Assembly: GCF_004564135.1 (NCBI RefSeq) | Contig: NZ_CP038255.1 | Span: 3,645,501-3,709,500, forward strand | DNA from: Terasakiella sp. SH-1 | GTDB lineage: Bacteria; Pseudomonadota; Alphaproteobacteria; Rhodospirillales; Terasakiellaceae | Direction: 5' to 3' | DNA length: 64,000 nucleotides | Shown here: positions 1 to 64,000 of the stretch, in pieces | Position numbering within the stretch: the stretch's first letter is position 1 | Layout of the letters: the number at the start of each line of letters is the position of its first letter | The notes under the pieces: generated by a model | What the model was told of the DNA's origin: nothing | The model's database searches: none | The model's input: the letters and a program-made list of their open reading frames with translations, nothing else | Program-made: the position numbers and the translations under genes

Positions 1-69
1 GATTATGTGAAAATCTCGCTGGTCTGGCAGGACCAAGACGTGGTAAAGGCACTGTTGGCGTCACTTTAA
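1..69 (+). CDS. C-terminal end of an unidentified protein (partial)
   Basis: An open frame enters from the left window edge and ends at the TAA at 67-69, giving a last 22 residues ending in KALLASL. The tail is too short to assign. The next gene starts 15 bases later on the same strand, so the two are probably co-transcribed. Late acyltransferase genes often follow fatty-acid or lipid A genes, but nothing in these residues confirms that here. Confidence 0.5.
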   Translation, partial: DYVKISLVWQDQDVVKALLASL

Positions 70-84
70 ATCAGGCATTTTCCC

Positions 85-984
85 ATGTCCTCTTTTAACA
101 CACAGAAATATATTGCACACCCTGCCCAAGGGCTGGTTGCGCATGTGTTGTTTTTTATCATGGGACTGTTGCCAATTGACTGGGCCTCAAGCATTGGTGG
201 ATTTATTGCCCGTACCATTGGGCCAAAGCTAAAAGTCACACGCATTGCCCGTGATAATCTGACACAGGCTTTTCCGGATAAATCACAGGCGGAGATCAAC
301 GATATTATCGTGAAGATGTGGGATAATCTGGGGCGGGTTGCCTTTGAATTCCCGCAAGTCTCCAAGATGAATGTCTATAGTGATCCGGATCGTTTTGAGG
401 TTGTGGGCGCAGAAAATATCGCCTTGCTTGAAGGGGATGACAAATGCGGGATTTTCTTTTCCGGCCATTTGGCGAACTGGGAATTTTGTGCGTTAGGTTG
501 TGCGCAGCATAATCCGCCTGTGCCGGTCCATTTGATTTATCGCGAACCTGATAATCCGCATATGCGCGCCCTTTTTGCCAAACGCAAACCCACCCCGGAA
601 TGTGGCTTGATCCCGAAAGGGTCCAAAGGGGCGCGCCAAGCCCTTGATGTGCTGAAAAAAGGTGGTCATCTCGCCATGTTGGTGGATCAGAAGATGAATG
701 ACGGGATTGCAGTTCCGTTTTTTGGCCGCGATGCCATGACCGCACCTGCCATTGCACAATTTGCCCTGAAATATGATTGCCCGGTGGTGCCGGTGCGTAT
801 TGAACGCTTAGATGGGGTCAAATTCCGCATTACGTTTTTTGAGCCCATGGAAATCAGCAAATCCGGTAATCGCAAGGGCGATATGCTCAAGATTATGACC
901 GATATTAATGGGATGCTGGAAAGCTGGATTTCTGAGCGCCCGGAGCAATGGCTCTGGCTTCATCGTCGCTGGCCGAAAAACTGA
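85..984 (+). CDS. Lipid A biosynthesis lauroyl acyltransferase (LpxL/HtrB family)
   Basis: A 299-residue protein of the membrane-associated late acyltransferase family, which moves an acyl chain from acyl-ACP to a lipid A precursor at the inner face of the cytoplasmic membrane. The family HX4E catalytic motif is visible as HLANWE at residues 128-133. It follows a hydrophobic N-terminal stretch (about 19-45) and precedes the usual conserved region around residues 165-215 (KGSKGARQAL, MLVDQKMNDG). Length matches LpxL-type enzymes. The ATG at 85 follows the previous stop closely. The exact acyl specificity, or a role in another lysolipid, cannot be read from sequence, so no gene symbol is given. 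Confidence 0.9.
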   Translation: MSSFNTQKYIAHPAQGLVAHVLFFIMGLLPIDWASSIGGFIARTIGPKLKVTRIARDNLTQAFPDKSQAEINDIIVKMWDNLGRVAFEFPQVSKMNVYSDPDRFEVVGAENIALLEGDDKCGIFFSGHLANWEFCALGCAQHNPPVPVHLIYREPDNPHMRALFAKRKPTPECGLIPKGSKGARQALDVLKKGGHLAMLVDQKMNDGIAVPFFGRDAMTAPAIAQFALKYDCPVVPVRIERLDGVKFRITFFEPMEISKSGNRKGDMLKIMTDINGMLESWISERPEQWLWLHRRWPKN

Positions 985-994
985 TTTATGAGTT

Positions 995-1013
995 ACGCCC
1001 TAGCTTAGGGCGT
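995..1013. terminator. Small perfect hairpin between convergent genes
   Basis: ACGCCCTA and TAGGGCGT form a perfect 8-bp stem around a 3-base loop. It lies just after the acyltransferase stop and overlaps the stop codon of the convergent response regulator. Neither side has a T-run, so it may be only a weak or Rho-assisted terminator for one or both genes. Confidence 0.35.
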
Positions 1014-1350
1014 CTTGAAGTTGGTGGGCGCTAAAGGGTTTGGCAAGGACGCTGTTGGCACCAAGGCTTTTGGCGGATTCCAGTGGGCTGAAACTGGATT
1101 CATTATAGCCACTCATGGCGATGATTTTGATATCGGGATAGAGACGGCGTACATCGTTGATGGTTTCAAAGCCATCTTTTTCCGGCATGAAAATATCCAG
1201 TAAAATATGATCAACAGATCTTTCGCGCAGGCGCTCCAGTGCCTCAATACCATTGGCAGCTTCCAGTATGTCATATCCCAATCTTTTTAGAACTTGAGAC
1301 ATGGCAAACCGCACATCTATATCATCATCAACAAGCAGAACCGTCTGCAT
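1000..1350 (-). CDS. Single-domain response regulator (CheY-like receiver)
   Basis: A 116-residue receiver domain with no output domain. The acidic pocket is DDD at residues 8-10, the phospho-acceptor is D52 (LLDIFMP), the switch Ser is S80 (AMSGY) and the conserved Lys is K104 (AKPF). Such stand-alone receivers act by protein-protein contact, in phosphorelays or as CheY-like messengers. No kinase gene is adjacent, so its partner is unknown. It is transcribed towards the acyltransferase. Confidence 0.9.
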   Translation of the reverse strand: MQTVLLVDDDIDVRFAMSQVLKRLGYDILEAANGIEALERLRERSVDHILLDIFMPEKDGFETINDVRRLYPDIKIIAMSGYNESSFSPLESAKSLGANSVLAKPFSAHQLQDALS

Positions 1351-1437
1351 GGTGTTACATCCCCATATTTCGCCAGATGGTTGAGGATTACACGATTAAA
1401 AAAACGCTCATAACACCCATATGGGGGATATTGTTTG

Positions 1438-2250
1438 TTATTCTACCAATAATTCAGGGTCAAGGGCGACATTATTCAGGCTGACCCCCCAATGCAGGTG
1501 CGGCCCTGTGGCCCGTCCGGTTTTACCGACTTTGCCGACTGGATCGCCTTTTTTAACATATTGACCGTCACGAACTAAAATTTCATCCATGTGGATATAG
1601 ATGGATTGCAGCCCGTGGCCATGATCAATCATCACGCATTTACCCATCAGATACATATCTTGATGCACCAGTGAAATGACCCCATCGGCATCTGCACCAA
1701 TCAAGGTGCCTGTAGGCGCGGCAATATCCGTGCCTTTGTGCGGGCTGCGCGGTTTTCCATTCAAGATACGTTGGGAGCCAAACACACCGGAAATACGCCC
1801 CTTAAACGGCCAGTCAAAGCCGGAGGCAAAATAGGCTTGGTCCGTCACAGTTGTGCGGGTGCGCCACACGGCCGCATTATCGGCCTTGATGCGTTTAACC
1901 GCCACCGGGTCGGGGGTGACTTTCTTTTTTGGCAGACCATTAATGCGTTGGATTTTATAATTCTGTTTGGTGATCTTTAAGGTTTCATCAGCTTGCGTGC
2001 CATCGGGATAGGTGATCATCAAGTGGCTTGAGCTGCCATGATCTCGTCCAAAGCCAAGAAGGAAGAGACCGTCTTTGGATACTTTGACATCCTTGGCATC
2101 CAGCGTGACGATACTGCCCGGTGTGACTGTCCCGTAAATCAGCCCGCCCTGTTTAAAATGCCCGTTCAGGGAATAAGTGCCTGCATGGGCAAAGGAAGAA
2201 GCGAGAAGCAGCAAGGGGCCTGCAAAAATAGAAATCCATAGGTTCTTCAT
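1438..2250 (-). CDS. Secreted M23-family (LytM-like) metallopeptidase
   Basis: An N-terminal signal peptide (hydrophobic core ending near SFAHA) leads into a periplasmic region and a C-terminal M23 domain. In 271-residue numbering, zinc and active-site residues are H172 and D176 (HKGTD), H221 and HLH at 252-254 (GPHLHWG). The family cuts peptidoglycan cross-links or acts as an inactive activator; with the motifs complete, this copy is probably an active endopeptidase. The reading frame can begin one codon earlier at TTG (2253), but I prefer the ATG at 2250 (270 residues). That ATG overlaps the xseA stop as TGATG and has an AAGGAAG ribosome site upstream, which suggests translational coupling. 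Confidence 0.9.
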   Translation of the reverse strand: MKNLWISIFAGPLLLLASSFAHAGTYSLNGHFKQGGLIYGTVTPGSIVTLDAKDVKVSKDGLFLLGFGRDHGSSSHLMITYPDGTQADETLKITKQNYKIQRINGLPKKKVTPDPVAVKRIKADNAAVWRTRTTVTDQAYFASGFDWPFKGRISGVFGSQRILNGKPRSPHKGTDIAAPTGTLIGADADGVISLVHQDMYLMGKCVMIDHGHGLQSIYIHMDEILVRDGQYVKKGDPVGKVGKTGRATGPHLHWGVSLNNVALDPELLVE

Positions 2251-3797
2251 CAAAACAAACTTCCTTGTTCTGGTGCGGGTGCTTTTTTGGGTTTTGGTTT
2301 GGCTTTGGGCTTTGGGGCGGGTTGAGGTGTTGGCGGGGCACTCGGGGTGATGCCTTCACCATTGACCAGCACATCCAGTTTATCATCCCCGCCAAACTGG
2401 ATGGATAGCTCATCCCCGCTGGTGAGACCGCTAGAGGATGTTATTGCCTTGCCCTCTTTGTCACTGACCAGGGCAAAGCCACGATCCAGCACACTTTTGT
2501 AAGAATAACTTTCCAACAAGGCCGATAGGCTGTTCAGTTTCTGGCCTGCACGATCCAGGGAATCATCGACGGCCTTGCGTCGCACCAGGGCTGATGTGCG
2601 ATCATACTGGCTTTGGCGTTTCTGGATAAAGGATTGATAGCCCGACATCAGCGCTTGTGTGCGCCCTAACAAGCGTTCCTGTGCATTCTGGATTTGCTGT
2701 TGCGGCTGGGGGATTTTTGCAGCCAGTTGTTCCACGCGCATGCCATGGCGTTGTAACAGGTTGTCCATGGAATTACTCAGTCGTTCCACCCGGTCATCCA
2801 GTCGCTGGGTCATATCATCGACCAGGCGTTGGGGGTTGGGGATGGCGCGCGCCGCACTTGTGACGCGCATGGTGCGTTCATCAAGGGTTCGGTTAATGGC
2901 ATTTTCCAGCCGTGCGCCATCATCCATCACCTGGGCATAGAGTTCCCGGCGCACCGGAACGGCCATTTCCGCCGCTGCTGTGGGGGTGGGGGCACGTCGG
3001 TCTGAGGCATAATCAATCAAGGTTGTGTCGGTTTCGTGCCCCACAGCCGAGATCAGCGGAATGTCACTTTCAGCGGCTGCACGCACTACAATTTCTTCAT
3101 TAAAGGACCAGAGGTCTTCCAGTGAGCCGCCACCACGCGCCACAATCAAAAGGTCAGGGCGTGGGATGTTGTTTGATCCGTCCAAGGCGTTAAACCCGCG
3201 AATGGCCGCAGCGACCTGATCAGCGGCCCCTTTTCCTTGTACCAGACAAGGCCACAGAAGCACATGGCGGGGAAAACGATCATTGAGGCGATGCATAATA
3301 TCGCGGATCACCGCACCCGTAGGTGAGGTCACAATACCGATGGTTTGGGGCAAAAAGGGGATCGGTTTTTTACGTTCCGGCTGAAACAATCCTTCGCTCG
3401 CCAGCTTGCGTTTCAGGTCTTCCAACAGTTTGAGCAACGCGCCCTCGCCTGCCAGTTCCATAGACTCAATAACAAGCTGATATTTGGATCGGCCGGGATA
3501 GGTTGTCAGGCGTCCCTTACAGACGACTTCCATACCATCTTGGGGGCGCAGGTCGAGCTTGGCCGCTACCCCTTTCCAGCAGACCGCATCCATCACGGCA
3601 TTTTCATCTTTCAGTGCCAGATAAAGGTGGCCGGAAGCCGCACGTTTAAAGCCGGAGATTTCCCCGCGCACACGTACCAAAGAAAAGGCATCTTCCACAG
3701 TGCGTTTCAAGGCACCGGAAAGTTCGGAAACACTAAGGACAGGCTGGTTATGTTGCGCCGGGCTGTCGAATGCATCTGCAAAAGGGTTGTCAGTCAT
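2250..3797 (-). CDS. xseA: Exodeoxyribonuclease VII large subunit
   Basis: The large subunit of exonuclease VII, which degrades single-stranded DNA to oligonucleotides together with XseB. Visible parts are an N-terminal OB-fold (around VRGEISGFKR and SGHLYLALKD), the catalytic core with ARGGGSLEDLW near residues 220-230, and GHETD near 253-257, followed by long helical segments. The C-terminus ends in a Pro/Lys-rich tail. An upstream in-frame ATG at 3836 would add 13 residues; I chose 3797 because the protein then starts with MTDNPF and leaves room for a promoter before the divergent purD. No xseB is visible here. The M23 peptidase gene overlaps its stop. Confidence 0.93.
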   Translation of the reverse strand: MTDNPFADAFDSPAQHNQPVLSVSELSGALKRTVEDAFSLVRVRGEISGFKRAASGHLYLALKDENAVMDAVCWKGVAAKLDLRPQDGMEVVCKGRLTTYPGRSKYQLVIESMELAGEGALLKLLEDLKRKLASEGLFQPERKKPIPFLPQTIGIVTSPTGAVIRDIMHRLNDRFPRHVLLWPCLVQGKGAADQVAAAIRGFNALDGSNNIPRPDLLIVARGGGSLEDLWSFNEEIVVRAAAESDIPLISAVGHETDTTLIDYASDRRAPTPTAAAEMAVPVRRELYAQVMDDGARLENAINRTLDERTMRVTSAARAIPNPQRLVDDMTQRLDDRVERLSNSMDNLLQRHGMRVEQLAAKIPQPQQQIQNAQERLLGRTQALMSGYQSFIQKRQSQYDRTSALVRRKAVDDSLDRAGQKLNSLSALLESYSYKSVLDRGFALVSDKEGKAITSSSGLTSGDELSIQFGGDDKLDVLVNGEGITPSAPPTPQPAPKPKAKPKPKKAPAPEQGSLF

Positions 3798-3854
3798 GGG
3801 GGGTAATATGGTACAAGTGCCCCAACTTGTGAACATTTAAATATGGAAGATATC

Positions 3855-5135
3855 ATGAAAGTACTCGTTGTTGGTTCCGGTGGTCGTGAACATGCGTTGT
3901 GTTGGGCGATTGCCAAGTCTGCAAAACTGTCCAAACTTTATTGCGCACCGGGCAATGCGGGTATTGCGGATGTGGCTGAATGTGTCGCTGTGGGTGCAGA
4001 AGATGTAGACGCCGTAGTAAGCTTTGCCAAAGAAAACGCCATTGATCTGGTTGTTGTTGGCCCCGAAGCGCCGTTGGTTCTCGGCATGGTGGACAAGCTG
4101 GAAGAAGCAGGCATCAAGGCATTTGGTCCCAGTGCGGCAGCTTCTGTGCTGGAAGGGTCCAAAGGCTTTATGAAAGACATGTGTGCCAAGGCCGGTGTGC
4201 CGACAGCAGGTTATGGTCGTTTCACCGATGCAGCCAAGGCGAAAGAATTTATCCGTGAAAATGGCGCACCGATCGTGGTGAAAACCGACGGTTTGGCTGC
4301 TGGTAAAGGCGTGATCATCTGTCAAAGTGTTGAAGAGGCTGAAAAAGCCGTGGATGATATGATGGGCGATAAAATCTTCGGTGATGCGGGTAATGAGATC
4401 GTCATCGAAGATTTCCTGCGCGGTGAAGAATGTTCTTTCTTTGCTCTGGTGGATGGCGAACGTGCCTTGCCACTGGCCGCAGCGCAAGATCACAAGGCGG
4501 CTTATGATGGCGATCGTGGTCCGAACACAGGGGGCATGGGTGCGTATTCTCCGGCCCCGATTGCGTCCCCAGAAATCTGTGATAAGATCATGGAAACGGC
4601 GATTAATCCGCTCATTAAGACGATGGCCGATGAAGGTTGCCCTTACAAAGGTGTGCTGTTCTGTGGCCTGATGGTGGAAGATGGCGTGCCGACCGTTCTG
4701 GAATATAACATCCGTTTTGGTGATCCAGAGTGTCAGGTGCTGATGATGCGCTGGAAGTCTGATGTGCTGGAAGCATTGGATGCCGCTGCTGAAGGACGTC
4801 TGGATGACATCACACTGGAATGGCATGATGAAACAGCCATGGTTGTTGTGATGGCGGCAGAAGGGTATCCGGGTTCTTACGAAAAAGGCACCGAGATTAA
4901 AAATCTGGCTGAAGCCAATGGGGTTGAAAATGCCTTTGTTTTCCATGCAGGGACAAAAGCTGAGGACGATAAGGTTCTAGCCACCGGTGGTCGTGTGTTG
5001 GGTGTAACAGGCCGTGGCACAAGCGTGAGCGAAGCTCAAGCGACAACTTATAAGGCTGTGGATGCCATTGACTGGCCGAAAGGTTTTTGCCGTCGTGATA
5101 TCGGCTGGCGTGCGGTTGAGCGCGAAAAATCTTAA
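3855..5135 (+). CDS. purD: Phosphoribosylamine-glycine ligase (GARS)
   Basis: PurD joins glycine to phosphoribosylamine with ATP in the second step of de novo purine synthesis. The protein begins with the family N-terminus MKVLVVGSGGREHAL. The ATP-grasp region is clear (GPNTGGMGAY near residues 222-231, metal-binding EYNIRFGDPE near 283-292), and the C-terminal domain is intact. An ATG at 3843 is also in frame, but the GGAAG at 3845-3849 is well placed as a ribosome site for the ATG at 3855, giving 426 residues. It is divergent from xseA with fewer than 60 bases between the chosen starts, so the promoters must be compact or overlapping. Confidence 0.95.
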   Translation: MKVLVVGSGGREHALCWAIAKSAKLSKLYCAPGNAGIADVAECVAVGAEDVDAVVSFAKENAIDLVVVGPEAPLVLGMVDKLEEAGIKAFGPSAAASVLEGSKGFMKDMCAKAGVPTAGYGRFTDAAKAKEFIRENGAPIVVKTDGLAAGKGVIICQSVEEAEKAVDDMMGDKIFGDAGNEIVIEDFLRGEECSFFALVDGERALPLAAAQDHKAAYDGDRGPNTGGMGAYSPAPIASPEICDKIMETAINPLIKTMADEGCPYKGVLFCGLMVEDGVPTVLEYNIRFGDPECQVLMMRWKSDVLEALDAAAEGRLDDITLEWHDETAMVVVMAAEGYPGSYEKGTEIKNLAEANGVENAFVFHAGTKAEDDKVLATGGRVLGVTGRGTSVSEAQATTYKAVDAIDWPKGFCRRDIGWRAVEREKS

Positions 5136-5151
5136 AGCTCTTTATATAATT

Positions 5152-5183
5152 TCGGCTTCTGCATTTAATGATGCAGAAGCCGA
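5152..5183 (+). terminator. Long perfect hairpin after purD
   Basis: TCGGCTTCTGCAT and its exact complement ATGCAGAAGCCGA form a 13-bp stem with a 6-base loop, 17 bases after the purD stop. There is no T-run behind it (it is followed by GAAAAAG), so it is either a T-less terminator or an mRNA 3'-end stabiliser. The rest of the gap to 5303 shows no gene. Confidence 0.5.
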
Positions 5184-5302
5184 GAAAAAGAGAACAACTC
5201 GGCAAAGGGTTGTAGAAGGGGGGAAGGATACCGACATGTTCACCCCTATAGTGTATCTATATTTCTCTTTTGTATGCAAATCACACTTCTGTGAAGTTGC
5301 AG

Positions 5303-6274
5303 CTATTCAATAAATTTGGTTTGACGGGGTAGGCTGTCTAATAATTGGGGGGCGGTTTCTTGCAGGCTTTTTCTATTGGCAATTAAAAGGTTGTCTTCGC
5401 TATAGACCACAGGCAGGCGATAAAGGGGCGTGCCCGTTTCGATATCTATCACCTGTTTGGCAAGGCGTTTGCCGATATTGGCATAATTGGGGCTTAAACC
5501 AAGTCCGATCCCATGTTCGACATATTTATTGAAAGAGCCGATGGACAGGATATTGGCCTTACGGGTCAGCTTGCCAAGTTTTTCAGCTTGGGAGATAAGA
5601 AAGCTGTCGAGGGGGAAAAACAGCAGGTCATATTCTTTATGGCGTCTAAGAGCAGCACCAATTTGATTGCTGATGGTTTCCGGTTCCGGGCGGATACGAA
5701 TGGGGAAAATATCAGCCCCATACTCGCGGGCAACCTGTTGCATGGCCGGGATGATTTCCCGGCTTTGGGGTTCAAACAGGTTAAAGGGAACGGCAATTTT
5801 CTTGGCCTGGAGCATTGGCAGGAAAATTTCCAGGACAGAACTATCGAGAACACTGGGGCGTCCAAGCAAAAGCTTTTCCTGATTGGTTTGGCGGTTGAGA
5901 TGGGCATCCAGTAAGATGCTGGTATTGCCAAAGGCAATCAGAACCCCTTTAAAGGCTGTATTTTTAAGTTCCTCTCTGATTTTCAGGCAATTGCGTGAAC
6001 CAAAACAGAGAATGTAATCCATATCCATTAAAGAGGCACGCCAGATAGAGCGTAAAGTCGAAACGGTCCGACGCAGTTTTTGCTCACTATTGACCACATA
6101 GAACATACTATCAGGGCGCTGCTTTTTGATTTCAGCGATAAAAGCTTGATCAAAAGGGGTCTCACCACGCCAAAGCATAACGCCAATAGACAGGGGTCTG
6201 TTATTGGCCGTTGCAGAAACACTATAAAGGCCGATAACAAAACATATCAAAGTTGTTAAAAGTATATTTTTCAT
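5303..6274 (-). CDS. Periplasmic ABC-type substrate-binding protein (ABC_sub_bind-like)
   Basis: A 323-residue protein with a signal peptide (hydrophobic residues 3-20, then SATA). Its two-lobe sequence resembles the ABC_sub_bind family of orphan binding proteins (segments IGVMLWRG, GVLIAFGNTS, GIGLGLSPNYANIG, GKRLAKQVIDIETG). No permease or ATPase gene is adjacent. The divergent neighbour is a membrane GGDEF/EAL protein with a periplasmic sensor region, so this protein could present a ligand to that sensor; this is an inference from position only. The substrate is unknown. Confidence 0.75.
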   Translation of the reverse strand: MKNILLTTLICFVIGLYSVSATANNRPLSIGVMLWRGETPFDQAFIAEIKKQRPDSMFYVVNSEQKLRRTVSTLRSIWRASLMDMDYILCFGSRNCLKIREELKNTAFKGVLIAFGNTSILLDAHLNRQTNQEKLLLGRPSVLDSSVLEIFLPMLQAKKIAVPFNLFEPQSREIIPAMQQVAREYGADIFPIRIRPEPETISNQIGAALRRHKEYDLLFFPLDSFLISQAEKLGKLTRKANILSIGSFNKYVEHGIGLGLSPNYANIGKRLAKQVIDIETGTPLYRLPVVYSEDNLLIANRKSLQETAPQLLDSLPRQTKFIE

Positions 6275-6342
6275 GGTGAGGTGTGTGCTTAAGATTGTGC
6301 GTGGCCTATAATCACAGGTTTCCGAGGCGAGGTCAAAGTTAA

Positions 6343-6350
6343 ATTACGTA
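6343..6350. promoter_or_regulatory. ATTACGTA motif in divergent promoter region
   Basis: The 170-base gap between the binding protein and the GGDEF/EAL gene holds ATTACGTA. The same 8-mer occurs twice upstream of thrC/rhodanese (17577-17594) and once upstream of the PAS/chemoreceptor pair (23492-23499). An 8-bp inverted repeat ATCACAGG/CCTGTGAT (6311-6318 and 6366-6373) brackets it. The regulator is unknown. Confidence 0.3.
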
Positions 6351-6444
6351 ACGTCAACTCACATGCCTGTGATGGGTTGTGACGTGCGTTTTGCTCTCTA
6401 CATGTGTACAGTCTAATGAAGCGAGGAATAAGCGGGATAGGGTT

Positions 6445-8631
6445 ATGGCGTTTTTCAGCCTGTTTTCGCCACAGCGTATTTGGGACACATTGGTGCATTG
6501 TCGATTGTGTCGTCAAGTCACTGGGGCGGTTTTTATTGCTATTGTGCTGGTCGAAGGTGCGATTTTGATTTTTTCGGTCAATAATTTTGAACGTGACCGT
6601 CTGTTGGAAATTGAACGTGAAGGCTTTGCGGTTGTACGCGCCTGGCTGGAAATCAGTGGTGACAGTCCTGTGACCTTAAACAAAATGGCCCCGATGATTG
6701 GGGGCGGTTCGGTCCTTTTATCAGCTCAGGTCACAGATGAAGAGGGCAAGGAAGTGGCTTATTTATCCCAAAATTCCATTTTGGCACCCGCGCAGGAAAC
6801 TTTTCAAGCGAGCTGGAGCCCAAGTGAACTTGGTTATCCCTATTGGGTGAGTGCGCGGTTGGATAAAACAGAAATTCCCGCTCAGGTCACGGCCTTTATC
6901 TGGCGGATTATCGGCTTGGTTTTGTTGATTTCCTTTTTTGTGACGATTGTCACCATGGCGATTTTGGAACGTTTGATGCTGCACCCTATTCGCCAGATGC
7001 ACGCCCGTATGGGGGAGGCCGGTCTGGATTTGGCCCATCCGGAAAACCATCAGGTGACAGACAGGCGCAATGATGAACTGGGTGATATGGCCGGGGCCTA
7101 TAACCAATTGTTGGGGCGTTTGTCTAAGGCATTTGCGGAAATCCGTACCCAGCAGGAAAATTTACAGCATCATAATACCCAGCTGGAAAGTGATGTGGCC
7201 GAACGGACCAAAGAGCTGAATTTGGTGGTGCATGATTTGCGCCGCGAAGCTGTGGAACGTGAACGTGCCGAAAAAGCTCTTGATGCATCAAAGAGTGAGC
7301 TATCGTCTGAACACCTTAAGAAACTGGCGTATACGGACACGTTGACCGGGCTGGCAAACCGGGACCTGTTTATGGATCGCTGTAATCAGGTTTTGCGCCA
7401 GATGAAACGTCAGGATGTCAAAGCGGCTGTGCATTTGATTGATCTGGATGGGTTTCATGCGATCAATCAGACGTATGGCTCTCAAGGGGGCGATACGGTT
7501 TTACAAACGGTGGCTGATCGCCTTGGAGCTTTGGTGCGCGAATCTGATACATTGGCACGATTAAGTGCCGATGAATTTGCTGTGGTTCAGTTTGATATTC
7601 AGGATAGTGATGATGCCTCTGTCTTTGCCCAACGCATCACGGAACGCATTCGAGAAGCGATTGACTGGCAAGATGAGGAAATCGACATCAGTTGTTCCAT
7701 TGGCATTACGCTTCTTGGTTCAGAAGATACATCGGCGGAAGATGTGCTTCATCATGTGGCTTTGGCGCGAGGTCGGGCCAAGGAAGACCAAGGGGCCAGT
7801 TATCATTTTTACGCAGAAGAAATGAACCGTCAGGCGTTGGAACGCCAAGATATTGAAAGAGATTTGAAAAAGGCCCTGCAACGAGACGAATTGGTGCTGT
7901 TTTATCAGCCCAAACTGGATGTGCGAAATAAACACGTATCGGGCATGGAGGCTTTGGTGCGCTGGAACCATCCTGAACGCGGTCTATTGGGGCCGGGCTT
8001 TTTCATTCCTGTGGCAGAACGTAGCCCCTTAATTATAGCCATTGGCGAGTGGGTGCTTCGTGAAGCCTGCAGGCAAGCCCAGCGTTGGCAAGGTGAAGGC
8101 ATGGGAAAATTGAAAGTCGCGGTGAATGTGTCAGCCGTTCAACTGGCGGAAAGTTGCATGGTCACGACTGTTCGCCAAGTGTTGTTGGAAACGGGATTAG
8201 CACCCCATCTTTTAGAATTGGAAATTACCGAAAGTGCGGTGATGGAAAATGTGGAAGACACCATCACCGTGTTGGAAGAATTGCGTGGCCTTGGGGTGTC
8301 TTTATCCATTGATGATTTTGGCACAGGTTATTCCAGCCTGAATTACCTGAAACGTTTCCCGGTCAAGCGGATTAAGATTGATAAGGCTTTTGTGGATGAG
8401 ATTGTTGATGAAACCAGCGAAGGGGTCATTGCGCGTGCCGTTGTCACCATGGGCCATAGCTTTGGCATGGAAATCACAGCCGAAGGGGTGGAAGAAGAGT
8501 TTCAACATCAGTTTTTATCAAATTTGGGATGCGATGAAATTCAGGGCTATCTCTTTGCCAAACCGATGGCCGCAGTTGATTTTGAAGATTTTGTAAAAGC
8601 ACAGGCAAAAGACGCAGGCTCCGCCCAGTAA
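6445..8631 (+). CDS. Membrane cyclic-di-GMP phosphodiesterase with degenerate GGDEF and EAL domains
   Basis: Order: a TM helix near the N-terminus, a periplasmic region of about 100 residues, a second TM helix, HAMP, a coiled coil, GGDEF, then EAL. The GGDEF signature reads SADEF at about residues 374-378, so cyclase activity is unlikely. The EAL domain keeps EALVRW near residue 502 and DDFGTGYSS, and should hydrolyse c-di-GMP. The frame is open from a GTG at 6379. I prefer the ATG at 6445 (728 residues) because the protein then starts just ahead of the first TM helix. The divergent periplasmic binding protein may be its sensory partner. Confidence 0.9.
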   Translation: MAFFSLFSPQRIWDTLVHCRLCRQVTGAVFIAIVLVEGAILIFSVNNFERDRLLEIEREGFAVVRAWLEISGDSPVTLNKMAPMIGGGSVLLSAQVTDEEGKEVAYLSQNSILAPAQETFQASWSPSELGYPYWVSARLDKTEIPAQVTAFIWRIIGLVLLISFFVTIVTMAILERLMLHPIRQMHARMGEAGLDLAHPENHQVTDRRNDELGDMAGAYNQLLGRLSKAFAEIRTQQENLQHHNTQLESDVAERTKELNLVVHDLRREAVERERAEKALDASKSELSSEHLKKLAYTDTLTGLANRDLFMDRCNQVLRQMKRQDVKAAVHLIDLDGFHAINQTYGSQGGDTVLQTVADRLGALVRESDTLARLSADEFAVVQFDIQDSDDASVFAQRITERIREAIDWQDEEIDISCSIGITLLGSEDTSAEDVLHHVALARGRAKEDQGASYHFYAEEMNRQALERQDIERDLKKALQRDELVLFYQPKLDVRNKHVSGMEALVRWNHPERGLLGPGFFIPVAERSPLIIAIGEWVLREACRQAQRWQGEGMGKLKVAVNVSAVQLAESCMVTTVRQVLLETGLAPHLLELEITESAVMENVEDTITVLEELRGLGVSLSIDDFGTGYSSLNYLKRFPVKRIKIDKAFVDEIVDETSEGVIARAVVTMGHSFGMEITAEGVEEEFQHQFLSNLGCDEIQGYLFAKPMAAVDFEDFVKAQAKDAGSAQ

Positions 8632-8704
8632 GCGCTGGACAAAACCAGTGAAAAGGCCATAATGCGCGGCGATTCTATTGCTCTTTCTGTCAGGCTGGAT
8701 TCCA

Positions 8705-9442
8705 ATGACATCATCCCCAGAACTCTCTGTGATTGTGCCCGTTAAAAACGAAGCAGAAAACATCCAGCCTTTGGTTGGTGAAATTATGGCTGCACTTGAG
8801 GGGCGAATTGAGTATGAAATCGTCTATGTGGATGATGGCAGTGATGATGACACGCCTGCTCGCCTGAAAGATATGCAAAAAATTACCGACAAATTGCAGG
8901 TGGTGACGCATAAAAAATCCTGTGGTCAAAGCACAGCGGTGCGCACAGGGGTTCAACATGCCAAGGGCCGTGTGGTCGCCACACTGGATGGGGATGGGCA
9001 GAACGATCCGGCTGATATTCCAGCTCTTTATGATGAATTGATCAAGGAAGATCAGCAGGACTTACTGTTGATGGCCGGTTGGCGTGCCAAGCGTCACGAC
9101 AGTGCTTTCAAACTGTGGCAGTCACGCAATGCGAATAAAATCCGGGCTAAATTGCTGGGTGATAATACACCGGATACAGGCTGTGGCTTGAAGGTCCTGA
9201 CCCGAACAGCCTTTCTGGATTTGCCTTACTTCAATCATATGCATCGTTTTTTGCCTGCTTTGATGATCCGCCGGGGCGGTCAGGTGAAATCGGTTGTGGT
9301 GAACCATCGTGCGCGGGAACGTGGCACATCCAAGTATGGTATGTGGAACCGCCTGTGGGTTGGTATCGTCGATATCATGGGGGTGATGTGGCTGCAATCA
9401 CGCGGCAAGGTGCCGGAAATCATTCCTCAGGATAAAGCATGA
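8705..9442 (+). CDS. Family 2 glycosyltransferase, polyprenyl-phosphate sugar synthase type
   Basis: A 245-residue GT-A enzyme resembling dolichol/polyprenyl-phosphate mannosyltransferase. It carries VPVKNEAENI, DDGS (residues 43-46), DGDGQNDP (95-102) and the DTGCGLK acceptor-region motif. It lacks C-terminal TM helices, as in DPM1-type enzymes. The family transfers a sugar from a nucleotide sugar to a lipid phosphate at the inner membrane. An in-frame TTG lies at 8678, but the ATG at 8705 puts the sequence at the family N-terminus. The next gene overlaps by four bases (ATGA), and an ArnT-like transferase follows, which fits a donor-making and donor-using pair. Confidence 0.88.
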   Translation: MTSSPELSVIVPVKNEAENIQPLVGEIMAALEGRIEYEIVYVDDGSDDDTPARLKDMQKITDKLQVVTHKKSCGQSTAVRTGVQHAKGRVVATLDGDGQNDPADIPALYDELIKEDQQDLLLMAGWRAKRHDSAFKLWQSRNANKIRAKLLGDNTPDTGCGLKVLTRTAFLDLPYFNHMHRFLPALMIRRGGQVKSVVVNHRARERGTSKYGMWNRLWVGIVDIMGVMWLQSRGKVPEIIPQDKA

Positions 9443-10158
9443 ATTTTAAGGTCTTCATAAAGGGCCTTTTGTTTCTCTGTGCCTTGGCAGGTGGGGCATA
9501 TCTGCTTTCCCAAGGGATGGATGAAAGCTGGATTGATACATATGTGCGCGATCAGGGCTTAAAAGGTTGGATTGTCTTTATCAGTCTGGGGGGCCTGTTG
9601 GCTGCGGTCGGTTTTCCCCGTCAAATTCTCTCCTTTATGGGGGGGTATGCCTTTGGGGTGGTCAAGGGCACGACCATTGCGGTCTTGGCAACGGTGGCAG
9701 GCTGTATCCTGACCTTTACCTTTGCGCGTTTCTTGGGACGCAGTTTCGTACAACGTAAATTTCCGCGCAAGATCAAACGTATTGATGACTTTCTGTCCGA
9801 TAACCCTTTCTCTATGACTTTGCTGATCCGTTTGTTACCAGCGGGCAGCAACGTGGCAACCAATGCGGCTGCCGGGGTATCCGGAGTAAATCCACTTCCT
9901 TTTGTGGTGGGGTCCATGGTTGGGTATATCCCCCAGTCGCTGGTTTTTGCGCTGGCAGGTAGCGGGATTGAATTGAACCCACAATGGTCGATTGCCTTAA
10001 GTGTGATTCTTTTCATTGTTTCCGGCATTTTGGGCGTGTATCTCTATCGTCGCTATCGTCATGGCAAAACACTGGGACGTGATATTGAAACCGCGCTCAG
10101 TGGGGATGAACAAAAAGCTGAGGCGATTGTATCTGAGAGTGACGGAAAGTCTTTATAA
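9439..10158 (+). CDS. TVP38/TMEM64 family (SNARE-associated/DedA-like) membrane protein
   Basis: A 239-residue polytopic inner-membrane protein. The family core runs from GFPRQILSFMGGYAFG to RLLPAGSNVATNAAAG and the glycine-rich GSMVGYIPQSLVFALAGSG. The start codon overlaps the glycosyltransferase stop as ATGA, so the two are translationally coupled. DedA/TVP38-type proteins are linked to lipid scrambling or lipid-carrier recycling. Placed between a polyprenyl-phosphate glycosyltransferase and an ArnT-like transferase, it might flip the lipid-linked sugar; that role is an inference. Confidence 0.85.
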   Translation: MNFKVFIKGLLFLCALAGGAYLLSQGMDESWIDTYVRDQGLKGWIVFISLGGLLAAVGFPRQILSFMGGYAFGVVKGTTIAVLATVAGCILTFTFARFLGRSFVQRKFPRKIKRIDDFLSDNPFSMTLLIRLLPAGSNVATNAAAGVSGVNPLPFVVGSMVGYIPQSLVFALAGSGIELNPQWSIALSVILFIVSGILGVYLYRRYRHGKTLGRDIETALSGDEQKAEAIVSESDGKSL

Positions 10159-10159
10159 C

Positions 10160-10228
10160 CGTCATTCCCAACTTGATTGGGAAACCAGCATAACCTAATA
10201 CTGGACCCCTTCTTTTGCGTGGATGACG
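10160..10228. repeat. Dispersed palindromic repeat, copy 1 (degenerate)
   Basis: It begins CGTCATTCCCAACTTGATTG and ends GCGTGGATGACG, so its outer ends are complementary (CGTCATTCC versus GGATGACG). The same layout recurs in other gaps of this window (20337, 22218, 49078, 61942 and shorter forms at 26308 and 35464). It sits entirely between two genes of one likely operon. Confidence 0.6.
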
Positions 10229-10242
10229 AAAAAGAGCAAATA

Positions 10243-11874
10243 ATGCTGCAAAAATACTGGTCCCCTATCACCTTTACCCTTCTTTGGATCGTGCTGGTTG
10301 CGACAGCCATTTACACACGTCCGGCTTTGCCTGTGGATGAAACGCGCTATTTGGCGGTGGCGTGGGAAATGTGGTTGCGTGGTGATTACATCGTGCCTCA
10401 TCTCAATGGAGAGACTTACAGCCATAAGCCACCTTTGTTATTTTGGCTGATGAACTTGGGGTGGGCGATCTTTGGGGTGAATGACTGGTGGCCACCTATG
10501 GTCGCCCCGCTTTTTGCGCTGGCTTGTTTGTTTTTGACTCGTGCCATGGCCCAAAAGCTATGGCCGGAAGAAAAGTTGATTGCCGATTTATCACCGATTA
10601 TTTTGCTTGGCGCTGTTTTCTGGACCATTTTCACTACCGTGACCATGTTCGATATGCTGGTGGCCGCCTGTACCTTATGGGGGCTGTTGGGGCTGTTGAT
10701 GGTCTGGCGCGATGGCGATTCCAAGGGATGGTGGCACTTGGCATTGGCGATTGGTTTTGGGGTGCTGGCTAAGGGACCAGTGATTTTGCTGCAAATCCTG
10801 CCCATTGCTTTGTTGTTGCCGCTGTGGGATGTGGAACGGCGCATTGAAAATCGCAAAAAATGGTATCGCAATATTCTCTTGTCTGTTTTGGGCGGGGCGG
10901 TGATTGGTCTATCTTGGGCCATTCCGGCCGGCATCATGGGCGGGGAAGAATATCGCAATGCAATTTTTTGGGGGCAAACCGCAGGGCGCGTGGTGAAATC
11001 TTTTGCTCATGCCCGTCCATGGTGGTGGTATTTGGCTGTGATCGGTCCGTTGCTTCTGCCTTGGGTGATCTGGCCGACTTTGTGGAAAGCGGCCTGGGCA
11101 GGAGGTAAAAAGCTGTTGGCGGAAAGTCAGGTGCGTTTTTGCCTCTTGTGGTTTATCCCGATTTTTATCGCTTTTTCCCTGATCAGCGGTAAGCAGCTCC
11201 ATTATTTACTGCCCATCTTCCCGGCCTTTGCCTTTGTCTTGGCGCGTTTGCTGGTAAAAGAAGAGATTGCGGTAAGTCGTGTCGATCGCTTGCTGCCTGC
11301 GGGCTTTGTGATTGTGCTGGGGCTTGCGGTGATGACTGCACCGCATCTGGGCCTGAGAAAATTCCCGGACTGGGCGACAGACCTACCGACGGCTTGGTTT
11401 ATCTTGCCGATTGGGTTGGCGCTTTATGTGATTGTCCGCCCGTTGAAAACTCAATGTGGGGCTATTCTTAGTCTCACAAGCATGATGACAGGATTGGTCG
11501 TCGCGATACATATGCTGTTTGCGCCGTATTTGGGCTCGGCTTTTAATTTACGTGGCTTGTCTGTTGAGCTGAAGAAAATGCAGGATGCAGGCTATGACGT
11601 GGCCTTTGTTGCGAAATATCACGGGACTTTTCAATATTTGGGCCGCCTTGAAAAGCCGATTGCTGAACTGTCTACAGAGCGAGGCCATCCTATGATGGAA
11701 TGGTTGCACGCCCATCCCCGCAGCAAAGTCATTACCCTGTGGAAACAGCCTGCGCCGGATCATCCGGCGGTGGACTATGTGCAAAATTTCCGGGGGAACA
11801 ATATGATTGTCTTTGATGTGGCAAAACTCAAAGGCGATTATGACTTGCTCAACCGTCGTGGCAAATTAAAATAG
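10243..11874 (+). CDS. ArnT/PMT-like (GT39/GT83-type) membrane glycosyltransferase
   Basis: A 543-residue protein with about ten or more hydrophobic helices. The conserved first periplasmic loop reads PVDETRYLAVAWEM and continues with SHKPPLLFW, as in ArnT and related glycosyltransferases that use polyprenyl-phosphate sugars at the periplasmic face. The Asp in DETRY is the likely catalytic acid. The frame is open from 10177, but the ATG at 10243, with AAGAG upstream, gives the expected start near the first helix. Upstream genes make and possibly flip a lipid-linked sugar. Whether the acceptor is lipid A or another envelope molecule is unknown. Confidence 0.85.
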   Translation: MLQKYWSPITFTLLWIVLVATAIYTRPALPVDETRYLAVAWEMWLRGDYIVPHLNGETYSHKPPLLFWLMNLGWAIFGVNDWWPPMVAPLFALACLFLTRAMAQKLWPEEKLIADLSPIILLGAVFWTIFTTVTMFDMLVAACTLWGLLGLLMVWRDGDSKGWWHLALAIGFGVLAKGPVILLQILPIALLLPLWDVERRIENRKKWYRNILLSVLGGAVIGLSWAIPAGIMGGEEYRNAIFWGQTAGRVVKSFAHARPWWWYLAVIGPLLLPWVIWPTLWKAAWAGGKKLLAESQVRFCLLWFIPIFIAFSLISGKQLHYLLPIFPAFAFVLARLLVKEEIAVSRVDRLLPAGFVIVLGLAVMTAPHLGLRKFPDWATDLPTAWFILPIGLALYVIVRPLKTQCGAILSLTSMMTGLVVAIHMLFAPYLGSAFNLRGLSVELKKMQDAGYDVAFVAKYHGTFQYLGRLEKPIAELSTERGHPMMEWLHAHPRSKVITLWKQPAPDHPAVDYVQNFRGNNMIVFDVAKLKGDYDLLNRRGKLK

Positions 11875-11882
11875 CCTTTCCA

Positions 11883-11897
11883 TGCTGCAATGCAGCA
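11883..11897. promoter_or_regulatory. TGCTGCA-A-TGCAGCA palindrome (PhaR-like site)
   Basis: A 15-bp palindrome with 7-bp arms around one base, just after the glycosyltransferase stop and 31 bases before the groES -35 box. It contains CTGC-N3-GCAG, the form described for PhaR operators in Paracoccus. PhaR binding here is an inference; the hairpin could also be a weak transcript end. Confidence 0.35.
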
Positions 11898-11927
11898 ACG
11901 ATTTATAAGAAAATTCCGATTCACCGC

Positions 11928-11956
11928 TTGACAGTTTCAGGGGTTGAACTTAACTC
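11928..11956 (+). promoter_or_regulatory. Candidate sigma70-type promoter of groESL
   Basis: A perfect -35 box TTGACA lies at 11928-11933. Seventeen bases on is TAACTC, a poor -10 match, immediately followed by the CIRCE element. The -35 box and the position against CIRCE support the call; the exact -10 is uncertain. Confidence 0.45.
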
Positions 11957-11958
11957 TG

Positions 11959-11985
11959 TTAGCACTCGAACCCAACGAGTGCTAA
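11959..11985. promoter_or_regulatory. CIRCE operator (HrcA binding site)
   Basis: TTAGCACTC, nine bases, GAGTGCTAA: an exact match to the CIRCE consensus, 50 bases before groES. HrcA represses chaperonin transcription by binding here and is released on heat shock. The hrcA gene is not in the window. Confidence 0.96.
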
Positions 11986-12035
11986 CGCATGACTCGTTTG
12001 GGTCATTACTTTGGTGATATCACGGAGTTGAAACC

Positions 12036-12326
12036 ATGAAATTTCGTCCTCTGCATGACCGTGTTCTGGTCAAGCGCTTAGAGCAAGAAACAAAAACTGC
12101 TGGCGGCATTATCTTGCCGGAAGCTGCACAAGAAAAACCGTCTGAAGGTGAAGTTGTTGCAGTTGGTAAAGGTGTACGCGGCGACAACGGTGAATTCGTT
12201 GCTCTGGACGTACAAGCGGGCGACCGCGTTCTGTTCGGCAAATGGTCCGGTACAGAAGTTAAGGTTGACGGCGAAGAGCTGTTGATCATGAAAGAATCTG
12301 ACATCATGGGTGTGGTTGAAGCCTAA
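12036..12326 (+). CDS. groES: Co-chaperonin GroES
   Basis: A 96-residue Hsp10 that caps the GroEL chamber in the cytoplasm. It has the family start [13 protein letters not shown], the mobile loop around [12 protein letters not shown] and the conserved VDGEELLIM near the end. A GGAG ribosome site precedes the ATG. It is the first gene of a two-gene operon with groEL 58 bases downstream, under CIRCE control. Confidence 0.98.
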
Positions 12327-12366
12327 GCGCTTGCCCATTCACCTGTTTTATTTATTGACTGCTTAA

Positions 12367-14034
<1,668 letters not shown>

Positions 14035-14070
14035 GCCAACCCCTCATATAGCTGCTAAAGCTTTTAAAAG

Positions 14071-14101
14071 GGTCGCATTCTTGGTGGTGCGGCCTTTTTT
14101 T
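14071..14101 (+). terminator. Rho-independent terminator of groESL
   Basis: GGTCGCA and TGCGGCC pair over 7 bp (one G-U) around a 10-base loop, followed by seven Ts. It lies 37 bases after the groEL stop. Confidence 0.85.
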
Positions 14102-14203
14102 ATTTATGTAAGACCAGACGTGCTGCCCAATCGAGTTAGGAATGAGGATCAGGCAAATTTTCATTTGCTCCGCTTTGGCACCTCTGATATAAAATTTACA
14201 ATG

Positions 14204-14219
14204 TTTACGTTAACGTAAA
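14204..14219. promoter_or_regulatory. Perfect palindrome TTTACGTTAACGTAAA upstream of the SDR gene
   Basis: A 16-bp perfect palindrome ending 18 bases before the dehydrogenase start. Its form resembles operators of the MerR-type regulator LiuR, which controls branched-chain amino acid degradation in proteobacteria. The downstream gene resembles an isoleucine-pathway dehydrogenase, which fits. The regulator assignment is an inference. Confidence 0.55.
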
Positions 14220-14237
14220 GGTAAAGGATTTAGAGTG

Positions 14238-14996
14238 ATGAATGTACAGGGTTTAGCTGCGATTGTGACAGGGGCTGCTTCTGGTTTGGGGGAGGCAACG
14301 GCTCGTAAATTGGCTGCGCAAGGAGCCAAGGTGGCGATTTTTGATATGAATATGGAAGCCGCGCAAAAAGTTGCTGATGAAATTGGCGGGATTGCGGTTG
14401 AATGTAATGTCGCTGATGCCGCCAGTGCTGAGGCCGCGTTTGCTACGGCACGTGAGGCCCATGGGCCGGCGCGTATTGTTGTTTCCTGCGCCGGGATTGC
14501 ACCTGCATCCAAGATCGTTGGGCGTAATGGTGCCCATGATCTTGATCTCTTTTCCAAAGTTATCAATGTGAATTTGATCGGTACATTCAATATGACCCGT
14601 CTGGCCTGTGCTGAAATGCTGGACCAAGATCCGGTGAATGGTGAAGAGCGCGGCGTGGTGATTAATACGGCTTCAATTGCTTTTGCTGACGGCCAAATTG
14701 GACAGGCGGCTTATGCGGCCTCAAAAGGCGGTGTGGCCTCTTTAACCTTGCCGGTTGCGCGTGAAATGGCGCCTAAGGGGATTCGGGTCATGACCATTGC
14801 ACCGGGGATTATGGCAACTCCGATGTTATTGGGAATGCCGGATGAGGTACAAGATGCATTGAACAAGTCTGTTCCTTATGGCCGCATGGGTAAACCCGAA
14901 GAGTTTGCCGACTTGGTTAACCACATTGCTGAAAATGCTTATTTATCCGGTGAAGTCATCCGCATGGATGGTGCCTTGCGGATGGCCCCGAAATAA
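14238..14996 (+). CDS. SDR family dehydrogenase, 3-hydroxyacyl-CoA dehydrogenase type II-like
   Basis: A 252-residue Rossmann-fold SDR with TGAASGLGEATA (NAD site), a CAG motif in place of NNAG, and the YAASK catalytic pair. The insertions DQDPVNGEERGVVINTAS and APGIMATPMLLGMP are typical of HSD17B10-like enzymes, which oxidise 2-methyl-3-hydroxyacyl-CoA and short 3-hydroxyacyl-CoA. A GTG one codon upstream is possible; the ATG at 14238 is chosen, with AAGGA upstream. The LiuR-like palindrome just before it supports a role in isoleucine or fatty acid breakdown. It converges with the chemoreceptor gene. Confidence 0.88.
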   Translation: MNVQGLAAIVTGAASGLGEATARKLAAQGAKVAIFDMNMEAAQKVADEIGGIAVECNVADAASAEAAFATAREAHGPARIVVSCAGIAPASKIVGRNGAHDLDLFSKVINVNLIGTFNMTRLACAEMLDQDPVNGEERGVVINTASIAFADGQIGQAAYAASKGGVASLTLPVAREMAPKGIRVMTIAPGIMATPMLLGMPDEVQDALNKSVPYGRMGKPEEFADLVNHIAENAYLSGEVIRMDGALRMAPK

Positions 14997-15012
14997 GTCT
15001 TCTTCGCCTTTG

Positions 15013-16962
15013 TTACTGGCGCATGCCACTTAAAAAGACATTCAATGCAGTCTGCAGATTGCCTGATTCCAGTTGTAATTGTTCAACTGCTTTTTGGGCC
15101 TGCGAGGCTGCGGTGCCTGACTGATGGGTGGCATGTCCCATTTCACCGACGATCTGATTAACTTCGACTGTATCGGTTGCGGCTTGCTGCATGCTGGCGG
15201 AGATTTCATCTGTGGCGGAAGATTGTTGTTGGATGGAAGCTGCAATAGAGTTCGCAATTTCCTGAACTTCTGCAACAACAGTTGAAATTTCCTGAATGGC
15301 CTGAACAGAATTTTCCGTGGCGCTTTGAACCGCATTGATCTGATTGGTGATTTCATCTGTGGCACGGGAGGTTTGATTGGCAAGGTTCTTGACCTCACTG
15401 GCAACCACGGCAAAGCCTTTCCCGGCTTCGCCTGCGCGTGCCGCTTCAATTGTAGCGTTCAGGGCGAGCAGGTTGGTTTGTTCTGCAATACCGGTAATTA
15501 AATCCGTCACTTCACTGATACGTACAACAGTTTGCTGCAGGCTGGAAACCCTGTCTTGAGCCTCATCCGATGTGGTTGATGCCCGGTTTACAACCATGTT
15601 GGAACGTTCAACCAAAGACGCAATTTCAATGTTGGATGCCGATAGTTCTTCAACAGCGGCAGCAGTGGCGTTAACGGCTTGGGTAGTGTGTTCTGATTTT
15701 TGAGAGACAACACCACTGGCTTCGTTGGCCTGAGTGGAGGTGGAGCTGACCTGTGCGGCAATCTCTTCAAGGTCGGAGGCTGTTGTTTTTACAATTTGTG
15801 CCGCATTACCGACATTTTGTTCCAGCTCATTTGCCAATTTTTCAATACTGGCTTTACGTTCTTCTTCGGCTTTTGCTTTTTGTGTTTCTTGTTCTTGCTG
15901 CAAAGTGCGCCGGTCTGTTTCATTGGTCCGGAAAATTTCAAGGGAGTGGCCCAGTCGCCCAATTTCATCGGCACGCTCACTGTAGGGAATAGGCGTGTCC
16001 AGATGACCATTGGACATTTCATTTGCCGCCAATGTCAGTTTTTCAATCGGTGTAATCGCACGTGATTTCAGCGCCAAAATGATCAGACCACACATAATGA
16101 CCAATGCCGTGGCCAGCAAGGTCAGGGAACGCATAAGAGTTGACTGGGAATTATCCAATGTATCCTGAACATTTTTTGACAGTTCAAAATTGCCGATTGA
16201 ACTGCCGTTAAGATCAAGGATTGGCAGCTTCATGGAAACAAGGGCAGTCTTGCTGTCGAGCTGGATTTCTTCTTTGGCATTGCGCGTGATTTCGATATTG
16301 GCTGTTTCAAGCGAGCCAATGTTTTGAATGGCTTTTAAAGTCGGCGTCAATGTAGCGTCAATGCGCACAAGATATTGCAGCACACGCCCGCGTGCCTTGC
16401 GGCTGTATTTTGTAACGGGGAAATAGCGAGATAACACAACGTCATTATTGACAACGAAAAAGCCTTCAAGCGGTTCTGCGGTTTTACCTTTTTTCAGGTA
16501 CCCGGCAATGGCTTTGGTGACTTCCGGTGAATCGCAGCTGCTGCCTAGTTTGACATTGGTGTTATCGACAGGTTCGACGAATTTAACCGTCAGGCTTTGA
16601 CCATCGCAATAGACCAGATGTTTCATATTGCCGCCAAAGCGTTGGTTGAGATTGTTAAAGGTGGGTTTGGCATGTGAATCTGAAAAATCAATGGGATCAA
16701 ATTCTTTGGCCATAAAGTTTTTGGTTGCCCCTTTGTCGCGTGCAATCAAATCAAGGCCCATTTCACCCATTAAATTCAAGCGGGATTCTACATCCAGCGA
16801 CAGGACTGTTTCATAGGATTTTCGGTTCTTTTCCAGGTTTTCCATTAAGGAATCATTGTTCCAACTGCTTTGTTGCCATCCCAACCCAAGGACAACAAAA
16901 ACAGAAAGGGCAATAACAGGTAAGACAGTTTGCCCAGCCAATGTGTTTTTCAGAAAAGACAT
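15013..16962 (-). CDS. Transmembrane methyl-accepting chemotaxis protein
   Basis: A 649-residue chemoreceptor: TM1 at about 12-29, a periplasmic sensor region of about 245 residues, TM2 at about 277-299, HAMP, and a cytoplasmic signalling domain. The hairpin tip reads [21 protein letters not shown], the contact site for CheA/CheW. No C-terminal CheR-docking pentapeptide is seen. The frame runs open further upstream into the rhodanese gene, but the ATG at 16962 places TM1 correctly. The ligand is unknown. The rhodanese upstream is on the same strand but separated by a likely terminator. Confidence 0.92.
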
Positions 16963-17005
16963 GAATAAAACCCCATTATAAAACAGTGTAGTTATGAACA
17001 AAACG

Positions 17006-17036
17006 GGAAGGCCGATCATATGCTGATCAACCTTCC
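17006..17036 (-). terminator. Hairpin terminator after the rhodanese gene
   Basis: Read on the minus strand, GGAAGG...CCTTCC forms the outer stem and TGATC/GATCA the inner stem, followed by CGTTTTG. It lies between the rhodanese stop and the chemoreceptor start. The T-tract is short. Confidence 0.5.
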
Positions 17037-17063
17037 AATAAAACGTTTTGCCTGATTTTATGA

Positions 17064-17492
17064 TTATTCCACTGGAAGACCGGCAGCTTCCCAAGCAGGA
17101 ATGCCATCACGGAAGTAGAACAGGTTTGAGAAACCCCATGCTTTGGCTTTTACGCAGCTGTTTGCGCTACGTGGGCAAGATGGGCCATTGCAATAGAAAA
17201 CAATTTTGGTGGTTTTATCGCCACCGACAGCTTCACTGAGGCTGGCTTCTGTCATGTTGGTTGATTTGCCTTTGATGTCGAGATGAACCGCACCTGGGAT
17301 GTGAGCACGATCAAAATCAGACTTTTTACGCGGATCAACAAATACGACAGCATCATCGTTAAACAGCTCTTCAGCCTTTGCAACATCTACAGTTACGGCG
17401 CCCTCTACTGTCATTGGCGCTTCTGCTGCAAGAGCAGGAGCTGCGAATAACGTAAAAGTTGCAATAAATAGCGTTGAAATAACTCGTTTCAT
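17064..17492 (-). CDS. Periplasmic rhodanese-like protein
   Basis: A 142-residue single-domain rhodanese with a signal peptide (cleavage near PALAA at residues 19-23). The active loop is CNGPSCPR starting at C101; [12 protein letters not shown] is the conserved structural motif. Exported rhodaneses handle sulfur transfer or thiosulfate/persulfide chemistry in the periplasm; the substrate here is unknown. The extra Cys106 in the loop could form a disulfide with C101. It is divergent from thrC. Confidence 0.88.
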
Positions 17493-17576
17493 TTTAAACC
17501 CCTAGTAAATTACCGTCTTGGTGTGTAATTTTTGATTGTATGAGTAAGAACGCATCTTCGCAAGCGACGATTCGGT

Positions 17577-17594
17577 ATTACGTAATATTACGTA
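17577..17594. promoter_or_regulatory. Direct repeat of ATTACGTA, 10 bp apart
   Basis: Two copies of ATTACGTA (17577-17584 and 17587-17594) one helical turn apart in the divergent gap between rhodanese and thrC. Same-face tandem half-sites like this suit a dimeric response regulator or similar activator. Single copies occur at 6343 and 23492. Confidence 0.35.
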
Positions 17595-17702
17595 GTTTTA
17601 AGGCTTGAAAGAGGGGGAAACCTATCATTTCGTATATGGCTTGGACTCTCTTGCAAACCGTGCTAAACAGCGAAAAAGTTTTTGTCTTTAAAGAGGTTCA
17701 AG

Positions 17703-19091
17703 GTGCAATACGTTTCCACACGCGGCAAAGCGCCCGCACTGTCATTTGATGATGTTTTATTGACGGGTTTGGCTCGTGATGGCGGGCTTTATTTGCCTGA
17801 AAGCTGGCCGCAATTCAGCGCTGATGAAATTCGTGAAATGCGTGGTTTGTCGTATGCCGATATGGCGGTGCGTGTGATGTATCCGTTTGTGGAAGGTTCC
17901 ATTCCGCATGATGATTTCAATGAACTGGTTCAGGATGCTTATAAGGATTTTGGTCATCCGTCTGTTGCGCCACTTAAACAGCTCGACAGTGACCAGTGGG
18001 TGATGGAACTGTTCCATGGCCCGACCTTGGCCTTTAAAGATTATGCCCTGCAACTGCTCGGTCGTCTGTTTGATTATGTGCTGAAAAAACGTGGTGAGAA
18101 AGTCACCATTGTAGGGGCCACATCCGGGGACACAGGTTCTGCGGCGATTGAGGCATGTCGTGATCGTGAATGTATCGAAATTTTCATCATGCACCCAAAG
18201 GGCCGTGTCTCTGACGTGCAGCGTTGCCAGATGACGACCGTTCTGTCTGAGAATGTTCACAATATTGCACTGGAAGGCACCTTTGATGATTGTCAGGATG
18301 CGGTGAAGGCCATGTTTAACGACATGGATTTCCGCGATAAATATAACCTGTCTGCGGTGAACTCTATCAACTGGGCGCGCATCATGGCGCAAATCGCCTA
18401 TTACTTCTGGGCGGCTGTTCAAGTGGGGGCACCTGATCGTAAAACCCGCTTTGCCGTTCCAACCGGGAATTTCGGCAATGTGTTTGCAGGCTATTGTGCC
18501 AAACAGATGGGCCTGCCGATTGACAGCTTTATCATTGGGTCCAACCGCAATGATATTTTGACACGTTATTTCAACACGGGCGTGATGACGATGGAAACGG
18601 TAGAACCAAGCCTGTCTCCATCCATGGATATTCAGATTTCGTCCAACTTTGAACGTTTGCTTGCCCAACATTATGACAAAGACGGTTCTGCCCTGACACA
18701 GGCCCTGAGCGAGTTCCGTGATACGGGTGAAGTCGATTTTGGTAAAAACCGTTGGGAAGCCATGTGCGCAGAATTTTCTGCTCAAAGTCTGGATGATGGG
18801 GAAACGAAAAAGGCGATTGCCGATTTTTATCAGTCTACAGGTGAATTGCTGGACCCGCATTCTGTCATTGGCTGTGCGGTGGCCCGTGATGGTGAGAAAA
18901 CGGATGCAGTCACAGTGGCGTTGGCAACGGCCCATCCGGCAAAATTCCCTGCCGCTGTTGAAGAGGCATCGGGCGTTCACCCTGCTTTGCCTGAACGTAT
19001 GGCGGATTTGTTTGAACGTGAAGAACGGTTCACTGTTCTGGAAAATGACCTGAAAACAGTTCAAACTTATATTGAAGAGACATTGGCTTAA
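17703..19091 (+). CDS. thrC: Threonine synthase
   Basis: A PLP enzyme converting O-phosphohomoserine to threonine. The 462-residue form starts at GTG 17703 with AGAGG about seven bases upstream and gives the family N-terminus MQYVSTRGKAP; a TTG at 17682 would add seven residues. The PLP lysine lies in LAFKDYALQ, and ATSGDTGSAA and TGNFGNVFAG are cofactor and phosphate motifs. Length and motifs match the long ThrC class of proteobacteria and yeast. The M16 peptidase gene starts immediately at the stop codon. Confidence 0.96.
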   Translation: MQYVSTRGKAPALSFDDVLLTGLARDGGLYLPESWPQFSADEIREMRGLSYADMAVRVMYPFVEGSIPHDDFNELVQDAYKDFGHPSVAPLKQLDSDQWVMELFHGPTLAFKDYALQLLGRLFDYVLKKRGEKVTIVGATSGDTGSAAIEACRDRECIEIFIMHPKGRVSDVQRCQMTTVLSENVHNIALEGTFDDCQDAVKAMFNDMDFRDKYNLSAVNSINWARIMAQIAYYFWAAVQVGAPDRKTRFAVPTGNFGNVFAGYCAKQMGLPIDSFIIGSNRNDILTRYFNTGVMTMETVEPSLSPSMDIQISSNFERLLAQHYDKDGSALTQALSEFRDTGEVDFGKNRWEAMCAEFSAQSLDDGETKKAIADFYQSTGELLDPHSVIGCAVARDGEKTDAVTVALATAHPAKFPAAVEEASGVHPALPERMADLFEREERFTVLENDLKTVQTYIEETLA

Positions 19092-20333
19092 ATGACAGTA
19101 CGCGTCACTACGTTAGAAAACGGTCTTCGCATTGTTTCAGACTCCATGATGTCTGTACAGTCGGTGTCTTTGGGTGCCTGGGTTGAAGCGGGTACCCGCC
19201 ATGAAGCCCCGCAAGTGAACGGGATTTCCCACTTGCTGGAACATATGGCCTTTAAAGGGACCAAGCGTCGCAGTGCATTGGAACTGGCAGAAGAAATTGA
19301 GAATGTCGGTGGCCATATTAATGCCTATACCTCACGGGAAAATACCGCTTATTACTGTAAGGTCTTGAAAGAAGATGTGTCGCTGGCCGTTGATGTGATT
19401 GCTGATATCTTGCAGCATTCTGTGTTGGATGAAGAAGAGCTGACCCGTGAGCGCAGTGTGATTTTGCAGGAAATCCATCAAGCCAATGACACGCCGGATG
19501 ATATTATTTTTGACGTGTTTCAGGAAACGGCTTATCCGGATCAGGCCATGGGCCGCCCCGTTCTGGGCAAGGCGGATATCATTGCCTCTATGGCGCGTGA
19601 TGATGTGCTGTCTTATATGCAGAATAATTATGCTACATCGAACATGATTTTCAGTGCAGCGGGCAATGTGGATCATGAGGCTTTGGTCGCATTGGTGTCT
19701 GAAAAATTTGACAGTTTACCAAAGGAAAGTGGCATTAACGCAGACCCGACCCGCTATCAAGGCGGGGTGCTGGCTGTCAATCGCCCCAGTCTGGAGCAAG
19801 TCCATATTGTGGCTGGCTTTGACGGGGTGCGTTATGATGACCCGGATTTTTATGCCTTGTCTGTCATGTCGACTTTGTTTGGCGGGGGCATGTCTTCGCG
19901 CCTGTTTCAGGAAATCCGTGAAAAGCGTGCCTTGGTCTATTCCATCTACAGCTTTGTCTCTGCCTATGATGATGGGGGGATGCTGGGGATTTATGCGGGA
20001 ACAGGGGCAGAAGAAACCAAGGAATTACTGCCTGTCTTGATTGATGAGATCAAAAAGGTTTGTGACGATGTCCATGATGATGAGGTCATTCGCGCCCGTG
20101 CCCAGTTGAAATCCAGTATTTTGATGTCACTGGAAAGCACCTCAACACGGTGTGAACAGCTGGCCCGTCAGATGATTGTCTTTGGCCGTCCCATTACGGT
20201 GGAAGAAGTCGTGAAGAAAATTGATGCGATTGATGCCCAGGCTGTACAGGATGTATCCCAACGGGTCTTTTCCAGTACGCCTACATTGACGGCGATTGGC
20301 CCAATTACGGAATTGCCCGAATTCAAGGTGTAG
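19092..20333 (+). CDS. M16-family zinc peptidase (PqqL/mitochondrial processing peptidase-like)
   Basis: A 413-residue M16B peptidase. The inverted zinc motif HLLEH sits at residues 47-51 with a further Glu about 76 residues on (ERSVILQEIHQ). The C-terminal half has the family RLFQEIREKRALVYSIYS region. The ATG abuts the thrC stop with no gap, a pairing common in alphaproteobacteria. These relatives of the mitochondrial processing peptidase beta subunit degrade or process peptides; the native substrate is unknown. Confidence 0.93.
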   Translation: MTVRVTTLENGLRIVSDSMMSVQSVSLGAWVEAGTRHEAPQVNGISHLLEHMAFKGTKRRSALELAEEIENVGGHINAYTSRENTAYYCKVLKEDVSLAVDVIADILQHSVLDEEELTRERSVILQEIHQANDTPDDIIFDVFQETAYPDQAMGRPVLGKADIIASMARDDVLSYMQNNYATSNMIFSAAGNVDHEALVALVSEKFDSLPKESGINADPTRYQGGVLAVNRPSLEQVHIVAGFDGVRYDDPDFYALSVMSTLFGGGMSSRLFQEIREKRALVYSIYSFVSAYDDGGMLGIYAGTGAEETKELLPVLIDEIKKVCDDVHDDEVIRARAQLKSSILMSLESTSTRCEQLARQMIVFGRPITVEEVVKKIDAIDAQAVQDVSQRVFSSTPTLTAIGPITELPEFKV

Positions 20334-20336
20334 TCG

Positions 20337-20403
20337 GTCATTCTCAACTCGATTGGGGATCTGTGTCCGTTATTTTGGAGGCCCCCGCTTGCGCGAGGAT
20401 GAC
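20337..20403. repeat. Dispersed palindromic repeat, copy 2
   Basis: Starts GTCATTCTCAACTCGATTGG and ends CGCTTGCGCGAGGATGAC. The ends are complementary and the layout matches the other copies. It lies between the convergent M16 peptidase and membrane protein genes. Confidence 0.65.
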
Positions 20404-20416
20404 AGGTTTATTATCG

Positions 20417-20986
20417 TCATCTCGCCAGCAATGCTGCATTGAGCATGCTCATCATAATGCCAAGGAATAGGTCAAGGATGACAATGCCCACTGCAGCGCT
20501 GATAGGAATGCGCAGGGATTTGTGGGCAAGATGTCCAATCCAGACCAACCCGGCGAACATAAGCCCAACAGAGAGGGAAGAGGCAGCTTCCCAACTGATC
20601 ATCTTGCTGGCTTGTGCCAGAGCGACCAGCAGATACATGATATTATAGAGACAGCCCAGCCAGTTATAGGCGATGATGAATTCCAGAAATTCGCCGCGTC
20701 TGTTGATAGAATGACAGACCCGCTCCATAAGTATGGGGAAGATCAACCAGGCGAGGGCGTAAATTTCGGCCTCAAGGATGAAATAGCGGGCACCATCGTG
20801 CTTTTCAGGGTTAAAGCGCAAGAGGGCCAACAGCACATAGAACGGCGCAACCAAGGTTGCAGCCCAATAAAGTGAGGCCCAGAAACCTTGAATGCCCCCG
20901 ACCATCATTTTCGCACCACTGATGTCAAGGCGAACCAGTCGCCCGGCACCGGCTAAACCATAAAAGGGTGCGCGAAGATTGATCAT
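20417..20986 (-). CDS. Uncharacterised inner-membrane protein downstream of dapE
   Basis: A 189-residue protein with about five hydrophobic helices (for example FYVLLALL, IYALAWLIFPIL, LYNIMYLLVALA, GLMFAGLVWIGHLA and AAVGIVILDLFLGIMM). I do not recognise the family with confidence; a YIP1-like fold is possible. Its ATG overlaps the dapE stop as ATGA, so it is translationally coupled to dapE. No catalytic motif is visible. Confidence 0.75.
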   Translation of the reverse strand: MINLRAPFYGLAGAGRLVRLDISGAKMMVGGIQGFWASLYWAATLVAPFYVLLALLRFNPEKHDGARYFILEAEIYALAWLIFPILMERVCHSINRRGEFLEFIIAYNWLGCLYNIMYLLVALAQASKMISWEAASSLSVGLMFAGLVWIGHLAHKSLRIPISAAVGIVILDLFLGIMMSMLNAALLAR

Positions 20987-22134
20987 GCAGCCTCGTTAAA
21001 ATAATTTTCCAAAATGCGCTGATAGATTTTGGTCAGATTGGTCAGGTCTTCAATCAACACATTTTCATCTACCTTATGCATGGTCTGTCCGACAAGACCA
21101 AATTCGGCCACGGTGCAGGAATGGGTGATGAAACGGGCATCGGATGTCCCGCCTGAGGTGGAACGTTCCGGGGCGACCCCTGTGACTTCTTCGGTTGCCT
21201 GTTCAATCAGGTCTGTAAGTACGTCTTGGGGGCTCATGAAGCTTTCGCCGGAAATTCGGGTTTTCAGTGTGTAGTTTGTATCCACATGATCCAGTGTACT
21301 GCGAATCCAGTTTTCCAATGAGGCCCCTGTGTGGATATTATTATAGCGGATGTTGAACATGGCGGTGGCTTCGGCCGGGATGACATTTTCCACTTCGTTA
21401 CCGCAGTCAATGCTGGTGATGGACAGGCTGGAGGGGTCAAAAAATTCATTACCTTGGTCCAGCGGGTCTGCAATCAGGGCATTCATCATCTTGACAAGGC
21501 GCGGTAAGGGGTTATCTGCCCGCTGTGGATAAGCCACATGGCCTTGGGTGCCATGAACGGTGAGAACTGAATTGATGGAGCCTCGACGCCCCACTTTCAT
21601 CATTTCACCCATACATTTCGGGTTGGTCGGTTCGCCCACAAGACAGTGATCCATGATCTCGCCTTGGTCTTCCATCCATTCCAGTACCTTTTTGGTGCCG
21701 TTAATCGCAGGGCCTTCTTCATCTCCTGTGATCAGGAAAGAGAGGGAGCCTTTAAAATCATCGCCTTGATCTTTCAGGAAATTTTGTGCGGCCTCAACAA
21801 AGGCAGCGACAGCACCCTTCATATCGGCAGCCCCCCGGCCATAAAGGCGATCATCGTGAATGGTGGCGGCAAAAGGGTCAAAGTTCCAGCCGGATAAATC
21901 ACCAACAGGCACCACATCTAAATGCCCGGCAAAACAGAAATTTGGGGCCTGGGTGCCAATACGGGCATACAGATTTTCCACCCGTTCTGTCCCTTCTTCC
22001 TGAAAGGGCAGGCGGTGACAGATGAAGCCAAGGTCTTCCAATGTGTCTTGCAGCAGATCAAACACCCCTTCATCACGAGGTGTAACGCTGGGGCAGCGAA
22101 TGAGTTCTTGAGCAAAGGAAATGGTGTCGATCAT
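20983..22134 (-). CDS. dapE: Succinyl-diaminopimelate desuccinylase
   Basis: A 383-residue M20-type dizinc hydrolase that removes succinate from N-succinyl-LL-diaminopimelate in lysine and peptidoglycan precursor synthesis. Metal ligands are H71 and D73 (GHLDVVP), D104 (GRGAADMKG) and E139/E140 (GDEEGPA). The dapD gene lies upstream on the same strand, with a palindromic repeat between them. The downstream membrane protein overlaps by four bases. Confidence 0.96.
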   Translation of the reverse strand: MIDTISFAQELIRCPSVTPRDEGVFDLLQDTLEDLGFICHRLPFQEEGTERVENLYARIGTQAPNFCFAGHLDVVPVGDLSGWNFDPFAATIHDDRLYGRGAADMKGAVAAFVEAAQNFLKDQGDDFKGSLSFLITGDEEGPAINGTKKVLEWMEDQGEIMDHCLVGEPTNPKCMGEMMKVGRRGSINSVLTVHGTQGHVAYPQRADNPLPRLVKMMNALIADPLDQGNEFFDPSSLSITSIDCGNEVENVIPAEATAMFNIRYNNIHTGASLENWIRSTLDHVDTNYTLKTRISGESFMSPQDVLTDLIEQATEEVTGVAPERSTSGGTSDARFITHSCTVAEFGLVGQTMHKVDENVLIEDLTNLTKIYQRILENYFNEAA

Positions 22135-22217
22135 TGGAAGGGGCCTAAAAGTGAAAAATCTTATGTATAAAACTATATCGGCCCCAGCCTTCTGACAAGG
22201 TGGAGCCGATACTTATT

Positions 22218-22283
22218 TGACATCCCCGCGAATGCGGGGATCTTTTCAAAGCAAGGAGGTCCCCGCATTCGCGAGAACGACGA
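22218..22283. repeat. Dispersed palindromic repeat, copy 3
   Basis: Two short hairpins: CATCCCCGCGAATGCGGGGAT, then a spacer, then GGTCCCCGCATTCGCGAGAACGACGA. It lies between dapD and dapE and may act on the transcript between them. Confidence 0.7.
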
Positions 22284-22289
22284 CCTTGC

Positions 22290-23135
22290 TTAGTCACGCA
22301 GCAGTTCATTGACGGATGTTTTGGAACGTGTCTTTTCATCAACGCGTTTTACAATCACTGCACAAGCCAGGTTCGGGCCCGGTTCACCGTTCGGCAGTGG
22401 CTTGCCCGGCAGGGTGCCTGGAACAACCACAGAATAAGCCGGAACGCGACCATAGCTGACTTCGCCAGTTTCGCGATCAACGATTTTTGTAGACTGACCA
22501 AGGAAGACACCCATGGAGATGACAGAACCTTCTTCAACGATCACGCCTTCGGCCACTTCTGAACGTGCACCGACAAAGCAGTTGTCCTCGATGATAACCG
22601 GGCCAGCTTGCAGCGGTTCCAGAACGCCACCGATACCAGCACCACCGGAAATGTGAACGTTTTTACCAATTTGGGCACAGGAACCAACTGTTGCCCATGT
22701 GTCGATCATCGCGCCTTCATCTACATAGGCACCGAGGTTGAGGAAAGACGGCATCAAAACAGCGTTCGGGGCAACATAGGCGGATTTACGAACCACACAA
22801 CCCGGTACAGCGCGGAAACCAGCTTCGCGGAAATTGCTTTCCGTCCAGCCTTCGAATTTAGACGGCACTTTATCCCACCAGTTGGCGTTTTCACCCGGTG
22901 CACCACCGATTGTTTCCATGTCATTGAGACGGAAAGACAGCAAAACAGCCTTTTTTGCCCATTGGTTTACAATCCAGTCGGAACCTTGCTTTTCAGCTAC
23001 GCGAAGGGCACCGCTGTCCATCAGGTTCAGGGCTTCGTTTACCGCGTCGCGAATTTCACCTTTGGTGTCGTAATTAACAGAATCACGGTTTTCAAACGCG
23101 TTTTCGATGACAGATTCCAATTGTGCTTTATCCAT
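22290..23135 (-). CDS. dapD: Tetrahydrodipicolinate N-succinyltransferase
   Basis: A 281-residue left-handed beta-helix acyltransferase that succinylates tetrahydrodipicolinate with succinyl-CoA in the lysine/DAP pathway. Hexapeptide-repeat sequence is clear from [20 protein letters not shown] through [21 protein letters not shown]. The frame is open to 23207; the ATG at 23135 (MDKAQLE) gives the family start and has AAAAGG upstream. It works directly before DapE, the next gene. Confidence 0.96.
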
Positions 23136-23553
23136 AGCAAAATGCCTTTTCTTTTGAGTCAGTCTAGAAGTTGGCGAGACAATGAAAAAATTGCGCTCTT
23201 CTGTCAAGTTTAGAGAAGTAAACCCAGTAAATTAATCGGACTTGCTCTCTCATATGTTCCCTTGGGTAAGGGGTGCACAATTATGACGGTTTGTTTTGTG
23301 TAAAATCAATTATGGATTGTATTTTATGTTTATCTAATAAGGTGAGCATCTAAGGTTTAAAAACGTGATGAATAACAAATCAAAGAGATATTAATTTGTA
23401 TTATTAGTATAATTTAAAAGTAATTTTTTTATAATGAAACATGTATTTCAATATGTTATAAAATTTCTTAGAAAATTCACCTTGATAGGTGATTACGTAG
23501 TTTCCGGTAGTCTATAGAATCTGCTGCATCGCACAAATAGTCTAGGGGTAGAT
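23136..23553. other. AT-rich intergenic region upstream of the PAS/chemoreceptor pair
   Basis: About 420 bases with no convincing gene, richer in A and T than the flanks. It must hold the dapD promoter on one side and the PAS-protein promoter on the other. It contains CAGTAAATTAAT (23225-23236), matching part of the MITE end at 51571-51582, and ATTACGTAGTTT (23492-23503), also found upstream of thrC. Confidence 0.6.
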
Positions 23554-24084
23554 ATGTTTGATAACAGTAAAGAAGTGTTTTTTAACAATCATGAGTTGAT
23601 TGTGAGCAAAACAGACCTTAAAGGGCGAATCACTTATGCCAATGACGTTTTTTTAAAAGTGTCTGGTTATGGGCTCGATGAAATTATGGGGCAGCCTCAT
23701 AATATGATCCGTCACGATTTTATGCCGCGCAGCGTCTTTCATTTGCTGTGGACAACACTTCAAGAGCGCAAAGAAATCTTTGCCTATGTGGTCAATAAAA
23801 CGAAAAACGATGGCCATTATTGGGTGTTGGCCCATGTTACGCCGTCTCTTAATCTGGAAGGAGACGTGATCGGTTATCATTCTTCACGACGTGTGCCGGA
23901 ACGTGACTTGCTGGAAGGCCATATCATACCGCTTTACAACGAATTGAACCGCATTGAACAGGCGGCAAATAACCGCAAGCTTGGCATGCAGGATGCCGTG
24001 TCCTATTTACAGGATGTGGTTCAGGGCTATGCGCCCGATTATCACCAATTTATTCTGACACTTGATAGATTGGCGGCTTCATGA
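23554..24084 (+). CDS. Stand-alone PAS-domain protein, Aer-like
   Basis: A 176-residue soluble protein with one PAS domain (about 15-120), including [12 protein letters not shown] and the stretch [13 protein letters not shown]. That stretch resembles the PAS of Aer-type aerotaxis receptors. A helical tail follows (about 125-176). The stop overlaps the ATG of the chemoreceptor signalling gene as ATGA. Together the two look like an aerotaxis or redox receptor split into a sensor protein and a signalling protein. FAD or other cofactor binding cannot be confirmed by eye. Confidence 0.85.
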
Positions 24085-25238
24085 TGTTTTTTAAGGGAGA
24101 AAAGTCAAAAGCCATTTCGCAATTTATCGAAGTCTGTGAAGCTGTGGCGGAAGGGGACTTTGAAAAACGCATTATTGATATGCCCGTTGATGCAGATTTC
24201 CAGCAACTGGCACAAGCAATCAATCGCCTGATTGACCGAACGGATGCCTATGTGCGTGAAACAACCGCTTCTTCGCAATATGTCCGCGACAATAAATATT
24301 ATCGCCGCATCAATATGAAGGGGATGCTGGGGGCTTTCGCGGTTGCCAGTGAAATCATTAATGATGCCACCCAAAATATGGAAGACCGCGTATCGTCTTT
24401 TAATACGGTGGTCGATCATTTTAATGAAACGGTTTCAGGTGTGGTGACAACGGTGAATGATACGGCTCATCATCTGGAGGAACAGGCAAAAAACATGTCG
24501 GACATGTCTTGCCAAACCAGTGAAAAGGCAGGAACTGTTGCAGCCGTGGCCGAACAGACATCTTCCAACATTAATACCGTGGCTTCTGCGACGGAAGAAT
24601 TGAATGCTTCTATTGCTGAAATTGGTGCACAGACACATCGTTCACTCGATATTTCCAGTACGGCTGTTGAGCAAAGTACACAGGCGCGAGAACAGGTGGC
24701 GCACTTAACGCAGGCTGCTGACGAAATTACAGATATTGTCAGTTTAATCACCGATATTGCGGCCCAGACCAACATGCTGGCCTTGAATGCGACAATCGAA
24801 GCTGCCCGTGCTGGTGAGGCCGGTAAAGGGTTTGCTGTAGTTGCAGGTGAAGTCAAAAACCTTGCCAGTCAGACAACAGGGGCCACAGATGAGATTGAAC
24901 GAAAAATCGGGGCAATCCAGCAAATCACCCATCAAGCCCAGCAATCCATTCAGGCGGTTTCCACAACTATTGCCAATTTAAGTGATAATTCCTCTTCCGT
25001 TGCAACAGCTGTTGAACAGCAAAATTCCGCAACAATGGAAATCAGCCGCAGTGTCAGCGAAGCAGCCTCAGGCATGGATGTGACCAAACGTGATATTGAA
25101 GCCTTGTTAGGGGTGGCAGAAGGGGCGCATCAAACAAGTGATCATGTTGCCCAGTCTGCAACAAGCCTGCCCTCACAGGCGGTTTTGCTGAAACAGGCCG
25201 TGGATCAATTTATGGTCCGGGTCAAAGAGGTTGTTTAA
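24081..25238 (+). CDS. Soluble methyl-accepting chemotaxis protein (no transmembrane helix)
   Basis: A 385-residue cytoplasmic receptor. A HAMP-like N-terminal part ([11 protein letters not shown]...[16 protein letters not shown]) is followed by the signalling domain with tip [21 protein letters not shown]. No TM segment or CheR-docking tail is seen. It overlaps the PAS gene by four bases, implying coupled synthesis with its likely sensor subunit. Two ATG codons in a row open the frame; the first at 24081 is used. Confidence 0.9.
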
Positions 25239-25284
25239 ACTGTTCCTTGTACGAGAGGCAGCATCCTGTATGCTGGTGTTATAA

Positions 25285-25303
25285 AAGGGGGCCCTAGCCC
25301 CTT
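25285..25303 (+). terminator. Weak hairpin after the chemoreceptor
   Basis: AAGGGG and CCCCTT form a 6-bp stem with a 7-base loop, 24 bases ahead of the FKBP gene. No T-run follows, so terminator function is doubtful. Confidence 0.3.
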
Positions 25304-25327
25304 ATCTCTTATGGAAGGAACGCTCTG

Positions 25328-25750
25328 ATGAGCCAGTTGGAAAACGGTCAAACCGTTAAAGTCCTCGTTACATTTACCATGGAAGATTCCACGGTGATTC
25401 CTGCTTCACCTGATGGCACGCCATTGGAACTTATCGTTGGGGAACCTTGTGGTTTTGTTGCCATTGATACTGCATTGCCAAGCATGAGCATGGGGGAAAG
25501 CCGTACCCTCAAACTGTCACCGGACGAAGCTTTCGGTATGCCGGACCCGAACTTGCGTTTTGATGTACCGCGCACCAGTATTCAGGTGGAAGGGGACCTT
25601 CAGCCCGGTGTGGCCTTACAGATGAATGGTGAGGATGGTCAGGTGTTTACCGCCATTGTCCATGAAGTCAGCGAAACTTCCGTGCTTGTCGATGCAAACC
25701 ATCCTTTGGCTGGGGAAGCATTGGAATGTAAAATCGACGTTGTAGGCTAG
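25328..25750 (+). CDS. FKBP-type peptidyl-prolyl isomerase, SlyD-like
   Basis: A 140-residue protein with the SlyD-type arrangement: an FKBP half (NGQTVKVLVTFTMED), the insert-in-flap region, and the family signature DANHPLAGEAL near residues 121-131. It lacks the His-rich metal-binding tail of E. coli SlyD. It should act as a cytoplasmic proline isomerase and chaperone. A GGAAGGAA ribosome site precedes the ATG, and the YtoQ gene starts one base after its stop. Confidence 0.9.
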   Translation: MSQLENGQTVKVLVTFTMEDSTVIPASPDGTPLELIVGEPCGFVAIDTALPSMSMGESRTLKLSPDEAFGMPDPNLRFDVPRTSIQVEGDLQPGVALQMNGEDGQVFTAIVHEVSETSVLVDANHPLAGEALECKIDVVG

Positions 25751-25751
25751 A

Positions 25752-26213
25752 ATGTCTCAGAAAATCTGGAAAGTTTATCTCTCTGGTGAAATTCACAGTG
25801 ACTGGCGTGAACAGATTAAACAGGGGGTGGCCGATAAAGGCTTGCCTGTTGAACTGAACTCGCCGGTCTGTGTCCATGACGATTCCGATAAGTGCGGTGT
25901 TGCCATTTTTGGTGAGGAAAAGGATGCCTTCTGGATGGATCGCAAAGGGGCGAACTTAAACGCCATTCGCACCCGTACCCTGATTGAAGAGGCTGATTTG
26001 GTCGTGGTGCGTTTCGGTGAGAAGTATAAGCAATGGAATGCTGCTTTTGATGCGGGCTATGCCGCTGCTCTTGGTAAGCCCTATATCACGCTTCACCCAG
26101 AACAGCATGATCATGCTTTGAAAGAAGTCGATGGTGCTGCTTGTGCTGTGGCACGGGAACCTGTCCAAGTGGTGCAGGCACTGGCTTATGTGATCAATGG
26201 AGAGATGCCTTAA
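25752..26213 (+). CDS. YtoQ-family protein
   Basis: A 153-residue protein matching the YtoQ family in the nucleoside 2-deoxyribosyltransferase-like fold. Visible segments are KVYLSGEIHSDWRE, SPVCVHDDSDKCG, NAIRTRTLIEEADLVVVRFGEKYKQWNAAFDAG and GKPYITLHPEQHDHALKEVD. The biochemical role is not established. It starts one base after the SlyD-like gene, so the two are co-transcribed. Confidence 0.88.
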   Translation: MSQKIWKVYLSGEIHSDWREQIKQGVADKGLPVELNSPVCVHDDSDKCGVAIFGEEKDAFWMDRKGANLNAIRTRTLIEEADLVVVRFGEKYKQWNAAFDAGYAAALGKPYITLHPEQHDHALKEVDGAACAVAREPVQVVQALAYVINGEMP

Positions 26214-26307
26214 TATAGCAAATCCCGAGTCATTTTGATTGAAAATTACGGCGACGTATTTGCGTAAAACCAATTGATTTACAGAAAAGGGCTGTAACGA
26301 TAGTGTT

Positions 26308-26334
26308 GCCATTCTCAACGGGGTTGGGAATGGC
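26308..26334 (+). terminator. Hairpin after YtoQ (terminator; possibly a short repeat copy)
   Basis: GCCATTCTCAAC and GTTGGGAATGGC pair over 12 bp (one G-T) around GGG, followed by GTCTTCTTTTA. The sequence resembles the left half of the dispersed repeats (CATTCYCAAC...GRTTGGGA), so it may be a repeat copy serving as a terminator. Confidence 0.6.
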
Positions 26335-26357
26335 GTCTTCTTTTATGTTTTAAGCAC

Positions 26358-26381
26358 AAAAAAAGCCGCCAAGATGGCAGC
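26358..26381 (-). terminator. Rho-independent terminator of the tRNA-Gly transcript
   Basis: On the minus strand, GCTGCC and GGCGGC form a 6-bp stem (one G-U) with a 5-base loop, followed by seven Ts. It lies 20 bases past the second tRNA-Gly gene. Confidence 0.85.
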
Positions 26382-26400
26382 TATTTTTATAAGCTTAAGA

Positions 26401-26475
26401 TGGAGCGGGCGAAGAGATTCGAACTCTCGACCTAAACCTTGGCAAGGTTTCGCTCTACCCCTGAGCTACGCCCGC
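26401..26475 (-). tRNA. tRNA-Gly (GCC), copy 2
   Basis: A 75-base cloverleaf with acceptor GCGGGCG/CGCCCGC, the D-stem GCTC...GAGC, the anticodon loop TTGCCAA with anticodon GCC, the T-arm around GTTCGAATC, and an encoded CCA end. It is identical in sequence to the copy at 26513-26587 and lies downstream of it on the same transcript. Confidence 0.97.
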
Positions 26476-26512
26476 ACGCTTGCATCTTATGCATATGGTG
26501 TTTTCTAGAAGA

Positions 26513-26587
26513 TGGAGCGGGCGAAGAGATTCGAACTCTCGACCTAAACCTTGGCAAGGTTTCGCTCTACCCCTGAGCTACGCCCGC
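26513..26587 (-). tRNA. tRNA-Gly (GCC), copy 1
   Basis: Identical to the copy at 26401-26475: same 75 bases, anticodon GCC, encoded CCA. A 37-base spacer separates them. Transcribed first from the promoter near 26646-26673. Confidence 0.97.
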
Positions 26588-26645
26588 TTAACCTTCTAAA
26601 AATGGCTTCCTTATTGAGGGTGGGTAACCCCCAGAAGCGGGGCGC

Positions 26646-26673
26646 ATAATATTAAATGACGAAGACTTTGCAA
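26646..26673 (-). promoter_or_regulatory. Likely promoter of the tRNA-Gly pair
   Basis: On the minus strand: -35 TTGCAA (26673-26668), 16-base spacer, -10 TATTAT (26651-26646), followed by a GC-rich GCGCC stretch. Such a discriminator is typical of stringently controlled stable-RNA promoters. Confidence 0.55.
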
Positions 26674-26785
26674 GCTAAAAATTCAAGAAAGTGAAATATT
26701 TTGGGATTTTAAGCCATAATCCGTTGAAAACATTGATTCTACGCGACATATTCTTCTTATCTTCGACATTCTTAAAGAGCCTTTC

Positions 26786-27274
26786 ATGCCGCTAACGCCA
26801 CAAGAATTATTAACCCAACTGGATCACTTGCAGATTCAGGCCCAAACCCACCATCATCCGCCATTGCGCACAGTGGAAGAAAGTAAGGCACTGCGTGGGG
26901 ATTTACCGGGCCTGCATTGTAAGAATCTGTTTTTGAAAGATAAGAAAAAGCAGCTTTGGCTGGTGGTGGCTGCAGAAGATCGCCCGATTAACTTAAAAGA
27001 GCTGAAAGGCAAGATCGGTTCGGCCCACCTTTCCTTTGGCAAGGCAGACTTGTTACAGGAGGTTTTGGGTGTATCTCCGGGCTCAGTCACGCCTTTTTCC
27101 CTGATTAATGATGTGGACAAGCAGGTTCGTGTGGTACTGGATTCCCATATGATGGCTGAACCGCTGATTAATTATCATCCCCTGACAAATGAAATGACCA
27201 CGGCCTTAAGTCCTGAGGGCTTGCGTCAGTTTATTCGTCATTGCGGCCATGAATTTAGCGAAGTGGAACTTTGA
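26786..27274 (+). CDS. YbaK/ProX-type prolyl-tRNA editing (deacylase) protein
   Basis: A 162-residue free-standing editing domain resembling PrdX/ProX, which hydrolyses Ala-tRNA(Pro) in trans. Family segments include TVEESKALRGDLPGLHCKNLFLKDKKKQLWLV, the catalytic-Lys region GKIGSAHLSFG, VTPFSLINDVDKQVRVVLD and INYHPLTNEMTT. It stands alone between the tRNA genes and the thioredoxin-like gene. Exact mischarged substrate is not shown by the sequence. Confidence 0.92.
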   Translation: MPLTPQELLTQLDHLQIQAQTHHHPPLRTVEESKALRGDLPGLHCKNLFLKDKKKQLWLVVAAEDRPINLKELKGKIGSAHLSFGKADLLQEVLGVSPGSVTPFSLINDVDKQVRVVLDSHMMAEPLINYHPLTNEMTTALSPEGLRQFIRHCGHEFSEVEL

Positions 27275-27338
27275 CTTCGCAGGTTAAATAAGAGTACAAC
27301 AACCAGAACAGGTTCAACGTAAAAGAGACAATATAAAG

Positions 27339-28229
27339 ATGATTCTTGATCCCAATGCCCCGGCAACAGCCCCTGATTTGATTAAAGATGCCACCAACGA
27401 AACCTTTATGGCAGATGTGGTTGATGCCTCTATGGAAGTCCCTGTTCTGGTTGATTTTTGGGGGCCGGGTTGCAAACCTTGTGAAACGCTAAAACCCATG
27501 TTGGAAAATCTGGTGCGCAGCATGGGCGGGGCGATCAAGCTGGTGAAAATCAATGCGCAGGAATGCCAAGATATTGCCATGCAGCTGCGTGTACAATCTG
27601 TTCCGACGGTTTTCTGTTTTAAAGGCGGGCGTCCCATTGATGCTTTTCAGGGGGCATTGCCGGAAAACGAACTGCGTAAATTCATTGATAAGCAAATTGG
27701 GGATGAAGGTTCCCCCATTGCCCAAGCGCTTGCTCAAGCCAAGGACTTGCTCGATTCCGGGGATGCCGCCAATGCTCAGGGGCTTTATATGCAAATTTTG
27801 CAAAATGACAGTTCCAACCCGGAAGCCTGCGCTGGTGTGATGCGTACCCATGTGGCCTTGGGCAATGTCGATAGCGCCAAGGAAATTGCAGATAATTTAC
27901 CCGATGAGTTGAAACGCAATGAACATATTGCCTCTGCCATTGCCATGATGGATCTGGCAGGCGGGGCTGATCTGGATACGTCTGAATTAGAAGACAAGCT
28001 TGCAACCAATCCGGATGACCATCAGGCGCGTTTTGATCTGGCCATGGCGCTTTATGGGGCAGGGCAAAATGAAGAAGGCTTGATGCAGCTTCTTGAAATT
28101 GTGAAAAAAGATCGTAACTGGAATGAAGATGCGGCGCGCTTGCAGATGCTGAAAATTTTCGAAGCCCTTGGTTTAAGTGACCCGCTGGTGATTAAAGTAC
28201 GCAAAAAACTAACCACAGTGTTGTTCTAA
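27339..28229 (+). CDS. Thioredoxin-TPR co-chaperone (CnoX/YbbN-like)
   Basis: A 296-residue protein with an N-terminal thioredoxin domain (about 20-125) and a C-terminal TPR-like region (about 135-296). The active site reads GPGCKPC, so CXXC is kept, unlike the SXXC of E. coli CnoX. The family holds oxidised or unfolded proteins and passes them to GroEL/DnaK. The stop overlaps the ATG of the LON-domain gene (TAATG), and Trm112 and DUF971 genes follow, a run seen in many alphaproteobacteria. Confidence 0.9.
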   Translation: MILDPNAPATAPDLIKDATNETFMADVVDASMEVPVLVDFWGPGCKPCETLKPMLENLVRSMGGAIKLVKINAQECQDIAMQLRVQSVPTVFCFKGGRPIDAFQGALPENELRKFIDKQIGDEGSPIAQALAQAKDLLDSGDAANAQGLYMQILQNDSSNPEACAGVMRTHVALGNVDSAKEIADNLPDELKRNEHIASAIAMMDLAGGADLDTSELEDKLATNPDDHQARFDLAMALYGAGQNEEGLMQLLEIVKKDRNWNEDAARLQMLKIFEALGLSDPLVIKVRKKLTTVLF

Positions 28230-28888
28230 TGGGTCCTCTTCTTCCTGAAACACTTCCCTTATTCCCCCTGAGCGGGGCTTTGTTGTTACCGCGTGGGCAA
28301 TTGCCGCTTAATGTGTTTGAACCGCGTTATCTGACGATGGTTGAAGATGCCTTGGGTGTGGGGCGTGCCATTGGGATGATCCAGCCTTGTCATGATGTGC
28401 CAGACCCCATTCCCGATTCTACAGCGATTTACACCGTGGGATGTATGGGTAAAATCGTGGAATTTCGGGAGCTGGAAGACAGCCGCTTTCTGGTGACGCT
28501 GGCCGGGATCACCCGCTTTAAGGTGAAAGAGGAATTAGAGATCGAACGGGGCTATCGCCGTGCGACTGTGGACTACAGCCCATTTAAGGTGGATCTGTCT
28601 GAAAATCAGGCCCCGGTAGACCGTGAGGCTTTACTGGATGGTTTGCGCCATTTCCTTGATCTGAATGCTTTGGGTGGCCAAGAGATGATGGATGTGAACT
28701 GGGATGCCTTGGAACAAGCCCCGGATGAAGATCTCGTCAATGCCTTGTCCATGCTTGGACCGTTTGAGCCGCGTGAAAAGCAGGCCCTGTTGGAAGCTGT
28801 CAGCCTCACAGCGCGGGCTGAAACCTTGATTACCATGATGTCGATGGCGGCGCTGGCGAATGAAGATGGCTCTTCTGGTCACGCCTAG
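28229..28888 (+). CDS. LON-domain (Lon N-terminal-like) protein
   Basis: A 219-residue protein containing only the substrate-binding LON N-terminal domain (PLFPLSGALLLPRGQLPLNVFEPRYLTMVEDAL), with no AAA+ or protease part. Function of these solo LON proteins is not settled. The start overlaps the CnoX-like stop by one base. Its TAG stop is the first three bases of a 16-bp sequence shared with the MITE-like element at 51581-51596. Confidence 0.9.
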   Translation: MGPLLPETLPLFPLSGALLLPRGQLPLNVFEPRYLTMVEDALGVGRAIGMIQPCHDVPDPIPDSTAIYTVGCMGKIVEFRELEDSRFLVTLAGITRFKVKEELEIERGYRRATVDYSPFKVDLSENQAPVDREALLDGLRHFLDLNALGGQEMMDVNWDALEQAPDEDLVNALSMLGPFEPREKQALLEAVSLTARAETLITMMSMAALANEDGSSGHA

Positions 28889-28901
28889 GTCCTGACCCTA
28901 A
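28886..28901. repeat. 16-bp match to one end of the MITE-like element
   Basis: TAGGTCCTGACCCTAA is identical to 51581-51596, the right-hand end of the element at 51328-51595. Here only that end is present, beginning at the stop codon of the LON-domain gene. It may be a relic end or a shared site. Confidence 0.5.
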
Positions 28902-28920
28902 TCACCAAAGAAAGTAAGAG

Positions 28921-29112
28921 ATGATGTCTACACCTGCTGTTGATCCAAAACTTCTGGAAGTTCTGGTCTGTCCGATTACCAAAGGTCCTTTGCGTTATGA
29001 TGCAGAAGCTCAGGAACTGATCAGTGATCAGGCCCATCTGGCTTTTCCGATTCGGGAAGGTATTCCGATTATGTTAAGCGAAGAAGCGCGCAAACTGGAT
29101 GAGGATGCGTAA
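28921..29112 (+). CDS. Trm112-family small zinc-ribbon-like protein
   Basis: A 63-residue protein of the Trm112/YcaR family: [21 protein letters not shown], then [17 protein letters not shown]. Bacterial members are thought to stabilise or activate methyltransferases. Of the usual four Cys only C23-type VCP is visible, as in many bacterial YcaR proteins. Two ATGs open the frame. It lies between the LON gene and the DUF971 gene. Confidence 0.92.
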
Positions 29113-29117
29113 AGGCC

Positions 29118-29495
29118 GTGTCTCAATCTTCATCAGATAAAAAACGCATTGTCACAGAACTGCGTATTAAAAAAGAAGAAAAGCTTTTGATCGTTTCTTT
29201 TGAAACGGGGGAAAAGTTTGAAATTCCAGCAGAACTGTTGCGTGTGGAAAGCCCATCTGCCGAAGTGCAAGGCCATAGTCCGCAGGAAAAGAAAATCATT
29301 CCCGGTCGTCGCCATGTAGGGATCATCGGGGCTGAGCCTGTGGGCAATTATGCTATTAAGCTGGTCTTTGACGATTTGCATGATACGGGTATTTTCACCT
29401 GGAACTATTTGTTCTGGCTGGGTGAAAATATGAATGAGGTCTGGGATGATTATCTTACCAACCTTGAAGCTGCGGGCCTTAGCCGCGATCCTTAA
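29118..29495 (+). CDS. DUF971 (gamma-butyrobetaine hydroxylase-like N-terminal domain) protein
   Basis: A 125-residue single-domain protein. Family motifs are the LRVESPSAEVQGHSP stretch, the VGIIGAEPVGNYAIKLVFDD core and TGIFTWNYLFWLGEN. It lacks the oxygenase domain, so it is not a hydroxylase. In bacteria such proteins are linked to Fe-S protein assembly (ApbC/Mrp partners); a role here is an inference. The start is GTG, five bases after the Trm112 stop. Confidence 0.9.
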   Translation: MSQSSSDKKRIVTELRIKKEEKLLIVSFETGEKFEIPAELLRVESPSAEVQGHSPQEKKIIPGRRHVGIIGAEPVGNYAIKLVFDDLHDTGIFTWNYLFWLGENMNEVWDDYLTNLEAAGLSRDP

Positions 29496-29570
29496 ATCCA
29501 ATTTATGAGTTTACGCTTTCCTCAAAAAAACATAGATTGAGGCAAGAAACGAAAGGAGTTGTTTGGTCTC

Positions 29571-29762
29571 ATGTCTAATCCATTCATCATTGGTTTGCGC
29601 ACAAATCCGCAGCTGTTCTTCAATGAACTGGATACAAGCGAAGTTCAGGCCGTTGCCGAAGCCTGCATTCGTGTTTTGGAAAATCGCCATAAAGAAGGCG
29701 ATGCAGACGCCGCAGGCTGTTTGCAAAACGTTTATCGTGAAGTGGCGAATATCGAGCTTTGA
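29571..29762 (+). CDS. Small hypothetical protein (63 aa)
   Basis: An acidic, soluble 63-residue protein starting MSNPFIIGLRTNPQ, with a helical second half and no recognised motif. AAAGGAG at 29552-29558 lies 12 bases before the ATG, a little far; a TTG at 29559 is too close to it. The stop TGA overlaps the TTG start of the transporter gene, which suggests coupled translation. Function unknown. Confidence 0.65.
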   Translation: MSNPFIIGLRTNPQLFFNELDTSEVQAVAEACIRVLENRHKEGDADAAGCLQNVYREVANIEL

Positions 29763-30628
29763 TTCGTTTCATCCCCGCCCTGTTCGTTTTTTTATGGAGC
29801 ACAGGCTTCATCGGGGCGAAACTCGGCCTGCCTTATGCCGAGCCTTATACATTTCTCTTTATCCGTATGAGCATCACCAGTGCTTTGTTGCTGGTGGTTT
29901 TGATCATGCTGAAAAAGCCCTGGCCTGAGACAAAGGTACTCAGTGGTCATGTTGCCTTATCTGGTGTGTTGATCCATTGTGGCTATCTGGGCGGGGTGTT
30001 TACTGCTATTAAGTTGGGCATGCCCTCTGGGCTGGCGGCGTTGATTGCTGGTTTGCAGCCCCTTCTCACAGCCTTTGCCGCCCAACCTGTTTTGGGTGAA
30101 AAGGTCAAACCGATCCAGTGGCTGGGTCTTAGCCTTGGGCTTGCCGGGATTGTTCTGGTGCTGAGTGAGAAGCTGGATTTGAGCAGTGGCAATCTGTTTG
30201 ACGGATTCGGCATGTGGGCGGTTTTTGCGGCCTTTTTTGCTGTGATCAGTATTACGGCCAGTTCGCTTTATCAGAAAAAATATTGCACGGACATGCCGCT
30301 GATGAGTGGCACCTTCATTCAATATTTTGCGGCAGCCGCCCTTTATTCCTTCTTGGCCGTTGGCTTTGAAACCATGGAAGTGCAATGGACGGGGGAGTTT
30401 ATCTTTGCCTTGTTCTGGCTGATCTTTATGCCGTCTTTTGGCGCAATTTCCCTATTGATGTGGATGATCAAGCAGGGCGAAGCTTCAAAGGTCGCCAGCC
30501 TGTTTTACATGGTCCCCCCTGTCACCGCAGTGGAAGCCTATTTCCTGTTTGACGAGACTTTAGGTCTTGCTGCGATTGCCGGGATGGTCATTGCCAGTGT
30601 GGGTGTGTGGATGGCGGTGAAAAAGTAA
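29759..30628 (+). CDS. EamA/RhaT-family drug/metabolite transporter
   Basis: A 289-residue membrane protein with ten hydrophobic helices in two EamA repeats. The first helix holds ALFVFLWSTGFIGAKLGLP; the second repeat holds FFAVISITASSLYQKKY. Family members export metabolites or amino acids; the substrate is unknown. The start is a TTG overlapping the upstream stop (TTGA), chosen because no in-frame ATG lies ahead of helix 1. Translation probably depends on the small upstream gene. Confidence 0.88.
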   Translation: MIRFIPALFVFLWSTGFIGAKLGLPYAEPYTFLFIRMSITSALLLVVLIMLKKPWPETKVLSGHVALSGVLIHCGYLGGVFTAIKLGMPSGLAALIAGLQPLLTAFAAQPVLGEKVKPIQWLGLSLGLAGIVLVLSEKLDLSSGNLFDGFGMWAVFAAFFAVISITASSLYQKKYCTDMPLMSGTFIQYFAAAALYSFLAVGFETMEVQWTGEFIFALFWLIFMPSFGAISLLMWMIKQGEASKVASLFYMVPPVTAVEAYFLFDETLGLAAIAGMVIASVGVWMAVKK

Positions 30629-30633
30629 CAGCC

Positions 30634-31071
30634 TTATTCCGGCCAATGGACGATATAGTCTTCCAGATCGCCTTCGACTTTATCTTCTGAAATAAAACGC
30701 CCGACGATGGATTTCCCGGTTTTCACCGCGCTTTGGGCATCCCCGCTCAGCAAGGGGTGCCAGTCAGGCAGATCTTTGCTATCACGCAGCAAGCGATAGG
30801 CGCAGGTTGAGGGCAACCAGTGCAGGTTTTCCAGATTACGGGGTAGAAGTTCCACACAATCAGGTACCAAAAAAGTGCGCATTTGATATTGGGTACAGCG
30901 ACAGGTATCCACATCCATCAAACGACAGGCTACATTGGTGTAGCAGACCTCGCCGGTCTCTTCGTCTTCCAGCTTGTGCAGGCAGCATTTGCCACAGCTG
31001 TCACACAGCGATTCCCACTGTTCCAGTGACATGTCACTGAGTTTTGTTGTTTTCCAAAAAGGTTCAGTCAT
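30634..31071 (-). CDS. YcgN-family (UPF0260) cysteine-rich protein
   Basis: A 145-residue cytoplasmic protein with the YcgN pattern: FWKTTKLSDMSLEQWESLCD, then CDSCGKCC at about 23-30, CRCTQY and LPSTCAYR. The cysteines suggest a bound metal or Fe-S cluster, but function is not established. It is convergent with the EamA gene and lies behind a terminator that ends the phaZ transcript. Confidence 0.93.
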   Translation of the reverse strand: MTEPFWKTTKLSDMSLEQWESLCDSCGKCCLHKLEDEETGEVCYTNVACRLMDVDTCRCTQYQMRTFLVPDCVELLPRNLENLHWLPSTCAYRLLRDSKDLPDWHPLLSGDAQSAVKTGKSIVGRFISEDKVEGDLEDYIVHWPE

Positions 31072-31078
31072 AGCTTCT

Positions 31079-31109
31079 AAAAAAAGTCCCCGCCGATCAA
31101 GGCAGGGAC
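31079..31109 (-). terminator. Rho-independent terminator of phaZ
   Basis: On the minus strand, GTCCCTGCC and GGCGGGGAC form a 9-bp stem (one U-G) with a 6-base loop, followed by seven Ts. It separates phaZ from the YcgN gene. Confidence 0.9.
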
Positions 31110-31120
31110 ATCTCTGTGAG

Positions 31121-32356
31121 TTATTTTTTGTTCAGCTTGTGGTCATGCTTGCGAATAAATTCTGCGACCATGGGCTTGATCTCTTCGCGCCAGCGACGCC
31201 CGTTGAAGATCCCGTAGTGACCAACGTTGGGGTGGAGAACATGCTTTTGCTTGTTCTTTGCCAGGTTGGAACAGATATCATGGGCGGCTTTGGTCTGGCC
31301 TTTCCCTGTGATATCGTCTTTTTCACCCTCAATCGTAAACAGGGCTGTTTTTTTAATGGCAGATGGGTGAACCTTGCGATCACGCCAGTTCATGATATCG
31401 CGTGGCAGGGCATGTTCCATAAACACTGTTTCCAGTGTTTGCAGATAGAATTCTGCCGGCAAATCCATGACAGAAAGATATTCATCATAGAAGGAATGGT
31501 GCTGTTCAGCCGAATCGCCATCACCTTCAATCAGATGGTTAAACAGGTTCAGGTGTGCGCCCACATGGCGGTCCATATTCATGGACATAAAGCCTGTCAG
31601 CTGCATGAAGCCTGGATAAACATGGCGCATAAAGCCCGGATAGTTGACCGGAACTTGGGCAATGACGCTTTTGCGGAACCAGTCGATATCTTTTTCTTCA
31701 GCCAACAGGTTGACTTCTGTCGGGCTAACGCGGGTATCAATCGGGCCACCCATCAGTGTCATGGAAGCCGGTGCACAATAATCATCATCTTCTGACATCA
31801 AAGAAACGGCCGCCAAGACCGGAACGGAAGGCTGACAGACGGCAATCACGTGGGTGTTGGGACCCAGGTGATGCAGGAAGTACATGATATATTCAATGAA
31901 ATCGTCCAGATCAAAATCGCCATGGGATGTGCAGACATCGCGAGCGTTGATCCAGTCGGTGATATAAACGTCATGATCGGGCAACAGGGCTTCAACCGTA
32001 CCACGCAGTAGGGTCGCATAGTGACCGGACATGGGCGCAACCACAAGGACCTTGGGGTCTTCATGTTTGGTGTGACGTTTGAAATGAAGCAGTTCACAGA
32101 AGGGCTTGTGTAAGACAACTTCTTCATCAACTGCGACTTCATTGCCGTCAATTTCGGTGAAATGCAGGCCGAATTCCGGCTTGATGTAGCGGCGTGTTAC
32201 GCGCTCAAACAAGTGGCAGCTTGCGGCAATCGCACGTCCCATCGGGGTATAGGATACCGGCATGAAGGGAGAGCGAAAAACTTCTTCCATCTTTTCCGCA
32301 GCATGGCGAAAGGGGGACCATACAGAATGTTGGAATTCATAGAATTGATAAAGCAT
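31121..32356 (-). CDS. phaZ: Intracellular polyhydroxybutyrate depolymerase
   Basis: A 411-residue cytoplasmic alpha/beta-hydrolase of the PhaZ type that mobilises native PHB granules. The nucleophile is C174 in AVCQPSVP, a Cys in place of the lipase-box Ser as in Ralstonia PhaZa1. Other family marks are LVVAPMSGHYATLLRGTVE, DVYITDWINARDV and the terminal His region HPNVGHYGIFNGRRWR. It implies the organism stores PHA, though no synthase gene is in the window. The 400-base upstream region holds palindromes that may be regulatory. Confidence 0.95.
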   Translation of the reverse strand: MLYQFYEFQHSVWSPFRHAAEKMEEVFRSPFMPVSYTPMGRAIAASCHLFERVTRRYIKPEFGLHFTEIDGNEVAVDEEVVLHKPFCELLHFKRHTKHEDPKVLVVAPMSGHYATLLRGTVEALLPDHDVYITDWINARDVCTSHGDFDLDDFIEYIMYFLHHLGPNTHVIAVCQPSVPVLAAVSLMSEDDDYCAPASMTLMGGPIDTRVSPTEVNLLAEEKDIDWFRKSVIAQVPVNYPGFMRHVYPGFMQLTGFMSMNMDRHVGAHLNLFNHLIEGDGDSAEQHHSFYDEYLSVMDLPAEFYLQTLETVFMEHALPRDIMNWRDRKVHPSAIKKTALFTIEGEKDDITGKGQTKAAHDICSNLAKNKQKHVLHPNVGHYGIFNGRRWREEIKPMVAEFIRKHDHKLNKK

Positions 32357-32581
32357 ACGACCTCATTTAAGTCCCTTATTTAAAAGGGTGTTTGTTCAAA
32401 TCTGTAACGACTGGTTTAGACTTTATATAAATCCCGGTCATTTATTGACACGAACATTAAGATTAAAATATTTCAAGCGTCAACCAATTTACGCACAAAT
32501 AGTACAAAAGTTGGTTGCAATTGTAACTACGGTTGAGTGTTTCTCAGTTAAACGGAATTTCACACTGCGCTGCACAATTGT

Positions 32582-32615
32582 TGTTGCAATGCAACATAGC
32601 ATGACCAGCTGGTCA
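32582..32615. promoter_or_regulatory. Two adjacent palindromes between phaZ and rpmH
   Basis: TGTTGCA-A-TGCAACA (32582-32596) and the perfect TGACCAGCTGGTCA (32602-32615) lie five bases apart. The first resembles the palindrome at 11883-11897 (TGC-GCA core) and could be a PHA-regulator site. The rest of the 401-base gap has an inverted repeat CAACCAA/TTGGTTG and the rpmH promoter but no gene. Confidence 0.4.
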
Positions 32616-32681
32616 GAATCCAGATTTTTTTAATATACAGCCGATAAAACGCACTTTTTTAACAGGAATGTCATGAGTCCG

Positions 32682-32710
32682 TTGACTTAACCTTGGCAAC
32701 GCCTTATATA
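32682..32710 (+). promoter_or_regulatory. Promoter of the rpmH operon
   Basis: -35 TTGACT (32682-32687), 17-base spacer, -10 TATATA (32705-32710). It is 48 bases before the rpmH start and followed by GCGGGC, as in ribosomal-protein promoters. Confidence 0.75.
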
Positions 32711-32757
32711 GCGGGCTCGTTTACTTTGGTTTTCAATTGATTTAACGGAGTTGACCC

Positions 32758-32892
32758 GTGAAACGCACGTATCAGCCCAGCAAGCTCGTTCGCAAACGCC
32801 GCCATGGTTTCCGTAGCCGTATGGCTACTGTTGCAGGCCGCCGCGTTCTTTCTGCTCGCCGTGGAAAAGGCCGTAAGCGCCTGTCTGCGTAA
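32758..32892 (+). CDS. rpmH: Ribosomal protein bL34
   Basis: A 44-residue, very basic large-subunit protein beginning [17 protein letters not shown] and ending KGRKRLSA, an almost textbook bL34. It uses a GTG start with ACGGAG eight bases upstream. It opens the conserved rpmH-rnpA-yidD-yidC run. No dnaA or origin-like region accompanies it. Confidence 0.98.
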
Positions 32893-32936
32893 GTCCTTAA
32901 CTTACGTTTAGATTTGCCCGTAAAGGATGGTTGGGT

Positions 32937-33371
32937 ATGCCCCGTATTCCACGTCTTAAAAAACGACGTGAATTTCTGTCAGTCGCTGCGACTCGCAAGA
33001 AATGGGTGACACCCGGCCTGATTTTACAGGTTCGCAAAAGAAAAAAACCGTTTACTTCTTTATATAAGAATCCAACGGTTCGCGAACTGCCGGAAGGGCA
33101 ACCGGATATTCGGATCGGATTTACGGTCAGCAAAAAAGTCGGAAACGCCCCTGAGCGCAATCGCGCCAGACGGCGTCTTCGGGCTATTGCTGACCTTGTC
33201 TTGTTTAAAAAGGCCCGATCCGGTTTTGATCTTGTTGTAATTGGTCGCCGGGAAACGATTAAACGTCCCTTTGATAAATTGGAAAAAGATCTCAAGACAG
33301 CACTTTGGAAAACAGGGGTTCATATTGATGCCCCCACCCAAAATGCAAAAGGCGGAAGGGTCGCCAAATGA
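32937..33371 (+). CDS. rnpA: Ribonuclease P protein component
   Basis: A 144-residue basic protein that assists the RNase P RNA in trimming tRNA 5' leaders. It has [12 protein letters not shown], the [23 protein letters not shown] core with the RNR motif, and a long C-terminal tail. A TTG at 32931 is in frame; the ATG at 32937 with AAAGGA nine bases upstream is preferred. The yidD start overlaps its stop as ATGA. Confidence 0.96.
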
Positions 33372-33637
33372 CCTTTTTGGCTTATGTGGCAAAGGCGATT
33401 GTGCGGGTTTATCAATATGGTATTTCCCCCATTTTGCCGGGAACTTGTCGTTATACACCGACCTGTTCGCAATATGCTATTGAAGCCATTGACCGATTTG
33501 GCCCTGTTAAAGGGGGCACACTCGGGTTAAGACGAATCTTTCGCTGCCATCCGTGGGGCGGGTCAGGATATGATCCGGTTCCGCAAAAAGTCGAATCGGC
33601 ATCCTGTCGGTGCGGCTCAAAACATAGTTCACAGTAA
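33368..33637 (+). CDS. yidD: Membrane protein insertion efficiency factor YidD
   Basis: An 89-residue protein with the family core [20 protein letters not shown] and [17 protein letters not shown]. It aids YidC-dependent insertion at the membrane. The last 16 or so residues ([16 protein letters not shown]) lie beyond the usual family end and fall inside one arm of a DNA inverted repeat. Coupled to rnpA by an ATGA overlap. Confidence 0.95.
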
Positions 33638-33654
33638 AGATTCGACTTTTTTGC
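33583..33654. repeat. Inverted repeat spanning the yidD 3' end
   Basis: GCAAAAAGTCGAATC (33583-33597) is complementary to GATTCGACTTTTTTGC (33639-33654, one extra T). The 41-base spacer contains the yidD stop. The right arm has a T6 run, so the folded transcript could act as an attenuator or terminator ahead of yidC. A further perfect palindrome CTTTTGTACAAAAG lies at 33664-33677. Confidence 0.5.
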
Positions 33655-33724
33655 ATAAGAATTCTTTTGTACAAAAGGTCGTTTTTTAATTTATCAGGGG
33701 TCCCTTTGTGGAATATAGGCTGAG

Positions 33725-35455
33725 ATGAACGACCAGAAAAATATGATTTTGGCGATTGCCCTTTCAATCGCGATTCTGTTTGGCTTCCAATTGCTGTTCC
33801 CACCGGCTGAGCAAGTCGCCCAGCAACAACAGCAAACCACACAGGACGGTTCTGCACCGCAAGCCCCTGCAACACAATCCGGTGATGCATCTTATGCACC
33901 GCAAATCCCAGGCGGCGCGGCTGAGGCCATGAAAAAAGCCATGGCAACGCGCTCGCAAAAGCTGGATGCGACGGCGCGTATTACCATTGAATCCCCTCGT
34001 CTTTCCGGTTCCCTGTCTGTACAGGGCGGTCGCATTGATGACTTGACACTGGATGATTACCGCATCGACCTGAGCGAAGACAGTGACACGATTACACTGC
34101 TCAACCCCAAAGGTCTGCAAGCTGCCTATTATGCCGAATTTGGCTGGTCTGCACCGAATGTCAAAGTTCCGACAGCCGATACGGTTTGGGCCACAGACAA
34201 AACAGTTTTGAAGGCTGGTGATTCTGTTACACTCAGCTGGGATAACGGCGAAGGTTTGCTCTTTACCCGTAATATCGCTCTGGACGACAACTACGCCTTC
34301 ACCATCAACGATTCTGTCACCAACACAGGGGCGGCAGGCGTTGACCTTTATCCTTACGGTCTGATTTCACGTTCCGGTACACCGCAAACCAGTGGTTTCT
34401 TTATCCTGCATGAAGGTCTGCTTGGGGTGTTTGATCATGTTCTGGAAGAAATCGACTATGATGATCTTCAAGACAAGGGCACACAGAAGGTTGATCCGGT
34501 TAAAGGTGGCTGGATTGGCATTACAGATAAATACTGGCTAATGGCATTGGTGCCTGATCAAAATTCAATGATCAACCACCGTTTCAGCCATTATCGCAGC
34601 GACAATCTGGATAAATACCAAACAGATTATCTGGGGCCGAAACTGGCGGCCGCACCGGGTCAAACTGTGTCTTTCAAAAGCACGCTGTTTGCCGGTGCCA
34701 AGGAACTGGACATTCTGACACATTATGAAGAAACAATTGGTGTGCAAGAATTTGATCTGGCGATTGATTTTGGCTGGTTCTTCTTCATCACCAAGCCGTT
34801 CTTCCTTGCCATGTCCTGGCTCTATGGTGTTCTGGGGAACTTCGGTCTGGCTATTTTGGCCCTGACAGTCGGTGTTAAGATCCTCTTCTTCCCGCTGGCC
34901 AACACGTCTTATCGTTCTATGGCGAAGATGAAAACGCTCGGACCGAAGATCAAGCAGCTGCAAAAGCAATTTGGCGATGACAAGCAGCGCATGAACCAGG
35001 AAATGATGGCGCTTTACAAGCGTGAAAAAGCCAACCCGGCTTCTGGTTGTTTGCCGATCCTGTTGCAAATCCCGGTTTTCTTTGCACTTTATAAAGTGTT
35101 GTTCGTTTCCATTGAAATGCGCCACGCCCCGTTTTATGGCTGGATTCAAGATTTGTCCGCACCGGACCCGACCACCATCTTCAACCTGTTTGGTTTGATC
35201 CCGTGGGATCCGCCGCAGTTGCTGATGATCGGTGTTTGGCCGTTGCTCATGGGTCTGTCCATGTTCTTGCAACAGCGCCTGAACCCACAACCGACTGATC
35301 CTATTCAGGCAAAAATGATGATGTTCTTGCCAGTGGTCTTCACCTTCATGCTGGCGGCCTTCCCGGCTGGCCTCGTGATCTACTGGGTGTGGAACAACGT
35401 CCTTTCAATCCTCCAGCAATGGACGATTATGAAGGGTATGGAAAAAGGTAAATAA
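33725..35455 (+). CDS. yidC: Membrane protein insertase YidC
   Basis: A 576-residue insertase of the Gram-negative type: a first TM helix (about 5-24), a Q/T/A-rich linker, a large periplasmic beta domain (about 85-340), and a five-helix C-terminal core. The core begins FDLAIDFGWFFFITKPF and includes NPASGCLPILLQIPVFFALYKV, with the hydrophilic-groove Arg conserved in SYRSMAKMK. It inserts and folds inner-membrane proteins with or without Sec. It follows yidD by 87 bases. Confidence 0.97.
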   Translation: MNDQKNMILAIALSIAILFGFQLLFPPAEQVAQQQQQTTQDGSAPQAPATQSGDASYAPQIPGGAAEAMKKAMATRSQKLDATARITIESPRLSGSLSVQGGRIDDLTLDDYRIDLSEDSDTITLLNPKGLQAAYYAEFGWSAPNVKVPTADTVWATDKTVLKAGDSVTLSWDNGEGLLFTRNIALDDNYAFTINDSVTNTGAAGVDLYPYGLISRSGTPQTSGFFILHEGLLGVFDHVLEEIDYDDLQDKGTQKVDPVKGGWIGITDKYWLMALVPDQNSMINHRFSHYRSDNLDKYQTDYLGPKLAAAPGQTVSFKSTLFAGAKELDILTHYEETIGVQEFDLAIDFGWFFFITKPFFLAMSWLYGVLGNFGLAILALTVGVKILFFPLANTSYRSMAKMKTLGPKIKQLQKQFGDDKQRMNQEMMALYKREKANPASGCLPILLQIPVFFALYKVLFVSIEMRHAPFYGWIQDLSAPDPTTIFNLFGLIPWDPPQLLMIGVWPLLMGLSMFLQQRLNPQPTDPIQAKMMMFLPVVFTFMLAAFPAGLVIYWVWNNVLSILQQWTIMKGMEKGK

Positions 35456-35463
35456 GGCAGTTC

Positions 35464-35492
35464 ACTCATCCCCGCAACTTGCGGGGATGATG
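35464..35492. repeat. Short palindromic repeat (single hairpin) between yidC and engB
   Basis: CATCCCCGCAA and TTGCGGGGATG pair around one central base, flanked by TGATG. The CATCCCCGC arm matches the first hairpin of repeat copy 3, so it looks like a half-size member of the family. Confidence 0.6.
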
Positions 35493-35509
35493 CTTTTTAA
35501 GGTGCAGAT

Positions 35510-36163
35510 ATGACAGACGAAAACACATTCAGCGAAGAAGAAATCGAATTTGGCCGCTGGCTTTTTACCCAGCAGACCGATTTTATGTTGGGTGTTGCCG
35601 GCTTAAACCAGTTGCCTGATACATCTGCCTGTGAAATCTGTTTTGCCGGACGTTCCAATGTGGGGAAATCCAGCCTGATCAATGCGCTATGTGGCCGTCG
35701 TGATCTGGCCCGGACCTCTTCCACACCGGGGCGTACACAGCAGCTGAACTTTTTCAAAATCCGCGACCGTCTGGTTTTTTGTGACCAGCCCGGTTATGGC
35801 TATGCCAAGGCGCCTGTGGCCGAAGTCAAGAAATGGCAGGATGTGGTCTTTTCTTACCTGCGCGGTCGTCCCCAGTTGCGCCGCGCCTTTGTCCTGATTG
35901 ATGGACGCCATGGGATTAAGGAAACCGATCGTCCCGTCATGGAAATGATGGATACGGCCGCCATGTCCTATCAGATCATCGTCACCAAGGCCGATAAGAC
36001 CAAAAAAGGCGAATTGGACAAGCATTTACGAAATATTGAGAAAGAATTGGCTAAACATCCAGCAGCCCATCCTGATATTCTGGTCACCAGTTCTGAAAAG
36101 GGAACCGGAATTTCTGAGGTGCGCGCCACCATTGGACGTATGGTTAAAGAATTCGAAGGCTAG
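35510..36163 (+). CDS. engB: Ribosome biogenesis GTPase EngB (YihA/YsxC)
   Basis: A 217-residue small GTPase needed for 50S subunit assembly. The P-loop is GRSNVGKS at residues 47-54, G3 is DQPGYG, and G4 is TKAD. Its place after yidC is conserved. argB follows nine bases after its stop and probably shares the transcript. Confidence 0.96.
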   Translation: MTDENTFSEEEIEFGRWLFTQQTDFMLGVAGLNQLPDTSACEICFAGRSNVGKSSLINALCGRRDLARTSSTPGRTQQLNFFKIRDRLVFCDQPGYGYAKAPVAEVKKWQDVVFSYLRGRPQLRRAFVLIDGRHGIKETDRPVMEMMDTAAMSYQIIVTKADKTKKGELDKHLRNIEKELAKHPAAHPDILVTSSEKGTGISEVRATIGRMVKEFEG

Positions 36164-36172
36164 GATAAAAAG

Positions 36173-37105
36173 ATGACCACTGTTGATAAGTCCCCCATGA
36201 CGCAAGAAGATTATCTCTCTCAGGCTGTGACCCTGTCTGAGGCCCTGCCTTATATGCAGCGCTATGCGGGTGAAACCGTGGTGATTAAATATGGCGGGCA
36301 TGCCATGGGTGATCCGGAACTGGCAAAACTGTTTGCCAAGGATATCGTGCTGCTTAAACAAGTCGGCATTAACCCGGTTGTTGTGCATGGCGGCGGGCCG
36401 CAAATTGGCAATATGCTCAAACGTCTGGAAGTGGAAACCAACTTCATTGACGGGCTGCGTGTCACAGATCAAGCCACCATTGATGTGGCTGAGATGGTCT
36501 TGTCCGGTTCCATCAACAAATCCATCGTCGCCAATATCAATGAGGCTGGTGGCTTCGCTGTGGGGCTGAGTGGGAAAGATGGCTCACTCATTCGTGCAAA
36601 AAAACTGCATCGCACCAAAAAAGACCCGGAATCCAATATTGAAAAAGTTCTGGATCTTGGTTTTGTTGGCGAACCGGATGTGGTGACGCCGCATATTCTG
36701 GATGTCTTTCTTGATTCAGACATCATTCCGGTGGTGGCCCCTATTGGCGTGGGCCCCAATGGTGAGACTTACAACATCAATGCCGATACGGCTGCGGGCG
36801 CTATTGCTTCTGCCATTGATGCCAAACGCTTGTTGATGCTGACCGATATCGCAGGCGTTTTGGATGGCGATAAAAACCTCATTCAGGAAATGAACGCTCT
36901 TGAAGCGCGTGATATGATTGCTGATGGTACCATTAACGGCGGCATGATCCCAAAAATCGAGACCTGTCTGTCTGCGGTTGAACCTAAAGACGAGGTGCCG
37001 GGTGTGAATGCGGCTGTCATTATGGATGGCCGCGTGCCCCATGCGGTTCTGCTGGAAATCTTCACTGAACACGGTGCAGGGACCATGATCCGTTCTGTGG
37101 AATAA
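36173..37105 (+). CDS. argB: Acetylglutamate kinase
   Basis: A 310-residue amino-acid kinase that phosphorylates N-acetylglutamate in arginine synthesis. Motifs are [30 protein letters not shown] and [10 protein letters not shown]. The N-terminal helix (about 1-30) is typical of the hexameric, arginine-inhibited form. It ends at a strong bidirectional terminator shared with the ETF-QO gene. Confidence 0.97.
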
Positions 37106-37130
37106 GTTTTATATAAGTAATACACAGATT

Positions 37131-37159
37131 AAAAAAGGGAGCCATTTGGCTCCCTTTTT
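37131..37159. terminator. Bidirectional terminator between argB and ETF-QO
   Basis: AAAAAGGGAGCC and GGCTCCCTTTTT pair perfectly over 12 bp around ATTT. A T-run follows the stem on both strands, so it can end both convergent transcripts. Confidence 0.95.
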
Positions 37160-37169
37160 CGTGGTGAAC

Positions 37170-38819
37170 TTACATGTTCGGGTAATTGGGACCGCCCATA
37201 CCTTCCGGTGTGGTCCAGTTGATATTCTGGGTCGGGTCTTTGATGTCACATGTCTTACAGTGCAGGCAGTTGGCAAAGTTGATTTGCAGCTTTTTCTGGC
37301 CTTCGTTCTCTTCATCATCGAGATATTCATAAACACCGGCCGGGCAGAAGCGCACTTCCGGGCCTTCATATTTTGCCCAGTTGACAGACAAGGCAAGGGA
37401 CTCATCAGCCAGTTTTAAATGACAGGGCTGTGTTTCTTCATGGGCGGTGTTCGAAATAAAGACAGAGGATAATTTATCAAAACTGATTTTCCCATCCGGC
37501 TTGGGATAGTCGATCTTGGGCATGCTTGCCGCAGGCTTCAATGTTTCGTTATCAGCGTGCGGATGTTTCAGGGTCCAGGGCTCGCGACCACCTGTCAGAT
37601 AGGTTGTGAAGCCAGAATAGATCAAGCCACCCCAGAAGCCCCATTTGGCGAAGCTTGGGCGGATGTTACGGACTTTATAAAGCTCATCCCACACATAAGA
37701 GGCTTTCATGTTGGCGCTATATTGTGTGGGTTCTGTTGCCACATTTTCATCTTCTGACGTACAGAGGTCGAAAATCGCCTTGGCTGCTTCGATACCGGAT
37801 TGCATGGCATTATGGGTGCCTTTGATCTTCGGTACGTTCAGGAAGCCGGCAGAACAACCGACAATACAGCCGCCTGGGAAAGTCAGTTTCGGGATGGACT
37901 GGAAGCCCCCTTCGTTCAGCGCACGTGCGCCATAGGCAATACGGCGACCGCCTTCAAAAGTTTTGCGAATTTCCGGGTGTGTTTTAAAACGCTGGAATTC
38001 ATCAAACGGGGAGAGGTGCGGGTTGGCATAATCCAGACCAACCACAAAGCCAACAGCCACCTGATTGTTATCAATGTGATAGAGGAAAGAGCCCCCATAA
38101 GTGTTGCTATCCATCGGCCAGCCTGTGGTGTGAACGATCTTGCCTTCGGAATGTTTCTCCGGATCAATTTCCCACAGTTCCTTGATGCCGATCCCGAATG
38201 TTTGCGGGTCGCAATCTTTACGCAGGTCAAACTTGTTAAACAGCGTCTTGGTCAGGGAACCACGTACCCCTTCGGCAAAGATGGTGTATTTGGCATGCAG
38301 TTCCACACCCGGTTCAAAGTTCGGCCCTTCGGAGCCATCTTTTTCACGGCCCATGTCGCCTGTGGCGATGCCTTTAACTGAACCGTCTTCGTTATAGAGA
38401 ACTTCACAGGCAGCAAAGCCGGGATAGACTTCCACGCCCATTTCTTCGGCCTGTTCGCCCAGCCAGCGACAGACATTGCCCAGGGAAACAATATAGTTGC
38501 CATGGTTGTTCATCTGTGGCGGTGTTGGCAGCTTTTTAAAACCTGTTTCAGACAGATGCAGGAAAGAATCTTCCTTGGCTTCAACGGTGAGTGGGGCACC
38601 TTTTTCTTTCCAATCTGGGAAGAGATGGGCCAGAGGACCAGTTTCAATAACCGCACCGGACAGGATGTGTGCGCCGATTTCAGAACCTTTTTCCACCACA
38701 CAGACGGTTACTTCTTTTTCGTTTTCCTGTGCGAGCTGGCTGAGTTTAATCGCCGCAGACAGGCCAGAGGGGCCACCGCCAACGATTACAACATCAAATT
38801 CCATGGATTCACGTTCCAT
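37170..38819 (-). CDS. Electron transfer flavoprotein-ubiquinone oxidoreductase
   Basis: A 549-residue membrane-associated FAD and 4Fe-4S enzyme passing electrons from ETF to ubiquinone during fatty acid and amino acid oxidation. The FAD motif is [14 protein letters not shown] near the start. The C-terminal cluster ligands are C in [10 protein letters not shown] and the [12 protein letters not shown] stretch, followed by [14 protein letters not shown]. In-frame starts exist upstream (38837); the ATG at 38819 has AAGGAAA at good spacing. The two ETF subunit genes are not in the window. Confidence 0.96.
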
Positions 38820-38964
38820 AGTCCGGTTTCCTTCCAAATGTTTATAGAGTGAACTGTTCTATTTGCGAACATTATTAGCACTATTATGGAAGGGAACATA
38901 GAAAAAATGTACAAACTTGTGAACCTTTCTGTTCAAATATTCTAAATTTTGCTAGGTAAAACCT

Positions 38965-39843
38965 ATGAACCAGCAATCTGACAGCACATTTTCTGACCCG
39001 TTCAACCCAGAAAGCCTCTTAAAATGGTATCTGGAGATGGGGGTGGATGAAACAATTGGTGACGAATCCGTTGACCGATATGCGGCTACGGCTGAGCTTT
39101 TGGAACGCAAAAAAGCAGCAGCTCAGGTGCAACAGGCCCAACAGGCTCAACAGGGTGGACCTCGTGCCCCTATGATGGGAAAACCGGCTCCTGTTGCACA
39201 ACAGCAGGTGCAAGCCACAGATGAGATGGTGCATAGTGCTGTGGAAATGGCGCGCAAAGCCCAGTCGGTTGAAGAGTTGCGCGAGGCGGTCTTGTCCTTT
39301 GAGGGATGTCATTTGAAAAAGACGGCCATGAATACGGTCTTTGCCGATGGTAATCCCAAGGCGGATATTATGTTTATCGGTGAAGCCCCCGGCGCAGACG
39401 AGGACCGCCAAGGCGTGCCGTTTGTCGGGGCAAGTGGGAAATTGCTGGATAAAATGCTGCATTCTTGCGGGTTGGAAGATGAAGTTGGGGATCGCTCCAA
39501 AATCTATATTTCCAATGTTTTGTTCTGGCGACCACCGGGCAACCGTAACCCGACCTTAAGCGAGATCGCTGTTTGCCTGCCCTTTGTGGAACGTCATATC
39601 GAACTGGTTGACCCAAAAATGATCGTGATGTTAGGCGGGGCGGCGGCTAAGGCTGTGTTGGGGGTTCATGACGGGATTTCACGTTTGCGCGGGCGGTGGT
39701 TTACCCATGCCACACCGGGGCTATCACGCCCGGTGCAGGCCACAGCCTTGTTTCATCCCGCCTATTTATTACGCTCCCCGGCACAAAAAAGACGGGCCTG
39801 GGGGGACTTGTTGTCCATCGTTGAAAAGCTGGAAACGTTATAA
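38965..39843 (+). CDS. Uracil-DNA glycosylase family 4-like protein
   Basis: A 292-residue protein whose C-terminal 180 residues match the type-4 uracil-DNA glycosylase family: [17 protein letters not shown] from residue 139, RPPGNRNPT, and HPAYLL from H264. An N-terminal region of about 100 residues includes a Gln/Ala-rich linker ([10 protein letters not shown] at 54-63). The first Fe-S motif, usually CXXC, reads CHLK at C115, so the standard four-Cys cluster set may be incomplete. It should remove uracil from DNA, but activity and cluster content are uncertain. Confidence 0.88.
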
Positions 39844-39846
39844 ATT

Positions 39847-39867
39847 CCGCAGAAACTTGCGGTTTTT
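39847..39867 (+). terminator. Short terminator after the uracil-DNA glycosylase gene
   Basis: CCGCA and TGCGG form a 5-bp stem with a 6-base loop, followed by five Ts, four bases after the stop codon. The remaining bases up to 39994 show no gene. Confidence 0.6.
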
Positions 39868-39994
39868 GGCAAAATCGGTTATTTTGTTGCCTAAACGTTG
39901 GGGACAGAGTATTTGCCTTTTAATATCAATGTGTTAAGGCGATATTTTGTAAATAACAAGATATAGTGTTTTAATATAGGCTTGCTTAATAGAT

Positions 39995-41794
39995 ATGGTA
40001 TCCAGAATCAAAAGCGCTGTTTTTGCAGTCGGGCTTGCAACGGGACTGTTTTGCGCTCCCGTGGTCCATGGCGAAAATGTGCAACTTGCCGCCCTTGTTG
40101 AAGATTCTGTTTATGAGCTGGAAGCCGTTCAGCAATTGGATGAAACCAATCTGGCGCTATATCAGCAAGTTTTTCGCCTTCAGGAAAAAGGTCATTGGAA
40201 AAAGGCTGATAAGCTGATTGCCAAGATCACGGACCGCACGCTGATGGGCCATGTGCAGGCCCAGCGATATTTGCATCCAACCAAATATCGGTCGCGCTAT
40301 AAAGAGCTGCGCCGCTGGTTAGTGAAATACCATGATCATCCACAAGCCAAACAGATTTACAAGCTGGCGAAAAAACGCCGCCCGAAAAATGCCTTGGCAC
40401 CGAAACGTCCAACTGGGCAATATCTGAGTGGGTCCGGTTATGATGCCACAGGCCATGCTGATAAAGTCTATGCCCCGCGCAAACGTTTAAGTAAGGCCAA
40501 GGCACGCAAGGCCGCCAGCTATACCCGCAAGATGCGCTATTATACCCGCAAGGGCTGGACCAAATCCGTTAAAAACCTGCTGCGCACTCGCGAAGTGCAT
40601 CAGCTGTTGCACCCCGGCCAAATTGATCAGGCCCGCACATGGCTGGCGGCAGGCTATTATGCCGATGGGTTGGATAAATGGGCTTATGAATGGGCGAACA
40701 AGGCGGTGAAACGGTCCGGTAAATATATCCCCACAGCGCATTGGATTGCTGGTCTGGCCTCCTGGCGGATGGGGGATTTGGTCCATGCGGCGATGCATTT
40801 TGAAAAAATCACCCATTCCCATTATTCTTCTGACTGGATGATTTCTGCCGGGGCCTATTGGGCAGCACGTTCTTATTTGCTGGAACGTCAGCCGGAAAAG
40901 GTGAATGAATGGCTGGTCAAGGCGGCGTCTTATCCACGTACGTTCTATGGGCAGTTGGCGAATCGCTCTTTGGGGTATGAAACCGTCTTTGACTGGCGCA
41001 TCCCCAATATTGATACCAAGGCTTTGTCTTCCTTGCAGACGCAGCGTGCCGGGCGTCGCGCACTGGCCCTGTTACAGGTGGGGCAAGATGAAATGGCGGA
41101 AAAAGAATTCCGCAAAGCTTATGCCAAGGCCGATGATAAGGCGCGGGTTGCCATGTTGAATGTGGCCATGCGGGCCAATATGCCGTCTTTTTCCATGCGT
41201 TTGGCGTCTCAGTTGGCGCGCAAAGGGGTCGAGGTGCCTGACAGTGCGTTGTACCCACTGCCCAAATGGCAACCGAAAAAAGGCTATAAGGTGGATCGCG
41301 CCTTGATTTTTGCCCTGATGCGTCAAGAATCGGGTTTTAATCCCAAGGCAAAATCCTATGCCGGGGCCAAGGGGCTAATGCAATTGATGCCGGGGACGGC
41401 CAGTTTTGTGGCACGTGATCGCCGTATGCGGTGGAGCAAAAAGATTTTTGAACCGGAAACCAATATTGGGCTGGGTCAGCGATACATCAAAATGTTGTTG
41501 CAAGAACGCCATATTAATGGCGATTTGTTCCATATGACAGCGGCCTGGAATGTGGGGCCGGGGAACCTGAATAAATGGAAACGCGGTGTGAAGTATCAGG
41601 ATGACCCGCTATTGTTTATCGAGAGCATTCCTTCGCGTGAAACACGTATCTTTATTGAGCGGGTGCTGACCAATTTCTGGATTTATCGCGACCGTATGGG
41701 GCAAGAGGCTCCGACTTTAGACGCAATTGCATCAGGTGCGTGGCCGATCTATAAAGAACAGGATCCAGCCTCAATTGAGCTGGCCCGCAATTAA
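39995..41794 (+). CDS. Soluble lytic murein transglycosylase (Slt70-like)
   Basis: A 599-residue periplasmic enzyme that cleaves peptidoglycan glycan strands to 1,6-anhydro products. A signal peptide (about 1-26, ending VVHG) is followed by a long alpha-superhelical region and a C-terminal SLT domain. The catalytic Glu is E445 in MRQESGFN, with GAKGLMQLMPGTA and AAWNVGPGNLNKW downstream. moaB follows after 14 bases. Confidence 0.94.
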   Translation: MVSRIKSAVFAVGLATGLFCAPVVHGENVQLAALVEDSVYELEAVQQLDETNLALYQQVFRLQEKGHWKKADKLIAKITDRTLMGHVQAQRYLHPTKYRSRYKELRRWLVKYHDHPQAKQIYKLAKKRRPKNALAPKRPTGQYLSGSGYDATGHADKVYAPRKRLSKAKARKAASYTRKMRYYTRKGWTKSVKNLLRTREVHQLLHPGQIDQARTWLAAGYYADGLDKWAYEWANKAVKRSGKYIPTAHWIAGLASWRMGDLVHAAMHFEKITHSHYSSDWMISAGAYWAARSYLLERQPEKVNEWLVKAASYPRTFYGQLANRSLGYETVFDWRIPNIDTKALSSLQTQRAGRRALALLQVGQDEMAEKEFRKAYAKADDKARVAMLNVAMRANMPSFSMRLASQLARKGVEVPDSALYPLPKWQPKKGYKVDRALIFALMRQESGFNPKAKSYAGAKGLMQLMPGTASFVARDRRMRWSKKIFEPETNIGLGQRYIKMLLQERHINGDLFHMTAAWNVGPGNLNKWKRGVKYQDDPLLFIESIPSRETRIFIERVLTNFWIYRDRMGQEAPTLDAIASGAWPIYKEQDPASIELARN

Positions 41795-41808
41795 GGAAAT
41801 AAAGAACA

Positions 41809-42345
41809 ATGTCACAAATTCATGGGGAACGTGCGTTCCAGTCGCTCAATATCGCCATCATCACGGTTTCTGATACGCGCACATTTGAAAATGATAAATC
41901 CGGCGATACCTTGGCCGGGCGTATCGAAGGGGCTGGCCATAAAGTCTTTGAACGGTTGATTTTGAAAGATGATTGTGAGGCGTTGGCAGAACAGTTGCGC
42001 ACATGGTCTAACAATCCGGAAATCGACGTGGTGATCACCACGGGTGGCACAGGGGTGACAGGGCGTGATGTGACACCGGAAGCTTTTAAAATGGTGATTG
42101 AAAAGGAAATCCCCGGTTTTGGCGAGATTTTCCGCATGATCTCTTATCAAAAAATCAAAACATCGACCATCCAGTCCCGTGCCATGGCAGGGCTTGCCAA
42201 TGCGACCTATATGTTTGCACTGCCAGGTTCCAGCGGGGCGGTGAAAGATGCCTGGGACGATATCTTGGTTCATCAGCTGGATGCACGCACACGTCCCTGT
42301 AATTTTGTGGAACTGATGCCGCGCCTGAATGAACATTTAGGTTAA
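41809..42345 (+). CDS. moaB: Molybdenum cofactor biosynthesis protein MoaB/MogA family
   Basis: A 178-residue MPT-binding protein that adenylylates molybdopterin during cofactor synthesis. Motifs are SDTRTFENDKSGD, the TTGGTGVTGRDVTPEA loop and FALPGSSGAVKDAWD. It lies just after the lytic transglycosylase and may share its transcript; no other moa genes are near. Confidence 0.92.
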   Translation: MSQIHGERAFQSLNIAIITVSDTRTFENDKSGDTLAGRIEGAGHKVFERLILKDDCEALAEQLRTWSNNPEIDVVITTGGTGVTGRDVTPEAFKMVIEKEIPGFGEIFRMISYQKIKTSTIQSRAMAGLANATYMFALPGSSGAVKDAWDDILVHQLDARTRPCNFVELMPRLNEHLG

Positions 42346-42367
42346 GTGAAATAATCTTATTTTACTT
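42344..42367 (+). terminator. AT-rich hairpin at the moaB end
   Basis: AAGTGAAATAA and TTATTTTACTT pair over 11 bp (one G-T) around TC, overlapping the moaB stop codon. It is AT-rich, so a weak transcript end at best. Confidence 0.4.
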
Positions 42368-42454
42368 CTGGTGTCATAAGCGTTGTAAGCTGCCAGATAT
42401 TGCATTTATACTCTGATGTTCGGTAGGGAATAATCAGAAATAGGCAATAGGCGC

Positions 42455-44344
42455 GTGCCGGATCATAATCAACAGGGGCAAAGTGACCAACGCATACGGG
42501 CCATTTTGGAACGTGGGCCAGCAGTGATGTATCACTGCGAGGAATATTGGGACTATGGCATTAATTACATCAGTCCCAATATTACGGATTTAAGTGGCTG
42601 GCAGCCCGCTGATTTCACAGAAAATAGCATTTTCCGTTTGGAGATCATTCATCCAGACGACCAAAAACGTGTTCAAAAAGAGATCCAATCCCTTTTTGAT
42701 ACGGGACATCAGGTGCATGAATACCGTCTGCGCAAAAAAGATGGTGACTACATCTGGGTTATGGATGAAGTGCGCAGTCTGCAAAATGAAGCAGGCGGGT
42801 TTGACGGGCTGGTTGGATATCTTAGCGATATCACTGAATTAAAGGCAACTGAGCGTTCTTTGCGTGAAAGTGAATTACGTCACCGCACTATTTTTGAAAC
42901 TGTTTTGGAAGGTATCATCACCATTGATTGCCGTGGGACCATTCATGACTTTAATAAAGCGGCAGAAAAAATATTTGGATATCACCCTGATCAGGTCGTG
43001 GGGAAAAATATTTCCTGCCTGATGCCGGAACCTTTTGCCAGCAGACATGATGATTTTTTGGCCCGTTATCTGGAAACGGGAGAGGCCCGTGTGGTGGGTA
43101 TCGGGCGTACAGTTATGGGGAAACGTTCCGATGACAGTACATTTGAAATGAACCTGTCTGTTTCAGAAGTCAATTTACCGGATGGAAAATATTTCATTGG
43201 GGCCGTGCGTGATATTTCAAAGCAGCTTCAAGCCGAGCAAGCCTTAAGGCGAAGTCAGGAACGTCTGCGTATGAGCCAGAAATTTGGCAAAATCGGGACG
43301 TGGGACTGGCATATTGCAGATGGCAAACTCTATTGGTCAGATCAGGTTTTTCCCATTTTGGGACGGATGAATGACGGGGAGGAACTCCGCAGCGAGCGTC
43401 TGGTGGACTGGATTTATCCTGAAGATCTGGAGAAAGTAAAAGCCGCCTTGTTGCAATGTCTCAAACAAGGGGTGCGTTTTGATAGTGAACATCGGGTCGT
43501 CTGGCCCGATGGGACGGTGCGTTGGGTCCATGAACAAGGCGATGTGGTCCGCAATGCCGAACATAGGGCCATACGCATGGTCGGTGTGATCCATGATGTT
43601 ACGGAAAAACAGCACCGGGAAGAAGAATTGCATGAGGCGAAAAAACTGGCAGATGGGGCCAATAAGGCAAAGTCGGAATTTTTATCGCGCATGAGCCATG
43701 AACTTAGGACACCACTAAATGCCATTTTAGGGTTCGCCCAGCTTTTGGCGATGAGTGGAAGGCACCCTTTGTCAGAACGTCAGCAAGGACAGGTCAATCA
43801 AATTGTCACGGCCGGGAACCATTTGATGGAACTCATTAATGAAGTGCTGGATCTGGCCCGTATTGAGGCCGGGCGCTTGGCCTTATCTATTGAGCCTGTT
43901 GAAATGGCCCCGGTCTTGGCGGAATGTCGCGACCTGACGGAACCTTTGGCTTTGGAAAAAAAGATCAATCTGGTTTTTGCGGACCCCTTGATTGATCGTT
44001 TGCAGGTGGATCGAATGCGATTAAAGCAGATTTTGATTAATTTGCTGAGCAACGCCATTAAATATAATGAGGTTGGCGGGTTTGTTCATTTGGAGCTGAA
44101 AAAGGTCGATGCAAGTTGGGTTGAAATATCCATTAGTGATGACGGGCAGGGGATTGACCCTAGCCAGCATGACCAAATTTTTACCCCTTTTAATCGCTTG
44201 GGGGCTGAACGTTCACAAATTGAAGGGACAGGGATCGGTCTGACCCTGACAAAACAATTGGTTGAAGCAATGAATGGGATGATCGGTTTTGACAGTATTC
44301 CCGGTGAGGGGACAACATTCTGGGTCAGGATGCCGATTGCTTAG
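42455..44344 (+). CDS. Multi-PAS sensor histidine kinase
   Basis: A 629-residue soluble kinase: three PAS/PAC modules (about 15-130, 139-260 and 280-385), a HisKA domain with H415 in SHELRTPLNAI, and an HATPase domain with NLLSNAIKYNE and GTGIGLTLTKQLVE. No TM segment is present, so it senses something in the cytoplasm or at the membrane through a PAS ligand. The start is GTG; the next in-frame ATG would remove part of PAS1. The HD-GYP regulator gene 38 bases downstream is the probable partner. Confidence 0.92.
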   Translation: MPDHNQQGQSDQRIRAILERGPAVMYHCEEYWDYGINYISPNITDLSGWQPADFTENSIFRLEIIHPDDQKRVQKEIQSLFDTGHQVHEYRLRKKDGDYIWVMDEVRSLQNEAGGFDGLVGYLSDITELKATERSLRESELRHRTIFETVLEGIITIDCRGTIHDFNKAAEKIFGYHPDQVVGKNISCLMPEPFASRHDDFLARYLETGEARVVGIGRTVMGKRSDDSTFEMNLSVSEVNLPDGKYFIGAVRDISKQLQAEQALRRSQERLRMSQKFGKIGTWDWHIADGKLYWSDQVFPILGRMNDGEELRSERLVDWIYPEDLEKVKAALLQCLKQGVRFDSEHRVVWPDGTVRWVHEQGDVVRNAEHRAIRMVGVIHDVTEKQHREEELHEAKKLADGANKAKSEFLSRMSHELRTPLNAILGFAQLLAMSGRHPLSERQQGQVNQIVTAGNHLMELINEVLDLARIEAGRLALSIEPVEMAPVLAECRDLTEPLALEKKINLVFADPLIDRLQVDRMRLKQILINLLSNAIKYNEVGGFVHLELKKVDASWVEISISDDGQGIDPSQHDQIFTPFNRLGAERSQIEGTGIGLTLTKQLVEAMNGMIGFDSIPGEGTTFWVRMPIA

Positions 44345-44382
44345 TCTCTATATAAAAATGATAAAATTTTAGGCGCGCCGAT

Positions 44383-45456
44383 ATGAATGAAATGAAACAA
44401 AAGGTCCTGGACTGCTGCATTCTGGTGGTGGATGACAAACCGGCAAATGTCATGTTGCTTGAGCAGCTTCTTGAAGAAGAGGGCTATGGAAATGTCATTT
44501 CAACGACGGATTCCCGCGAGGTTCTCAATATTTATCAAAGCCGCCAGATTGATATGGTCTTGCTGGATATCCGTATGCCCTTCATGGATGGGCTTGAGGT
44601 GATGGAAGCGTTGAGGGAGGTCGTTGGTGAGGATGATTATTTGCCAATTCTGGTCCTGACAGCACAAACGGATATTGAAACCCATAAAAAAGCCTTGGCT
44701 GCAGGGGCGCGGGACTTTTTGACCAAACCGTTTCAGCCTTGGGAAGTTTTTCAACGTATCCATAATCTGTTGGAAACCCGCATTTTCTACAATAATCAAC
44801 GGGGTCGGGCAGATGAGCTGGAAATTCAGGTTCAAAAACGCACGCGTCAAATTCACGAGACCCAGCTTGAAGTCGTGCGTCGTTTGGGGCGTGCGGGGGA
44901 ATATCGGGATAATGAAACCGGGGCCCATGTGGTCCGCATGAGCAAAAGCTGTAAATTGCTCGCCCTTCGGGCAGGTTTGGGGGAAATATTTTCTGAGCTG
45001 ATTTTGCAGGCAAGCCCCATGCATGATGTGGGGAAAATTGGCATTCCCGATGACATCTTATTGAAACCGGGCCGTTTGGATGAAGATGAACGTTTGATTA
45101 TGAAACGCCATGTGGAAATTGGTGTGGATATTATTGGCGAATTTGACAGTGATATGTTGTCTTTGGCCCGCGAAATTGCACAGACGCATCATGAAAAATG
45201 GGACGGCAGTGGCTATCCACACGGTTTGTCAGGTGAAGAAATTCCGATTTCCGGGCGCATTTCGGCTATTTGTGATGTGTTTGATGCGCTGACATCAGAA
45301 CGTCCCTATAAAAAGGCTTGGAGTATTGAGGACGCACTCACATATCTTCAAGAAAATGCCGGGAGCCATTTCGACCCCCGCTTAGTTGTCCAATTTATCG
45401 AAATAATTCCTGAAATTTGTTCATTGCGTCTGGAACACCCGGACGAACAAGAGTAG
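44383..45456 (+). CDS. HD-GYP response regulator (c-di-GMP phosphodiesterase, RpfG-like)
   Basis: A 357-residue regulator with an N-terminal receiver (acidic pair in VVDDKP, phospho-acceptor D62 in LLDIRMP, Lys in LTKPF), a coiled linker and an HD-GYP domain. Key motifs are MHDVGKIGIPDDILLKPG and HHEKWDGSGYPHGLSGEEIP. It should hydrolyse c-di-GMP when phosphorylated, most likely by the kinase upstream. A PstS-like binding protein follows 42 bases on. Confidence 0.94.
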   Translation: MNEMKQKVLDCCILVVDDKPANVMLLEQLLEEEGYGNVISTTDSREVLNIYQSRQIDMVLLDIRMPFMDGLEVMEALREVVGEDDYLPILVLTAQTDIETHKKALAAGARDFLTKPFQPWEVFQRIHNLLETRIFYNNQRGRADELEIQVQKRTRQIHETQLEVVRRLGRAGEYRDNETGAHVVRMSKSCKLLALRAGLGEIFSELILQASPMHDVGKIGIPDDILLKPGRLDEDERLIMKRHVEIGVDIIGEFDSDMLSLAREIAQTHHEKWDGSGYPHGLSGEEIPISGRISAICDVFDALTSERPYKKAWSIEDALTYLQENAGSHFDPRLVVQFIEIIPEICSLRLEHPDEQE

Positions 45457-45498
45457 TATCCGGGCAAATTTTCAAGAATTTAGGACTTTTGAGCCACC

Positions 45499-46506
45499 AT
45501 GTTACGTTTTTGGGGCTGGGTATTGTTTTTTGCAGTACTCATTATGCCTTCGGTTGAGACAGCAGCGAATAATGAATTTCGTAAATCTATTCGGATTGTC
45601 GGGTCTTCGACTGTTTTTCCTTTTTCAGCCTATGTGGCGGAAAAATATCATCGCAAGACGGGGATTGCGTCTCCTGTTGTGGAATCCACAGGTTCCGGTG
45701 GCGGGATTAAGATGTTTTGTGCCGGAATTGGGAAACAGCACCCTGATATTGTGACCGCCTCACGCCGTATGAAAATTTCCGAAGTCCATAAGTGTGTCGA
45801 TCATAAAATTACGTCTATCGGCGAAGTGATGATCGGCTGGGATGGGATTATTCTGGCTGTTGCACGTCATGCACAGCCTTTTGAAATTAGTCAGAAGATT
45901 CTCTTCAAGGCACTGGCGCGGAAATTACCCATTGATGGTCAATGGGTAAATAACCCTCATACAAAATGGAATCATATCGACCCGGCGTTACCGGAGCAGC
46001 CTATTCAGGTCTTTGGGCCACCCCCGACATCAGGGACGCGTGATGTGTTTGTTGAAGAGGTGATGCTTAAGGCATGCCGCCAATTGTTGCAGCAACCTGA
46101 TATTGATAAAAGGCTGTGTGGCGATTTACGTGATGATGGTCATTATATTGATGCAGGGGAAGACGACGACCTGATTGTGCGTCGCCTTAACAACAACGCG
46201 CAAGCGATCGGTATTTTGGGCTATAATGCGGCTATGCGGCGTGAAAACCTGATTAAACCGTTATCGGTCAATGCAATTGCTCCGTCTTTTGAGACCATTT
46301 TGGATGCGACCTATCCCTTGAGTCGTCCCTTGTTCTTGTATGTGAAAAATGAACATATCAAGGTCCTGCCCAATATTCAGGACTATCTTGATGAGTTCTT
46401 AAGCGAGCAAGCGATTGGGGAAGAGGGATATTTGGTCGAAAAAGGATTGATCCCTCTCCTCAATAAAAATGCAGGCCCACGGGTTTTGAATCTGTCTTTA
46501 CAGTGA
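45499..46506 (+). CDS. Phosphate ABC transporter substrate-binding-like protein (PstS family)
   Basis: A 335-residue exported protein with an N-terminal signal (cleavage near ETAANN). It has the PstS fold marks IVGSSTVFPFSAYVAEKY, ESTGSGGGIKMFC and GPPPTSGTRDVF. Phosphate-type ligand binding is plausible. No pstCAB genes are adjacent; instead it follows a histidine kinase and HD-GYP regulator, so it may act in sensing rather than transport. That link is an inference from position. Confidence 0.88.
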   Translation: MLRFWGWVLFFAVLIMPSVETAANNEFRKSIRIVGSSTVFPFSAYVAEKYHRKTGIASPVVESTGSGGGIKMFCAGIGKQHPDIVTASRRMKISEVHKCVDHKITSIGEVMIGWDGIILAVARHAQPFEISQKILFKALARKLPIDGQWVNNPHTKWNHIDPALPEQPIQVFGPPPTSGTRDVFVEEVMLKACRQLLQQPDIDKRLCGDLRDDGHYIDAGEDDDLIVRRLNNNAQAIGILGYNAAMRRENLIKPLSVNAIAPSFETILDATYPLSRPLFLYVKNEHIKVLPNIQDYLDEFLSEQAIGEEGYLVEKGLIPLLNKNAGPRVLNLSLQ

Positions 46507-46513
46507 GATTTTC

Positions 46514-47242
46514 TTAAAGCATCTGTTTGGTCGGGCGAACGATAATCTCGTTCACATCGACCTCTTCGGGTTGTTCGATGGCGTACAGACAGGCATTGGC
46601 GATGGCTTTGCTATCAATGGCATCTTCGTAAAGCTTTTCCACTCCTTTGGCGATTTTTTCATTGCCGATAGATTGGGTTAGTTCTGAGGTCACGGCACCG
46701 GGGGAAATAATGGTGGTGCGCAGGTAGCCACGTGATTCTTGACGCAAGCCTTCAGAAATGGCGCGCACGGCAAATTTCGTTGCGGCATAAACCCCGGAGG
46801 TCGGTGTCACCACATGCCCGGCGACAGAGGCGATATTGATGATATGGCCGGATTTTTGTTCATGCATGGTGTCAATCACAGCGGCAATACCATGCAGGAC
46901 GCCCCGGATATTGACATCAATCATGCGGTTCCATTCATCCAGCTTTTTCTCGTTGAAAAAGGAAAGAGGCATGACGCCCGCATTGTTGATCAATACATCA
47001 ATACGGCCAAATTCCTTTAAGGCCATTTGGGCAAGGGCTTCGACCTCTTCTGGATGTGAGACATCACAAACCAGTGTGCGGCAGTTTTCACCAAGTTCAT
47101 CGGCCAGCGTCTCAAGTTTTTCTTTTCGTCTGGCCCCTAAAACAAGGTTGGCTCCCAAGGGAGCAAACTTACGGGCCATGGCTTCGCCCAGTCCACTGCT
47201 TGCCCCTGTAATTATAATTGTCTTTGCCTGAAGGTTTGTCAT
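46514..47242 (-). CDS. SDR family oxidoreductase (YdfG-like)
   Basis: A 242-residue classical SDR: TGASSGLGEAMA cofactor loop, NNAGVMP, catalytic Ser in NIASVAGHV, and YAATK. The C-terminal part (NEIIVRPTKQ) resembles YdfG-type NADP-dependent 3-hydroxy acid dehydrogenases. The substrate is unknown. It converges with the PstS-like gene, eight bases apart, with no clear terminator between them. Confidence 0.9.
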   Translation of the reverse strand: MTNLQAKTIIITGASSGLGEAMARKFAPLGANLVLGARRKEKLETLADELGENCRTLVCDVSHPEEVEALAQMALKEFGRIDVLINNAGVMPLSFFNEKKLDEWNRMIDVNIRGVLHGIAAVIDTMHEQKSGHIINIASVAGHVVTPTSGVYAATKFAVRAISEGLRQESRGYLRTTIISPGAVTSELTQSIGNEKIAKGVEKLYEDAIDSKAIANACLYAIEQPEEVDVNEIIVRPTKQML

Positions 47243-47373
47243 GTTTAGCCTATATATCTTTATTACTACGTTTGCATAAACCTATTTCATACAATTAGTC
47301 TTAGCAATCGTAATGATTTTTATTATTGAGTCTGTTATGCTACTGCGAAAAGGCAACGAACGGGATAACAATA

Positions 47374-47868
47374 ATGTCTACTGATAAGCATTTAATTGCT
47401 GAAATTAAACGAGAACTCGATTGGGCTGCAGAAGAAGTCAGACGTACCGAAGTCGAAGTGATGCGTCTTGAATTTGAATTCAACAAGACGATGGAAGGCG
47501 AAGATCAGGATGAAATCCAACGCCTGACAGAAGAAAAAGTACACCTGCAAGAACGTGTTGGTTTACATGATGCCTATACATTACAGCGTCGCGCTGCCAG
47601 CCGCTTCTCCATGTTGTGTCATGTGTTTGATGTCGCCAGTGGGACCGACACCGTTGAAGAAGCATTTGAGCAGCTGTGCCGTCTGTTGATCCGTTCTGCG
47701 GATGGGGAAAGCTCTTTACCTCAAGAACAACAGGATTGTTTGCGCACTTTGGCCGATGCGCTGGTCAGATATTTTGCCGATGGTCATACAGACAAGTCTG
47801 ATGAAGCGATTCGGGAAGCATGGCAAAATGCGGAAGAAATGTTACGCGCCATGGGCCGCAAGATTTAA
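47374..47868 (+). CDS. Hypothetical coiled-coil protein
   Basis: A 164-residue soluble protein, rich in Glu, Arg and Leu heptads in its first 75 residues (ELDWAAEEVRRTEVEVMRLEFEF), so probably coiled coil, then a helical domain. No family recognised. The frame is open from 47326; the ATG at 47374 (MSTDKHL) is preferred, with GGGA upstream. A strong terminator follows. Confidence 0.7.
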   Translation: MSTDKHLIAEIKRELDWAAEEVRRTEVEVMRLEFEFNKTMEGEDQDEIQRLTEEKVHLQERVGLHDAYTLQRRAASRFSMLCHVFDVASGTDTVEEAFEQLCRLLIRSADGESSLPQEQQDCLRTLADALVRYFADGHTDKSDEAIREAWQNAEEMLRAMGRKI

Positions 47869-47887
47869 AAAAGACTGTGTTGCCAAT

Positions 47888-47927
47888 AAAAAAAGGCCCG
47901 GTGGATCATTCCCACCGGGCCTTTTTT
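47888..47927. terminator. Strong bidirectional terminator between the coiled-coil gene and leuB
   Basis: GGCCCGGTGG and CCACCGGGCC pair over 10 bp, extended by an A/T tract on each side, around a 7-base loop. T-runs follow on both strands, so it can end both convergent transcripts. Confidence 0.95.
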
Positions 47928-47947
47928 ATATGAAGATCAGGGCTGGA

Positions 47948-49057
47948 TTAAACCAGTTTGTCCAGCTCAGCAATCAAGGCATCGCCCATGGCTGTACAAC
48001 CGATTTGTGTCATGCCGTCTTGCATGATGTCGCCTGTACGCACACCGCTTGCCAGTACGTTTTGAACGCCTTGGTCCAGCAGGTCTGCTTCTGCCGCCAT
48101 GTCGAAGCTGTAACGCAGACACATGGAGAAAGACAGGATGGTTGCCAGAGGGTTCGCCAGGTCTTGGCCGGCGATATCCGGGGCAGAACCGTGTACGGGT
48201 TCGTACATGGCGCGTACCTTGCCGTTTTCGTCCTTACCGGACAAAGAGGCAGAGGGCAGCATGCCCAGGGAACCAGTCAGCATAGCTGCACAATCAGACA
48301 GCAGATCACCAAACAGGTTGTCTGTCAGGATCACGTCAAACTGTTTCGGGTTACGCACCAGCTGCATGGCACAGTTATCGGCATACATATGCTCAAGCGT
48401 TACGTCAGCATAGTTTGCCGCGTGGTGCTTGGTAACGATCTCACGCCAGAATTTACCGGATTCCATCACGTTGGCTTTTTCAACAGAGTGAACTTTGTTG
48501 CCACGTTTTTTCGCCAGGTCGAAGGCAACGTCTGCTGCACGGATGATCTCAGCATCTGTGTAAACCTGTGTATCGAAACCTTTGCGACCACCACCGGGCA
48601 GTTCTTCAACACCGCGCGGCTCACCGAAGTAAACGCCAGAGGTCAGTTCACGCATGATCATGATATCCAGACCGCGTACAACTTCGTCTTTCAGTGTAGA
48701 GGCATCCACAAGCGCATCAAAAACCATCGCCGGGCGCAGGTTGGCAAACAGGTCCATTTCCTTGCGCAGACGCAGAAGACCCGCTTCCGGGCGGGCATGG
48801 CGTTCAACATTGTCCCATTTCGGGCCACCCACAGCGCCGAGCATCACAGCGTCGGCTGCCATGGCATCAGCAACTGTTTCATCCGTTACCGCACATTTGT
48901 GAGCTTCGTAGCAAGCGCCACCGACAAGACCGTCTGTGATGTTAAAGTTTGCAGAACGGTTTTTTGCCAGCCATTCCATGATTTTCTTAACTTGGCCCAT
49001 AACTTCCGGACCAATGCCGTCACCCGGCAGGAACAAAATATTTTTAGCGTCAGACAT
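47948..49057 (-). CDS. leuB: 3-isopropylmalate dehydrogenase
   Basis: A 369-residue NAD-dependent decarboxylating dehydrogenase of leucine synthesis. It carries [10 protein letters not shown] at the start, [10 protein letters not shown], the [13 protein letters not shown] stretch and [14 protein letters not shown]. It follows leuC and leuD on the same strand, giving the order leuC-leuD-leuB with a palindromic repeat in the last gap. Confidence 0.97.
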
Positions 49058-49077
49058 AAATAAATACCTTATCTATT

Positions 49078-49147
49078 CGTCATCCTCGCGTATGCGGGGA
49101 CTTTTGTGAGACTGAAAAAAAGAGGTCCCCGCTTTCGCGAGGACGAC
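49078..49147. repeat. Dispersed palindromic repeat, copy 5
   Basis: CGTCATCCTCGCGTATGCGGGGA, a spacer, then GGTCCCCGCTTTCGCGAGGACGAC. The two ends are complementary and each half has its own hairpin. It lies between leuD and leuB. Confidence 0.75.
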
Positions 49148-49170
49148 ACTCTTTTTATGTATTGTCAGAA

Positions 49171-49779
49171 TTAACGTGCCATCCATGGCATGGATTGCTT
49201 ATAGCTCTCTTCGAAAGACTCAATCTTGTCTTTCTTTTGCAGGGTCAGACCCACATCGTCGAGACCTTCCAGCAGGCAGTGCTTGCGGAATGGATCAACG
49301 TTGAACTCAATCGCATCGCCTACACCTTCGATTTTCTGGTTTTCCAGATCGATGGTGATGGTGGCATTTTCACCGTTACCGGCATGTTCCATCAAACGGT
49401 CAACATCTGCTTTTTCAAGTTTGATCGGCAGGATACCGTTCTTGAAGCAGTTGTTGTGGAAGATGTCAGCAAAGCTTGTGGAAATGATGCAGCGAATACC
49501 GAAATCCGCAATCGCCCATGGGGCATGCTCACGTGAAGAACCACAGCCAAAGTTATCGCCCGCTACAATGATTTGGGCTTTGCGATAAGGGGCCTGGTTC
49601 AAAATGAAGTCTGCTTTTTCAGAACCGTCCTGATTGAAACGCATTTCGTCAAACAGGTTGGCACCCAGACCGGAACGTTTGATGGTTTTGAGGAACAGTT
49701 TTGGAATGATCATATCGGTGTCGATGTTGATCAACGGCATTGGCGCAGCAATACCAGTCAGTTTGGTGAACTTTTCCAT
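49171..49779 (-). CDS. leuD: 3-isopropylmalate dehydratase small subunit
   Basis: The 202-residue swivel-domain subunit of isopropylmalate isomerase. It has [13 protein letters not shown] and the substrate-contact loop [16 protein letters not shown]. It works as a heterodimer with LeuC, whose gene ends four bases upstream. Confidence 0.97.
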
Positions 49780-49783
49780 TCTC

Positions 49784-51208
49784 TTAGTTCCCCTCTTTCA
49801 ACAGTTCGCGAACATCTGTCAGTTTGCCTGTGATGGCAGCCGCAGCAGCCATGGCCGGGCTGACCAGATGTGTGCGGGAATCACGGCCTTGGCGGCCTTC
49901 GAAGTTACGGTTGGATGTGGAGGCACAACGCTCACCTGGGCTCAGGCGATCATCATTCATGGCCAGACACATGGAACAACCCGCTTCGCGCCAGTCAAAA
50001 CCAGCTTCGATAAAGACTTGATCCAGACCTTCTTCTTCAGCGATTTCTTTCACCAGACCAGAACCGGGAACAACCATCGCATTCATGCCTTCCGCAACCT
50101 TGCGACCTTTGGCCACAGCAGCAGCAGCACGTAAATCTTCGATACGGCCGTTTGTGCAAGAACCGATGAAGACGCGTGTGACTTCAATTTCATTCAGTGG
50201 TGTGCCTGCTTCCAGACCCATGTAGTTCAGCGCACGTTCAATCGCGCCTGCTTTACCTTCATCACGGGCATCAGCCGGGGAAGGAACAGTGGCGTTGATC
50301 GGCAGCGCATCTTCCGGGCTTGTGCCCCAAGTCACGTAGGGGACCAGCTCGTCTGCTTTGATGATGACAGTTTCGTCATAAACCGCACCTTCATCAGACA
50401 CCAGCGTGCGCCAGTATTTTTCAGCCGCTTCAAAAGCAGCCGCTTTCGGGGCCATCGGGCGGCCACGAACATAATCAATTGTCTTGTCATCAACTGCGAT
50501 CAGGCCCGCACGTGCGCCACCTTCAATCGCCATGTTACAAACCGTCATACGGCCTTCCATGGATAGATCCATAACCGCCTGACCTGTAAATTCAATAACA
50601 GCGCCTGTACCGCCCGCTGTACCGATTTTACCGATGATGGCGAGAACCAAATCCTTGGCCGTGACGCCTTCTGGCAGGGCACCTTCAACACGGACTTCCA
50701 TGTTTTTGGATTTTTTCTGCAACAAGGTTTGTGTGGCGAGAACATGCTCTACTTCAGAGGTACCGATCCCAAAGGCCAGTGAACCAAAAGCACCGTGTGT
50801 TGCCGTGTGGGAATCACCACAAACGATTGTGGCACCGGGCAGGGTAAAGCCTTGCTCAGGACCAACAATGTGCACAACGCCTTGACGAATATCGTCCATT
50901 GCGAAGTAAGGAACGTCAAATTCCTTCACGTTGTTTTCAAGTGCTTCAACTTGAACACGGGATTCTTCGTTTGTAATCACAATACCGTTGGAACGGTCAG
51001 ATGTCGGGACGTTGTGATCTGCAACAGCGAGTGTGAGTTCCGGGTGGCGAACCTTGCGACCCGCCATACGAAGGCCCTCAAAAGCCTGCGGGGAGGTTAC
51101 TTCATGAACCATGTGGCGATCGATGAAGATCAGGCTGGTGCCGTCTTCTTGAGTTTCGATCAAATGGTTGTCCCAGATCTTGTCAAAGAGTGTGCGGGGG
51201 TTGCCCAT
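49784..51208 (-). CDS. leuC: 3-isopropylmalate dehydratase large subunit
   Basis: The 474-residue aconitase-type subunit carrying a 4Fe-4S cluster. Cluster Cys residues lie in [13 protein letters not shown] and in [17 protein letters not shown] precedes the ATG at 51208. The upstream region has no visible leucine-rich leader peptide or attenuator. A MITE-like element starts 120 bases upstream of the start codon. Confidence 0.97.
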
Positions 51209-51327
51209 TGTCGTTCTTCTCCGAATGAGTAGAGGGATTTATTTCTGTACATGTAAGAAATGTGCCCTTTCTATAGAATTTTTAGAGCAAAAGGTCACGC
51301 ACTTTTACAGATTACAGCCCTTTTCTC

Positions 51328-51595
51328 TAGGGTCAGGAGCTATTAATTTATTGCGTTTGGTTTGTAAAAAATGTCGCAAGGCAAGGAAATGGCTTGCAGG
51401 AAGAGTATTCTCTTTCAAAAGTCATTGACGTGGCCTTTGCGTCATTTTCCACAAATCCCGAAGGGACGGGCTAAAAATAAAGGTGGCTCGCGTTATAAAA
51501 CTCTTGCAGTGGAAGGTACTGCGGCGAGTTTCATGCCTAATCCACCTTTATTTTTAGCGCCGCCAAACTCAGTAAATTAATAGGTCCTGACCCTA
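51328..51595. mobile_element. MITE-like element, 268 bp, TA-flanked terminal inverted repeats
   Basis: The two ends (51328-51360 and 51563-51595) are complementary over 33 bp with three mismatches. The outer ends read TAGGGTCAGGA and TCCTGACCCTA. There is no coding capacity. An internal perfect 17-bp inverted repeat (51470-51486 and 51542-51558, GCTAAAAATAAAGGTGG arm) forms a second stem. TA at both outer ends fits the target duplication of IS630/Tc1-mariner-type MITEs, but no transposase is in the window. It sits upstream of leuC. A 16-bp piece of its end recurs at 28886-28901. Confidence 0.75.
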
Positions 51596-51987
51596 AGTCT
51601 GGCCCGTTTGATGGAGCCTTATCTTTTTTTGACTTAGAGAAAAGGGGGTGTAGGGCAGACAATGGAGAAAAGAGGACCATTTGCACTCTGGGACGTTTCT
51701 GTTAGGATCGTCAGGGGAGAATTGCAGAGCGAATCGGGAAGCTACAGGTTTTCTTTGTAAGAATATTATAATGTAATCATAAAATAGGGCGAAACTTACT
51801 TTTTTGACCAACTGGTAAAATGTAATTTTATTTTAATTTTAAATTAATACATAAAAACAGATACTTAATTGAATGTCTGCGGTCATTTCTGATTGAATCT
51901 GCGCCTAAATAGGGCTACCAAAAATAGAATAGGCCAATTTCTTTTATGAAATTGACCTTTCTCATTTGGAAAAATGAATCAGTCGGT
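51596..51987. other. Intergenic stretch, no gene found
   Basis: About 390 AT-rich bases between the MITE-like element and the Ner-like gene. I see no convincing coding frame, hairpin terminator or known RNA. It may be degraded accessory DNA. Confidence 0.5.
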
Positions 51988-52251
51988 CTATGATTTGTCA
52001 GACGATTTTGGAGGTAAACGCTTACCATCTTCAGCGTACCACTCCGGCCAAATATTATGGAGAGGCACACCTAAACATTTTGCAATAATCGTATTACCAG
52101 TTGGTTGAGGTCGTATCAAAGCGGCACGTACGACAGAATCGGATACGCCATTTTGACGGGCTAAAGCAGCCATAGAGCCAACCTTTTTTCTAACAGCGGC
52201 TTTCACGTCTTCCGGATGAGCATTACAGGTTCTGGTCGTAGAATACGGCAT
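51988..52251 (-). CDS. Ner/Nlp-like helix-turn-helix protein
   Basis: An 87-residue DNA-binding protein of the Ner/Nlp type: HPEDVKAAVRKKVGSMAALARQ, GVSDSVVRAALIRP, then GNTIIAKCLGVPLHNIWPEWY, which is the family ending. In Mu-like phages Ner shuts off early transcription opposite the repressor. Here it is divergent from a CI-like gene, with no other phage genes around, so the pair may be a domesticated switch. Confidence 0.85.
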   Translation of the reverse strand: MPYSTTRTCNAHPEDVKAAVRKKVGSMAALARQNGVSDSVVRAALIRPQPTGNTIIAKCLGVPLHNIWPEWYAEDGKRLPPKSSDKS

Positions 52252-52346
52252 TCGTTCCCCAACTTAAACTCGGTTTACAACCGACTTTTTTTTGTTTCCT
52301 TACTATCACGATTGGGATGCAAACCTTTGATTGATTTTATATACAA

Positions 52347-52455
52347 CCAGGTTTTTCATCCCACAAATAGGAGTATGCCATATATGGGAAAAATAAATCT
52401 AGAGATTTTATCATGATCTTGAAATTAAGTGCATTTTTCCCATTTCGAAACCTGG
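52347..52455. promoter_or_regulatory. Nested inverted repeats in the Ner-like/CI-like divergent region
   Basis: Two nested complementary pairs: CCAGGTTT (52347-52354) with AAACCTGG (52448-52455), and ATGGGAAAAAT (52384-52394) with ATTTTTCCCAT (52433-52443). The perfect palindrome CCATATATGG (52378-52387) adjoins the inner left arm. Such paired sites between divergent regulators are typical of phage operators; binding is not shown. Confidence 0.5.
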
Positions 52456-52483
52456 CAAATTCCGACTTTGACGGAGTCTCGTC

Positions 52484-53140
52484 TTGACTGATCAACTACA
52501 AACTCGCCTAAAAGAAATTGCCAAAGAATGTGGTGGCAACCGCGCCTTATGTGAAAAGTCAGGCGTATCAGAACGGACTTTTGCAAATTGGTTAGCTGGT
52601 TCCAGTGAGCCCAAGATTATTGGGATTTCTGCAATTGCACAAGCAGCTGGTGTAACCATCGACTGGCTCGTCAATGGTTCAAAACCAAAGTTACGTCTTG
52701 GGGTACATAATGATTATAACAGTGATACGGTACAGGTTGCCCATATCAGTGATGAACTGAATGTATCAGATGACAAGATTGTCAGCCGCTTAAAACTGAT
52801 CGGTCATATGCCTTTTTCAAAGCAGTTTCTGCAAAGTTTGATCGGCCATGATGAATTTGATCAACTCTGCGTTCTGGAAGTCAGTGGCGATTCGATGGAA
52901 CCGACCATGAATGATCATGATTTCGTTTTGGTCGATCGCAGTCGTCAGGAAGCCCAGGATGGGTTATTTGCCTTTTCCTTTAAGGATCGGGTGAATATCA
53001 AGCGGATCATCAATATCCTGAATGGCGTAGAAATTGTGAGTGATAATAATAGCTTGTATCCCCCTCATCGCATTGAAGGGGACGAATTGCCGCATTTACA
53101 ATTAATTGGCCGTGTGGTTTGGGTTGGCAAGACCGTTTAA
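52484..53140 (+). CDS. CI-like repressor: HTH plus S24/LexA-type peptidase domain
   Basis: A 218-residue protein with an N-terminal XRE/CI-type HTH (about 5-65) and a C-terminal S24 domain. The Ser/Lys dyad is S137 (GDSMEP) and K173 (NIKRI), as in LexA and CI. A clear Ala-Gly cleavage pair is not obvious in the linker. It starts at TTG 52484, supported by GGAG seven bases upstream and no nearby ATG. It is divergent from the Ner-like gene, suggesting a phage-derived switch responsive to DNA damage. Confidence 0.88.
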   Translation: MTDQLQTRLKEIAKECGGNRALCEKSGVSERTFANWLAGSSEPKIIGISAIAQAAGVTIDWLVNGSKPKLRLGVHNDYNSDTVQVAHISDELNVSDDKIVSRLKLIGHMPFSKQFLQSLIGHDEFDQLCVLEVSGDSMEPTMNDHDFVLVDRSRQEAQDGLFAFSFKDRVNIKRIINILNGVEIVSDNNSLYPPHRIEGDELPHLQLIGRVVWVGKTV

Positions 53141-53147
53141 AACAGGA

Positions 53148-53263
53148 AACGCCGCCTCCTTTACGCTCGACACGTGAGCAAAGGAAAACGGCGTTGTCCA
53201 ACATTGGCTCTTCAGTAACTGAAGGCCGAGAAAGAGGTGGTCTCCCCCTGTATAAACAGGGGG
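53148..53263. terminator. Cluster of three hairpins between the CI-like gene and rplS
   Basis: First: AACGCCG/CGGCGTT (53148-53154, 53189-53195) with inner stems CCTTT/AAAGG and GCTC/GAGC. Second: CTTCAGT-A-ACTGAAG (53210-53224). Third: CCCCCTGT-ATAA-ACAGGGGG (53244-53263). None has a good T-run. They probably mark the 3' ends of the two convergent transcripts. Confidence 0.5.
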
Positions 53264-53269
53264 AAGAAA

Positions 53270-53632
53270 TTACCAGTCTTTTTTCTCGGCGATACGAGCA
53301 GCTTTACCTGTACGGCCACGCAGGTAGTACAGTTTCGCACGGCGAACGTCACCGCGACGTACAACATTGATTTCAGCCAGGTTCGGGGAGTACAGCGGGA
53401 ATACGCGCTCTACACCTTCACCGAAGGAGATTTTACGCAGTGTGAAAGCAGAGTTGATACCGTCGTTTTTACGCGCGATACATACGCCTTCAAATGCCTG
53501 AAGACGCTCGCGGCTGCCTTCTTTTACCTTAACTTGAACACGGATGGTGTCACCTGCGCCAAACTTCGGGACTTCACGTTCAGCAGTCTGTTTTTCGATC
53601 TGCTCTTTACCGAGTTGTTCTACAATATTCAT
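53270..53632 (-). CDS. rplS: Ribosomal protein bL19
   Basis: A 120-residue large-subunit protein with [23 protein letters not shown] and [15 protein letters not shown]. It is the last gene of the ffh-rpsP-rimM-trmD-rplS operon on the minus strand, 50 bases after trmD. Confidence 0.98.
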
Positions 53633-53682
53633 GGTCTCGACCTTTTAAAAGGATTGAACTCTAAAATGGAGAGGTGCCGATC

Positions 53683-54411
53683 TCAGGCACTTCCTTTGGT
53701 TTCATCACAGTAAGCTGCCCACAGATCGGGGCGGCGTTCCTGTGTAATGCGTTGTGCCTGTTTTTTTCGCCAGGCAAGGATTTTCTCGTGATGGCCGGAT
53801 AACAGGGTTTCTGGAACTTCATGGCCTCGCCACACACGCGGACGTGTGTAATGGGGATATTCCAAAAGACCTGCTTCAAAGCTTTCGTCCTCATGGCTGG
53901 CTTCTTTGCCAATCACACCGGGCAGCAGTCGCACACAGGCTTCCAACAACACGGTTGCGGCAGATTCTCCGCCATTGAGCACATAGTCTCCAATGCTGAT
54001 TTCTTCAATATCATCATGTTCATCCAGAACACGTTGATCAATGCCTTCATAGCGCCCGCACAGCAGGATCACCCCCGGCCCTTCGGCCAGTTCGCGCACT
54101 TTGGCTTGGGTCAGTGTTTTGCCGCGTGGGGTCAAGAACACTTTCTTTGCCAGGGGGAAACGGGTTTGCGCCGCTTCCAGTGCGTCTGCCACCACATCGG
54201 GTCGCATCACCATTCCAGCACCACCGCCACAAGGGGTATCATCCACTGTATTATGTTTATCGGTGGCAAAGTCGCGGATCTGGATGGTATCCAGTGACCA
54301 GCGGCCTTCATCCAAGGCCCGTCCCACTAAAGAGTGGCCGAGCATCCCGGGAAACATGTCCGGAAAAAGCGTCAGAATACAAGCGTTCCAAGGCAACAGT
54401 TGTGGGCTCAT
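53683..54411 (-). CDS. trmD: tRNA (guanine-37-N1)-methyltransferase
   Basis: A 242-residue SPOUT methyltransferase that makes m1G37 in tRNAs and prevents +1 frameshifts. Family segments are [21 protein letters not shown], the knot region [13 protein letters not shown] and [13 protein letters not shown], and the C-terminal [14 protein letters not shown]. Its start overlaps the rimM stop by four bases (54408-54411). Confidence 0.97.
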
Positions 54412-55004
54412 TGATCCCCCTCCTGTGTTTTCTTGGGTTTTTTCGTGCCTTTTTTCTTCTTTTTTTCTTCCGGCAGCAATCCTTCCGGCGGGTCAATGAT
54501 GACACGCCCTTTTGCCACATCAACGATGGGCACGATTGCCTTGGTGAACGGTACCATCGCAATGGCACCTTCCTTGGGCAGGATTTCCAGCATATCACCT
54601 GCGCCGAAATCAAACACCGCACGCACAGTGCCGACGGTTTTACCGCTGGTAGTTTTCACGGTCAGACCGATCAAATCCGCATGGTAAAATTCATCATCAC
54701 CTGCTTCGGGCAGTTCAGCACGGGAAACATAGAGACGTTCGCCTTTTAACAATTCGGCTGCTTCGCGGCTATCCACCCCGTCTACCTTGACAATCAGTTC
54801 GCCCTTGCCTGTATGGCTGACGACTTCGAGGTCATAGGTTTTGGAGGCATCTTCGCTTTGGAGACAGTCAAATTCGGCAATATCATCCGGATTTTCAGTA
54901 AAGCTTTTTAAACGCATGGCTCCGCGCACACCATGGGCAGATGAAAAGGCGGCCACGCAAACGCGTCCGTCTTCTGTCTCTGTATTATGTGTGTTTGATG
55001 ACAT
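54408..55004 (-). CDS. rimM: Ribosome maturation factor RimM
   Basis: A 198-residue 16S processing factor acting at the 30S head through ribosomal protein uS19. The N-terminal barrel has [17 protein letters not shown] and the PRC domain has [10 protein letters not shown] and [10 protein letters not shown]-type sequence ending in [10 protein letters not shown]. The last 20 residues are Lys-rich ([14 protein letters not shown]). It overlaps trmD and follows rpsP in the operon. Confidence 0.96.
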
Positions 55005-55054
55005 GGTTTATTTAACTCAACTGAAACTCTTGAGAGAAAATCCGAAAGAAAAGC

Positions 55055-55462
55055 TTATGCTTCAGTAGCAGTTGCTTCTTCAGCAGCGGCTTCTTCAGCA
55101 GCCGCTTTTGCAGCTTCTTCAGCTTCGCGACGCTTTTCAGCTTTTTCTTCGATACGCATTTTAGTCTTTTCAGACTGTTCAGCTTTTTTAGTTTGCTGCG
55201 GGATTGCACGCTCAGCTTTACCAGCTTTTGCCAGGAAACGCAGAACACGATCAGACGGCTGAGCGCCTTGGCCAAGCCAGTAATCGATACGTTCTTCGTT
55301 CATGATAACGCGTTTTTCGTCGTCTTTAGCAAGCATCGGGTTGTATGTGCCCAGTTTCTCGATGAAACGGCCATCGCGCGGCATGCGCTTGTCAGCAACT
55401 ACGATACGGTAAAACGGACGCTTTTTTGCGCCGCCACGTGCCAAACGGATTGTAAGAGCCAT
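55055..55462 (-). CDS. rpsP: Ribosomal protein bS16
   Basis: A 135-residue small-subunit protein with the family core [26 protein letters not shown] and [15 protein letters not shown]. The last 50 residues are Lys/Glu/Ala-rich and low in complexity ([17 protein letters not shown]), an extension often seen in alphaproteobacterial bS16. It follows ffh by 70 bases. Confidence 0.97.
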
Positions 55463-55532
55463 ATTGTTGGTCTTTCCTATGGTTTGGGTTTACTACAAAA
55501 AGGGTTAAATCGAAAAATTACAAAGAAGGTCT

Positions 55533-56990
55533 TCACTTTTTGAACGGTGGCAGACCCGGTGGCATGCCACCTTGTCCCCCAAGCCCGTCCATTCCAGGCA
55601 GGCCCTGAAGACCGCCCGGTGGCATCTGCATACCAGCACCACCTGCGCCCCCCATCATGCCGCCCAATTTGCCGAGCAGACCTTTTTTGTTCATTTTTCC
55701 GACTTTTTTCATGACGGTCGCCGTCTGCTGATATTGTTTCAGCAGCTTGTTCACGTCCTGAACTGTGAGGCCGCAGCCTGCCGCGATTCGCTGGCGGCGC
55801 GATGCCTTAATAATTTTCGGGTTTTGCCGTTCTTTTACCGTCATGGATAAGATGATGGCTTGTTGGCGGGCAATCATCTTATCATCGACTTGGGCTTCGG
55901 CCAGTTGTTTCTTCATCTTGCCAATGCCCGGCAACATACCGAGAAGCCCGTCGATATCCCCCATTTTACGAATTTGGTTAAGCTGTTCGAGCATGTCTTC
56001 CAGTGTGAACTGACCTTTCAGTACACGTTTGGCCAGCTCTTCTGCTTTATCTTGCTCGATCGTTTCCTGTGCTTTTTCCACCAGAGAAACAACGTCACCC
56101 ATGCCAAGGATTCGGCTGGCGACACGATCAGCATGGAAAGCTTCCAGTTCGTCGATTTTTTCACCGACACCCATCACCTTGATCGGCGCGCCTGTGACTT
56201 CACGCATGGACAGGGCCGCACCACCACGCGCATCACCGTCTACACGGGTCAGGGCAATACCTGTAATGCCGATTTTTTCGTTAAATTCTTTTGCCACATT
56301 GACGGAGTCTTGACCCATCATGGCGTCTGTCACCAACAGGGTTTCAACAGGTTTGGCAACGTCACGAACCTGTGCGACTTCTTCCATCAGCTTTTCATCG
56401 ATATGCAGGCGACCTGCTGTATCGAGAATGACCACATCAAAGCCACCTGTGCGGGCTTCTTCCATGGCGCGTTTGGCGATGGCAACCGGCTGTTCACCGA
56501 AAATAATAGACAGCGATGTCAACTCAGCCTGTTTGGCGAGGACTTCAAGCTGCTGCTGGGCGGCGGGGCGATAAACGTCAAGGCTGGCCAGTAAAACTTT
56601 CTTGCGCTCTTTTTTCTTGAGCATCAGGCCGATCTTGGCAGAAGTGGTGGTTTTACCTGCACCTTGCAGACCAACCATCAGAATCGGAACCGGCGGTGCG
56701 GCCTTGAGGTTAATCTCTGTTTCTTCTGCGCCCAGCATCTCAACCATGCAGTCATGCACGATCTTGATGACCATCTGGCCGGGGTTGATACCTTTAAGAA
56801 CTTCTTCACCGATGGCTTTTTCTTTGGCTTTTTTGATGAAGTCTTTGACCACTGGCAAGGCAACGTCAGCCTCAAGCAATGCAACGCGAACTTCGCGCAT
56901 TGCCTCATTTACATCGGCCTCGCTCAGAGCCCCACGTTTTGTCAGTTTGTCAAAAATGTCACCGAGGCGACCTTGTAAATTCTCAAACAT
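55533..56990 (-). CDS. ffh: Signal recognition particle protein Ffh
   Basis: A 485-residue SRP54 homologue that, with 4.5S RNA, delivers nascent membrane proteins to FtsY and SecYEG. The N domain starts MFENLQGRLGDIF, the GTPase P-loop is GLQGAGKTT, and the RNA-binding M domain ends in a Met/Gly-rich tail (GGMMGGAGGAGMQMPPGG). An in-frame ATG at 57047 would add 19 residues without family match; 56990 is preferred. It heads the operon to rplS. Confidence 0.97.
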   Translation of the reverse strand: MFENLQGRLGDIFDKLTKRGALSEADVNEAMREVRVALLEADVALPVVKDFIKKAKEKAIGEEVLKGINPGQMVIKIVHDCMVEMLGAEETEINLKAAPPVPILMVGLQGAGKTTTSAKIGLMLKKKERKKVLLASLDVYRPAAQQQLEVLAKQAELTSLSIIFGEQPVAIAKRAMEEARTGGFDVVILDTAGRLHIDEKLMEEVAQVRDVAKPVETLLVTDAMMGQDSVNVAKEFNEKIGITGIALTRVDGDARGGAALSMREVTGAPIKVMGVGEKIDELEAFHADRVASRILGMGDVVSLVEKAQETIEQDKAEELAKRVLKGQFTLEDMLEQLNQIRKMGDIDGLLGMLPGIGKMKKQLAEAQVDDKMIARQQAIILSMTVKERQNPKIIKASRRQRIAAGCGLTVQDVNKLLKQYQQTATVMKKVGKMNKKGLLGKLGGMMGGAGGAGMQMPPGGLQGLPGMDGLGGQGGMPPGLPPFKK

Positions 56991-57338
56991 CAAAAATAAT
57001 CCCAACGCAAAACGCGCCAGTGCTCGAAACTCGAGGACTGACGGCACCCCTTAAGGTGACAAAAATGTCAAAGAGGTCAGTGAATGTGGCGTTCTTTTAA
57101 GATTTTTGCGTCTCAGAGTCAAGGAAAAGCGACATATATATGTCAGGGTTTTTTCAGGCTCTGGAAATGCACTTTTTCAAGATGGTAAATATGTTATTTC
57201 TGACGAAAAAGATTATTTCAATGCACTTATTAGGAGGAAATTGATTTTGATCATTGCCATTGTAGAGGGAATCACCTAAACCTGATAAAATGATACAGTC
57301 AAGCCCATTAACACCTAAAAAGTGTGTCTAAATAAGCC
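56991..57338. other. Divergent intergenic region with palindromes and a possible mini-ORF
   Basis: About 350 bases between ffh and the Cache protein. Contains TGACA-AAAA-TGTCA (57057-57070) and the perfect palindrome GACATATATATGTC (57131-57144). A strong AGGAGG at 57232-57237 is followed nine bases on by a 10-codon frame from TTG 57247 (MIIAIVEGIT). No larger gene is seen. Confidence 0.4.
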
Positions 57339-58082
57339 ATGCGTAAATTTATTGTTATTCTCTCTTTTGTGCTTTTCACTTCCTCAGCTCAGGCAACGGA
57401 TGCGGAGATGAAATTGTCTGCAGAATTTCAGGCAATTAATGTTGAGGCATTGCTGCGTACTATGGATTTGGCCTTGCTTGGGGCAACAGATTTGATTGAA
57501 CGTGATCAAAAGGCCAATGAGTTGATTATTCATGAGGCTTTGGGGCGTTATGTTGCACGCTCCCCAGGTTTGCGGGCCATTATTGCAACAGATGCCAAGG
57601 GCAAGTTACGTTACGATAGTTTTAAATATCCGGCAAAAAATGTGGACCTTCAGGATCGGGACTATATTAAACGTGCCCTGAAACAAACCGAGCGTACAAT
57701 TTATATTGGAACACCGATTAAGGGGCGTACATCTGGCATTGCCTTTTTGCCTATGTCCCAAGCTATTTTTGATTTGGAAAAAAAGGTGACAGGTGTTGTT
57801 GCCGGAATTATCACCCCGGATAAATTGATTCGTCAAAATATTTTATGCAATCAGTGTTTTGTGGGAATCTATAAAGAGAGTGGGGAGCAAATTGCCGTTT
57901 ATCCCACCTCTTTGACCTATCCGGAAGGCTTCCATAAAAAACGCAAAGCTGTTGGGCGTGGGATTATCATGACCCACACGATTGGCAATTTGCCTGCTAA
58001 ATCAGTCTGGACACGGATTGAAGATTACAAGCTGGAAGTGATCTTTACCAAACTGACTGGTAAAGAAGAAATTCTCCGTTAG
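57339..58082 (+). CDS. Exported lone Cache-domain protein
   Basis: A 247-residue protein with a signal peptide (about 1-19, SSAQA) and a periplasmic Cache-type sensor fold, including the family mark LQDRDYIKRAL (DRDY at 106-109) and TSGIAFLPMSQAI. No TM helix or output domain follows the sensor, unlike the receptors and cyclases that normally carry it. It may bind a ligand and act on a separate membrane receptor. C170-NQC173 could form a disulfide. Partner unknown. Confidence 0.75.
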   Translation: MRKFIVILSFVLFTSSAQATDAEMKLSAEFQAINVEALLRTMDLALLGATDLIERDQKANELIIHEALGRYVARSPGLRAIIATDAKGKLRYDSFKYPAKNVDLQDRDYIKRALKQTERTIYIGTPIKGRTSGIAFLPMSQAIFDLEKKVTGVVAGIITPDKLIRQNILCNQCFVGIYKESGEQIAVYPTSLTYPEGFHKKRKAVGRGIIMTHTIGNLPAKSVWTRIEDYKLEVIFTKLTGKEEILR

Positions 58083-58107
58083 AAAATTGAGGGGGGCTTG
58101 TGCCTCA

Positions 58108-58476
58108 TTAATAGACGACAAACTCCTGTCGCTCTTTTTCCAACTCAATCTTTTCCAAGAGATATTCAACGGCCTGTGCGCGATCAAGGCGGTTGAAGTT
58201 GTCTACTTTTTTTCCGATTTGTTCTTCGATGTTATACATCAGGCGCACAGGATCAACCTGGCCGCTTCGCGATGAGACGACAATCATGCGCAGCATGTCT
58301 TCTTGCGTGATGGAAGGCATGTAGCGATCAAAGCTCCAGGCACCAACGGCCAAGGACGTGACAAGAACGCAGGCAGCCGAAACTGCGGGCCAAAGAAAGC
58401 GTTTTTTCTTTGGAACAGATTGATCCAGCTTTTCCAGAGCAGACTGAATATTGGCATCAAACATTGGATTTGTCAT
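58108..58476 (-). CDS. Hypothetical single-TM membrane protein
   Basis: A 122-residue protein with a basic stretch (KKKRF), one TM helix (about 29-46, WPAVSAACVLVTSLAVGAW) and a charged C-terminal helix rich in Glu, Arg and Leu. It ends just after the Cache gene, convergent to it. The topology suggests an N-in/C-out anchor. No family recognised. Confidence 0.65.
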   Translation of the reverse strand: MTNPMFDANIQSALEKLDQSVPKKKRFLWPAVSAACVLVTSLAVGAWSFDRYMPSITQEDMLRMIVVSSRSGQVDPVRLMYNIEEQIGKKVDNFNRLDRAQAVEYLLEKIELEKERQEFVVY

Positions 58477-58625
58477 GGCGATCTCAAGTTGGGTTGGCCG
58501 ATAGTTGTAATCTACAACTTCCAGATTTATTTGTCAGCTATTATTACATCAGTTTTCGATCTGTGGGCAGCGTTTTTCGCAGGTTTAGGTAAAAATATCC
58601 CCTCTTTAGTGTGAGGAGATATAAA

Positions 58626-59333
58626 ATGCTTTCTTTAAGAGTGTCTCGTGCAACTGACATTGATGCCATCGCGACCATTCATGCTCATTGCTGGAAAGAG
58701 GTCTATTCTTTTATGCCTCAGGAAGTGTTGGATAATCGTGATTACAGGTTCCGCTTACAACAGTGGCAAAACTGGTTTGCTGAAAAAAAATATGAGCAAA
58801 ATGAAGGGCTGTTTGTGATGGAAGCGGGCCATAAAGTCGTTGGCTTTTGTATGTGTAAGCCCAACACAGACCCTGATATACCGCAGGCATTGGGAGAATT
58901 GCATGCCCAATATATGTGGCCGCAATATCGTGCCAGTGGAACAGGGTATCAGGTTTTACAGGTTTTAACGGCGTATTTGTTGGCGAAAAAAATGACTCCC
59001 ATGTGTTGTTGGGCCTTTGCTGAAAATGAAATCTGGCATTGGTATGAACGCATGGGGTTTGAAAAGGTTGTAAGTCGTAATCGTGTGATTAACGGGATGG
59101 AACTGCCGGAATATGGCTTCATCCATAATGATCCGGAAGGTTTGATGTATCGCCTTACTTTGCGCTCAATAAAGTCCACTACATTCGTCACTTCTTCTGT
59201 GTCTTCGTCTGTCTGGTTTGCCTGGGCAGCAGTGTTGTTTGCTGTCTCATTCATTGTGTCGAAAATTTCCATGAAGGTATCGGCAAATGTTTCAGGGTCT
59301 TTTGCCAGCTTTTCACGTTTGCACAGGAAGTAG
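58626..59333 (+). CDS. GNAT-family N-acetyltransferase with run-on tail
   Basis: The first ~180 residues form a GNAT domain: LRVSRATDIDAIATIHAHCWKE, VVGFCMCKP, LHAQYMWPQYRASGTGYQVL (acetyl-CoA loop region) and MGFEKV. The last ~55 residues (from about LTLRSIKS on) are Ser/Val-rich with no family match and are antisense to the XRE gene. GAGGAGA precedes the ATG at 58626. The natural end was probably near 59160. The acceptor substrate is unknown. Confidence 0.8.
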   Translation: MLSLRVSRATDIDAIATIHAHCWKEVYSFMPQEVLDNRDYRFRLQQWQNWFAEKKYEQNEGLFVMEAGHKVVGFCMCKPNTDPDIPQALGELHAQYMWPQYRASGTGYQVLQVLTAYLLAKKMTPMCCWAFAENEIWHWYERMGFEKVVSRNRVINGMELPEYGFIHNDPEGLMYRLTLRSIKSTTFVTSSVSSSVWFAWAAVLFAVSFIVSKISMKVSANVSGSFASFSRLHRK

Positions 59334-59593
59334 GCGACATTCCAGATAATGATACGATCCAGTGGCGCTGCAGACATAGAGGGATTGCGTTTCATTTCGC
59401 CAAACCCACTGACAATCCAGTTTAGATCGTAATTCCATTCCAAAAGGGTTCTTAAAACATCGCCTTTGGGTGTTTTGCCATGTTCATAGCCTTGCAGGGT
59501 GCCCAAAGAAACACCCAAACGTTCGGCAAGTTGTTTTTGGGTGATACCTAAATTTTTGCGTATTTCAATAAAGCGTTGACCTATATCAGTCAT
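58949..59593 (-). CDS. XRE-family HTH regulator with run-on tail
   Basis: A 214-residue protein with an N-terminal HTH (GQRFIEIRKNLGITQKQLAERLGVSLGTLQGYEHGKT), a helical middle (to about VVDFIERKVRR, near residue 145), and a final ~70 residues that read through the GNAT gene on the other strand. The tail has no family match. The start at ATG 59593 gives the HTH a natural N-terminus and has GAGAG upstream. Target genes are unknown. Confidence 0.78.
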   Translation of the reverse strand: MTDIGQRFIEIRKNLGITQKQLAERLGVSLGTLQGYEHGKTPKGDVLRTLLEWNYDLNWIVSGFGEMKRNPSMSAAPLDRIIIWNVAYFLCKREKLAKDPETFADTFMEIFDTMNETANNTAAQANQTDEDTEEVTNVVDFIERKVRRYIKPSGSLWMKPYSGSSIPLITRLRLTTFSNPMRSYQCQISFSAKAQQHMGVIFFANKYAVKTCKT

Positions 59594-59939
59594 TTCTCTC
59601 ACCCTTATAAAGTATTGCAAATATATAGACTTAGAGATATATTTGCCGCTGTCGCTATCTGTACAGAATTGAACTTTTAGTTGTTATTTTTCAAGCCTAA
59701 ACGGAAAGTTTCATCTTTAGCTTTTATGCATTTTAAGATAAACATCAGCGAAAAAAAACCATAAATCGAATTATGTTGAATGTCAGGAACTTAAAAATTC
59801 ACTTAGCGGGTTGTAATTAAAGTTGTTTTCGCTCTCAACTATAGGTGATTTTTTCTTAGACCTTGACAGGGGAGCATTGATTCCTCACGTTCCATAATAG
59901 GCGCGATACATAAGAGAAAAGATAAAGAGTTGAATAGAT
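59594..59939. other. Divergent regulatory region between two XRE genes
   Basis: About 350 AT-rich bases. A perfect TTGACA (59863-59868) and CATAAT (59893-59898) lie upstream of the 59940 gene but 24 bases apart, too far for a standard promoter. No gene seen. Confidence 0.4.
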
Positions 59940-60401
59940 ATGAGCAGACGTCCACCTAGAACAAGTCCAGATCCGATTGATAAATACGTTGGGTCTCGTG
60001 TACGTGCGCGCCGCGTTGGCTTACGTATTTCACAAACCAAGCTCGGTGATTCCATCGGTGTCACCTTCCAGCAGGTTCAGAAATATGAGAACGGCACAAA
60101 CCGGATTGGCGCCAGTAACCTTTACAAAATTTCACGTCAGTTAGGCGTTGATGTGTCCTATTTCTTTCAGGAAATGCCGGAAGATTTATATGATGCTTCC
60201 AATGCAGACCCCTATGGCTTGAGCGAACCGATTGCTGAACCTTTTGAAAGTGATCCGATGGCTGCGCGGGACTCGATTGCCTTGGTACATGATTACCAAC
60301 GTATCCCGGATGAAATTTTGCGCCAGCGTATGGGGCAATTTATGCGGGCTTTGGCAAACAGCCTGAATGATTATCCTGATGAAGATGTTGAAGAAACCTA
60401 A
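59940..60401 (+). CDS. XRE-family transcriptional regulator (tandem copy A)
   Basis: A 153-residue regulator with an HTH at about 15-75 (VGSRVRARRVGLRISQTKLGDSIGVTFQQVQKYENGTNRI), followed by DVSYFFQEMP and a C-terminal acidic region. It belongs to a widespread alphaproteobacterial XRE group that includes developmental regulators. It shares the YFF-type junction and HTH style with the next gene, so the two look like an old tandem duplication. Targets unknown. Confidence 0.88.
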   Translation: MSRRPPRTSPDPIDKYVGSRVRARRVGLRISQTKLGDSIGVTFQQVQKYENGTNRIGASNLYKISRQLGVDVSYFFQEMPEDLYDASNADPYGLSEPIAEPFESDPMAARDSIALVHDYQRIPDEILRQRMGQFMRALANSLNDYPDEDVEET

Positions 60402-60434
60402 CATCTAACGACAAGAAAACACTACATAATTGCA

Positions 60435-60472
60435 AAATGCATATTCAGCCACTTTTTGGGGAATATGCATTT
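60435..60472. repeat. Perfect 12-bp inverted repeat between the two XRE genes
   Basis: AAATGCATATTC (60435-60446) and GAATATGCATTT (60461-60472) around a 14-base spacer, followed by GGGCTTTTATAA. It could be a terminator for copy A or an operator for copy B. Confidence 0.55.
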
Positions 60473-60562
60473 GGGCTTTTATAATCTGCGTGCTATACCT
60501 TTGATCAAAGTACACTTTTACTTACACCCTATTAGTGTATTCTTGGCGCAAAGGAAAAATAT

Positions 60563-60973
60563 ATGGCTCGACAGCCAAAAGAATTGGATCAGGTGAATAT
60601 AAAAGTTGGCCGTCGCTTGAGGCTTAAGCGGGAACTGGCAGGATTAAGTCAGGCGATCTTGGGACAAGCCATTGGTGTGTCGCGTATCAAAATCGGTCAA
60701 TATGAATCCGGACAAAGTGCGATACCGGCATCTCATCTTTTTAAGTTGTCGCAGTATTTCAAGATTGATGTGTGCTATTTTTTCAGTGTGGAGGAACAGC
60801 CCACGCCAGTGTCTGATCTGGAAGAAATTGATCCGATGCTCAACAAGCTGTCGATTTCTTTATTGCGTGATTTCAATGCCTTGGATAATCCAGAAGTCCG
60901 TCGCACTTTTGCCGCTGTAATGGAACGAATTTCCCAACTTAATCAGCAAGGAAAGCAAAGCCCTAGAGGGTGA
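60563..60973 (+). CDS. XRE-family transcriptional regulator (tandem copy B)
   Basis: A 136-residue regulator with HTH at about 12-70 (VGRRLRLKRELAGLSQAILGQAIGVSRIKIGQYESGQSAI), then DVCYFFSVEE and a helical C-terminal part. It parallels copy A in layout and differs in the recognition helix (VSRIKIGQYESG versus VTFQQVQKYENG), so it should bind another site. Its last 11 bases overlap the convergent ubiA end. Confidence 0.87.
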   Translation: MARQPKELDQVNIKVGRRLRLKRELAGLSQAILGQAIGVSRIKIGQYESGQSAIPASHLFKLSQYFKIDVCYFFSVEEQPTPVSDLEEIDPMLNKLSISLLRDFNALDNPEVRRTFAAVMERISQLNQQGKQSPRG

Positions 60974-61880
60974 CTTTCCCTATGAGGCAGGTGGCCAGTA
61001 ACAGCCAGCCAAACCATTTGTTGGACTTAAAAATCATCAGGCAGTTTTGCGGGTCATGAATATCCACTTTGATGATTTGCCAGATCAGGTGAACTGCGGT
61101 CAACCCAAGCCCAAGGTAAAACAGACTACCCGTCTGGGCCAGAAAGCCACCAAGCCCGATCAGGGCAATGGTCAATCCGTAAAAGAGCCACAGGGCAGGT
61201 ACTGTTTTATGGCCCAGACGTAAGGCCGTTGATTTGATCCCGACCAGTACATCATCTTCTTTATCCTGATGGGCATAAATGGTGTCGTAGCCCAAGGTCC
61301 AGAACAGCCCGGCGAAATACAGGCATAAGGCTGGGGCAGAGACATCTCCTGTGACCGCGCTCCATCCAACAAGGGCCCCCCAGTTAAAGGTCAGGCCGAG
61401 AACCACTTGTGGCCAATAGGTCCAGCGCTTGCAAAAGGGATAGATGAATACCAACAGTAATGAGGCCGTGGCGAGGTATAGCGTGAAAGCATTAAATTGA
61501 AGAACAACCCCAAGACCTAAAAGGCAGAGAAACCCCATAAAAAGGATAGCCTGTTTGGGGCTGACATCGCCGTTTGGAATGGGCCGGGTTGCTGTACGGG
61601 CAACTTGACCATCAAAATCGCGATCCGCCAGATCATTCATCACACAGCCAGCGCCACGCATAACGAAAGCCCCAATCGCAAACAGAAGGGCATAATAGAG
61701 GTTCGGTAGGTCGGGGCTGGCTAATGTCAGGGTCCACCAGCACGGAAACAGCAACAGCCATGTTCCAATGGGGCGATCAGCCCGCATCAAGATCAGGTAG
61801 GGCCGAATAAGGGCTGGCATCCGTGCAATCCAGCCGTGATAGACGATATCGGTTTTATTTAAGGGTGCTGTCTGTTCCAT
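60963..61880 (-). CDS. ubiA: 4-hydroxybenzoate polyprenyltransferase
   Basis: A 305-residue inner-membrane prenyltransferase of ubiquinone synthesis. The first Asp-rich motif is NDLADRDFDGQVARTATRP from residue 82; the second is TIYAHQDKEDD. Eight or nine hydrophobic helices are seen. It converges with the XRE copy B gene, overlapping it by 11 bases, and a dispersed repeat lies upstream between it and the divergent rsmE. Confidence 0.96.
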   Translation of the reverse strand: MEQTAPLNKTDIVYHGWIARMPALIRPYLILMRADRPIGTWLLLFPCWWTLTLASPDLPNLYYALLFAIGAFVMRGAGCVMNDLADRDFDGQVARTATRPIPNGDVSPKQAILFMGFLCLLGLGVVLQFNAFTLYLATASLLLVFIYPFCKRWTYWPQVVLGLTFNWGALVGWSAVTGDVSAPALCLYFAGLFWTLGYDTIYAHQDKEDDVLVGIKSTALRLGHKTVPALWLFYGLTIALIGLGGFLAQTGSLFYLGLGLTAVHLIWQIIKVDIHDPQNCLMIFKSNKWFGWLLLATCLIGKVTL

Positions 61881-61941
61881 GATCCCTTTCTTACACTTTT
61901 TGCATTGGTATAAAAAGGGGAAAGGTCTATAAACAATTTAT

Positions 61942-62006
61942 GTCGTCCTCGCGAAAGCGGGGACCTGTTCACGACACTACTGAGGTCCCGCTTTCGCGAG
62001 GACGAC
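61942..62006. repeat. Dispersed palindromic repeat, copy 6
   Basis: GTCGTCCTCGCGAAAGCGGGGAC, a spacer, then GGTCCCGCTTTCGCGAGGACGAC. The two ends are complementary over about 20 bases, making it the most regular copy. It ends four bases before the rsmE ATG, so it lies in or over the rsmE leader and ribosome-binding region. Confidence 0.8.
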
Positions 62007-62010
62007 AAAT

Positions 62011-62772
62011 ATGATTAGATTATATATTGATACGTCTTTGTCTGTCGGTCTTTCACAGGACCTTTCGTCAGACCAAGCCCATTACGTCAACAATGTGATG
62101 CGTTTGAAGGTTGGTGATGAGGTTGCCGTTTTTAATGGGCAAGATGGGGAATGGCTTGGTCAAATTTCAAGCGCACGTAAAAAGAATTGCACCATCCAGC
62201 TGATTGAAAAAATCCGTGAGCAAGATAGCTGCCCCGATTTAATGCTGGTGTTCGCCCCGATCAAAAAGCAGCGTCTCGATTTTATCATGGAAAAGGCAAC
62301 GGAACTGGGGGTAAGTGACTTTCAGCCAGTGATCACCCAGCGTACCATCGCGTCAAAGATTCGAAGTGATCGCTTGTGTGCTCAAACCATTGAAGCTTCG
62401 GAACAGTGTGAACGACTTAACATACCTGTGGTCCATGAAGCCGTATCGTTGGTACAACTTGTTAAAGACTGGCCGCAAGAACGTACCTTGTTTGTTTTGA
62501 ACGAACATGGTGGGGCCAAACCGATCTTGGAAGGGCTACAAGAGTTTGCCGGAAAAGAAATCGGTCCTTGTGCCATTTTAGTGGGGCCGGAAGGCGGTTT
62601 TGACCCATCAGAGCTTGACCTTTTGGCAAAACTGCAGAATGTTGTGCCTCTCAGTATCGGGCCGCGTATTTTACGTGCCGATACCGCAGCTCTTGCAGCG
62701 ATCAGTTGTTGGCAATCCGTTTTGGGCGATTGGCAGGTGCCGCTTCGCAAGAGATTTGAAAAAGAAGAATAA
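62011..62772 (+). CDS. rsmE: 16S rRNA (uracil-1498-N3)-methyltransferase
   Basis: A 253-residue SPOUT methyltransferase. Family marks are [52 protein letters not shown] and [17 protein letters not shown]. The ATG at 62011 comes only four bases after the palindromic repeat, and no Shine-Dalgarno sequence is visible except within the repeat (GCGAGGACGAC). gshA follows within six bases and likely shares the transcript. Confidence 0.95.
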
Positions 62773-62777
62773 AGGGC

Positions 62778-64000
62778 ATGAGCATGGCGGATAAAAGCGC
62801 ACTCATCGAACATAAAAGCCAGTTAGTGGATTATCTGGCCAGTGGATGTAAGCCGAAAGCCGATTGGCGTATCGGAACGGAACATGAGAAATTTGCTTTT
62901 TGTACCCAAAGTTTAAAGACCTTGCCCTATGAAGGGGAAAAGTCTGTACGTGCTTTGCTTGATGATCTTTCGCAATTTGACGAATGGACCCCTGTTTATG
63001 AGAACGGCAATATCATTGCATTAAAAGGCAATGACGGTTCTTCGGTAACGCTGGAACCCGGTGGGCAGGTGGAACTGTCCGGTGCACCGCTGGAAACCAT
63101 TCACCAAACGTGTAAGGAAGTCGGCACCCATCTGGAACAGGCTAAAAAAGTCGCTGCTGATCTGGATGTGGGTTTCATCGGTCTGGGCTATCAACCGAAA
63201 TGGTCTGTGGATGATATTCCGTGGATGCCTAAAGGTCGTTATAAAATCATGCGTGAATATATGCCCAAGGTCGGTACACTCGGTCTGGATATGATGAAGG
63301 CGACCTGTACGGTTCAGGTTAATCTGGATTTTTCATCAGAAAATGACATGGTGCGTAAATTCCGCACGTCACTGGCATTACAACCGATTGCAACGGCACT
63401 GTGGGCAAACTCCCCGTTTCGAAATGGTAAACCCAACGATATGCTGTCTTTCCGCTCCCATATCTGGACGGATACAGATGCGGACCGCTGTGGCATGTTG
63501 CCCTTTGTCTTTGAAGACGGTTTTGGCTTTGAGTCTTATGTGGACTACATGCTCAATGTGCCGATGTATTTTGTGTATCGTGATGGTCAATATATTGATG
63601 CGTCTGGTCAGTCTTTCAAAGATTTCATGGCTGGTAATCTCGCGGCTCTTCCCGGTGAACGCGCAACCATGACGGATTGGGAAGATCATCTGACAACAGC
63701 CTTCCCTGAAGTGCGCTTGAAGAAATTCCTGGAAATGCGCGGGGCTGACGGCGGGCCGTGGGGGCGTCTGTGTGCCTTGCCTGCTTTCTGGGTCGGTTTG
63801 CTTTATGATGATCAGGCATTGGATCAGGCCGAACAGTTGATCAAGGACTGGTCGGTAGAGGATTATACTTTCTTGCGTGATCGTGTGCCTTACACCGCGC
63901 TGAATACCGAATTTAAAGGCCAAACGGTTGGCGATATTGCCATGGATGTGCTTGATATCGCCCAAGGGGGCTTGAAACGTCGTGGCAACCTGAATTTAAG
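62778..64000 (+). CDS. gshA: Glutamate-cysteine ligase (partial, cut by window end)
   Basis: An open frame of 407 codons that runs off the right edge. It is the alphaproteobacterial/plant (GCS2-like type 2) form of the first glutathione-synthesis enzyme: [13 protein letters not shown] near the start, [31 protein letters not shown] and WPLRSH-type [10 protein letters not shown]. Two in-frame ATGs (62778 and 62784) are possible; AAGGG lies just before the first. It follows rsmE by five bases. Confidence 0.95.

Follow-up and report, generated by a model that had tools for sequence, protein, structure and literature searches.

A gene-less element upstream of leuC belongs to a widespread group in which a folded core with two long arms is conserved and the transposon-like ends depend on the species

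The window, a stretch of 64,000 nucleotides from the genome of Terasakiella sp. SH-1, contains a short element upstream of leuC (49784-51208 on the minus strand in the ORF list), and the question raised by this locus is what kind of element this is and what purpose its folded interior serves. The whole element is 268 bp long (51328..51595), starts 119 bp upstream of the start of leuC, has a TA at both borders and is present in copies elsewhere. Its terminal inverted repeats (51328..51360 on the left and 51563..51595 on the right, identified by repeat search) each comprise 33 nt and are 91% complementary with three mismatches, just as an earlier note on this DNA had described them, and constitute the two sides of an outer stem. 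Enclosed between them are an arm of 95 nt that is sense on the plus strand (51361..51455; match of the model R1 at G000:C1:3696861-3696955, plus), a central mini-hairpin of 11 nt, TCCCGAAGGGA, delimited by sequence and fold (51456..51466), and a second arm of 96 nt that is sense on the minus strand (51467..51562; R1 match at G000:C1:3696967-3697062, minus). The perfect inner repeat of 17 bp that the earlier note had reported is real (51470-51486 and 51542-51558, 100%) and lies inside the second arm, but the simple double stem envisaged from it has to be replaced by a four-way junction, since the repeat belongs to the lower stem in one of the two ~96-nt arms. In line with the absence of a coding frame, just short ORFs are present, and a 69-aa ORF (51371-51580) that overlies the arms is taken as spurious. 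The description as a non-autonomous mobile element agrees with the lack of a gene, the further copies in the genome and the TA target; none of the relatives searched showed this locus to be conserved base for base.

On the leuC side, where the earlier note had envisaged a possible effect on expression, the leader upstream of the gene (window 51237-51309) is conserved in four congeners until ~20 bp short of the element, and in the interval between element and gene a simple scan of the leuC strand detected nothing promoter-like. The idea of a regulatory RNA of the host that is fixed at leuC was rejected in view of the dispersed copies and of the congeners in which several of the sites are unoccupied. 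A perfect 12-bp inverted repeat (51318-51329 and 51635-51646) overlaps with its left arm the TA border of the element; possibly an older stem-loop was already present and the element inserted at its edge. Between leuC and an rplS-like ORF (53270-53632) there are two ORFs (51988-52251 and 52484-53140), the translations of which, judged by eye, look like phage-type DNA-binding regulators.

The host genome (G000) is a single contig of 3,832,570 bp, and a DNA search of it returned six copies of ~268 bp including that of the window, the other five being 94-96% identical, together with five shorter forms of 161-184 bp as measured by end coordinates. A second set of copies shares ~70% identity with the window element in the interior only and carries a different end. 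The end pattern of the window element (A) was found at 38 sites of the host genome and that of the second set (B, TAGGGCGTAAACTCATAAAATAG) at 36, each with up to three mismatches, while the reversed control pattern gave no site in either case. The ends of A and B elements are unrelated and their arms alike: in two A/B pairs from the host, arm identity above the lower stem amounts to 38/48 and 35/47 positions, compared with only 13/24 and 12/24 on the 5' side of the lower stem. No gene was seen between paired A or B ends in the host genome, and the solo ends fetched from it are short or eroded forms. Outside the host, the DNA search matched 10 of 100 relatives, and a comparison of the window element with phages and plasmids gave no match at E<=0.001.

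Some copies occur in unusual arrangements. At L020 (G000:C1:3347934-3348204 and its right side) a full B element directly adjoins an A-type end, as if one element had inserted next to or into the other, and at L091 two B-end palindromes of 63 bp (1926-1988 and 3376-3438; G000:C1:2830425-2830487 and 2831875-2831937) flank a 456-aa ORF (1986-3356, minus strand). Near some element ends of the host (L092 and L104) there are separate short palindromes with the look of CGTC REPs (CGTCATCCTCGCG...CGGGGAT). A copy in another genome has a length of 400 bp (L151 649-1048; G071:C1:165648-166047), with ~131 bp of extra sequence within the second arm. In the flanks of 36 elements, nine ORFs terminate three bases inside an element, the border of which seems to supply their stop codon.

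The element family has moved. Five congeners were searched with the fused flanks of 17 full-length insertions of the host; an orthologue could be read across the junction at seven sites, and five of these show a single TA at the junction in at least one congener (L017, L019, L027, L003 and L002, the last in one of two congeners only), the remaining two (L006 and L020) being empty sites without TA. The empty site of the window element itself is not visible, because only its leuC-side flank has orthologues. As to the source of mobility, the TA duplication had been attributed to IS630/Tc1-mariner; this origin was dropped, since the insertion sequences found with matching ends are IS5-type and encode DUF4096 and, where complete, DDE_Tnp_1 in a second frame (Pfam). 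The ends of the window element, in particular the outer ~20 bp of the left one, instead resemble the IS427 group of the IS5 family (ISPam4-like). ISPam4 on plasmid pAMI2 has both like ends and TA borders, and is an IS5/IS427 element of 865 bp with a 2-bp duplication in the published account (PMC3281130), so that DUF4096, DDE_Tnp_1 and the duplication length are all as in the IS427 group. In Paracoccus zeaxanthinifaciens ATCC 21588 the contig ends read TA-GGGTCAGGACCCATTAATTTTC, followed by an IS5-type gene within which the contigs break; ISPze1 of the IS427 group is listed for the same strain (PMC3281130), and the strain name suggests that these contig ends are ISPze1. Contigs of G044 and G024 also hold the start of an IS5-type gene and break inside it. 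By contrast, complete elements of ~840 bp with TA borders, kindred ends and PF13340 are present in G084 and G025, both of which carry A-type elements as well, and further PF13340 matches occur at L184 and L194-L196. On plasmids, the B ends occur at 111 places across 59 records; three of them, from Sinorhizobium, were read and proved to be the left termini of an IS5-type element. Plasmid queries with three further end types yielded 0, 2 and 2 records with partial matches only and no insertion sequence, and A and B are the only end types traced to insertion sequences. The transposase with matching ends that the earlier note had proposed to look for is therefore found in IS5-family elements of relatives and other Alphaproteobacteria, but no intact one in the host genome, where a PF13340 search yielded only fragments of DUF4096 transposases, one interrupted by an in-frame stop and the other scoring below the cut-off, and no partner insertion sequence. 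Probably, the gene-less elements have been transposed in trans by IS5-type transposases of like ends; that they are still mobile at present is less certain.

Folding with RNA parameters gave -135.4 kcal/mol for the plus strand of the window element (z -14.5) and -119.9 kcal/mol for the minus strand (z -12.8), and for neither strand did any of 200 shuffles fold as well. The junction consists of the 33-bp outer stem, an arm of ~96 nt, the 11-nt mini-hairpin and a second arm inverted to the first. In the host and its relatives 36 distinct elements of 267-271 bp could be delimited by their ends (24 with A-type and 12 with B-type ends), and 35 of them form the junction with two arms of 88-101 nt on at least one strand, the element without junction or arms being B_L064. 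The junction usually lacks an unpaired base and is present even where the arms bear no sequence relation to host arms (L118, L119, L153, L152 and L225). Because the two arms of an element are paralogous and inverted, the first arm is sense on either strand. In sense orientation an arm runs from the lower stem over AGG(A/C), the middle stem and GC(A/C) to the upper stem and loop, and back over (C)AA, the middle stem and (G/A)ACG to the lower stem. The stems are nearly perfect, and the letters of the internal loops are the most conserved positions of the arms.

The fold is conserved, with covariation, so that the arms have the covarying stems and conserved loop letters of a structured nucleic-acid family. 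Removal of identical arms left 66 of 70, of which 40 make up the alignment A1 of sense arms. In A1, from the rows of which the consensus structure was itself derived, 37/39 pairs are changed on both sides, and covariation amounts to 0.604, compared with 0.224 in shuffles and at most 0.265 when slid. A second alignment (A2) of 34 arms outside A1, which apart from those of L152 and L225 come from loci found by R1, has 88.1% of cells paired versus 52.0% and a covariation of 0.878 versus 0.224 in shuffles, and a further one (A4) of 52 matches of the model R2 at additional loci has 91.4% paired versus 50.3% and a covariation of 0.966 versus 0.210; the arms of both are mostly model-found and model-aligned and hence lean towards the structure. 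The number of pairs changed on both sides was reached by 109/500 shuffles for A2 and by 63/500 for A4, and by this measure neither alignment stands clearly above its shuffles. L152 and L225, two elements located through their ends and deliberately excluded from R1, each have an R1 match in one arm (E 1e-10 and 5.8e-10). A control is inherent in the arms, since their complementary strand has the same pairing: among the 42 host arm matches listed, no place was hit on both strands, and these matches comprise 17 pairs, all plus then minus and 11 or 13 nt apart, and eight single arms.

How far the fold extends was followed with both models. R1 matched 17/385 genomes of the class, including the host. 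R2, which was trained on more diverse arms, matched 56/100 relatives, 12 of which supplied training arms, with three of the five congeners giving no R2 match, as well as 106/398 sampled genomes of the phylum, 79 of them outside the class; five of the 106 and none of the 79 supplied training arms. Because the E-values of both models were calibrated on random sequence, the ends, which are absent from the models, served as an independent test. For this test 58 loci were picked from the R1 and R2 matches, which is a selection from the matched genomes, and exclusion of seven at contig ends left 51 evaluable ones. The ends are complementary at 24/34 positions or more in 48/51, a value reached by 0/2000 random draws, the best of which had 22. 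Among the 48, 39 have two-arm spacing with a total length of 265-282 bp, four are one-armed and five are longer. One-armed elements with complementary ends occur at L279, L293 (G316) and L282 (G026), in genomes distant from the host. The ends vary widely among loci (TAGTGTGGTGCGCGG, TAGGTTGTATCGACAG, TAGGCCATGGACTCAT, TAGAGCATGATCTGG, TATACCAAAGGTCCTTG, TAGGGTCTGTTGACG and others), and one type of core, mostly within elements of ~270 bp, is combined with many unrelated ends. The 39 two-arm loci and L354, with ends complementary at 23/34 positions, were taken as the phylum set of 40 loci; when a single strand was folded, the full junction was the minimum-energy fold in only 27/40, and a loose motif is present in 29/40 partner arms. 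Shorter and one-armed forms exist beside the two-armed elements. The element upstream of leuC thus belongs to a widespread gene-less group, of which the folded shape with two long arms is the conserved part and the transposon-like ends depend on the species.

Which strand is under selection can be approached by the mismatches, because a folded single strand that matters should tolerate G⋅T rather than A⋅C. Isolated mismatches within the arm helices were counted in sense orientation and strand-symmetric register after removal of near-identical arms by dereplication at 80%, which reduces shared ancestry but does not abolish it (54 arms kept, or 34 and 35 of 40 in the phylum set). The host-side set has 14 G⋅T versus 6 A⋅C, which is not significant alone (p 0.12), A2 has 17 versus 5 (p 0.017), and both together 31 versus 12 (p 0.005). 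In the phylum set, arms that were placed by geometry alone have 18 versus 5 (p 0.011) and model-found arms 22 versus 4 (p 0.0005). The outer stem, for which symmetry predicts no bias, has 47 G⋅T and 48 A⋅C over all positions. Other kinds of mismatch outnumber both. A first count that included the conserved loops ran the opposite way (162 G⋅T versus 210 A⋅C) and was replaced by that of isolated mismatches, and counts on model-fitted alignments were not relied on. The excess of G⋅T within the arms suggests that a folded single strand, either RNA or ssDNA, is selected, and thereby favors selection on the folded sense strand of each arm, although RNA and ssDNA are not separated by it. In 51/79 elements, many of them close relatives, one strand has GNA as its central loop. 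GNA triloops are stable in DNA, so that this loop is suggestive only as a sign of DNA.

Two readings of the fold are compatible with a selected single strand. In the first, which is preferred here and to which we assign an even chance, the fold is kept by selection on the spreading element and the folded single strand acts as a propagation signal in cis. Since copies occupy sites that are empty in congeners, and neither fold nor length is lost from one genome or end type to another, it is probably success in spreading that keeps the fold rather than use at one host locus, with selection at the level of the element. The interior is an inverted dimer of two structured arms of ~96 nt around the mini-hairpin, as a result of which a single strand folds into the four-way junction and each strand has one sense arm. 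Maintained by selection during spread, this fold would persist through changed ends and changed stem sequences. The folded strand may arise as ssDNA at replication or during replicative transposition, or as a transcript, and may help propagation, for example by holding the ends together. The folded core could also choose a strand or promote resolution of the cointegrate left by replicative transposition of the IS427 type, replicative transposition having been described for ISPam4 (PMC7359593). Somewhat more tentatively, these elements may be a class that extends over several classes of one phylum and is identified by its four-way junction instead of by ends or a gene, with a core of ~270 bp that takes up IS427-type ends and a folded strand that is active in its own propagation through end synapsis, strand choice at the fork or cointegrate resolution.

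The main rival, which appears possible but clearly less probable, holds that the fold serves as RNA at the site of insertion and makes insertions tolerable: a read-through transcript would insulate the neighboring genes, alter transcript stability, for example as a substrate of RNase III, or bind a host protein, so that folded insertions are better tolerated. Transcription in either direction would give the same order with the sense arm first, and the G⋅T excess on the sense strand agrees with this reading. The 36 copies lie 18 times between co-directional, 12 times between convergent and six times between divergent ORFs, as crude ORF calls without a genome baseline have it, and transcribed MITE hairpins that alter mRNA stability are among the cases reported for other families (PMC3733652, PMC10969869). 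However, any transcript would have one functional arm, since each strand comprises one sense and one antisense arm. Furthermore, raw fold energy shows no consistent preference for one strand.

Quasi-palindrome correction by template switching is known from bacteria, and an ordinary MITE family in which the inner palindromes are by-products of this process, without selection on structure, would account for the near-perfect stems. This explanation is unlikely, as internal loops ought to disappear under correction, whereas in fact they hold the most conserved letters, and it predicts neither a constant length of arms and elements with unrelated sequences nor a strand-specific mismatch bias. It is very improbable that the arms are a CGTC-tagged REP pair that a REP-type tyrosine (HUH) transposase mobilized or maintained and that was later enclosed in IS ends: many alphaproteobacterial arms in antisense reading do start with CGTC ahead of an 8-bp stem, and CGTC REPs are described as predominant in Alphaproteobacteria, as head-to-head dimers without a known transposase and, in H. 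neapolitanus, as lying inside 41-bp palindromes (PMC3733652), but outside the class many arms have AACG (CGTT) instead, the arm body has two internal loops, a third stem and a lower stem of ~20 bp where the REPs described have stems of 8-9 bp and loops of 4-5 nt (PMC3733652), and the TA target and IS5-type ends fit a DDE transposase.

These observations bear on how such elements are regarded. MITEs are usually considered decayed insertion sequences that are conserved mainly at their ends, whereas here the interior fold and the length are conserved across many families and beyond the class, with differing ends. The purpose of the fold thereby becomes a testable question, and a covariance model is available for finding such elements in proteobacterial genomes. 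Involvement of the fold in transposition would mean that a DDE system makes use of a folded single strand; a role as RNA would mean that a large mobile family of structured RNA is absent from Rfam, in which the window region (E<=1), 10 loci and 20 loci, one of them without arms, gave 0 matches above the curated threshold. A search of the open-access literature, with subscription journals mostly outside its scope, returned MITEs and REPs and no class with a conserved four-way junction and changing ends.

Among known systems, the IS427 group as exemplified by ISPam4 shares the end, TA followed by GG(G/T)TCAGGACCCATT(A/G)AT, with the right end of ISPam4 reading ATGAGTCCTGACCC followed by TA, and also the reported 2-bp duplication (PMC3281130). 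By contrast to these elements of ~840-865 bp with a transposase gene in two frames, the window element has 268 bp and no gene, and its interior did not derive from them in any alignment made. As in the bacterial MITEs ERIC, YPAL, NEMIS/Correia, RUP, Nezha, Chunjie and QMITE, the elements are short, gene-less and intergenic, with inverted ends and foldable predicted transcripts. These known MITEs are defined by ends within one species or genus in the descriptions consulted, and differ as described there from the present elements, in which a covarying interior is common to unrelated ends across classes (PMC3733652, PMC10969869). REPs, BIMEs and dimers of CGTC-tagged REPs resemble the elements in being inverted pairs of palindromes with conserved unpaired letters that are frequent in Alphaproteobacteria. 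Unlike REPs, which are units of 20-40 bp, those of the CGTC type having a tag, a stem of 8-9 bp, a loop of 4-5 nt and a 3-bp tail, they have the tag in part of the arms only, arms of ~96 nt with three stems and two internal loops, a unit of ~270 bp, IS ends and a TA duplication. Integron attC sites, IS200/IS605 and REP hairpins are folded ssDNA with conserved unpaired bases and a preferred strand, and are read by tyrosine enzymes. The ends described here belong to DDE transposases, so that the comparison with these substrates may apply only to the way in which the fold would work. With its 268 bp, 33-bp ends, just short ORFs, dispersed copies, a TA duplication seen at other copies and ends common to autonomous IS5 elements, the window element is a MITE, and the elements with this junction may be a kind of their own.
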